From Candidatus Neomarinimicrobiota bacterium (GTDB lineage Bacteria; Fidelibacterota; Marinisomatia; Marinisomatales; TCS55): DNA of 32,254 nucleotides. How positions within the stretch are numbered: position 1 is the first letter of the stretch; every line of letters starts with the position of its first letter. Below, piece by piece: positions 1 to 32,254 of this stretch. Position numbers and translations under genes: made by a program. The DNA is taken from assembly GCA_018651745.1 (NCBI GenBank), contig JABIDL010000025.1, forward strand, positions 1 to 32,254, given 5' to 3'. The notes beneath the pieces are model-generated. The model had not been told where the DNA came from. It ran no database searches and saw only the letters and a list, made by a program, of their open reading frames with translations.

Positions 1-640
1 TTAATAATTCCCGAAAATTACCAAGACAATGTTCCCGTAGGATTTTATTCTGTTCATACATGGCTTGAGGAAAAATTACTTTCTGTGCAGATGTGGCAAA
101 ATGATTATGCCAAAACAGTGTCATATTTTCACGAATTGAAAATGTGTCCTTACGCATTTCCAACCCCCACCATTTAACCAATGTCCTCATCCTTATACGG
201 TAGGTGGCAAGTAATTCCATCACTTCTTCCTGAGTCAGTGTATCCCAGGCAGGAGGCGATTCTGTCACCCACGTATCCGGTGGCCCGGGAGCAGTTTGCG
301 ATGCAAGAAGATCGCCGACAGTTTGAGCCATTGTGCTGGCTTCAGTATTTTCTAATTCGGTAAAGGTGGGAGAAAGAAGTGCGCGCCTCAATAGATGTGA
401 GGAATTTCCAGAATTCCAATCAGGAGTTTGAAGTCTTCCAAGTCTTGTGGGAACATCTAACTTAGGTGATGGAACATATTCGAATTTTGGAAGGTCGAAA
501 GGATAGTCTTTCTCGAGAAGTTCTTTGTAAAGTTTGGCCACTCTTGGTGTGGGCCAATGCGGATCTACTTTTATCGGAACAGAACGTTCTCCTTTGGACT
601 TTCTAGAAAAGAAATCTCTTCGTGTGATACTTTTTGCCAT
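1..640 (-). CDS. DUF1800 family protein, N-terminal part (runs off the left edge)
   Basis: Reading the minus strand from the ATG at 640 gives an open frame of 213 codons with no stop before the window edge, so the gene is truncated here. The visible part ends in the family hallmark around residues 178-213: MTLFWHNHFATS, then MYEQNKILREH and GNFRELL, as in DUF1800 (PF08811). The N-terminus has SITRRDFFSRK, like a twin-arginine motif, but no clear hydrophobic stretch follows. DUF1800 proteins are often encoded next to DUF1501 proteins and their biochemical role is unknown; that partner would lie outside the window. There is no obvious Shine-Dalgarno before the ATG. Short open frames on the plus strand here are shadows of this gene. 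Confidence 0.88.
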   Translation of the reverse strand, partial: MAKSITRRDFFSRKSKGERSVPIKVDPHWPTPRVAKLYKELLEKDYPFDLPKFEYVPSPKLDVPTRLGRLQTPDWNSGNSSHLLRRALLSPTFTELENTEASTMAQTVGDLLASQTAPGPPDTWVTESPPAWDTLTQEEVMELLATYRIRMRTLVKWWGLEMRKDTFSIRENMTLFWHNHFATSAQKVIFPQAMYEQNKILREHCLGNFRELL

Positions 641-687
641 GATTTATATAATTAGCACGTTATCTGACCAAATCTTATTGATATTGT

Positions 688-1329
688 TTAATCTGACGTC
701 TGATTTGAAGCAAAGTTAATTTGTTCAGAAATAAAAGTATTTATCGCTTCCCCTGCTGAAAAAGGAATTTTATGTCCGCCACGAAATGTAATTAATTTAA
801 CGCAGTAACCTTGTTCGGAAAGAAAATCATAGGTTTTCTGTCCGGACTCAGGGTGTACAATATCATCTTTTTCTCCATGAAGAATTAATATAGGAGTGGT
901 CCTGCTTGCCTTTGTTGCGTCAGATTTTAACCGAACTTCATCTTTAATGAATCCGGCGATTGGAATAATTCCTCCGATTTGATATTTCACCCTAAGCGCA
1001 AATTCCAAAGCGAGGCTTGCGCCCATTGAAAATCCCACTAAATAAATGGAATCGTTAGAAAATCCATCATCTCTGATTTTGCTCATAAGGTTGTTTAAAA
1101 GGGAAAATGACTTTTTATATTTCCAGCCCTCTTCATCGCTACCACTGAACCATGTATATCCATTCCCCGAACTGGAAGCATAGGGAGCGCGAGGAATGTA
1201 CCAGGCTGCATCATTAATCCGCATTGTTTTGGCAACAGGCACCATCGAATCTTCATCCCCGCTCCATCCATGCAGAGCTAGAATCGCTACTTCCGGATTA
1301 TTGGAAGTTTGATGTGTATTTAGAATCAA
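688..1329 (-). CDS. Alpha/beta hydrolase, phospholipase/carboxylesterase-like
   Basis: A 213-residue single-domain serine hydrolase of the Abhydrolase_2 type, probably a cytoplasmic esterase. Visible features are the oxyanion-region LHGWSGDEDSM (19-29), the nucleophile elbow GFSMG with Ser101, the acid in HGEKDDIV (Asp155) and the catalytic His186 in GGHKIP. The substrate cannot be told. The start is a TTG without Shine-Dalgarno; the next Met is residue 29, which would remove the oxyanion motif, so TTG is kept. The frame is the same as that of the upstream lipoprotein gene and is separated from it only by a TAG and one CAA codon, so translation may depend on reinitiation or read-through. Confidence 0.85.
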   Translation of the reverse strand: MILNTHQTSNNPEVAILALHGWSGDEDSMVPVAKTMRINDAAWYIPRAPYASSSGNGYTWFSGSDEEGWKYKKSFSLLNNLMSKIRDDGFSNDSIYLVGFSMGASLALEFALRVKYQIGGIIPIAGFIKDEVRLKSDATKASRTTPILILHGEKDDIVHPESGQKTYDFLSEQGYCVKLITFRGGHKIPFSAGEAINTFISEQINFASNQTSD

Positions 1330-1332
1330 TTG

Positions 1333-1599
1333 CTAAAGCGAATATTGATCACAGCAGCAATCTGGTACAATTGTGACTGTTTCTGCATCGAAATCATCAT
1401 TGGAAAGTTTGTATCGAATGCAAGAATCAAGATTTATTCCCTCCACAGATCCAAGCTGCCCTAAGTCGGATGAAGTAACCTTTTTGTAAAGATATCCTCC
1501 AATAATCCCCCCTCCACAATCGTCACAGGAACTTGGTTCGTTACAAGCGGAAAATGTGATGAAGAAAATAGCACCTAAAAGGATAAGCTTATTTTTCAA
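1333..1599 (-). CDS. Small cysteine-rich lipoprotein
   Basis: An 88-residue protein with a typical lipoprotein signal: a Lys-rich start, hydrophobic residues 5-17 and the lipobox FSAC with Cys19. The mature part has further cysteines (C25, C28, C60 and a CCC run at 81-83), suggesting disulfides or metal binding. I do not recognise the family. It overlaps the upstream gene by 11 bases and ends three bases before the TTG start of the hydrolase, in the same frame. Likely an envelope protein co-expressed with its neighbours; function unknown. Confidence 0.7.
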   Translation of the reverse strand: MKNKLILLGAIFFITFSACNEPSSCDDCGGGIIGGYLYKKVTSSDLGQLGSVEGINLDSCIRYKLSNDDFDAETVTIVPDCCCDQYSL

Positions 1600-1900
1600 A
1601 ATTCGCCCCCGAAAGTAAAGACCATTTCCCGTTGCCAGGTGTTGGACTTGGTTTTAATTGAAATAATTCTCCTGTTGAGGTATCCAGCAAATAATGCCAA
1701 TGAGTTCTGTCGATTGCAAAACTCTGCATTTGGAATCGCCCTGAGGCGCCATCTTTTGCCAATTCGGTTGACATGTAGCTTTCTACCCTCAGCAAAAGAG
1801 ATTTAAGCGAATCATCTTTCACGCTGCCCGCTCCACTTAATATGAATAGCCCGCCCACCATTAAAATACCTGTCATAATGCCCATTAAATAATGTTTCAT
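1589..1900 (-). CDS. Small secreted or membrane-anchored protein, unknown function
   Basis: A 103-residue protein with one N-terminal hydrophobic segment (about residues 5-25, MGIMTGILMVGGLFILSGAG) and a soluble remainder with no motif I recognise. It could be a signal anchor or a cleaved signal peptide. A GGAGAA Shine-Dalgarno-like sequence lies just before the ATG on the minus strand. The end overlaps the lipoprotein gene by 11 bases, so the two are probably translated together. Confidence 0.65.
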   Translation of the reverse strand: MKHYLMGIMTGILMVGGLFILSGAGSVKDDSLKSLLLRVESYMSTELAKDGASGRFQMQSFAIDRTHWHYLLDTSTGELFQLKPSPTPGNGKWSLLSGANFEK

Positions 1901-1926
1901 GGTTTCTCCTTTTTAGTTAAGTCTGT

Positions 1927-2634
1927 TTATGTACGATTTGTCTCAAAATCAGCCATTCGCTTTTTAAAATCGGTTTTATCATCTGCTCGGAGCAATGGAC
2001 TGATTTTAATATTTTCACCTATAGTGATAGATGGATCAGGACCATAATCGTGTCCCGGATAAATTATGGTTTCTTCAGGTAGGGTGAGCAGTTTTTCATA
2101 TACGGATTTGTACAGGGCGTCTGTATTGGATCCGGCACTTACTGTTCTTCCTGTCCGTCCTACAAAAAGCGTGTCTCCGGTAAAAATAATATTTTCCACA
2201 AGATAGCAAATAGAATCAAGATTATGACCTTCAGTATGGAGTACATCTACGCTTAATTGTCCAACGGTAACAGTGTTTCCATCTTCAACTGGCTTTGGGT
2301 AATGAACCTTTAATTGTTTTGATACAGTTGGATGGCAAACAACAACCAGATTTGGATGGTGTTTTATGTAATCATTTAAATACGCGATATGATCATGATG
2401 CGAATGCGTAATTAGTATTAAAATCAATCCTGAATTTATGAAGGGCTCAATTTGGTTATATGGAACTGCGGAATCCACTAAACATTGGTTCCGAGTACGC
2501 ATGCAGGTTAATAGATATGTGAAATTATCATCATATCCTCCCCTGAAAGATCTTACGGAAAAATCAGTTTCTATTTGTGTTCTTACGGGCATAGTTCTTA
2601 GGGGGAGTTTATGGGTCTTAATCATGAAATGCAC
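1927..2634 (-). CDS. MBL-fold metallohydrolase, glyoxalase II-like
   Basis: A metallo-beta-lactamase-fold hydrolase with a binuclear metal site. Residues (from the GTG start) are HxHxDH at H77/H79/D81/H82, His137 in TEGHNLDS, bridging Asp154 in FTGDTLF and His195 in YPGHDYG. This layout is typical of hydroxyacylglutathione-hydrolase-like proteins; FVGRTGRT differs from the GCGR of GloB and from the GRTDF of persulfide dioxygenases, so the substrate is uncertain. Three starts are possible: GTG at 2634, ATG at 2625 and ATG at 2592; none has a strong Shine-Dalgarno, and the conserved fold begins after all three. It is the first gene of the minus-strand run toward the left edge. Confidence 0.85.
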   Translation of the reverse strand: MHFMIKTHKLPLRTMPVRTQIETDFSVRSFRGGYDDNFTYLLTCMRTRNQCLVDSAVPYNQIEPFINSGLILILITHSHHDHIAYLNDYIKHHPNLVVVCHPTVSKQLKVHYPKPVEDGNTVTVGQLSVDVLHTEGHNLDSICYLVENIIFTGDTLFVGRTGRTVSAGSNTDALYKSVYEKLLTLPEETIIYPGHDYGPDPSITIGENIKISPLLRADDKTDFKKRMADFETNRT

Positions 2635-2699
2635 ATAATAAGTTTTGTTGGAAACAAAAAGAGTAAGCGAGAAATTCAGGTATCATTATGGAGTGAATT

Positions 2700-2912
2700 A
2701 TGAAGGAAATAGGTACATATCTTATCATTGGAGGCATCGCCCTTTTTATATTGGTTTTTTTCGGAAAGATATTTTCATTTATCTTTGAGAATCCTTTGCT
2801 TGGTGTAGCTTTTATTGCCATTGCGGTAGGGATTGTATTGTTACTGTTAAGCATTGCCCGAGAAAAAAAGAATGATGAGAAAAAAGAAGATTTTCGAGGA
2901 ATTAAACAATAG
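2700..2912 (+). CDS. Small two-helix membrane protein
   Basis: A 70-residue protein with two hydrophobic helices (about residues 6-28 and 33-52) and a charged, Lys/Glu-rich cytoplasmic-type tail. A GGAG lies nine bases before the ATG, supporting translation. The upstream MBL-fold gene is divergent, so a promoter probably lies in 2635-2699. I do not recognise a family and assign no function. An open frame on the opposite strand here is judged to be a shadow. Confidence 0.65.
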   Translation: MKEIGTYLIIGGIALFILVFFGKIFSFIFENPLLGVAFIAIAVGIVLLLLSIAREKKNDEKKEDFRGIKQ

Positions 2913-2943
2913 GGATAAAAAAACTTACAATTTAATAAACATA

Positions 2944-2962
2944 AATAGGAATGATTCCTATT
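2944..2962 (+). promoter_or_regulatory. Perfect 19-bp palindrome, probable PerR operator
   Basis: AATAGGAAT-G-ATTCCTATT is a perfect 9-1-9 inverted repeat, 26 bases before the perR start. Its inner 7-1-7 part matches the Bacillus PerR box TTATAATnATTATAA at the central AAT-n-ATT and the outer T/A bases. A plausible -10 (TATACT, 2967-2972) follows at once, so a bound repressor would block RNA polymerase. Peroxide-responsive autoregulation of the perR-prx pair is inferred. Confidence 0.75.
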
Positions 2963-2988
2963 AAGCTATACTTTGTCTGCCTTGTAAT

Positions 2989-3387
2989 ATGCGTTACAGC
3001 ACCCAAAGAGAAACTATTTATCAAATCGTAAAAGATGCCCAATGCCATCCATCGGCAGACTGGGTATTTGATCGTGCAAAAGTGATTATTCCAAATATAA
3101 GTTTAGCAACGGTTTACCGAAATCTCGGACTATTGAAAAGCCGTGGAAATATTCGATCTTTTACTATAAAGGGTATCGTACGGTACGACGGCAATATTAA
3201 AGCACATTCCCATTTTATGTGTCGTGAATGTGACTTAATGATAGATATGCTACCGGGTAATCTGAAAAGTGTAATACAAAAAGGATTACCAAAATATTTT
3301 AAAGCAGAGTCGGTTGATCTTAAAATATCGGGACTTTGTAAAACCTGTCAAAACAAACAGAATACAAAAGAGGTAATAACATGTTAG
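2989..3387 (+). CDS. perR: Fur-family peroxide-sensing repressor, PerR type
   Basis: A 132-residue Fur-family protein. The winged-helix recognition region is ISLATVYRNLGLL (37-49). Two CxxC pairs, C78/C81 and C117/C120, form the structural zinc site. The residues matching the Bacillus PerR regulatory metal site are all present: H20, D67, H73, H75 and D86 (equivalent to PerR H37, D85, H91, H93 and D104). An Asp rather than Glu at the last position favours a peroxide sensor over an iron sensor, and the peroxiredoxin gene overlapping its 3' end fits that role. There is a perfect palindromic operator upstream. No Shine-Dalgarno is visible before the ATG. Confidence 0.88.
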   Translation: MRYSTQRETIYQIVKDAQCHPSADWVFDRAKVIIPNISLATVYRNLGLLKSRGNIRSFTIKGIVRYDGNIKAHSHFMCRECDLMIDMLPGNLKSVIQKGLPKYFKAESVDLKISGLCKTCQNKQNTKEVITC

Positions 3388-4025
3388 TAACAAAAACAGC
3401 TCCGGATTTTAAAGCAACTGCGATAATGCCGGATAATTCATTTCAGGATATCAGCCTTGCTGATTATGAAGGTAAAAAGGTTGTCCTGTTTTTCTATCCT
3501 TTGGATTTTACGTTCGTATGTCCAACAGAAATAATCGCGTTCGATCATCGTTTAGCTGAATTTGAAAAGCGTGGTGTTCAAGTGCTTGGCTGTTCCATCG
3601 ATTCTCATTTCAGCCATTGGGCATGGAAAAATACGGATGTAAATAAAGGTGGTATCGGGAATGTTCAGTATCCGATCATTGCGGATTTAGATAAATCCAT
3701 TGCCCGAGCGTATGATGTGCTTATAGATGCCGAACCTGCGACTGTTCTAACGGATGAAGAAGAATATGATTCTTCGGTTGGCGGCAATATCGCACTTCGT
3801 GGATCATTCTTGATCGACGAAAAAGGGGTGGTGCGACATGCAGTAATTAATGATCTTCCATTGGGCAGAAACATTGATGAAATGCTTCGCATGGTTGATG
3901 CACTTGATTTCCATACGGAACACGGAGAAGTATGTCCGGCCGGATGGACTGAGGGAGAAGATGGAATGAAAGATACAGCTGAGGGTGTTGCCGGTTACCT
4001 AACCGAAAACGCTGACGAACTGTAA
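3381..4025 (+). CDS. Typical 2-Cys peroxiredoxin (AhpC/Prx1 type)
   Basis: A thiol peroxidase that reduces hydrogen peroxide and organic hydroperoxides in the cytoplasm. The peroxidatic Cys47 is in FTFVCPTE and the resolving Cys185 in EVCPAGW; Arg140 (ALRG) belongs to the active site. The length, 214 residues, is longer than usual because of an acidic insert at about 116-135, between YDVL and the IALRGSFLID strand. GGIG (90-93) is the GGLG-like motif, but the C-terminal YF motif is replaced by YL, so sensitivity to over-oxidation is unclear. The start overlaps perR by seven bases, indicating translational coupling in a PerR-controlled operon. A terminator follows. Confidence 0.95.
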   Translation: MLVTKTAPDFKATAIMPDNSFQDISLADYEGKKVVLFFYPLDFTFVCPTEIIAFDHRLAEFEKRGVQVLGCSIDSHFSHWAWKNTDVNKGGIGNVQYPIIADLDKSIARAYDVLIDAEPATVLTDEEEYDSSVGGNIALRGSFLIDEKGVVRHAVINDLPLGRNIDEMLRMVDALDFHTEHGEVCPAGWTEGEDGMKDTAEGVAGYLTENADEL

Positions 4026-4045
4026 ATTAAAAATCGAATAAAAAA

Positions 4046-4075
4046 CCCCTGCTGAATTCTCAGCGGGGCTTTTTT
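4046..4075 (+). terminator. Rho-independent terminator after the peroxiredoxin gene, probably bidirectional
   Basis: The stem CCCC(T)GCTGA / TCAGCGGGG, with one bulged T and loop ATTC, is followed by CTTTTTT on the plus strand. A run of six A precedes it, so it could also stop the minus-strand operon that ends at 4190. The remaining bases 4076-4189 hold nothing I can identify. Confidence 0.85.
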
Positions 4076-4189
4076 ATTTTTAAGAAGTCGAGTAAATTTG
4101 AGTCAATCAATTGTTATGAAAATCGTTACAACAGAAACAATCGCCTGACTGCTCGTGTAAGGAACAGCCGTGAAACTCAAAATATCTAT

Positions 4190-5269
4190 TTAGTACGTAT
4201 CTGAAAAAAGCAATATATCCGCCACGCCCAATTGCCCGTCGCGGTTGAGGTCGCCCGAATTCAGGTAGTGATCGGTCGTTTCAGTAAATCCCATAATCGC
4301 AAAAACCAAGATGGATAAATCACTTAAATCCGCATCGCCGTCACCGTCTAAATCACCGCTCGGGAAAGCAGATCCGGAATCTTGGGAATACTGTAAAAAG
4401 AAATTGAGTATTTCAGCGCTTGCTGAAATATCTTGATTTATTGTGCCGACGCCGCCAAGCCCGCCAGCGGATGGCCAACTATGCCCACCGCCATCTACTT
4501 CAAAAAGGATAACGTCCGCATCTTCATCACAATCCGAATAGGTGTATTTATCCACCGTCGAATTATCCGTTTGATCCATGTCGGGCAAATCCTCAAATGT
4601 TGGAGTGTCGCCGCAATTATTATTCGCGACCCAATATTGGACGGATTGATCGGTTGACATCCAATACGACGTTCCCAAGTATGGAACAGTCGGATCATTG
4701 GTCCCGTGAATTTCCATGAGCGGAACCGGACGAGAAGGATCGCAGGAAGCATAAATAGAACTCGCCATGGTTCCCGTTACGGAAGCAATGGCAGTGATGC
4801 GGTCGGAAAGTTCACAGCCAAGTCTGTAGCTCATAAAACCGCCGTTCGACATTCCACAGCTAAACACCCGATTGGTATCAATTGCGTACCATGCAAACAT
4901 AGAGTCAATCATAACGCTGAAAAAATTGACATCATCCACATCGGGCGTTGGAGAAAGCCAATAATCGTCAATACCGCTGTTCCAGGCTGTTGAGATTGCA
5001 TCGGGATACACGATGATCACATCTAAATCCAGATCCGCCGCCACCGTATGCATAACGGAATAGGATCGTTGCTGGGAAGCACTCCCGAAATAACCGTGGT
5101 TATTAAATATAAGAGGAAGACTGTTTTCAACGGAGTCCGGCAAATCCACTAAGAAATTCCGTGCATATCCTTCAAGTTGAAACGTGTGGGAAACCTGACT
5201 CTGTCCGGAGTTGACCGAAATAATCAGAAACATTAGAAAAATTCGAATGTGTTTGATGACTGTCATCAT
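4190..5269 (-). CDS. Secreted polyhydroxybutyrate-depolymerase/feruloyl-esterase-like hydrolase with dockerin-like tail
   Basis: A 359-residue protein with a signal peptide (about 1-24). The catalytic domain is an alpha/beta hydrolase like LpqC/PHB depolymerases: oxyanion NNHGYFGS (56-63), nucleophile Ser141 in GMSNGG, Asp192 in HGTNDPTVPY and His263 in GGGHSWP. Residues 305-359 hold two calcium-loop repeats (DLDGDGDADLSDL and DLNRDGQLGVADIL) resembling a type I dockerin or EF-hand pair. No Por sorting domain is present, unlike the two proteins encoded upstream. The ATG overlaps the stop of the glycosyltransferase gene (ATGA). The natural ester substrate is unknown; a polysaccharide or polyester is plausible. 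Confidence 0.87.
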   Translation of the reverse strand: MMTVIKHIRIFLMFLIISVNSGQSQVSHTFQLEGYARNFLVDLPDSVENSLPLIFNNHGYFGSASQQRSYSVMHTVAADLDLDVIIVYPDAISTAWNSGIDDYWLSPTPDVDDVNFFSVMIDSMFAWYAIDTNRVFSCGMSNGGFMSYRLGCELSDRITAIASVTGTMASSIYASCDPSRPVPLMEIHGTNDPTVPYLGTSYWMSTDQSVQYWVANNNCGDTPTFEDLPDMDQTDNSTVDKYTYSDCDEDADVILFEVDGGGHSWPSAGGLGGVGTINQDISASAEILNFFLQYSQDSGSAFPSGDLDGDGDADLSDLSILVFAIMGFTETTDHYLNSGDLNRDGQLGVADILLFSDTY

Positions 5270-6126
5270 TGATTAATATACCGTATCAATTGATTCGAAT
5301 CAACGAAGACTCGCTTTCGGCAAATGGGAATTGCCTGCGTGTATCCTTCATAGGCCTCTGCTTCAACTTCGGTATAATTTTTCCCGAGCAGCAAACTCAA
5401 ATTATGGTAATCTGCTTTGTGAAAATCCGGCTTGAATGTTAACGGACCTCCGCAATCCTTATTGTATGCGAGTGTTTCATTGTAATGATCATCGCAGACA
5501 GGATCGCAATACCAATGCCGCCGATAGTTCACTTCGATAATATGGCAGTCCGTCGGCGTGAAAATCAGATTTGTTAATCCGGCGCCGTGCATGGCGACTA
5601 GAACGCTCGCGCCTGAACAGATTTTTTCCTGTTCCTGCGGATTGAGTTCGGAAAAATTGGCCACTTTAAGCGGAAGTGTAAATTCATCCTTCCGGGTCGT
5701 GAGGATTTTTTCAATTGGATCGCAGGTGGCATGGTCGAGCAAAAACCGATCATCTTTGTTCCGCTGTACAAACAAAATATAGCGGTCGTCTTCCGGCGGC
5801 GATTTCAATTTTTCTATAAATCTGATTAGAGATTTTTTCGGATGGAATTGGATAAATTCGTGAATTTCAAATTGATACGCGCCTTCCTTCAGTTCTATTG
5901 GATTTTGAATTGAATCCAATTCGGATTCCTCAATGTAGTGAACAGAATCAAAGAGTTTTGAGAGGAGGAAATGACGCCATTTTTGTACGGGTGAGTCAGT
6001 ATCAATATTATCCGCCACGATGGAAAGGCGGTTTCCCGGCCGAATTTTCATTCCATAGACTTCTAATACATCAGCGAAAAATATATGGAATAAATTTTGG
6101 TCCTCGTATCGTGTGAAATAATTCAA
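5266..6126 (-). CDS. GT61 (DUF563) family glycosyltransferase
   Basis: A 286-residue putative glycosyltransferase of the Glyco_transf_61/DUF563 type. Supporting motifs are EDQNLFHIFFADVL (8-21), where the family usually has an H/W-rich segment, YILFVQR (116-122) and the diagnostic ASVLVAMHGAGLTNLIFTP (173-191). The start is TTG, with AAGGA about seven bases upstream. The N-terminus is short for the family, since the conserved domain begins almost at once. It lies 24 bases after the M43/beta-helix gene and overlaps the esterase gene by four bases. The target could be a glycan or the neighbouring secreted proteins; this cannot be read from the sequence. Confidence 0.83.
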   Translation of the reverse strand: MNYFTRYEDQNLFHIFFADVLEVYGMKIRPGNRLSIVADNIDTDSPVQKWRHFLLSKLFDSVHYIEESELDSIQNPIELKEGAYQFEIHEFIQFHPKKSLIRFIEKLKSPPEDDRYILFVQRNKDDRFLLDHATCDPIEKILTTRKDEFTLPLKVANFSELNPQEQEKICSGASVLVAMHGAGLTNLIFTPTDCHIIEVNYRRHWYCDPVCDDHYNETLAYNKDCGGPLTFKPDFHKADYHNLSLLLGKNYTEVEAEAYEGYTQAIPICRKRVFVDSNQLIRYINQ

Positions 6127-6150
6127 ATAAATATCCTTCGGATAATGAAT

Positions 6151-8619
6151 CTACTTCAGCAGGATCATTTTCTGCACCTGCCGCCGATCACCTGAAATCA
6201 ATTCTGCGAAATACACACCGCTGGAGTATTCAGATGCATTCCATTGGATCTCATGTTGTCCCCTTTCGATTTTACCGTCCACCAATATTTCAACCACACG
6301 GCCAGTAATGTCGTAAATATGTAATCGTAGGGGCAATTCATGAATTGCCCCTACGGGCACGGAAAACCTGATCGTGGTAATTGGATTGAATGGGTTTGGG
6401 TAAGGAGGATGGAGTGCGAATTTATAGGGAATTATGTCATCATCTATCGCGACAGTGGCAGTATAAGGTGATTCAAAGGCACCCATGTCCGGGGCATTGC
6501 CGCCATAGAACGCAGGATTTATATTAACAATTGTATCGCCCATCCACATATCACCGGAAAGCATGAGGGTATCTAAATTGATAATCACCAATGCGCTTCC
6601 CGCATCTATACATGGAGATTCTTCCTGTAAATGGAAGTCAGTGCTATCCATAAAAATCGGATCAATGGTGATGTTTCCTTCGCCGCCAATACCGCCATTT
6701 AAATTGGAATAATGGGGAAAAACAGATCCGTATACATCATCGGGAGAATTATTCCAAAGGATTGAATTTGCAAGAACAGCATAATGGGTAAATCCATAAA
6801 CGCTCATGCCTCCGCCGGAACCACCTGCTGAATTATTGGCAAAGGTGACACTTTTAAATAATACGGATACATAATCGTCATATGCATAAAAACCACCACC
6901 ATTGCCAGTGGCATGGTTCCCGGAAAAAACAACATTTTCAACGGTGACATGTGCTTCTCCCATCCAGGCTCCGCCAATTCCCTCCACCACAATTCCACCG
7001 CCTCTACTTGCCTGATTATTAGAAATAACCAGATTTGACAGTAAGATATCCCCGGTCATTTCAATTTCGATGCCACCGCCTTTTCCAGTGGTATTTCCAT
7101 TGGTAATTGTAAACCCGCTGATCTCGGATGGAGGAGATGCATCATCATCTACTTCAATGACTCTATTGGTTTGACTCCCATCAATGATGGTGGAATCGGG
7201 ACCTGATCCAATCAATTTTAATCCTTCGGTATCGGGCCATTGTATATTTTCAATATAAGTCCCAGCCGCAACCAAAACCGTATCACCATTATTTGCTGAA
7301 TCAATGCCGGTCTGTATTGAAGCAAATGGATTTTCTGCAGAGCCATCGCCGGTGGAATCGGAACCGGTAGTATCCACATGCCAGACCGGTCCGGCATGCG
7401 TTGTATTTGTACTTAGCAGCAGCGGCCGATACGTTTCCAGCGCCCAGTCTATTCGATCCTTTTGCCCCTGCGTAAAATGGTCTTGGCAATAGTCATCTAT
7501 ATAATCCATATGGTTTCCCATATCATCATAACTGCCGCAGGAATAATTACTTGTTGGGCATCCGAAATTGGCTTCGGACTGATACGGCGTATCATCCACT
7601 TCATCGCCGGGTGAAGTACAGCCGTTCTCAAAGGTATGGTAGAGTCCAAAATAATGACCGACTTCGTGCACGCCGGTATATCCTTCTGAGAAATTACCCG
7701 CACTTCCGGGATATGTATAATTTCCGCAAAACAGTCCATGGCTGGAATCGTTTTCCGCAAACGACCACGGATATACACCCAGCCCTGAGGTTAGCGTTGC
7801 GCCTGTCCAGAAAAAATTGACCGAAGAAGGAACATCTATCGTCATCACGTTCGCCATAGCGAGATATTGATCATCGTTATCCCATTGATCCGTGTCAAAC
7901 TTGTGGCTGTCGGTGGCGTAATACCATCCGGAATTTATTGCGCTGTCAATGCTGGCAGTATAAAATGAATACCCGAAAGAATTGTAAACAGTATTCAAAA
8001 CTGCAGTTTGGGCTTCTATAATTTCATCCGAAACCAATCCATTCACGAAATTTCCGGAGGGTGCTGTAAATGTGAGGAAAGTATAGGTTGACCATGTACC
8101 CATATTTACGGAAGCGAGCACAGTTCCGTCACTAGTTGTTACTGTAGCAGAAACACCGCCGGTTCCGAATTCATCATATAGGAAAAGCGCGTAATTCCCC
8201 TGCGGCAAAATTCCGCCTAACGAATACGAGTGGCCGGGGAAATCAAACCCGAATCCGGGATAGAGTAAAAAGGTATTATTGTCATAATCCCGAATATCCC
8301 AGGAACAGTGTTCGCTTTGTTGGTTATCTACCGTCACATTCATGTAGATACTGTCACCCTCTAGATATATTACATGGTAATTAATTGGAATGTTTACCGT
8401 GCGATCTGTATGATTACGGGGGACGGATTGAAATGCATCAGGTGCTTGAGAATGATAGGACGATGATTCCAACCCGCATGATTTTTGTGTGGATACTTTG
8501 CGCGAACCAAAGCCATTTTGGTCTTCATATTTTCGTAAACTTTTTCTATCAGGCTGATATGCTGAAACACTATTTACCAACATGAAGAAGACCCCATATA
8601 TTGTTAAAGATTTTCTCAT
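6151..8619 (-). CDS. Secreted M43-type metalloprotease with beta-helix domain and Por/T9SS sorting tail
   Basis: An 822-residue multi-domain exported protein. Order: signal peptide 1-20 (NSVSA|Y); a pappalysin/cytophagalysin-like zinc protease with HEVGHYFGLYH (His318, His322, His328) and a Met-turn near NHMDY (369-373); a parallel beta-helix region from about 413 (HVDTTGSDSTGDG, then glycine/asparagine-rich rungs) to about 690; and a sorting domain from about 740 with YPNPFNP, TTIRF, YDITGR and SGVYF, ending in KMILLK. About 100 residues (84-190) rich in beta structure are inserted between the first strand (INYHVIY) and first helix of the protease. Bases 6326-6355 form a perfect palindrome inside the sorting domain. 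Probably surface-attached or released; natural substrate unknown. Confidence 0.88.
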   Translation of the reverse strand: MRKSLTIYGVFFMLVNSVSAYQPDRKSLRKYEDQNGFGSRKVSTQKSCGLESSSYHSQAPDAFQSVPRNHTDRTVNIPINYHVIYLEGDSIYMNVTVDNQQSEHCSWDIRDYDNNTFLLYPGFGFDFPGHSYSLGGILPQGNYALFLYDEFGTGGVSATVTTSDGTVLASVNMGTWSTYTFLTFTAPSGNFVNGLVSDEIIEAQTAVLNTVYNSFGYSFYTASIDSAINSGWYYATDSHKFDTDQWDNDDQYLAMANVMTIDVPSSVNFFWTGATLTSGLGVYPWSFAENDSSHGLFCGNYTYPGSAGNFSEGYTGVHEVGHYFGLYHTFENGCTSPGDEVDDTPYQSEANFGCPTSNYSCGSYDDMGNHMDYIDDYCQDHFTQGQKDRIDWALETYRPLLLSTNTTHAGPVWHVDTTGSDSTGDGSAENPFASIQTGIDSANNGDTVLVAAGTYIENIQWPDTEGLKLIGSGPDSTIIDGSQTNRVIEVDDDASPPSEISGFTITNGNTTGKGGGIEIEMTGDILLSNLVISNNQASRGGGIVVEGIGGAWMGEAHVTVENVVFSGNHATGNGGGFYAYDDYVSVLFKSVTFANNSAGGSGGGMSVYGFTHYAVLANSILWNNSPDDVYGSVFPHYSNLNGGIGGEGNITIDPIFMDSTDFHLQEESPCIDAGSALVIINLDTLMLSGDMWMGDTIVNINPAFYGGNAPDMGAFESPYTATVAIDDDIIPYKFALHPPYPNPFNPITTIRFSVPVGAIHELPLRLHIYDITGRVVEILVDGKIERGQHEIQWNASEYSSGVYFAELISGDRRQVQKMILLK
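6326..6355. repeat. Perfect 30-bp palindromic element inside the sorting-domain coding sequence
   Basis: The left half CGTAGGGGCAATTCA is followed directly by its exact reverse complement. It is read in frame as VGAIHELPLR and sits between TTIRF and LHIYDITGR, where related sorting domains have a variable loop. A second, imperfect element starting GTAGGG lies at the matching place in the next gene (8836-8866). Confidence 0.9.
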
Positions 8620-8661
8620 GGCTTACACCTATTCTTTTTCAATTTCTTGAATAAACCAATT

Positions 8662-9747
8662 CTATTTTAGAAAGATTAATTTTTGGGACTGCGCTTGATT
8701 CCCTGAAATAAGGTGCATGAAATATACACCACTCGGAATTGCAGATGCATTCCATTGAATTTCATGTTGACCTGGTTCTATCGGACCATCCAGCAACACA
8801 TCCACCACGCGACCGTTTATATCAAATATTGTTAATGTAGGGTGACGCATTATTGCGCCCCCTACACCAATATTAAACCGAATCGTGGTGGTTGGATTAA
8901 ACGGATTGGGATAATTCGGGAAGAGAGTAAAATTCCCGGGGGAAATTTTATGATCAGGTTGAATAGAAACCAGTGTTGAATTGATGAGAACAAACCCAAC
9001 CTCAAATCCAGCTGTGGTAAAATCGTTGGAAGTATAAGTTGTATCGTTTCCATCCACATCCGTTAACTGAATGAAAGATATATACCAGTTGCCGAGGGTA
9101 CTCGTATCAGACATAACAATGTCAAAAGCCACCGTATCTAGAGAATCACCTTGAGTAAATGCAACGGTGAACAAAACTTCATCAATATTATTGGAATGAA
9201 GCAATTTTCCAGTTCCCGAATTGAGTCCGCTGCCAGCATCGCTTGCGATAAGAGTGATCGAAACAGAATCAGGTCCGTTTATTAAATCAAGTGTATCTTG
9301 AGCAATGGTGATGTTTACCAATGTAGGAGGCGTTGAATCTGTTATTTGAGCGGGTTGTGCCAATGCTCCTTCTTCAATCCAGACCCTCATCGTCTCAAGT
9401 TCATTTGCATTGGTTGTAAAATAAGATTGGTTGTTACGGGGCATTCTGTTTCCACCGCAGCTGTAACTGGTTGTACATTTCAAGTACAGGTGTGATGTAT
9501 TTGGATCGCCGGGTTCAATATAGTTTAAATTATTACAACTGCTTGCAACGCCCACTATATTGCTATACACAGTGGTTGCGTCGCTTCCTATCGTGAGCCC
9601 TCCGGAACTTCCGCCCGATCCGTGGCAATATCCGCTCAGGCATCCTGCAGAAGAAAAAATTGGATATACTTCTGTTGTATAATCCACATTAGACTGTGCA
9701 GTGCACAATACAAGTGAGAAGAGTAATGCTGATAGCGTTTTTTTCAT
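8662..9747 (-). CDS. Secreted cytochrome c-like protein with Por/T9SS sorting tail
   Basis: A 361-residue exported protein. After a signal peptide (about 1-18) comes a domain like the planctomycete-type cytochrome c family: YPIFSSAGC, EPGDPNTSHLYLK (78-90), RMP with Met102 as a possible axial ligand, and ELETMRVWIEEGA (116-128). The heme-type motif is unusual: C36-LSGY-C41-H42, a CX4CH rather than CxxCH. A beta-sandwich-like middle (about 138-250) and a sorting domain (YPNPFNP, TTIRF, FDINGR, SGVYF, ending LIFLK) follow. The ATG has AAAGGA upstream and lies only 29 bases after the tRNA-Arg 3' end. Heme attachment is inferred, not shown. Confidence 0.8.
   Translation of the reverse strand: MKKTLSALLFSLVLCTAQSNVDYTTEVYPIFSSAGCLSGYCHGSGGSSGGLTIGSDATTVYSNIVGVASSCNNLNYIEPGDPNTSHLYLKCTTSYSCGGNRMPRNNQSYFTTNANELETMRVWIEEGALAQPAQITDSTPPTLVNITIAQDTLDLINGPDSVSITLIASDAGSGLNSGTGKLLHSNNIDEVLFTVAFTQGDSLDTVAFDIVMSDTSTLGNWYISFIQLTDVDGNDTTYTSNDFTTAGFEVGFVLINSTLVSIQPDHKISPGNFTLFPNYPNPFNPTTTIRFNIGVGGAIMRHPTLTIFDINGRVVDVLLDGPIEPGQHEIQWNASAIPSGVYFMHLISGNQAQSQKLIFLK
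8836..8866. repeat. Imperfect palindromic element inside the second sorting-domain coding sequence
   Basis: TGTAGGG (8836-8842) pairs with CCCTACA (8860-8866), and CGCA (8846-8849) pairs with TGCG (8854-8857) around a TTAT loop. On the coding strand it is read in frame as VGGAIMRHPT, between TTIRF and LTIFDINGR, the same position as the 30-bp palindrome in the neighbouring gene. Confidence 0.75.
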
Positions 9748-9776
9748 TGTACTGATCCTTTTAGGTATTCCTATTG

Positions 9777-9850
9777 TACCCCGGACAGGATTCGAACCTG
9801 TGACCCTCTGCTTAGAAGGCAGATGCTCTATCCAACTGAGCTACCGGGGC
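9777..9850 (-). tRNA. tRNA-Arg (anticodon TCT)
   Basis: The minus strand folds as a complete cloverleaf: acceptor GCCCCGG/CCGGGGT, D-arm TAGCTCAGTTGGATAGAGC, anticodon stem TCTGC/GCAGA with loop CTTCTAA (anticodon TCT, reading AGA), variable loop GGGTC, and T-arm ACAGG-TTCGAAT-CCTGT. The discriminator is A. The first pair is G1-U72, a wobble, and the CCA end is not encoded. Confidence 0.97.
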
Positions 9851-10003
9851 AATTAAATTTTCAAAGACAGACCCCCGAAAGCGAAGTAATTTCCACTCAG
9901 TTTTTATGCAGGGTCCCATCGACGATAATTTAACTACCGGTTTGTATTTAAAATTACATAAAACAGTTGTTGAAAATAAGCTCAAAAAAGACCGATTATT
10001 TGT

Positions 10004-10069
10004 CGTCGAGAGATCGTCGAGAAAAAACTTGCTTTATTACCCGTCGGTGGTGTAATCTTACCGTCGAGA
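10004..10069 (+). promoter_or_regulatory. Probable promoter and CGTCG repeat array upstream of the 75-residue protein gene
   Basis: TTGCTT (10029-10034) and TGTAAT (10051-10056), 16 bases apart, fit a -35/-10 pair. Around them CGTCG occurs at 10004, 10015, 10042 and 10062; three of these extend to CGTCGAGA (10004, 10015, 10062). An inverted copy (TCGACGA) lies at 9919. The rest of 9851-10124 shows no gene. Operator function is inferred. Confidence 0.45.
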
Positions 10070-10110
10070 CGTCTTATAACATAGTAGTTTACATAATAGC
10101 TAATTAACCA

Positions 10111-10124
10111 AAAGGAGGTTATCC
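10111..10124 (+). promoter_or_regulatory. Near-perfect Shine-Dalgarno
   Basis: AAAGGAGGTTATCC sits directly before the ATG at 10125 and matches the complement of the usual 16S rRNA 3' end (AAAGGAGGTGATCC) at 13 of 14 bases. Most genes in this window have much weaker sites, so very high translation is expected. Confidence 0.85.
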
Positions 10125-10352
10125 ATGGCTGAAGTTGTTGCACGTACCGGAGTTTCCAAAGACAAAGGATATCTATACTATCTTGGCAAAGACGGAAACG
10201 TCTGGAGATCTAAGATGGCCCGCGCAGGTAAAGGCGGTGGCAATGCAGAAAAAGTAGCAGATGCTGGCGTTACACGGGAATCAGGGTTCCTTTATTTCAT
10301 CGATAAAGGTGGAAATGTGTCTCGTGCCCTTATGGCAAGAGGCCGTAAATAA
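10125..10352 (+). CDS. Small basic protein built of two 33-residue repeats, unknown function
   Basis: A 75-residue soluble protein without signal peptide or cysteine. Residues 4-36 and 43-75 are two copies of one unit, identical at 16 of 33 positions: V-A--GV----G(Y/F)LY---K-GNV-R--MAR--K. The GYLYYLGKDGNVWR and GFLYFIDKGGNVSR parts look like beta-hairpins. The protein is basic (15 Lys/Arg against 7 Asp/Glu), so nucleic-acid binding is possible but unproven. It is a stand-alone transcription unit with its own probable promoter, a near-ideal Shine-Dalgarno and a strong terminator, as expected for an abundant protein. I do not know a function. Confidence 0.88.
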   Translation: MAEVVARTGVSKDKGYLYYLGKDGNVWRSKMARAGKGGGNAEKVADAGVTRESGFLYFIDKGGNVSRALMARGRK

Positions 10353-10370
10353 GGTACCACGATACATAAT

Positions 10371-10405
10371 AAAAAAAAGGCTCCGGTGACGGAGCCTTTT
10401 TTTTT
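10371..10405 (+). terminator. Strong Rho-independent terminator
   Basis: The stem GGCTCCG/CGGAGCC with loop GTGA (10379-10396) is flanked by eight A on the left and nine T on the right, so the hairpin can be extended by A-T pairs. It lies 19 bases after the stop of the 75-residue protein gene and only 38 bases before the next start codon. Confidence 0.93.
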
Positions 10406-10443
10406 ATTTGAAGATCAGGTTTAAATTCGGCTAGGAACACACC

Positions 10444-11574
10444 ATGAAACCGAATATGCAATGCATCCAATCTTTCAAAATCTTTTTTCTGGGAATTTTG
10501 TTATTGTCTTCCGCTAGATCAATTCCTCGATATGCTCTGATGAACGGGGAAAGTTGTAACCTTTGTCACATCAATCCATCCGGAAGTGGCTTACGCTCTG
10601 AATATGGCATTTCATTGGTTTCCGGAGAAGAACTCCCTTTCAAACCTGAAAAAGTCAGTTATACCGGCATGATTTCTGAACACCTTCAGTTGGGTGGAGA
10701 TGTGCGGTTCCAGAGGATAGTTGCTCAACTCGATACAACCGGAGTTCAAACAGCGGGATTCCCAATGCAGGCAGATATTTATGGTTCAGTAAAACCCACG
10801 AAGAAAATAGATATTCTTTGGAAGATTGACCTTCTCAATTATAATCACCACGTGTGGACACAATTGAGAATATTGCCGAACGGAGGAATGTTTCGTATTG
10901 GGAAAACCATGCCCTCTTACGGTTTGCGGATCCCAGATCATACGGCATTTATTAGAGGTGGGAATATGAGTCTTACTCACGAAGGATTAGTTAAAGAAGG
11001 TCTGCCATTTAATTCGAGATTAATTGCCCCATTTACTTTCGAAACTGCTATTTATTTGGGGAACAGTTATATAACCGTCGGAATTTCAAATGCATTTTTA
11101 TCTTCTACAAACTGGGGAATGACGTTTGTCAGAAATCTCAGGGACCATGCCTTATTTGCCAGGATGGAATATATTGGTACCTTTCGATCCCTAAAATTCA
11201 TCGGTGGAAGTTCGGTTATCCACGAGAATGATTTAAATATCCGCGGGGTATTTGGTGGTCTATCTTTAGGATCTGTTCAATGGTTAGTCGAAACAGATTG
11301 GGCGAGGAATTGGGCAGGAGAAAATGTCTCGTTGGCAACATATCATAATATGAACTACGAATTAACCCAAGGTCTTGATGTCGGATTTACATTTGAAACC
11401 TTTGACGTGGATGTGGATTCCTCCGGTCAATCCATTCAAAGGATGTCCTTCGGTTTTGATTTTATCCCATTCCCGTTTATACAGATTAAAGCACATATGA
11501 GGATGAATGAAACTATCAACCCGAATACCAAAGCAGAACCGGAGTATTTACTTCAACTTCACACATGGTTTTAG
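10444..11574 (+). CDS. Outer-membrane beta-barrel protein with N-terminal CxxCH motif
   Basis: A 376-residue protein with a signal peptide (about 1-25), then one heme c-type motif, C38-NL-C41-H42, in ESCNLCHINPSGSGLRSEYG (36-55). The CxxCHxNPxGxGxRxxxG pattern occurs at the start of many FCB-group barrel proteins. The rest is alternating polar/hydrophobic strands ending in an aromatic residue (HTWF), as in outer-membrane barrels. It is first of four tightly spaced genes, followed after 10 bases by a diheme cytochrome. A porin that carries or contacts a heme is inferred; heme attachment is not demonstrated. AGGAA precedes the ATG. Confidence 0.78.
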   Translation: MKPNMQCIQSFKIFFLGILLLSSARSIPRYALMNGESCNLCHINPSGSGLRSEYGISLVSGEELPFKPEKVSYTGMISEHLQLGGDVRFQRIVAQLDTTGVQTAGFPMQADIYGSVKPTKKIDILWKIDLLNYNHHVWTQLRILPNGGMFRIGKTMPSYGLRIPDHTAFIRGGNMSLTHEGLVKEGLPFNSRLIAPFTFETAIYLGNSYITVGISNAFLSSTNWGMTFVRNLRDHALFARMEYIGTFRSLKFIGGSSVIHENDLNIRGVFGGLSLGSVQWLVETDWARNWAGENVSLATYHNMNYELTQGLDVGFTFETFDVDVDSSGQSIQRMSFGFDFIPFPFIQIKAHMRMNETINPNTKAEPEYLLQLHTWF

Positions 11575-11584
11575 GAGAATATCT

Positions 11585-11923
11585 ATGAAAAATATATTAT
11601 TACTTATTATTGGTTCGTTTTTGATTGCACAGGATGTACCAAAGTCAGAATTGGAAAATGTGATAGTTCTTCCATTCACCAAAAAGCGTGAAATATTTAA
11701 GTACATGAAAACGGTAGTTGCCCCGGGACTTGGGGTTAAATGTAATTTTTGTCACGATCCGAACGACTATGCAAGCGATTCGAAAAAAGAAAAAATGATT
11801 GCTAGGGATATGATGCTAATGGTGCAGGGGGTCAATAAAAATACGATGAAAAAAATCGGTCATGATGATATATCATGTTGGATTTGTCATAGAGGAAACA
11901 CCGAGCCAGAGCATTATAAATGA
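11585..11923 (+). CDS. Diheme cytochrome c, photosynthetic reaction-centre cytochrome subunit-like
   Basis: A 112-residue periplasmic cytochrome. After a short signal peptide (1-15) come two heme-binding sites, C53NFC56H57 and C98WIC101H102, separated by an ARDMMLMVQGVN helix (73-84) with candidate Met axial ligands. The pattern KCNFCHD... and CWICHRGNTEP matches the CytC_RC type (PF02276), which is also found in non-phototrophs. I chose the ATG at 11585 over the upstream in-frame ATG at 11507 because it has AGGAGA just upstream, begins a signal peptide and does not overlap the barrel gene. It overlaps the next gene by four bases. Electron partner unknown; the flanking barrel with CxxCH is the obvious candidate. 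Confidence 0.88.
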   Translation: MKNILLLIIGSFLIAQDVPKSELENVIVLPFTKKREIFKYMKTVVAPGLGVKCNFCHDPNDYASDSKKEKMIARDMMLMVQGVNKNTMKKIGHDDISCWICHRGNTEPEHYK

Positions 11924-12627
11924 ATCGGTTTTTGAAAATTTCACCTGCTTTTTTAATCGTGATGTTTTTTTCAGGTTGCGCCTTATTCATTCCGAATCAT
12001 TTTGCGGAAAATGAAATCACATTTGAAAATCCAAACTCACCCGCAAAGCCCCTTCCACGCGGATGGAGTGTGGGTGAAAATCTTATGGCCGAATGGGGTT
12101 CAGGTGTCAATGAAATTCTGGGAAACTTACCCGACACAACATTGGAGGTGGAATATTGGAAAGATGAAATAGATATTGAAACCGGGAAACGGTTGCCGAT
12201 CTTGAAAGCAAGAGTCAGATTTGATTATAAAACACGATTAAATACACAACGCGTGGAGCTACGGTTTGTGAATGTGGATTATATTTACGATATGGATAAA
12301 ATTTCATCCGAACATTATCAACTGGAAAGTGTCACTAAAACGATAGAACTCACTACAACCGGATATCCGAAAATATTGGTTGATGATGTTCTAAGGAAAA
12401 AAGTCCTAATGGTGTACGGAACTCCTCAATCGTTTAATGGGTTGTCCCATGCTTACACCGATGAGAACACAATGATGAAGGTTCGTGTGTTAGATAACAG
12501 TCATTTAATGATTACGTTGAACGGATACCAAATATCAAATGCGCTACAGGATGCGCTTTATAAGGTGTATTCTGAAGATGGAATTGACCTTAAAAAGGAA
12601 CAGATTCTGCAAGAGTTTGAACTCTAA
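11920..12627 (+). CDS. Outer-membrane-type lipoprotein of unknown function
   Basis: A 235-residue lipoprotein: hydrophobic residues 8-18 followed by the lipobox FSGC with Cys20. The mature part is mostly predicted beta strand with no motif I recognise and no cysteine pairs for heme. Its ATG overlaps the cytochrome stop codon (ATGA), so it is translationally coupled to it, and an Omp85 gene follows. A role in assembling or anchoring the neighbouring envelope proteins is an inference from position only. Confidence 0.78.
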   Translation: MNRFLKISPAFLIVMFFSGCALFIPNHFAENEITFENPNSPAKPLPRGWSVGENLMAEWGSGVNEILGNLPDTTLEVEYWKDEIDIETGKRLPILKARVRFDYKTRLNTQRVELRFVNVDYIYDMDKISSEHYQLESVTKTIELTTTGYPKILVDDVLRKKVLMVYGTPQSFNGLSHAYTDENTMMKVRVLDNSHLMITLNGYQISNALQDALYKVYSEDGIDLKKEQILQEFEL

Positions 12628-12658
12628 AGAAACTCTATTTTCAAATCATATCCTGGCA

Positions 12659-13927
12659 ATGAACATGTACAAAATTATATTGATAATTGGTCTGATATTA
12701 TCCGGTTTGTGTGCAATTAATCCAGAGGTTTCCGGAATTGATATAACGGGATTAAAAGTGACTAAAGAATTCATCATTAGACGGGAAATTCAGCACCCCG
12801 TGGATGGTTTGTTGGATAGTTTGCTCGCATTGGATGACAGGAACCGAATAGACAATTTGGGCATTTTCGCCTCTGTAGAATGGAAAGCCCATGAACAAGC
12901 AGATGGGTCTGTAAGAATTGAATATAATGTAACTGAATCCTGGCCGAGAATTGTACCAACTCCCTATCCGAATTATGATGAAAAGCTTGGCTGGTCTTAC
13001 GGAATGTTACTGGTTGTCAGAAATTTTCAGGGAAGGAATCAAAATCTTATATTAATTGGGCAAGTCGGCGGAAGGGCATTGTACGGATTCAATTTTAGCG
13101 ATCCGTGGATTACCGGAGATCATGTATCAATGTCTATCAATGCAGGGAATATTTACTATGCGCATTCTTATCTGGATTATGACATTTCCGCATCGTCTAT
13201 TCAAATCAATCTTGGGAGGTATTTTGGCTATAAACATAGAATTTCTGGAGGGTTTGAAGTTGAAAAGAAATCATTTCTGGGGATTGCCGATACATTGAAC
13301 CTTTTTTATTTCGCACCGGAATTTAATTATTCCTATGACACGCGCGATATTTACCTTTCGCCAACCAAAGGATTCCGGATGAATCAACGCTTACGAACTA
13401 TGGTTGATTTTGGGCATGGCGGAAATCGGGCATTTTGGACACAATCATTCAGCTATTATCATTCCATTTTTGGTGGTTCAAAAAATATGGTGGTTGCACT
13501 AAATGCTGCCAGCAGGGTTTCAATCGGGGATAAGAAAAATGTATATCAAGTGTACATTGGAACAAGTTCAACCGTTCGTGGCTGGCGACCTGCTACTAGA
13601 ACAATGTTCAATTCAGGTGATCAATATTATCGGTTTGGTCATCATTGGATTACCTCCAGCCTTGAATTAAGACAAACTGTCATCCCCAAAACGATTACAA
13701 GATGGAAGACAGAATTTGGTTTAGCCGTTGTTGGTTTTCTTGACATTGGCTTTGCTTCAGATGCTATTTCATCCTTGGTGGGTCAACCACCGATGCTAGG
13801 TACTGGGATTGGCATCCGAATAAATTGGCCATGGGTTGGAATGTTTAGATTGGATTATGGTTTGGGCTACCGCGACGGAGAATACATAGAAAATTATTTG
13901 AATTTTTCTACAGGACAGAAGTTTTGA
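12659..13927 (+). CDS. Short Omp85/BamA-family outer-membrane protein with a single POTRA
   Basis: A 422-residue protein (from the ATG at 12659; the ATG at 12665 is equally possible, neither has a good Shine-Dalgarno). A signal peptide (about 1-20) is followed by one POTRA-like domain (about 22-95: DITGLKVTKEFIIRREI, then LGIFASVEW) and a C-terminal surface-antigen barrel. The barrel carries the family lid-loop motif VRGW (in SSTVRGWRP) and ends in a phenylalanine. BamA has five POTRAs, so this is a reduced member of unknown client. An in-frame extension upstream to 12539 overlaps the lipoprotein gene and is rejected. Its stop directly abuts that of plsY on the other strand. Confidence 0.87.
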   Translation: MNMYKIILIIGLILSGLCAINPEVSGIDITGLKVTKEFIIRREIQHPVDGLLDSLLALDDRNRIDNLGIFASVEWKAHEQADGSVRIEYNVTESWPRIVPTPYPNYDEKLGWSYGMLLVVRNFQGRNQNLILIGQVGGRALYGFNFSDPWITGDHVSMSINAGNIYYAHSYLDYDISASSIQINLGRYFGYKHRISGGFEVEKKSFLGIADTLNLFYFAPEFNYSYDTRDIYLSPTKGFRMNQRLRTMVDFGHGGNRAFWTQSFSYYHSIFGGSKNMVVALNAASRVSIGDKKNVYQVYIGTSSTVRGWRPATRTMFNSGDQYYRFGHHWITSSLELRQTVIPKTITRWKTEFGLAVVGFLDIGFASDAISSLVGQPPMLGTGIGIRINWPWVGMFRLDYGLGYRDGEYIENYLNFSTGQKF

Positions 13928-14596
13928 TTATTTTTTTTTCTGCTTATTAATCTTTTTGTTATTTAGTCGGTTTTCATTCCCAGACCTAATACGGGATATG
14001 TTGCTTCGATGTGTAAATATAATGAACCAAGGTAATAGAAGACTGAAAACCAACAACGAAAGAGGGATCGCTTGATCTTGGGTAATAGCTGGAATCACCA
14101 ATAAAAATATCGGAACAGAAACAGATGCAAGAATGGATCCCAAAGATACCATTCCTGTTATCATCACTGTCATTGCAAAGACTCCGATACAAATGGGTAA
14201 AACCATCGGATAGATAGCCAACAGCACGCCTCCTAAGGTAGCGATTCCTTTGCCGCCTTTAAATCTGCCAATCATAGGATATGTATGTCCCAAAACGGCA
14301 GCAAACCCGCACATAATTTGAATGAGCCCCGGCTCAGTTACAGCATGCGCTTGAAACAAATATTCGGCGAAATAAAATGCGGGAAGCCATCCTTTAAAGC
14401 CATCTATCAATAAGACAATAAGTGCCGGTTTCCATCCAAAAACTCGCAAGGTATTTGTGGCGCCGGGATTCCCGCTTCCAAGTTCTCGTATTTCTTTTCC
14501 AGACTTTTTCCCAATTAATACGGCAGTTGGGAAGGACCCTGTTATATAGCTGATTAAAAGTAGAAGAAATAGATGAATCGAAGGATTATAAATCAT
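13928..14596 (-). CDS. plsY: Acyl-phosphate:glycerol-3-phosphate acyltransferase
   Basis: Inner-membrane enzyme that acylates glycerol-3-phosphate from acyl-phosphate, the first step of phospholipid synthesis. The 222 residues form several membrane helices with the PlsY loops GSGNPGATN (40-48) and GHTYPMIGRFKGGKG (103-117). The tail is Lys/Asn-rich (NKKINKQKKK), encoded by the poly-T run near 13931. The start overlaps the DUF502 gene by 11 bases. The stop touches the convergent Omp85 stop with no base between. Confidence 0.96.
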   Translation of the reverse strand: MIYNPSIHLFLLLLISYITGSFPTAVLIGKKSGKEIRELGSGNPGATNTLRVFGWKPALIVLLIDGFKGWLPAFYFAEYLFQAHAVTEPGLIQIMCGFAAVLGHTYPMIGRFKGGKGIATLGGVLLAIYPMVLPICIGVFAMTVMITGMVSLGSILASVSVPIFLLVIPAITQDQAIPLSLLVFSLLLPWFIIFTHRSNISRIRSGNENRLNNKKINKQKKK

Positions 14597-15203
14597 TCAG
14601 ATCTTCGTCCGGAGGTGGAGATGGCAACGGATTGTTTTTCGGAGCAAGCACACCACCAGATATAATAGATTTTAGACCATCCTCAACGGTCATATCAGAT
14701 TCAATCGTATCTTTTTTTGGAAGAATAATATATACACCGGAAGTTGGGTTTGGAGTAGTTGGTACAAATAAATGGTAAAACTCGGATCCGTCTTCAGCTT
14801 TAGAATCGTTTGTCACAAAAGCCAAAGTCCATAATCCTTTACGGGGATATTGAATAAAAATGACTTCGCGAAATGATTTTACACTTGCACCGGAAAAAGC
14901 ACCTGTTATTTGTTTTATGGTTGAATAAATCGGTTTAATAAGCGGAATTGAGGTTACTATTTTTTCGCCCCAAGAAAACAGCCTTTTCCCCACTACATTT
15001 GTTACGATTAGTCCAAGGATGTAAATCAAAATCAAAGTGAGTAAAAGCCCTAACCCTGGGATATTGACCTCAATAGATTTTAAAAGTGGCGCAGTAATTC
15101 CGTCTAAAAAATTGAACAGAAATCGCAGAATAGAAATGGTGAGCACTAGAGGTACCACGGACAATAACCCTGCAAAAATGGTTCGTTTCATGTGCTGCCA
15201 CAT
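14586..15203 (-). CDS. DUF502 family membrane protein
   Basis: A 205-residue inner-membrane protein with two N-terminal hydrophobic helices (about 8-30 and 50-72) and a soluble C-terminal part with the family pattern VPTTPNPTSGVYIILP, then MTVEDGLKSIISGGV. The family function is not known to me. The N-terminal Met at 15203 or Met5 at 15191 may be the start. The C-terminus is proline- and Asp-rich (PLPSPPPDEDLNDL). It overlaps plsY by 11 bases and lies 24 bases after ogt, so it is part of the secDF-to-plsY run. Confidence 0.87.
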   Translation of the reverse strand: MWQHMKRTIFAGLLSVVPLVLTISILRFLFNFLDGITAPLLKSIEVNIPGLGLLLTLILIYILGLIVTNVVGKRLFSWGEKIVTSIPLIKPIYSTIKQITGAFSGASVKSFREVIFIQYPRKGLWTLAFVTNDSKAEDGSEFYHLFVPTTPNPTSGVYIILPKKDTIESDMTVEDGLKSIISGGVLAPKNNPLPSPPPDEDLNDL

Positions 15204-15227
15204 ACCGGAATTTAGATTGCCAACATT

Positions 15228-15701
15228 CTAAAAAGCATCCTCTAGTCTCAATAAAAATTCTTTCCGATCCAATCTGCCGCCATAACCGCCTAAGCCACCA
15301 TTCCCGGCAATAACTCTGTGGCAGGGAATGACGACTGGTATAGGATTGTGTGCATTTGCGTTTCCAACGGCTCTTGCTGCATTCGGACTGCCGGTTTGTT
15401 TGGCGATTTCTCCATAGCTTGCTGTTTTTCCGTAAGGAATATTGTTGACTTCTTTCAACGTAACTAAATGGTAGGGTGGTAACCCGGATAGATCCAGCGG
15501 AAGATCAAATGAAGTTCTTTTACTGGTAAAATATTCTGTAAGCTGATGTGCGGCATTCATCGCGATGGATCGTGCTTTTTTACTCCCCTCACCGGATTGT
15601 TTGATAGGTTTATCCATGAAAATTATTCGGCGAATACCTTTTGCATTGGCTTCTATAATAAGGGTACCAATCGGGGTTGAAATAGATTCAGTAGCATTCA
15701 T
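15228..15701 (-). CDS. ogt: Methylated-DNA-protein cysteine methyltransferase
   Basis: A 157-residue suicide repair protein that takes the alkyl group from O6-alkylguanine in DNA. The acceptor is Cys127 in VIPCHRVI, after IPYGKTASYGEIA (88-100), and the helix-turn-helix region has SPNAARAVGNANAHNP (105-120). The N-terminal domain is short, as in Ogt-type proteins, with no Ada extension. It is two bases after the EamA transporter gene. Ogt and AdaB-type names cannot be separated with certainty from the sequence. Confidence 0.94.
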   Translation of the reverse strand: MNATESISTPIGTLIIEANAKGIRRIIFMDKPIKQSGEGSKKARSIAMNAAHQLTEYFTSKRTSFDLPLDLSGLPPYHLVTLKEVNNIPYGKTASYGEIAKQTGSPNAARAVGNANAHNPIPVVIPCHRVIAGNGGLGGYGGRLDRKEFLLRLEDAF

Positions 15702-15703
15702 TC

Positions 15704-16591
15704 TTATTGGACAGATTTTTTACCATTTAGGTTTACCATCACGGCCCCGATTACGATGAACGCACCACCTATTAATGCGAAAAATGTAAGATGTTCCCCA
15801 AGGAAAACCCATCCAAGCACCGTAGCAATCATCGGAGGGAAAAATGCGATATACGCAATTTGATTCATGGATAAGTGTTCAAAGAGCCAAATGTAAACAA
15901 GCCATGTAAAGACTGTTCCGAAAATGATAAGATAAACAAGCGCTGCTATATTTATTGTGCTCCAAACCATTATTTCTTCCGGTTCCATAAACTTTGAAAT
16001 CGATAATAGAATAATTCCTGCAATAGTTAGTCCAACCGAATTCAACTGAAGCACGGATACAAGACCAACATTTTGCTTTAACCGGATATTTGGAAGTGTG
16101 GCAGAAAGAACAGCCAAAAATAAAGCAGCAGCGCCAATGGGTAAATTCCCGGAGCCAAGTTCATCGAGTCGCCCAACAATTAAAACTGCTCCCATTGTTC
16201 CAATCAGAATCCCGATCCATTTAAAGGATGTTAGTTTTTCATTAGGTAGCATGAAGTTAGCAAAAAATGCCATAACCAAAGGGAAGGCTGCCCAGATTAA
16301 AGATGCCACGGAAGAATATACAAATTGAGCACCCCAATAATTGAGGGCATAACTAAAGGTAAAATTTAGGATACTAAATTGAAGGATGAGTTTCCATTGA
16401 GCTTTCTCTTTTGGTATTGGTTCCTTTTTGATCCATAGTAAAACAAAAACGATAATACCTGCGATCAAGAATCTAATTCCTGCTCCGTAGATTGGTGGAG
16501 TGCCTTCGGCAAGGCTGATTTTCAAGACAGCCCAAGTTGTACCCCAAACAAGGCAAAGAATAGCGTATAATATGAAGATTTTGGGTTTCAT
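15704..16591 (-). CDS. EamA/DMT-family transporter
   Basis: A 295-residue protein with about ten membrane helices in two repeated halves, as in the drug/metabolite transporter superfamily (EamA domains). Marks are the start KIFILYAILCLVWGTTWAVLK, the GTTWAVLK motif at the end of helix 1, and the second-half segment PPMIATVLGWVFLGEHLTF. The substrate of such exporters cannot be inferred from sequence. It is 46 bases after secDF and two before ogt. Confidence 0.92.
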   Translation of the reverse strand: MKPKIFILYAILCLVWGTTWAVLKISLAEGTPPIYGAGIRFLIAGIIVFVLLWIKKEPIPKEKAQWKLILQFSILNFTFSYALNYWGAQFVYSSVASLIWAAFPLVMAFFANFMLPNEKLTSFKWIGILIGTMGAVLIVGRLDELGSGNLPIGAAALFLAVLSATLPNIRLKQNVGLVSVLQLNSVGLTIAGIILLSISKFMEPEEIMVWSTINIAALVYLIIFGTVFTWLVYIWLFEHLSMNQIAYIAFFPPMIATVLGWVFLGEHLTFFALIGGAFIVIGAVMVNLNGKKSVQ

Positions 16592-16637
16592 CTTTAGGCT
16601 AGATTAGTAGATGAACTCCCAAAAAATGGGGAATTGA

Positions 16638-19490
16638 TTATTTAGGTGCAGATGAGGAATGCAGCCGCACCACAATTGGACTGGCGACAAAAATAGAAGA
16701 ATAAGTTCCCACGATAACGCCAATAATCATTGCGAAAGCAAAAGAGTGAATAACCTCTCCTCCATAAAACCACAAAACAAATACAACCATAAAAGTAGTC
16801 AAAGATGTGATGAGCGTCCGACCGAGAGACTCATTAATACTGCGATTTACCACAGTATCATAATCTTCGCGTTTACTGGCTTTTACATTTTCCCGGATTC
16901 TATCAAAAATAACAATCGTATCATTTAGAGAATATCCAACGATGGTTAAGAATGCCGCAATAATTGACAGTGAAATTTCATAATCCAAGATAGAAAAAAT
17001 ACCGATGGTAATTAAAACATCATGAGCAAGCGCTGCGATCGCTCCCAATGCAAAGGAAAATTCAAAGCGGATGGATATGTAGATGAGAATGAGCACAAGC
17101 GCAGAAAGAATGGCGCCAACAGCTTTTCCGCTTAATTCTGTTCCAATCTTTGGTCCAACTTTTTCAATGGATAACAGAAATGCTTGTGAATCTTCGGGCA
17201 CCTGCTCCGGGAATGCGGAATAAAGATAATCCACAATAGCTTGCGAGAAATTTTCAGGTTCATTATCAAAATGAGAAATTCGAATAGATACTTCCTTCTG
17301 TGATCCGAAATGTTTGATTTCTTCATTGCTAAAATTAAAGGATTGGCCCTCGATTGAAACCGTTCCCATCGCACCTCGGATAGCATTGATATCCATATTT
17401 TCGGTATAACGAACGGCTACATGAGTTCCACCTTTGAAATCGATACTCAGTCTGGGACCGTTTTGAAGACCAAGAGAAATAATTCCCGCAAGAATGAGTA
17501 CAATTGATAAACTTGAAGCCATTCGGCTTTTTCCCATGAAATCAAGAGCAGAATCCTGAACAATTCTCATTTTTCCTTGTCCGCTTTTAGAAGCGAAAGA
17601 TTTAAAAATAGTTCTAGTTAAAAAAATTGCAGTAAACATGGAAATGACAATTCCCCAAAAAAGAACAGTTGCAAATCCACGAATCGGTCCTGTTCCAAAT
17701 TGATACAGTACAAGTGCTGCAATAACCGTGGTGATATTAGCATCTATAATGGTTGTAAGCGCTCGACTATATCCGGCGTCAATTGCGGCACGATTAGTTT
17801 TTCCTTTACGTAACTCTTCGCGAATCCGTTCAAAAATAATTACATTGGCATCAATTGACATTCCAACGGTCAGGATGAGCGCTGCAATGCCGGGAAGGGT
17901 CAAAGTTGCTCCCAAAGCAGCAAGAATTGCTAAAATTAGAATGAGATTCCATACGAGAGCAAAATTTGCAATGAGACCTGACATTTTGTAGTACACCAAC
18001 ATAAAAATCAGCACGAGCGCAAGTCCAATTAACACTGAATTGGTTCCTTGCCGGACGGAATCGGCACCTAGAGATGGCCCAACAACACGTTCTTCAATAA
18101 TGTTTACCGGTACCGGGAGTGCGCCGGCGCGAAGCACAATGGCAATATCTTTGGCTTCGTTCATATTTGCAAATCCTTCAATCCGCGTTCCGCCACCGGA
18201 AATTTTCTCTTGGATTGTTGGTGCCATGTGTACTTTTTTATCAAGCACAATAGCAACGCGCCGACCAACGTTCGATCCGGTAACCATTGCCCATTTTTTG
18301 GAACCGTCTGTATTCATATCAAGAATAACAATGGATTGACCCGACACCGTAGATGATTGTTGTCCAATAGTTGCATTCGCTTCTTCGACAACCCCTCCGG
18401 TAATTTCAGGATTACTTTCGAGGAGATAAAGTCTGTAAAATGTTTCGGGTGATCCTTCTTGCACTTGTGCACTAAGAGCTTCGTCTCCAAAAAGAAAGAC
18501 ACCGTTAACATTACGAAGGCGTTCTCTCACCTCTTCCATTTCGAGAATTTTCTTTATAGCATATACATTTTTTTCAGGAACCCCGACATCATTCCCAAGA
18601 TTTCGCAGCAAAGATGAGAATGGGCGATCTTCGAATAACTGCCCATCTACGGTAACAGAATCACCTGCATTTACTTCTGTTTCTTCTTCACCGAATAGTT
18701 CGCTAACCGAAACTGCTTTGTCTTCACTGTCCGGCAATTTTTCGTCGGTCTTTTCAGTTTTCTCAGTCGATTCCTTTTCTGCTTCAATGTCTTGGTTATC
18801 AGCATTAGCAAAATCTTCATTCCCAAGAAGGACTTTATCTATTTGAAGCAAGACATCATTTACAACAACCGGGTCTTTTACAATAAAGAATTCCAGCAGC
18901 GCGGTACTTTGGAGTAGCGAACGAGCTCGTTGAGAATCTTGAATTCCGGCGAGCTCAACAATAATTCTACGATTGCCTTGTTTTTGAATCGTCGGTTCGG
19001 ACACACCAAATTGGTCTACGCGATTCCGGATAATTTCCAAAACACGGTTTACAGCATCGTCGGCCTGGTTCCTGAGTGCAGCCATAATTTCATCATCATT
19101 CGCTCCCAGTTCATGATAATATCTTAAAAGTCGAAGTCCGTTTTTACTTGCTATTTGTTCGAAATGAGTGAAAAAATCCAGTTCGGTTTGATCTGCTAAA
19201 TCTATCTTAACAACTTCAAGTACCTTATTAAATCGTTGGTCTTTGCTTAACGCAAGATTATCCAATAGGGTAGGAAGATCTACTTCAAGGACAATGTAAA
19301 TCCCGCCTTTTAAATCGAGCCCTTGTTTCAGTGAGCCCTTTTCAATATCGGCGAGTTCCCCTTTTACTCTTAGAGAATCTTTCTCATCCATAGAAAGGGA
19401 TTGATACTGATAGGTTGGTATTAAGGCATACACCGCCCAAGCGAGTACGAGGGCGATAACGATGTATCGTGGTGTTAAGTTTTTTCGCAT
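16638..19490 (-). CDS. secDF: Fused protein translocase subunit SecDF
   Basis: A 950-residue fusion of SecD and SecF, which use the proton gradient to help release and pull exported proteins across the inner membrane. The SecD part starts with a membrane helix and the GLDLKGGIYIVLEV motif (57-70). SecF begins after about residue 630 with its own DFKGGTHVAVRY motif. Each half has about six membrane helices. An unusual acidic, low-complexity segment (about 225-275: EAEKESTEKTEKTDEK, then EDKAVSVSELFGEEE) is inserted in the first periplasmic domain. It heads the minus-strand run through plsY. Confidence 0.97.
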   Translation of the reverse strand: MRKNLTPRYIVIALVLAWAVYALIPTYQYQSLSMDEKDSLRVKGELADIEKGSLKQGLDLKGGIYIVLEVDLPTLLDNLALSKDQRFNKVLEVVKIDLADQTELDFFTHFEQIASKNGLRLLRYYHELGANDDEIMAALRNQADDAVNRVLEIIRNRVDQFGVSEPTIQKQGNRRIIVELAGIQDSQRARSLLQSTALLEFFIVKDPVVVNDVLLQIDKVLLGNEDFANADNQDIEAEKESTEKTEKTDEKLPDSEDKAVSVSELFGEEETEVNAGDSVTVDGQLFEDRPFSSLLRNLGNDVGVPEKNVYAIKKILEMEEVRERLRNVNGVFLFGDEALSAQVQEGSPETFYRLYLLESNPEITGGVVEEANATIGQQSSTVSGQSIVILDMNTDGSKKWAMVTGSNVGRRVAIVLDKKVHMAPTIQEKISGGGTRIEGFANMNEAKDIAIVLRAGALPVPVNIIEERVVGPSLGADSVRQGTNSVLIGLALVLIFMLVYYKMSGLIANFALVWNLILILAILAALGATLTLPGIAALILTVGMSIDANVIIFERIREELRKGKTNRAAIDAGYSRALTTIIDANITTVIAALVLYQFGTGPIRGFATVLFWGIVISMFTAIFLTRTIFKSFASKSGQGKMRIVQDSALDFMGKSRMASSLSIVLILAGIISLGLQNGPRLSIDFKGGTHVAVRYTENMDINAIRGAMGTVSIEGQSFNFSNEEIKHFGSQKEVSIRISHFDNEPENFSQAIVDYLYSAFPEQVPEDSQAFLLSIEKVGPKIGTELSGKAVGAILSALVLILIYISIRFEFSFALGAIAALAHDVLITIGIFSILDYEISLSIIAAFLTIVGYSLNDTIVIFDRIRENVKASKREDYDTVVNRSINESLGRTLITSLTTFMVVFVLWFYGGEVIHSFAFAMIIGVIVGTYSSIFVASPIVVRLHSSSAPK

Positions 19491-19590
19491 TTAATTATTT
19501 TTTTAATTTAGGTTACAGAAAAGCCTACGAATATAGCGCACCTATAAAAGAGGTGTCAAATTCTATTTCAAATAATAGTCAGGACTTAAT

Positions 19591-20778
19591 TTACTCAACA
19601 ACCTTCAACTTTCGCCCAACTTTAATAAAAGCCGCCACCGCTTTGTCGAGGTGTTTCTTTTCCATTGCGGCGGAAATTTGTATGCGAATCCGTGCTTCAC
19701 CTTTTGGAACTACGGGAAAGAAAAACCCGATTACATAAATGCCTTCTTCTAAAAGCGTAGCCGCCATTTTTTGAGAAAGGACTGCATCGTAAAGCATAAC
19801 CGGTACGATAGGATGTGTTCCCGGTTTAATATCGAAACCGGCATCGGACATTTTTTCTCTGAAGTAAAGCGTATTTTCTTCCAGTTTGTCTCGCAATTTT
19901 GTTGTTGATGAAAGCATTTCAAATACCTTTATACTGGCAGCAACAATTGCCGGTGCGACAGTGTTTGAAAATAAATATGGTCGCGAGCGCTGACGAAGTA
20001 AATCAATAATTTCCTGGCGACCGGTAGTAAATCCGCCAGAAGCGCCGCCCAGTGCTTTCCCAAGCGTGGATGTAAAAATATCAATTTTATTCATAACATC
20101 GCGATGCTCTGCAGATCCGCGACCTGTTTTTCCGATAAATCCTGTTGCGTGCGAATCATCTACCATGACCATAGCATTATACTTTTCAGCGAGTGCCGTA
20201 ATTTCATCTAACTTGGCGATAAAGCCATCCATTGAAAAAACGCCGTCTGTGGCAATCATTTTAATGCGTGATCCGTCAGCTTCTTTGAGTTTGGATTCCA
20301 AATCTTCCATATCGCTGTTGGCATACCGAAACCGTTGGGCTTTGCAAAGCCGTATTCCATCAATGATCGAGGCATGGTTTAACGCGTCAGAAATAACTGC
20401 ATCTTCCGGCCCGAGAAGCGTTTCGAATAATCCGCCGTTTGCATCAAAGCATGAGGTATAAAGAATCGTATCATCAGTTCTGAAAAATTCAGAAATCTTT
20501 CGTTCGAGATCTTTATGAATTTCCTGAGTTCCGCAAATGAAACGAACGGACGACATTCCAAATCCGTATTTTTCTAGCGCTACCGCGGCGGAAGCTTTTA
20601 CGTCCGGGTGATCGGAAAGTCCGAGATAATTGTTAGCGCAAAAATTGAGAACTTTTTTTCCTTCTATTGTTTGTATAGACACGCCCTGTGGCGTGGTGAT
20701 TGTGCGCTCGGTTTTAAATAATCCCTCATGTTCGATTTGTCTGAGGATATCGGTGTAAATCTGTTTTGAATTACCCAT
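19591..20778 (-). CDS. kbl: Glycine C-acetyltransferase (2-amino-3-ketobutyrate CoA ligase)
   Basis: A PLP enzyme that splits 2-amino-3-ketobutyrate with CoA to glycine and acetyl-CoA, the second step of threonine breakdown; the first enzyme, Tdh, is encoded just upstream. The PLP lysine lies in [14 protein letters not shown], with [13 protein letters not shown] upstream binding the cofactor. I choose the ATG at 20778, giving 395 residues, close to the 398 of the E. coli enzyme. An in-frame GTG at 20793 would start inside a repeat-derived sequence (TTCGTGGCTAA) and is less likely. No clear Shine-Dalgarno. Confidence 0.95.
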
Positions 20779-20790
20779 ATGTGATTTAGC

Positions 20791-20880
20791 CACGAAGTTC
20801 GCTAAGAATCGCTAAGTAAGTTTGTATATTTAGAATTTGAAAATACGGTTTTACCTTCGTGAAATTTGGTGCACTTAGCG
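20791..20880. repeat. Degenerate CACGAAG/CGCTAAG repeat between tdh and kbl
   Basis: CACGAAG (20791-20797) is followed by two copies of TCGCTAAG ten bases apart (20799-20806 and 20809-20816). Inverted copies follow: CTTCGTG (20855-20861) and CTTAGCG (20874-20880). This fills most of the 111-base gap between the two genes and resembles the short 10-bp-period intergenic repeats seen in many genomes. Confidence 0.65.
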
Positions 20881-20889
20881 GCAAAAGTT

Positions 20890-21912
20890 TTACCATTCCA
20901 GGATGACCTTTCCGCAATCGCCATCTTCAATTGTTTTGAATGCGTCTTCAAAATCTACTGCCGGAAATCTATGTGTAATAACTGGTGAAACATCCAATCC
21001 CCCGCGAAGTAATTGCGCCATTTTATACCATGTTTCAAACATTTCACGGCCGTAGATCCCTTTAATAATCAAGCCTTTGAAAATAATATCATCCCAGTTG
21101 ACGGTTGTATCTTCCGGGAAAATTCCCAACACTGCAATTTTGCCGCCATGGTACATCGTGCGGATCATATCTTGTAAAGCGTTCTGATTCCCGGACATTT
21201 CCAGGCCGACGTCAAATCCATTGGCAATTTTCAAATCAGGGAAAGAATCTTCGATAGTCTCATTCTTTACATTAATGACTTTATCTGCGCCCATTGATTT
21301 TGCCAGATTCAAGCGAGTTTCATTTACATCCGTAACGACTACATTTCGTGCACCAATTTTTTTGCAGATTGCGGCTGCCATGCAACCAATCGGTCCGGCA
21401 CCTGTAATGAGTACATCTTCCGCAACCATCGTAAATGACAGAGCACAGTGCACAGCATTTCCAAGTGGATCAAAAATGGAAGCGATTTCCGGTTCAATAT
21501 CTTTATGAACCGGCCAAACATTTCCTTCCGGCATAACCATGAATTCCGCAAAGGCACCGGCTCTGTGGATTCCAATCCCAATTGTTTTATGACAAAGATG
21601 GCGCTGTCCGGCAAGGCAATTTCGGCAGGTACCACAGGTGATGTGTCCTTCACCGGAAACAATATCACCTTTTTTGTAATGGGTAACGCCCGGACCAAAA
21701 TCAGCTACTTCACCGACGAATTCATGCCCTATAATTAAGGGCGGACTGATGGCGTTTTGAGCCCAATTGTCCCATTGATAAATATGTAAATCTGTTCCAC
21801 AGATCGCTGTCTTATGGATCTTAATCAGAACGTCATTGGTTCCAAGCTCTGGCTCGGGAACATCGGTAAGTTCCAATCCCGGGCCGGTATTTTGTTTTAC
21901 AATAGCTTTCAT
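20890..21912 (-). CDS. tdh: L-threonine 3-dehydrogenase
   Basis: A zinc-dependent medium-chain dehydrogenase that oxidises threonine to 2-amino-3-ketobutyrate with NAD. The 340 residues show the catalytic zinc ligands Cys38 (AICGTD), His63 and Glu64 (GHEFVGEV), the structural zinc cysteines C93, C96, C99 and C107, and a Rossmann stretch ITGAGPIGCMAA. The length matches the E. coli enzyme (341). It is the first gene of the tdh-kbl pair and is divergent from parA. Confidence 0.95.
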   Translation of the reverse strand: MKAIVKQNTGPGLELTDVPEPELGTNDVLIKIHKTAICGTDLHIYQWDNWAQNAISPPLIIGHEFVGEVADFGPGVTHYKKGDIVSGEGHITCGTCRNCLAGQRHLCHKTIGIGIHRAGAFAEFMVMPEGNVWPVHKDIEPEIASIFDPLGNAVHCALSFTMVAEDVLITGAGPIGCMAAAICKKIGARNVVVTDVNETRLNLAKSMGADKVINVKNETIEDSFPDLKIANGFDVGLEMSGNQNALQDMIRTMYHGGKIAVLGIFPEDTTVNWDDIIFKGLIIKGIYGREMFETWYKMAQLLRGGLDVSPVITHRFPAVDFEDAFKTIEDGDCGKVILEW

Positions 21913-21956
21913 GATAGCGGAAAATAACAGTTTGGAATACGGACAACAAAATATAT

Positions 21957-21985
21957 TTGTTTCCGCACCTCACCTTGTTTCCGCA
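21957..21985. repeat. Direct repeat TTGTTTCCGCA in the tdh-parA intergenic region
   Basis: Two exact 11-bp copies at 21957-21967 and 21975-21985, 18 bases apart; GCGGAAA at 21917-21923 is an inverted partial copy. It could be a regulator site for tdh or parA. A TATAAA (22031-22036) is the best candidate -10 for parA. Function not shown. Confidence 0.5.
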
Positions 21986-22044
21986 GGGACACTCACCTAA
22001 ATTCACCGGATCATTTATAGGAAGAAACGATATAAAGATCCAAT

Positions 22045-22809
22045 ATGGGACAAATCATAGCATTCACAAATCAAAAAGGAGGTGTGGGCAAAACCACCTC
22101 TGCCGTAAATCTTGCGGTTAGCCTTGCCGTGTCGGAAGTTAAAACTCTTCTCATTGATATGGATCCGCAAGCGAATGCAACTACCGGACTTTCCGAAATG
22201 ACTACTCCGTCGGCATATACCATTTACGATGCGCTGATTCGCGGGCAGAATATTGAAGATGCAATATCAGAAACACAGTTAGAAAATTTCCATGTGGTAA
22301 GCTCTACTCATGATTTAGTGGGAGCGGAGGTAGAACTTGTAAGTGTCATCGCTAGGGAATATCAGCTGGAAAAAATCTTGAAAAAAATTCGCAAAGCATA
22401 CGATTTTATTTTGATCGATTGTCCGCCTTCACTTGGGTTGCTCACCATTAATACACTGACGGCGGCAGATTCGCTGATTATTCCCATTCAATGCGAATAT
22501 TATGCGCTTGAAGGGCTTGGGCAATTATTGAATACAGTGCGGTTGGTGCAACAGCATCTTAATACCGACCTTGAAATTGAAGGCGTTCTTTTAACCATGT
22601 ATGATAAACGGTTAAATTTGAGCAAACAGGTAGCAGATGAAGTCCGAGAATATTTTGGAGATAAATTGTTCAAGACAACGATTCATCGTAACGTCCGTCT
22701 TGGTGAAGCGCCGAGTTTTGGAAAACCAGCTTTGCTTTATGATGCAAATTCGGTCGGCGCTCAAGATTACATTCAACTTGCAGAGGAGATGTTAGAACGT
22801 GGCAACTAA
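22045..22809 (+). CDS. parA: Chromosome-partitioning ATPase ParA (Soj)
   Basis: A 254-residue ParA/MinD-family ATPase that moves and segregates replicated origins together with ParB. The deviant Walker A motif KGGVGKTT is at 11-18, the A' motif [15 protein letters not shown] follows, and Walker B is [11 protein letters not shown]. No N-terminal helix-turn-helix is present, so it is the chromosomal type rather than a P1-type plasmid ParA. It overlaps parB by 11 bases. Confidence 0.96.
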
Positions 22810-23656
22810 ACGACTGGGACGCGGTCTCGAAGCACTCATTCGTCCAAAGGAAGATGCCCAACTTGCAGCGCCGGGTACCAATCGGATTCCGATCAAAGAT
22901 ATCGCGCTTAATCCCCATCAGCCCAGAAAAACATTTGATGCCGACAGCCTTGAAGAACTCACCGCATCCATAAAAGAAAAGGGAGTGATTACTCCGGTAA
23001 CGGTTCGAGAAGATGATGGCAAATGGATTCTTGTTGCAGGCGAACGCAGATTAAGGGCTTCTAAAAAAGCAGGATTACAAACGATTCCCGCCTACGTGAT
23101 CGAAGTGACATCAGAAGCAGAAATGATGGAAGTTGCCCTCATCGAAAACATTCAGCGCGAAAATTTGAATTCCATTGAAGAAGCAGAAGCCTACGCCGTT
23201 CTCCAAAGTCAATTTGGGCTTTCTCAGGAAAACATTGCAAAGGCGGTTGGAAAAAAACGAGTTACAATAACAAACTCACTTCGCTTATTGAAGTTGCCCA
23301 CCGAAATCCGAAAAAGCCTGCAAGCCGGAGACATTTCTGCAGGACACGGACGTGCTATTTTATCTAAAAAAACTCCTGCAGAAATGGGTAGTCTTTGGAA
23401 ACGAATTATCAAAGAAGAATTAAGCGTTCGAGCTGCCGAAACACTTTCCAAAGATAAGGCGCCACCAAAAAAATCGAAAAAATCAAAGCAAAATATCGAA
23501 CCTTCTGTGAAGCAATTGGAGGATGAACTCGTTACCATTTTAGGCACCAAAGTAAAACTGAAACATAAAGGGAATCAGGGCGGAACCATTGTAGTGGATT
23601 ATTATTCGAATAGCGACTTAGAAAGAATTCTGGACCTGTTTCGTTCTATAGATTAG
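22799..23656 (+). CDS. parB: Chromosome-partitioning protein ParB
   Basis: A 285-residue ParB CTPase that loads at parS sites and spreads along the origin region. Visible are [11 protein letters not shown] at the N-terminus (the ParA-contact region), the CTP-binding motif GERRLRA (81-87), ENIQREN (116-122) and the helix-turn-helix [21 protein letters not shown] (140-160), with a C-terminal dimerisation part after a Lys-rich linker. The start is GTG with GAGGAG about 10 bases upstream, inside parA. No parS-like 16-mer palindrome was seen in this window. Confidence 0.95.
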
Positions 23657-23665
23657 GCTCGGCTC

Positions 23666-24439
23666 GTGAAGCCTTCTAAATATACATTTATGGTAATTCC
23701 CGATGGCGAAGGGAAACAAAGAACGACAACTTTTTCCAGTGGGATAACTAAAGTCATCTTCTGGACTTTGTTAATGGGCACTGTTGGGTCTGCCATTGCA
23801 TTGATTTATTCTATTCCACGTGCTCGAGATTACCAAAACCTGTCCGAGCGTTACGAAAAAATACTTGGAGAGCGGGAAGCAATCCTAACCCTTGCGAAAG
23901 ATTTAGACAAAATTCGCCAAATGGAAAATGTTGTTCGCCAAGGGCTTGGTTTAGAAGTCAATTCAGTTTTGGGGGATTCTGTTACCATGGAAGATATAGT
24001 ATGGATCAAAATGGAATCTCCTCATATGCCAAAGGTCTTACCGATCAAAGGACTGGTTACCCAAGGATTATATATAGACTCAAGAAAAAAGGAAAAAAAT
24101 CATTACGGCATTGATATAGCCGTAAAAAAAGGTGAACCTATTTTAGCGGTTGCTGCCGGTCGGGTGGTGTTTTCCGGTTGGTCCGATGAGTTTGGAAATC
24201 TTATTATTTTGTATCATGGAGATGGATATTTGACTTTTTACGGTCATAACAGTGCAAATTTGGTTCTGGCAAGCACACGTGTGAAACAGGGAGAAATCAT
24301 TGCTCATTCGGGTAACACAGGTCTATCTTCCGGTCCACATTTACATTTTGAGGTATGGAAAGACCAAGAACCGGTGAACCCGATTTTGTTTTTTCCTGAA
24401 TACGGGGAAGAATCCCTAAGCGGAGATAAAGATGGCTAA
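23666..24439 (+). CDS. M23 (LytM-type) peptidoglycan endopeptidase, membrane-anchored
   Basis: A 257-residue protein with an N-terminal cytoplasmic stretch, a membrane helix (about 29-50), a short coiled-coil-like region (55-92) and a C-terminal M23 domain. Zinc and catalytic residues are present: His146 and Asp150 (HYGID), His194 (YGHN) and His225-x-His227 (HLHFE), so it should be active on peptidoglycan cross-links in the periplasm. The GTG at 23666 is preferred because the cytoplasmic KPSKYTFMVIPDGEGK segment resembles family members; ATG at 23690 is an alternative. It overlaps the bactofilin gene by eight bases, matching the known pairing of M23 enzymes with bactofilins in cell-shape control. 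Confidence 0.92.
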   Translation: MKPSKYTFMVIPDGEGKQRTTTFSSGITKVIFWTLLMGTVGSAIALIYSIPRARDYQNLSERYEKILGEREAILTLAKDLDKIRQMENVVRQGLGLEVNSVLGDSVTMEDIVWIKMESPHMPKVLPIKGLVTQGLYIDSRKKEKNHYGIDIAVKKGEPILAVAAGRVVFSGWSDEFGNLIILYHGDGYLTFYGHNSANLVLASTRVKQGEIIAHSGNTGLSSGPHLHFEVWKDQEPVNPILFFPEYGEESLSGDKDG

Positions 24440-24836
24440 AGATAAAATGAAAAATATAGATACCATGATTGGTGCCGATGCTACGGTGGAAGGTACATTG
24501 CGTCTGCAGGGCGGGATCGTGATATATGGAAAAGTAAACGGAAATATCGAAACAGATGGTCCCTGCCGCATTGCAAAAGGGGGAAGCGTTGTTGGCGAAA
24601 TTCGTGCAAGTGAGGCTCACATCGGAGGAAGAGTGGAAGGTAATGTGATTGCAGAAGGTCGTGCTGTCTTGGGTAACGGCGCAGAATTAATTGGTGATTT
24701 GGTTTATTCTAGTCTTGTCATTGAAGAAGGCGCCCAATTTGAAGGCCGTTGTGGAATTCTGCGCGAAAATGACTCTGTTCAGCCAACCCAAGAAGAAACT
24801 GCTCCGGAATTTCCTTCAGCAGAACACGAAGAATGA
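24432..24836 (+). CDS. Bactofilin (polymer-forming cytoskeletal protein)
   Basis: A 134-residue bactofilin (DUF583). The core is a beta-helix with repeating G-I/V-x-G turns: MIGADATVEGTLRLQGGIVI, KVNGNIETDG, VVGEIRASEAHIGG and VEGNVIAEGRAVLG. Disordered, acidic ends flank it. Bactofilins polymerise without nucleotide on the inner membrane and position cell-wall enzymes; the overlapping M23 gene is the likely partner. The stop overlaps the atpZ start by four bases. Confidence 0.94.
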   Translation: MAKDKMKNIDTMIGADATVEGTLRLQGGIVIYGKVNGNIETDGPCRIAKGGSVVGEIRASEAHIGGRVEGNVIAEGRAVLGNGAELIGDLVYSSLVIEEGAQFEGRCGILRENDSVQPTQEETAPEFPSAEHEE

Positions 24837-25081
24837 CCGAAAAACCCTCGCGTAATTTTTCTCGGGGACTCTCCGCATTTCAAAAATATGTTTCTGAATC
24901 AGGCCCGGCAGCCGGTGCATCTTACACGTTATTGGGGTCGGTATTATTCTTCATGCTTTTAGGTTATTTTATTGATTCTAAATATGACTCCGAACCAGCT
25001 GGTGTATTAATTGGATTAAGCATTGGGTTAATCGCAGGTTTTTACCATCTTGCTAAAACCATTTGGGGTGATAAATCTTGA
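24833..25081 (+). CDS. atpZ: AtpZ-like F0F1 ATP synthase accessory membrane protein
   Basis: An 82-residue protein with two membrane helices, matching the ATPase gene 1/AtpZ family: GPAAGASYTLLGSVLFFMLLGYFID and a second helix GVLIGLSIGLIAGFYHLAKTIW. These proteins help assemble the synthase or carry Mg2+/Ca2+ with AtpI. It overlaps bactofilin and atpI by four bases each, placing it at the head of the atp operon within the same transcript. Confidence 0.88.
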   Translation: MTEKPSRNFSRGLSAFQKYVSESGPAAGASYTLLGSVLFFMLLGYFIDSKYDSEPAGVLIGLSIGLIAGFYHLAKTIWGDKS

Positions 25082-25425
25082 AACTGTTTTATTATGGAGT
25101 AATAGCTTCTATTGGTGTGGCAGGTTTGGCTGGCTGGCTGTTCCCCGAATTCCGAAGCGAAATTATTTTTGGTTGGCTAGGTCCTACGATTGGAGGTGTA
25201 GGATCAACTTTTATGTTAAATCGAGCAGCAAAAATTGACGCACGTGCCATCACGAAATCACTTCAAATTGGGTTTATGGTAAAACTGGCTTATTTCGGAG
25301 TGTATATTTTATTGGTATTCCAACTTTATGCTTTTGAACCGTTTCCTTTCGTGTGTAGTTTTGCTGGCTTTTTCATAACGATTTATGGTCTTGAAGCAGT
25401 CATTATAAAAAACCTAACTAAGTAG
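25078..25425 (+). CDS. atpI: AtpI-like ATP synthase accessory membrane protein
   Basis: A 115-residue protein with four membrane helices, like the ATP synthase I chain family, which helps assemble the c ring. The start is TTG overlapping the atpZ stop (TTGA). Sequence motifs in this family are weak, so the assignment rests on size, topology and position between atpZ and atpB. A gap of 39 bases precedes atpB. Confidence 0.7.
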   Translation: MKLFYYGVIASIGVAGLAGWLFPEFRSEIIFGWLGPTIGGVGSTFMLNRAAKIDARAITKSLQIGFMVKLAYFGVYILLVFQLYAFEPFPFVCSFAGFFITIYGLEAVIIKNLTK

Positions 25426-25464
25426 GTTAGGTCATTAATAAAACCCAATTAGAGTTGTAGTTAT

Positions 25465-26382
25465 ATGAGTTCAACAGATGCCGGAAGTGTAATGAATCAG
25501 GTGGGCGATAATATCATCCACCATGTTTCAAATTCAGATATTTCCCACCCGCTTATTCATTTGCCATCTATATATGGTATAGATTTTTCTGTTACAAAAC
25601 ATGTTCTAATGCTATGGGTGGTTGCGGTACTGGCGTCGGTTGCAATTATTGTTCCTGTCCGTAAATATCTGGGGTCTAATCGTCCTATTCCGAAAGGATG
25701 GATGAATATGCTTGAAGCCATTGTTCAATTTATACGCGATAGTCTTGTCAAGCCGAATGTTGGATCCAAATGGGTCATGACTTGGGCGCCTTTAATTCTA
25801 ACATTTTTCTTTTTCATTTTGTTCGCGAACGGAATCGGAATGTTCCCGATATTTGAAATGCTTGGTTTGGTAAATCGTTTTGTGCTCGGTGTGCCTGCAA
25901 GTGATAGCCATAATTACATCAATAGTCTTTTGCACGGAGGTTCAACGGTCACCGGGAATTTTAATGTTACCGCCGCTTTGGCAACCATTACTTTTTTAAC
26001 AATTATGGTTGCCGGAACAAAAGCACATGGATTTATTAATCATTGGAAAAATTTGGTACCGCATGGCTTAGCATGGCCCGTGTACATTATTCTCATTCCC
26101 ATCGAATTGATCGGTTTGTTTGTAAAACCATTTGCACTTACTATGCGATTGGCAGCAAACATGACGGGTGGTCACATTGCAATTTTAGCCATTCTATCGT
26201 TTATGGCTATTTTTGGGGATTTATTCCAAAGCGTAATGATTGGCGTTGGCATGGCAGTAGTTTCTGTCCCAATGGCCGCCGCAATCAATGGACTCGAGAT
26301 TATTGTTGTGTTGGTACAAGCTTATGTGTTCACACTATTGTCTGCTGTATTTATTGGCATGGCAATTAATGTTCATCATTAA
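25465..26382 (+). CDS. atpB: ATP synthase F0 subunit a
   Basis: The proton-channel subunit of the inner-membrane rotor-stator interface. The 305 residues form several helices; the essential arginine is Arg228 in KPFALTMRLAANMTGGH, and the last helix pair has ALNG-like AINGLEIIVVLVQAYVFTLL. The N-terminus is a hydrophilic extension of about 45 residues, and residues 131-168 form a longer loop after the FPIF segment than in E. coli. It is followed by atpE after 24 bases. Confidence 0.96.
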   Translation: MSSTDAGSVMNQVGDNIIHHVSNSDISHPLIHLPSIYGIDFSVTKHVLMLWVVAVLASVAIIVPVRKYLGSNRPIPKGWMNMLEAIVQFIRDSLVKPNVGSKWVMTWAPLILTFFFFILFANGIGMFPIFEMLGLVNRFVLGVPASDSHNYINSLLHGGSTVTGNFNVTAALATITFLTIMVAGTKAHGFINHWKNLVPHGLAWPVYIILIPIELIGLFVKPFALTMRLAANMTGGHIAILAILSFMAIFGDLFQSVMIGVGMAVVSVPMAAAINGLEIIVVLVQAYVFTLLSAVFIGMAINVHH

Positions 26383-26406
26383 TCACTAGTTAAGGAGAAA
26401 CAAAAG

Positions 26407-26631
26407 ATGGAAGTACTACATTACTTTGGAGCTGCTCTCGGATTGGGAGCGATTGTTATAGGCGCCGGGCTTGGTATTGGACGGCTTGCAGCTGCTGCGG
26501 CAGAAGGAATTGCTCGTCAGCCGGAGGCTGCTGATAAAATCACAGGCGCGGTAAATCTACCTCTGTTCCTGCTCGAAGGTGTGGCAATTTTGGGTGAAGT
26601 GTTTGCCCTATTGATTGTCCTCATGAAATAA
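26407..26631 (+). CDS. atpE: ATP synthase F0 subunit c
   Basis: A 74-residue hairpin of two helices with the loop ARQPEA (36-41). The ion-binding carboxylate should be Glu57 in LLEGVAI. The residues that bind Na+ in Na+-type rings are missing: Ile instead of Gln in helix 1 (GIGRL) and Gly/Val/Leu instead of Ser/Thr/Tyr after the Glu, so protons are the likely ion. Odd: a second membrane Glu, Glu64 (ILGEVF), lies two turns further on. AAGGAG lies 14 bases before the ATG. Confidence 0.96.
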   Translation: MEVLHYFGAALGLGAIVIGAGLGIGRLAAAAAEGIARQPEAADKITGAVNLPLFLLEGVAILGEVFALLIVLMK

Positions 26632-26649
26632 TAGAAACCGGAACCATTT

Positions 26650-27153
26650 ATGGATAATCCATTAGTTCAGCTTGATCCGGGTCTGTTTATTTGGACCATC
26701 CTGACTTTTCTGATGCTTTTTGGTATTTTGGCAAAATTTGCCTGGAAGCCATTACTGCAATATCTTGAAGAAAGGGAAGGAACCATCCGCAAATCACTGG
26801 ATGATGCCGAAAAAGCAAAAGAAGAACTCGAAAGGCTAACATCGGAAGGAGACGCGATTGTTGCTAAGGCAAGATCCGAAGCGCAATCGATCATCGCCGA
26901 AGGGAAGAACGCCGCTCAAAACATCAAAGATGAAACCATCCGAGATGCTAAAGAGCAGGCTTCCAAACTGCTGAGTAAGGCAGAGGAGAATATTCGCACA
27001 GAAAAGGACAAAGCGATCAGCGAAATCAAAAATGAAGTTGCTGACCTTTCCATTTCTGTAGCTGAAAAGCTAATCAGAAAAAATCTCAGCGCCGAAGAAA
27101 ACCGCACGCTGATTGATGAATCCCTGAAGGAAGTCAAACAGTTCAATGCGTAA
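26650..27153 (+). CDS. atpF: ATP synthase F0 subunit b
   Basis: A 167-residue peripheral-stalk subunit: one N-terminal membrane helix (about 11-30, GLFIWTILTFLMLFGILAKF), then a long charged coiled coil rich in Glu/Lys/Ala, which dimerises and holds F1 through delta. Only one b-type gene is present, so a homodimer is expected. The gene ends 16 bases before the chosen atpH start. Confidence 0.96.
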   Translation: MDNPLVQLDPGLFIWTILTFLMLFGILAKFAWKPLLQYLEEREGTIRKSLDDAEKAKEELERLTSEGDAIVAKARSEAQSIIAEGKNAAQNIKDETIRDAKEQASKLLSKAEENIRTEKDKAISEIKNEVADLSISVAEKLIRKNLSAEENRTLIDESLKEVKQFNA

Positions 27154-27169
27154 TACAAAAGGACGATTC

Positions 27170-27682
27170 ATGGCAAGAAGTCTATTGGCTGTCGCCAAAC
27201 AAGTGGATGCCGTAGAAAATGTATTACATTCATTGAATTGGATGGAATCTTTGCTCAAAACAGATGCCAGATTTCGAGCCTTCCTTCAGTCTAAAAAGAT
27301 TGATTCTGATCAAAAGAAAGAAGTCATTCGAAATAGTTTATCCGGACAATGTCACGAAATTGTTATTGAATTTCTTGTAATCACTGTTGAAAACCGTACA
27401 CTGCAAACAATCAGAGACGTATGCATTGCTTATCAAAACTTGGCAAAAGAAGAACTCGGCATTGTATCCGTCCGCGCTGAAGTCGCAGAAGCCGTGAACG
27501 AATCTGAAACGGTTTTGCTGAAATCACGGTTGGATACAATCTTAGGAAAAAATTCAGATCTTACGATTGACGTAAACCCGGACTTGATTGGTGGAATAAA
27601 ACTTCGCGTAGAAAACACATATTTAGACGCTTCACTTCAGCAGCAGTTGAAGAGAATGCGGGACACAATTGTAACATCCTAA
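27170..27682 (+). CDS. atpH: ATP synthase F1 subunit delta
   Basis: A 170-residue stator subunit joining b to the top of F1. The typical parts are ARSLLAVAKQ at the N-terminus, a helical domain, and the C-terminal GGIKLRVENTYLDASLQQQLKRM. I chose the ATG at 27170, which has AAAGGA just upstream and follows the atpF stop with the same TACAAAAGG spacing seen before atpA. An in-frame ATG at 27146 would overlap atpF and add eight residues. Confidence 0.94.
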   Translation: MARSLLAVAKQVDAVENVLHSLNWMESLLKTDARFRAFLQSKKIDSDQKKEVIRNSLSGQCHEIVIEFLVITVENRTLQTIRDVCIAYQNLAKEELGIVSVRAEVAEAVNESETVLLKSRLDTILGKNSDLTIDVNPDLIGGIKLRVENTYLDASLQQQLKRMRDTIVTS

Positions 27683-27697
27683 TACAAAAGGGAACCC

Positions 27698-29221
27698 ATG
27701 GAAATTAAAACAGACAGTATAGCAGAATTGCTGAAAGAACAAATTTCACAATTTGACGTCTCATTTGATGTGGCGGAAGTAGGAGAAGTCATCGAAATTG
27801 GCGATGGCGTTGCCCGTGTGAGCGGTTTAGAAAATGTGATGAGTTCAGAACTTGTAGAATTGCCGAACGATGTGTATGGTATGGCTCTCAATCTGGAAAA
27901 TGACAATGTTGGGCTTGTGCTATTTGGCGATAGCCACCTCGTAAAAGAGGGTGACCTTGCAAAACGAACCGGTCAGGTAGTGGAGGTTCCGGTGGGTGAT
28001 GCCATGCTGGGACGAGTTGTAAATCCGCTTGGTCAAGCCATTGATGGGAAAGCTGCCATTGAATCTGAGCATTCATTTCCGATTGAAAGGAAAGCGCTTG
28101 GCGTTATGGCACGGTCTCCGGTGAATGAACCGCTTCAAACTGGCATCAAAGCGATTGATAGTATGATTCCCATCGGTCGTGGACAGCGAGAATTAATTAT
28201 CGGTGACCGGCAGACAGGGAAAACAGCAATTGCGATTGATGCAATTATTAATCAGAAATCCACGCATAAAACAGATAAACCGGTGTATTGCATTTATGTT
28301 GCGATCGGTCAGAAAGCATCAACTGTGGCATCTATTGTAAATGAGCTTGAAGCGAATGGTGCCATGGAATACACCACGGTTGTGGCGGCAAATGCTTCTG
28401 ATCCTGCTCCAACGCAATATATCGCCCCCTATTCTGGATGCGCCATGGGAGAATATTATAGAGATAATGGAAAACATGCGCTCATCATATATGATGATTT
28501 GTCCAAGCAGGCCGTGGCTTATCGCCAAATGTCGTTGGTGCTCCGCCGTCCACCGGGACGTGAAGCATTCCCGGGCGATGTGTTTTATTTACATAGCCGT
28601 CTTTTAGAACGTGCTTCAAAATTAAATGAATCGCTTGGTGGCGGTTCGCTAACTGCGCTTCCCATTATCGAAACGCAGGAAGGTGATGTTGCGGCGTATA
28701 TCCCAACCAACGTGATTTCGATTACAGATGGCCAAATTTATTTGGAAACAAATCTATTTAATTCCGGAATCCGCCCTGCGATTGATGTGGGTCTTTCGGT
28801 ATCCCGTGTTGGTGGAAACGCACAGATTAAAGCTATGAAAAGTATTGCCGGAACCTTGAGGTTGGATCTTGCCCAGTACCGTGAATTAGAAGCATTTACA
28901 AAATTTGGCTCGGATCTTGATAAGGGAACGCTGGCACAACTGACCCGCGGTGAACGCATGGTAGAAATTCTAAAACAAAATCAATATGTACCGATGATTG
29001 TTGAAAATCAAATCGCTATTATTTTCGCTGGGACCAAAGGGCATTTGGATAGTTTGGATATTTCACAAGTTGCTGACTTTGAAAAAGGATTGTTGGATTA
29101 TCTTGAAGCAAATGCTTCGGATGTTATAAGTGCAATTAATTCTGAAGGTATTATCAGCGAAGAAACCGCCGAAAAACTTGAAAAATCCATCGCAGATTTC
29201 AAACAAGGGTTTACTGCTTAA
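27698..29221 (+). CDS. atpA: ATP synthase F1 subunit alpha
   Basis: The non-catalytic nucleotide-binding subunit, 507 residues, close to the usual length. The Walker A loop GDRQTGKT is at 169-176, followed by the family signature around [13 protein letters not shown] and the arginine-finger region [10 protein letters not shown]. The C-terminal helical domain is complete. AAAGGG lies upstream of the ATG. Three bases separate it from atpG. Confidence 0.98.
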
Positions 29222-29224
29222 TAC

Positions 29225-30079
29225 ATGGCAAATCTGAAGGATATTCGGGATCGAATTAAATCGGTCAAGAGCATTCAAAAAGTGACCAAAGCAATGAAGA
29301 TGGTTGCTGCCGCCAAGATGCGCCGTGCACAAGAACGCATGGAACAGGCCCGCCCGTACAGCCGTCGTCTGAAAGAAGTTATTCATCATCTTCTTCCTGA
29401 AGTAGATCGGGATTTACTTCCACTACTTGACGTGCGGAAAGTCAAACGCGTTGCGTATGTTGTTGTCACATCAGACCGCGGATTTGCCGGTGCGTTTAAT
29501 ACAAATATCCTGAAAACGGCACAAGCGGAAATTGATGAAATCGGGAAAGAAAAGGTGGACATTTTTTGCATCGGAAAAAAAGCACGTGATCATTTTAAAC
29601 GACGGGAATACACTATTATTGAAAGTCATCTAGATTTTTGGAATGAATTATCATTTTCTGATGCGATCAAAATTGGCGATGGAATTATCAACCATTTTAC
29701 ATCGGAGAAAGTGGATGAAATCCATGTTGTGTATGATATCTTTGTAAATGTGGCAACGCAGGAAACCATTTCAGAATTACTCCTTCCGCTGGGTTTTGAT
29801 GGATCGGAAACCACATCGGAAGATCGATTGTATGAGCCTTCGAAAGATGTGCTGGTTACATCTCTTGTGCCTCGCCATTTAAATGTGCAGATGTGGAAAT
29901 ATCTTCTCGAATCTTATGCAAGTGAACAAGCAGCACGGATGCTTGCTATGGAAAATGCCACCACGAACGCGGAAGATATGATTAAAAACTTAACATTGGA
30001 ATTCAACAAAGCCCGGCAGGCTTCTATCACAACGGAAATGCTCGAAATTGTGAGCGGTGCCGAAGCGCTGTCCGGATAA
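29225..30079 (+). CDS. atpG: ATP synthase F1 subunit gamma
   Basis: The central rotor shaft, 284 residues. The N-terminal helix NLKDIRDRIKSVKSIQKVTK leads into KAMKMVAAAKMRRAQ, and the C-terminal helix contains ATTNAEDMIKNL and NKARQASITTEMLEIVSGAEAL. The middle Rossmann-like domain (YVVVTSDRGFAGAFN) is present and nothing is missing. It lies between alpha and beta, the standard order. Confidence 0.97.
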   Translation: MANLKDIRDRIKSVKSIQKVTKAMKMVAAAKMRRAQERMEQARPYSRRLKEVIHHLLPEVDRDLLPLLDVRKVKRVAYVVVTSDRGFAGAFNTNILKTAQAEIDEIGKEKVDIFCIGKKARDHFKRREYTIIESHLDFWNELSFSDAIKIGDGIINHFTSEKVDEIHVVYDIFVNVATQETISELLLPLGFDGSETTSEDRLYEPSKDVLVTSLVPRHLNVQMWKYLLESYASEQAARMLAMENATTNAEDMIKNLTLEFNKARQASITTEMLEIVSGAEALSG

Positions 30080-31495
<1,416 letters not shown>

Positions 31496-31888
31496 ATGAA
31501 ATCCTTTCCATTGGAAATTGTAACACCAACTCGCATGATTGAAGAAGGCGAAATTACCTATGTTCGTTGCCCTGGAATGGACGGGAAATTCGGAATTATG
31601 GCAAATCACCGAGAAGGAATCATCGCGTTGGGAATTGGCGAAGTAAAAGCGACAAAAGACGGAAAGGATGAATATTTTGCTATCAGCGGGGGATTCGCCG
31701 AGATTACCAAAGAGAAAGTTCAGATGCTTGTAGAAACGGTGGAGCGTTCAACAGAAATTGATACAGCTCGCGCCGATGCAGCGCTTCAACGGGCGAAAGA
31801 TAGATTTGCTAAGGCGGAAGTGGATGAGGAACAAAATATAAAATCCCTCGAACGCGCCAAGAATCGTTTAAAAGTTTCTAACCATTAA
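31496..31888 (+). CDS. atpC: ATP synthase F1 subunit epsilon
   Basis: A 130-residue rotor subunit with the N-terminal beta-sandwich (LEIVTPTRMIEEGEITYV, GKFGIMANHR, ISGGFAEI) and a C-terminal helical hairpin (from about 88), so the regulatory arm is present. The ATG follows the atpD stop directly, implying reinitiation by the same ribosomes. It is the last gene of the operon; a terminator follows 20 bases on. Confidence 0.95.
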   Translation: MKSFPLEIVTPTRMIEEGEITYVRCPGMDGKFGIMANHREGIIALGIGEVKATKDGKDEYFAISGGFAEITKEKVQMLVETVERSTEIDTARADAALQRAKDRFAKAEVDEEQNIKSLERAKNRLKVSNH

Positions 31889-31908
31889 ATTCAAATTCGC
31901 TTTGAATG

Positions 31909-31939
31909 AAAACTGCTCGTAACTTTCGAGCAGTTTTTA
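31909..31939 (+). terminator. Rho-independent terminator of the atp operon
   Basis: The stem AAAACTGCTCG/CGAGCAGTTTT (11 bp, loop TAACTTT) runs into a T-rich tract. It ends the plus-strand run that starts at parA. Confidence 0.9.
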
Positions 31940-31943
31940 TTTA

Positions 31944-31970
31944 CCACAGAGTCCGCAAATTCTGCAAAGA
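31944..31970. repeat. Degenerate CCACAGAG-type intergenic repeat
   Basis: CCACAGAG, CGCAAAT and TGCAAAGA occur with roughly 10-bp spacing just after the atp terminator. It recalls the repeat between tdh and kbl (20791-20880). The rest of 31971-32091 shows nothing recognisable. Confidence 0.4.
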
Positions 31971-32091
31971 GAATCCTGTAGATTTCCTTTTATTATTTTC
32001 ATAGCATCCTCAGTGCGTTCTTAACTTCTAAATCAATACACCGGATGATTAACACCCTGCATCTTAATCGGGTTTTGCTGTAATTTCTCCC

Positions 32092-32254
32092 ATGATGGGT
32101 ACTTTTTCTTATGCGGCATTTTTCACCGGAATACGATCCGCAGCCTTTTTCCTTTTAATTCTTCTCACCCAAACCTCCTGCCCTGATAATCCGGTAGAAA
32201 CCGAAGACCATCCTCACCAGGCCGACTGTCCGAATGGCTTTCTTCCCTGTGAAA
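32092..32254 (+). CDS. Lipoprotein, N-terminal part (runs off the right edge)
   Basis: An open frame from ATG 32092 (or 32095) to the window end, 54 codons so far. It encodes a signal sequence (FTGIRSAAFFLLILL) and a lipobox-like QTSC with Cys29, followed by an acidic stretch (PDNPVETEDHPHQADCPNG). The truncated gene cannot be assigned to a family. No clear Shine-Dalgarno is seen, so the start is uncertain. Confidence 0.6.
   Translation, partial: MMGTFSYAAFFTGIRSAAFFLLILLTQTSCPDNPVETEDHPHQADCPNGFLPCE

Follow-up and report, generated by a model that had tools for sequence, protein, structure and literature searches.

The four genes analyzed here comprise two units: g1–g2, a redox pair, and g3–g4, a neighboring lipoprotein/Omp85 pair that is independent of g1 and more widespread. 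They lie in a stretch of 32,254 nucleotides from a Candidatus Neomarinimicrobiota bacterium (contig JABIDL010000025.1; hereafter, the window). With somewhat better than even confidence, we read g1 as a heme porin conduit built like Cyc2, through which electrons flow inward via g2, with an outer monoheme partner and with g3–g4 standing apart. The most likely role of g1 is that of an outer-membrane conduit passing electrons inward to the terminal oxidases, with substrate and direction putative. The features of the locus are as follows.

8662-9747, minus strand: probable surface cytochrome gene, divergent to g1, with a monoheme domain and a T9SS tail
9776-9850, minus strand: tRNA-Arg (tct), separating the genes of the T9SS cytochrome and the 75-aa protein
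10125-10352, plus strand: conserved 75-aa protein gene, the 5' marker of the locus, followed by a terminator-like stem
10371-10404, listed on the minus strand: 15-pair stem with T runs, bidirectional-looking, between the 75-aa gene and g1
10444-11574, plus strand: g1, 376 aa, predicted heme porin
10555-10569, plus strand: CxxCH of g1 (residues 38-42), directly after the signal peptide, invariant
10933-10965, plus strand: (D/P)DHTxFIRGGN motif of g1, in the long segment between strands 5 and 6, at the position of porin loop L3
11560-11562, plus strand: His373 of g1, invariant, near the C-terminal end of strand 16
11585-11923, plus strand: g2, 112 aa, two CxxCH motifs
11920-12627, plus strand: g3, 235 aa, lipobox Cys20
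12659-13927, plus strand: g4, 422 aa, Omp85

Locus layout and the independence of g3–g4

The spacers g1/g2, g2/g3, and g3/g4 measure 10, -4, and 31 bases, as the original prediction had stated. Across the family, the block runs in the order 75-aa gene, upstream cytochrome, g1, g2, g3, g4, and its middle genes are missing to a varying extent; at G005, for example, only the 75-aa gene and g3–g4 are present. The 75-aa protein consists of two similar halves, and its gene is retained at the locus in many relatives even without the redox genes; it is probably outside the redox unit. Site counts in the stem region (10371-10404) were no higher than in shuffled sequences. Purifying selection is apparent in all tested genes, with dN/dS values of about 0.04–0.18 where computable, dS being saturated or undefined for several pairs. 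Elsewhere in the window (2989-4025), a peroxiredoxin gene adjoins a Fur-family regulator.

The g4 product is an Omp85 protein (PF01103: E 4.5e-23, 82.7 bits, cut-off 24), one of six Omp85 matches in the source genome, and has a single POTRA-like stretch that falls just under the Pfam cut-off (E 7e-4, 20.7 bits, cut-off 21.3). A PDB search with the g3 fold gave no match at E <= 0.001. The original prediction proposed that all four genes form one assembly or redox module, with an Omp85 dedicated to the barrel so that g4 would fold or insert g1. Their tight spacing speaks for this idea, as does the closeness of g4 to g1 (within three genes) in 21 of 28 loci. However, 19 relatives have g3 and g4 side by side (gaps of 7–148 bases): G046 carries g1 elsewhere, G042 shows a weak g1 match, and the other 17 have no match; nine loci with a g3 gene were read. 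Because 17 of these 19 relatives lack g1, the g4 Omp85 is not dedicated to the g1 barrel. Moreover, g4 occurs in 53 of 61 relatives and g1 in 28 of 61, and in several genomes the two lie far apart or on separate contigs. The module with a dedicated Omp85 was rejected on this independence of g3–g4, and we regard any reading of the four genes as one module as very improbable. The part of the prediction that placed g1 and g2 together stands, whereas g3 and g4 drop out; the T9SS-tailed cytochrome on the minus strand had not been connected to the module. In other families, a gene of about 460 aa between g2 and g4 was considered as a long form of g3 and rejected, its alignment reading as an M20-type peptidase.

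The predicted heme porin and its likeness to Cyc2

Based on its computed architecture, g1 is a predicted outer-membrane 16-stranded porin with an N-terminal monoheme domain, an arrangement like that of Cyc2. The AlphaFold2 model (77-row alignment; mean pLDDT 88.9, pTM 0.85) shows a short helical domain at the N-terminus followed by 16 strands, and the closest PDB folds found by Foldseek are general porins, with OprP at rank 2. The CxxCH motif, which follows a signal peptide assigned by reading the sequence, is kept in 31/31 sequences of the alignment for the window's phylum and in all 77 of the wider relatives; a barrel with a conserved heme motif, as originally proposed, is supported. The DHT and RGG parts of the L3-position motif are likewise found in all 77 relatives. 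His373 is a candidate distal heme ligand, as are Met108 and His166.

Cyc2, a fused cytochrome-porin of iron oxidation for which OprP served as the published template (PMC8406198), is described by Keffer et al. (PMC8406198) as defined by an AXPXFAR[Q/K][T/Y] motif together with a PXL motif. It shares with g1 a signal peptide, a single N-terminal CxxCH, and a 16-stranded porin, and by this likeness the g1 heme is expected at the periplasmic mouth. The comparison was made with 17 Cyc2-like proteins collected by the Cyc2 motif. The start of that motif, AxPx[FY]A, occurs at an equal distance from the first Cys in 43 of the 77 g1 relatives, and the heme segment AxPxFA......C..CH aligns between g1 and the Cyc2-like proteins with an E-value of 4e-10, compared to 3e-5 for a CxxCH-only control. 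At 376 aa, g1 also satisfies the FeGenie length rule for Cyc2 (at least 365 residues, as given in PMC8406198). In contrast, the full AXPXFAR[Q/K][T/Y] motif was found in none of the 77 relatives, nor was the PXL that follows CXXCH by four residues in Cyc2, the place of which is taken by P.G...R in 73 of 77. The DHT/RGG motif and the C-terminal His of g1 are missing from all 17 Cyc2-like proteins, and g1, unlike Cyc2, has linked partner cytochromes. Sequence homology of the barrels was not detectable between g1 and the motif-gathered set (hhalign E 0.029, probability 1.7%). Cyc2 proper was consequently rejected as an identity for g1 on the lack of the full motif and PXL; since the heme segment aligns and the barrel, full motif, and PXL fail, g1 is said to work like Cyc2 and not to be Cyc2. 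The original statement that the locus has none of the known parts compared it to Mtr and Omc proteins alone, thereby overlooking both Cyc2, the closest known design, and the NF033196/PufC relationship of g2.

Some further occurrences of the family were recorded. Two Bacteroidetes MAGs carry a Cyc2-like gene (L150, 1-1203; L157, 2-1144) at a distance of about 7 kb from a g1 homolog, and the Melioribacter genome G214 contains both a Cyc2-like gene and a g1 homolog. In Ignavibacteria, the genes flanking g1 resemble RseP and Dxr on reading the sequences alone. One contig of a record titled Gammaproteobacteria (L123) looks like Neomarinimicrobiota, with the order g1-g2-peptidase-g4, and is a probable contamination.

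Proposed partner cytochromes on both sides of the porin

Judged from its sequence, g2 is a secreted diheme cytochrome of a half-PufC type, with matches to PF02276 (E 6e-16) and to NF033196 c_type_nonphoto (78.7 bits, above the cut-off of 70). M41 and M76 of g2 align with M74 and M110 of PufC, which we take to be the axial ligands of PufC hemes 1 and 2. PufC has four hemes, whereas g2 has two in 112 aa, and no photosynthetic reaction center context was seen. Linkage to g1 is tight: the 26 relatives that have a strong g1 all have g2 as well, and g2 lies directly downstream of g1 in 27 of 30 Neomarinimicrobiota loci. The predicted pairing of a conserved heme barrel with a conserved diheme protein is supported, in both the co-occurrence of g1 with g2 and the conservation of the barrel CxxCH, and of the proposed four-gene order the g1–g2 link held while g3–g4 proved separable. 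At the G005, G008, G009, G010, G016, G021, and G029 loci, g1 was not found by ORF profile searches and tblastn gave no match. Among these, G008 retains the upstream cytochrome and g2, and G016, G021, and G029 retain g2; in G009, g2 is short and has one heme, and what remains of it in G010 contains stops. G035, of which a 1,106-base piece was read, is uninformative. Because some genomes keep g2 without g1, g2 also has a role apart from g1.

Of the 28 Neomarinimicrobiota loci in which the upstream sequence could be read, 21 carry a gene for a PSCyt1-like monoheme protein directly 5' of g1. Its product appears by eye to be a lipoprotein, and a simple lipobox pattern matched part of the set. The upstream lipoproteins of several relatives match PSCyt1 (PF07635) and retain its MP and W; the heme-motif spacing within one upstream-cytochrome group ranges from CxxCH to CX6CH. 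In the window's genus, this domain sits on a T9SS-tailed protein (E 4e-17 to 2e-18 with our own domain profile). The N-terminal domain of the protein encoded at 8662-9747 (minus strand) matches the upstream-cytochrome profile with an E-value of 4.3e-17 and, when aligned with the upstream cytochromes, keeps CX4CH, MP, and W; it differs from PSCyt1 lipoproteins in its T9SS tail and in its score, a Pfam search of the heme domain giving no cytochrome match and not reaching the PSCyt1 cut-off. Its C-terminus is a T9SS type A sorting domain (TIGR04183: 41.1 bits, cut-off 23), one of 52 T9SS tails in the source genome, which predicts delivery of the product to the surface. We consider this protein the likely outer redox partner of g1. 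As the protein is divergent and the tRNA and 75-aa genes intervene, the case for the proposed partnership is one of homology and position.

The gene before g1 in Ignavibacteria encodes a T9SS-tailed CxxCH protein of another kind (eight loci by a strict pattern), and nearly all heme stretches of this protein match the Neomarinimicrobiota g1 profile with E-values of 1e-4 to 1e-8 (L140: 0.002). For these partner comparisons, the upstream-cytochrome profile had been cleaned of T9SS tails and the g1 profile of Ignavibacteria T9SS heme proteins.

A putative inward electron route and its alternatives

In the proposed mechanism, the small N-terminal domain of g1 would place one c-type heme at the periplasmic mouth of the 16-stranded barrel, where this heme would receive electrons from a donor that is extracellular or enters the pore. 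As one heme alone cannot span the barrel, either the donor would enter the pore or the outer partner would come close; this monoheme partner would be a lipoprotein in most relatives and a T9SS-delivered surface protein in the window's genus. From g1, electrons may then pass to the secreted diheme g2, to periplasmic carriers, and finally to heme-copper oxidases. COX1 was found in 56 of 63 g1-positive and 76 of 136 g1-negative genomes (Fisher p 2e-6, uncorrected for relatedness, with counts tallied by hand from two tables). The source genome has two COX sets, with COX2 and COX3 genes near the COX1 matches, and two matches to Cytochrom_C_asm (c-type cytochrome assembly), one of them with internal stops.

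The same anatomy could also serve flow in the outward direction, with respiratory electrons passing from g2 via g1 and the surface cytochrome to an acceptor outside the cell, which a surface partner would suit. We consider this unlikely given the association with heme-copper oxidases, the small number of hemes compared to known outward conduits, and the inward operation of the nearest design, Cyc2, as described in PMC8406198. Slightly less probable still is a gated porin that forms no conduit and whose heme serves as a sensor, as a structural plug, or for the redox processing of a compound taken up. The invariant DHTxFIRGG of the L3-position segment points to a substrate or gating site, and in some genomes g2 is kept where g1 is missing, but g1 and g2 are tightly linked and surface heme partners recur. 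Even though heme in g1 is predicted from sequence, we give hardly any credence to an ordinary porin with a heme-free CxxCH (a disulfide or metal site), which is at odds with the retention of CxxCH in 77/77 relatives, with the neighboring heme proteins, and with the heme segment held in common with Cyc2-like proteins.

The inward conduit remains our preferred reading. Like the Mtr, Mto, and Pcc conduits, it would combine an outer-membrane barrel with a secreted cytochrome and a probable surface cytochrome. Those barrels have 26 strands, whereas g1 has a predicted 16 and a heme domain fused to the barrel, and neither the four genes nor the cytochrome partners include a counterpart to the multiheme periplasmic cytochrome of Mtr and Pcc, g2 having two hemes. 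More tentatively, and short of an even chance in our judgment, Neomarinimicrobiota and Ignavibacteria may share a new class of conduit, composed of a single-heme porin, a T9SS-delivered outer cytochrome, and, in Neomarinimicrobiota, a half-PufC inner cytochrome; a literature search that included the Melioribacter paper found no description of the g1 family. If the proposed route is correct, it would give T9SS a role in electron transfer, of which a non-exhaustive literature search turned up no case. The published Cyc2 motif would miss this route (0/77), and the use of external donors would be underestimated. A mostly uncultured, widespread marine phylum would then have a route for electrons across the outer membrane.
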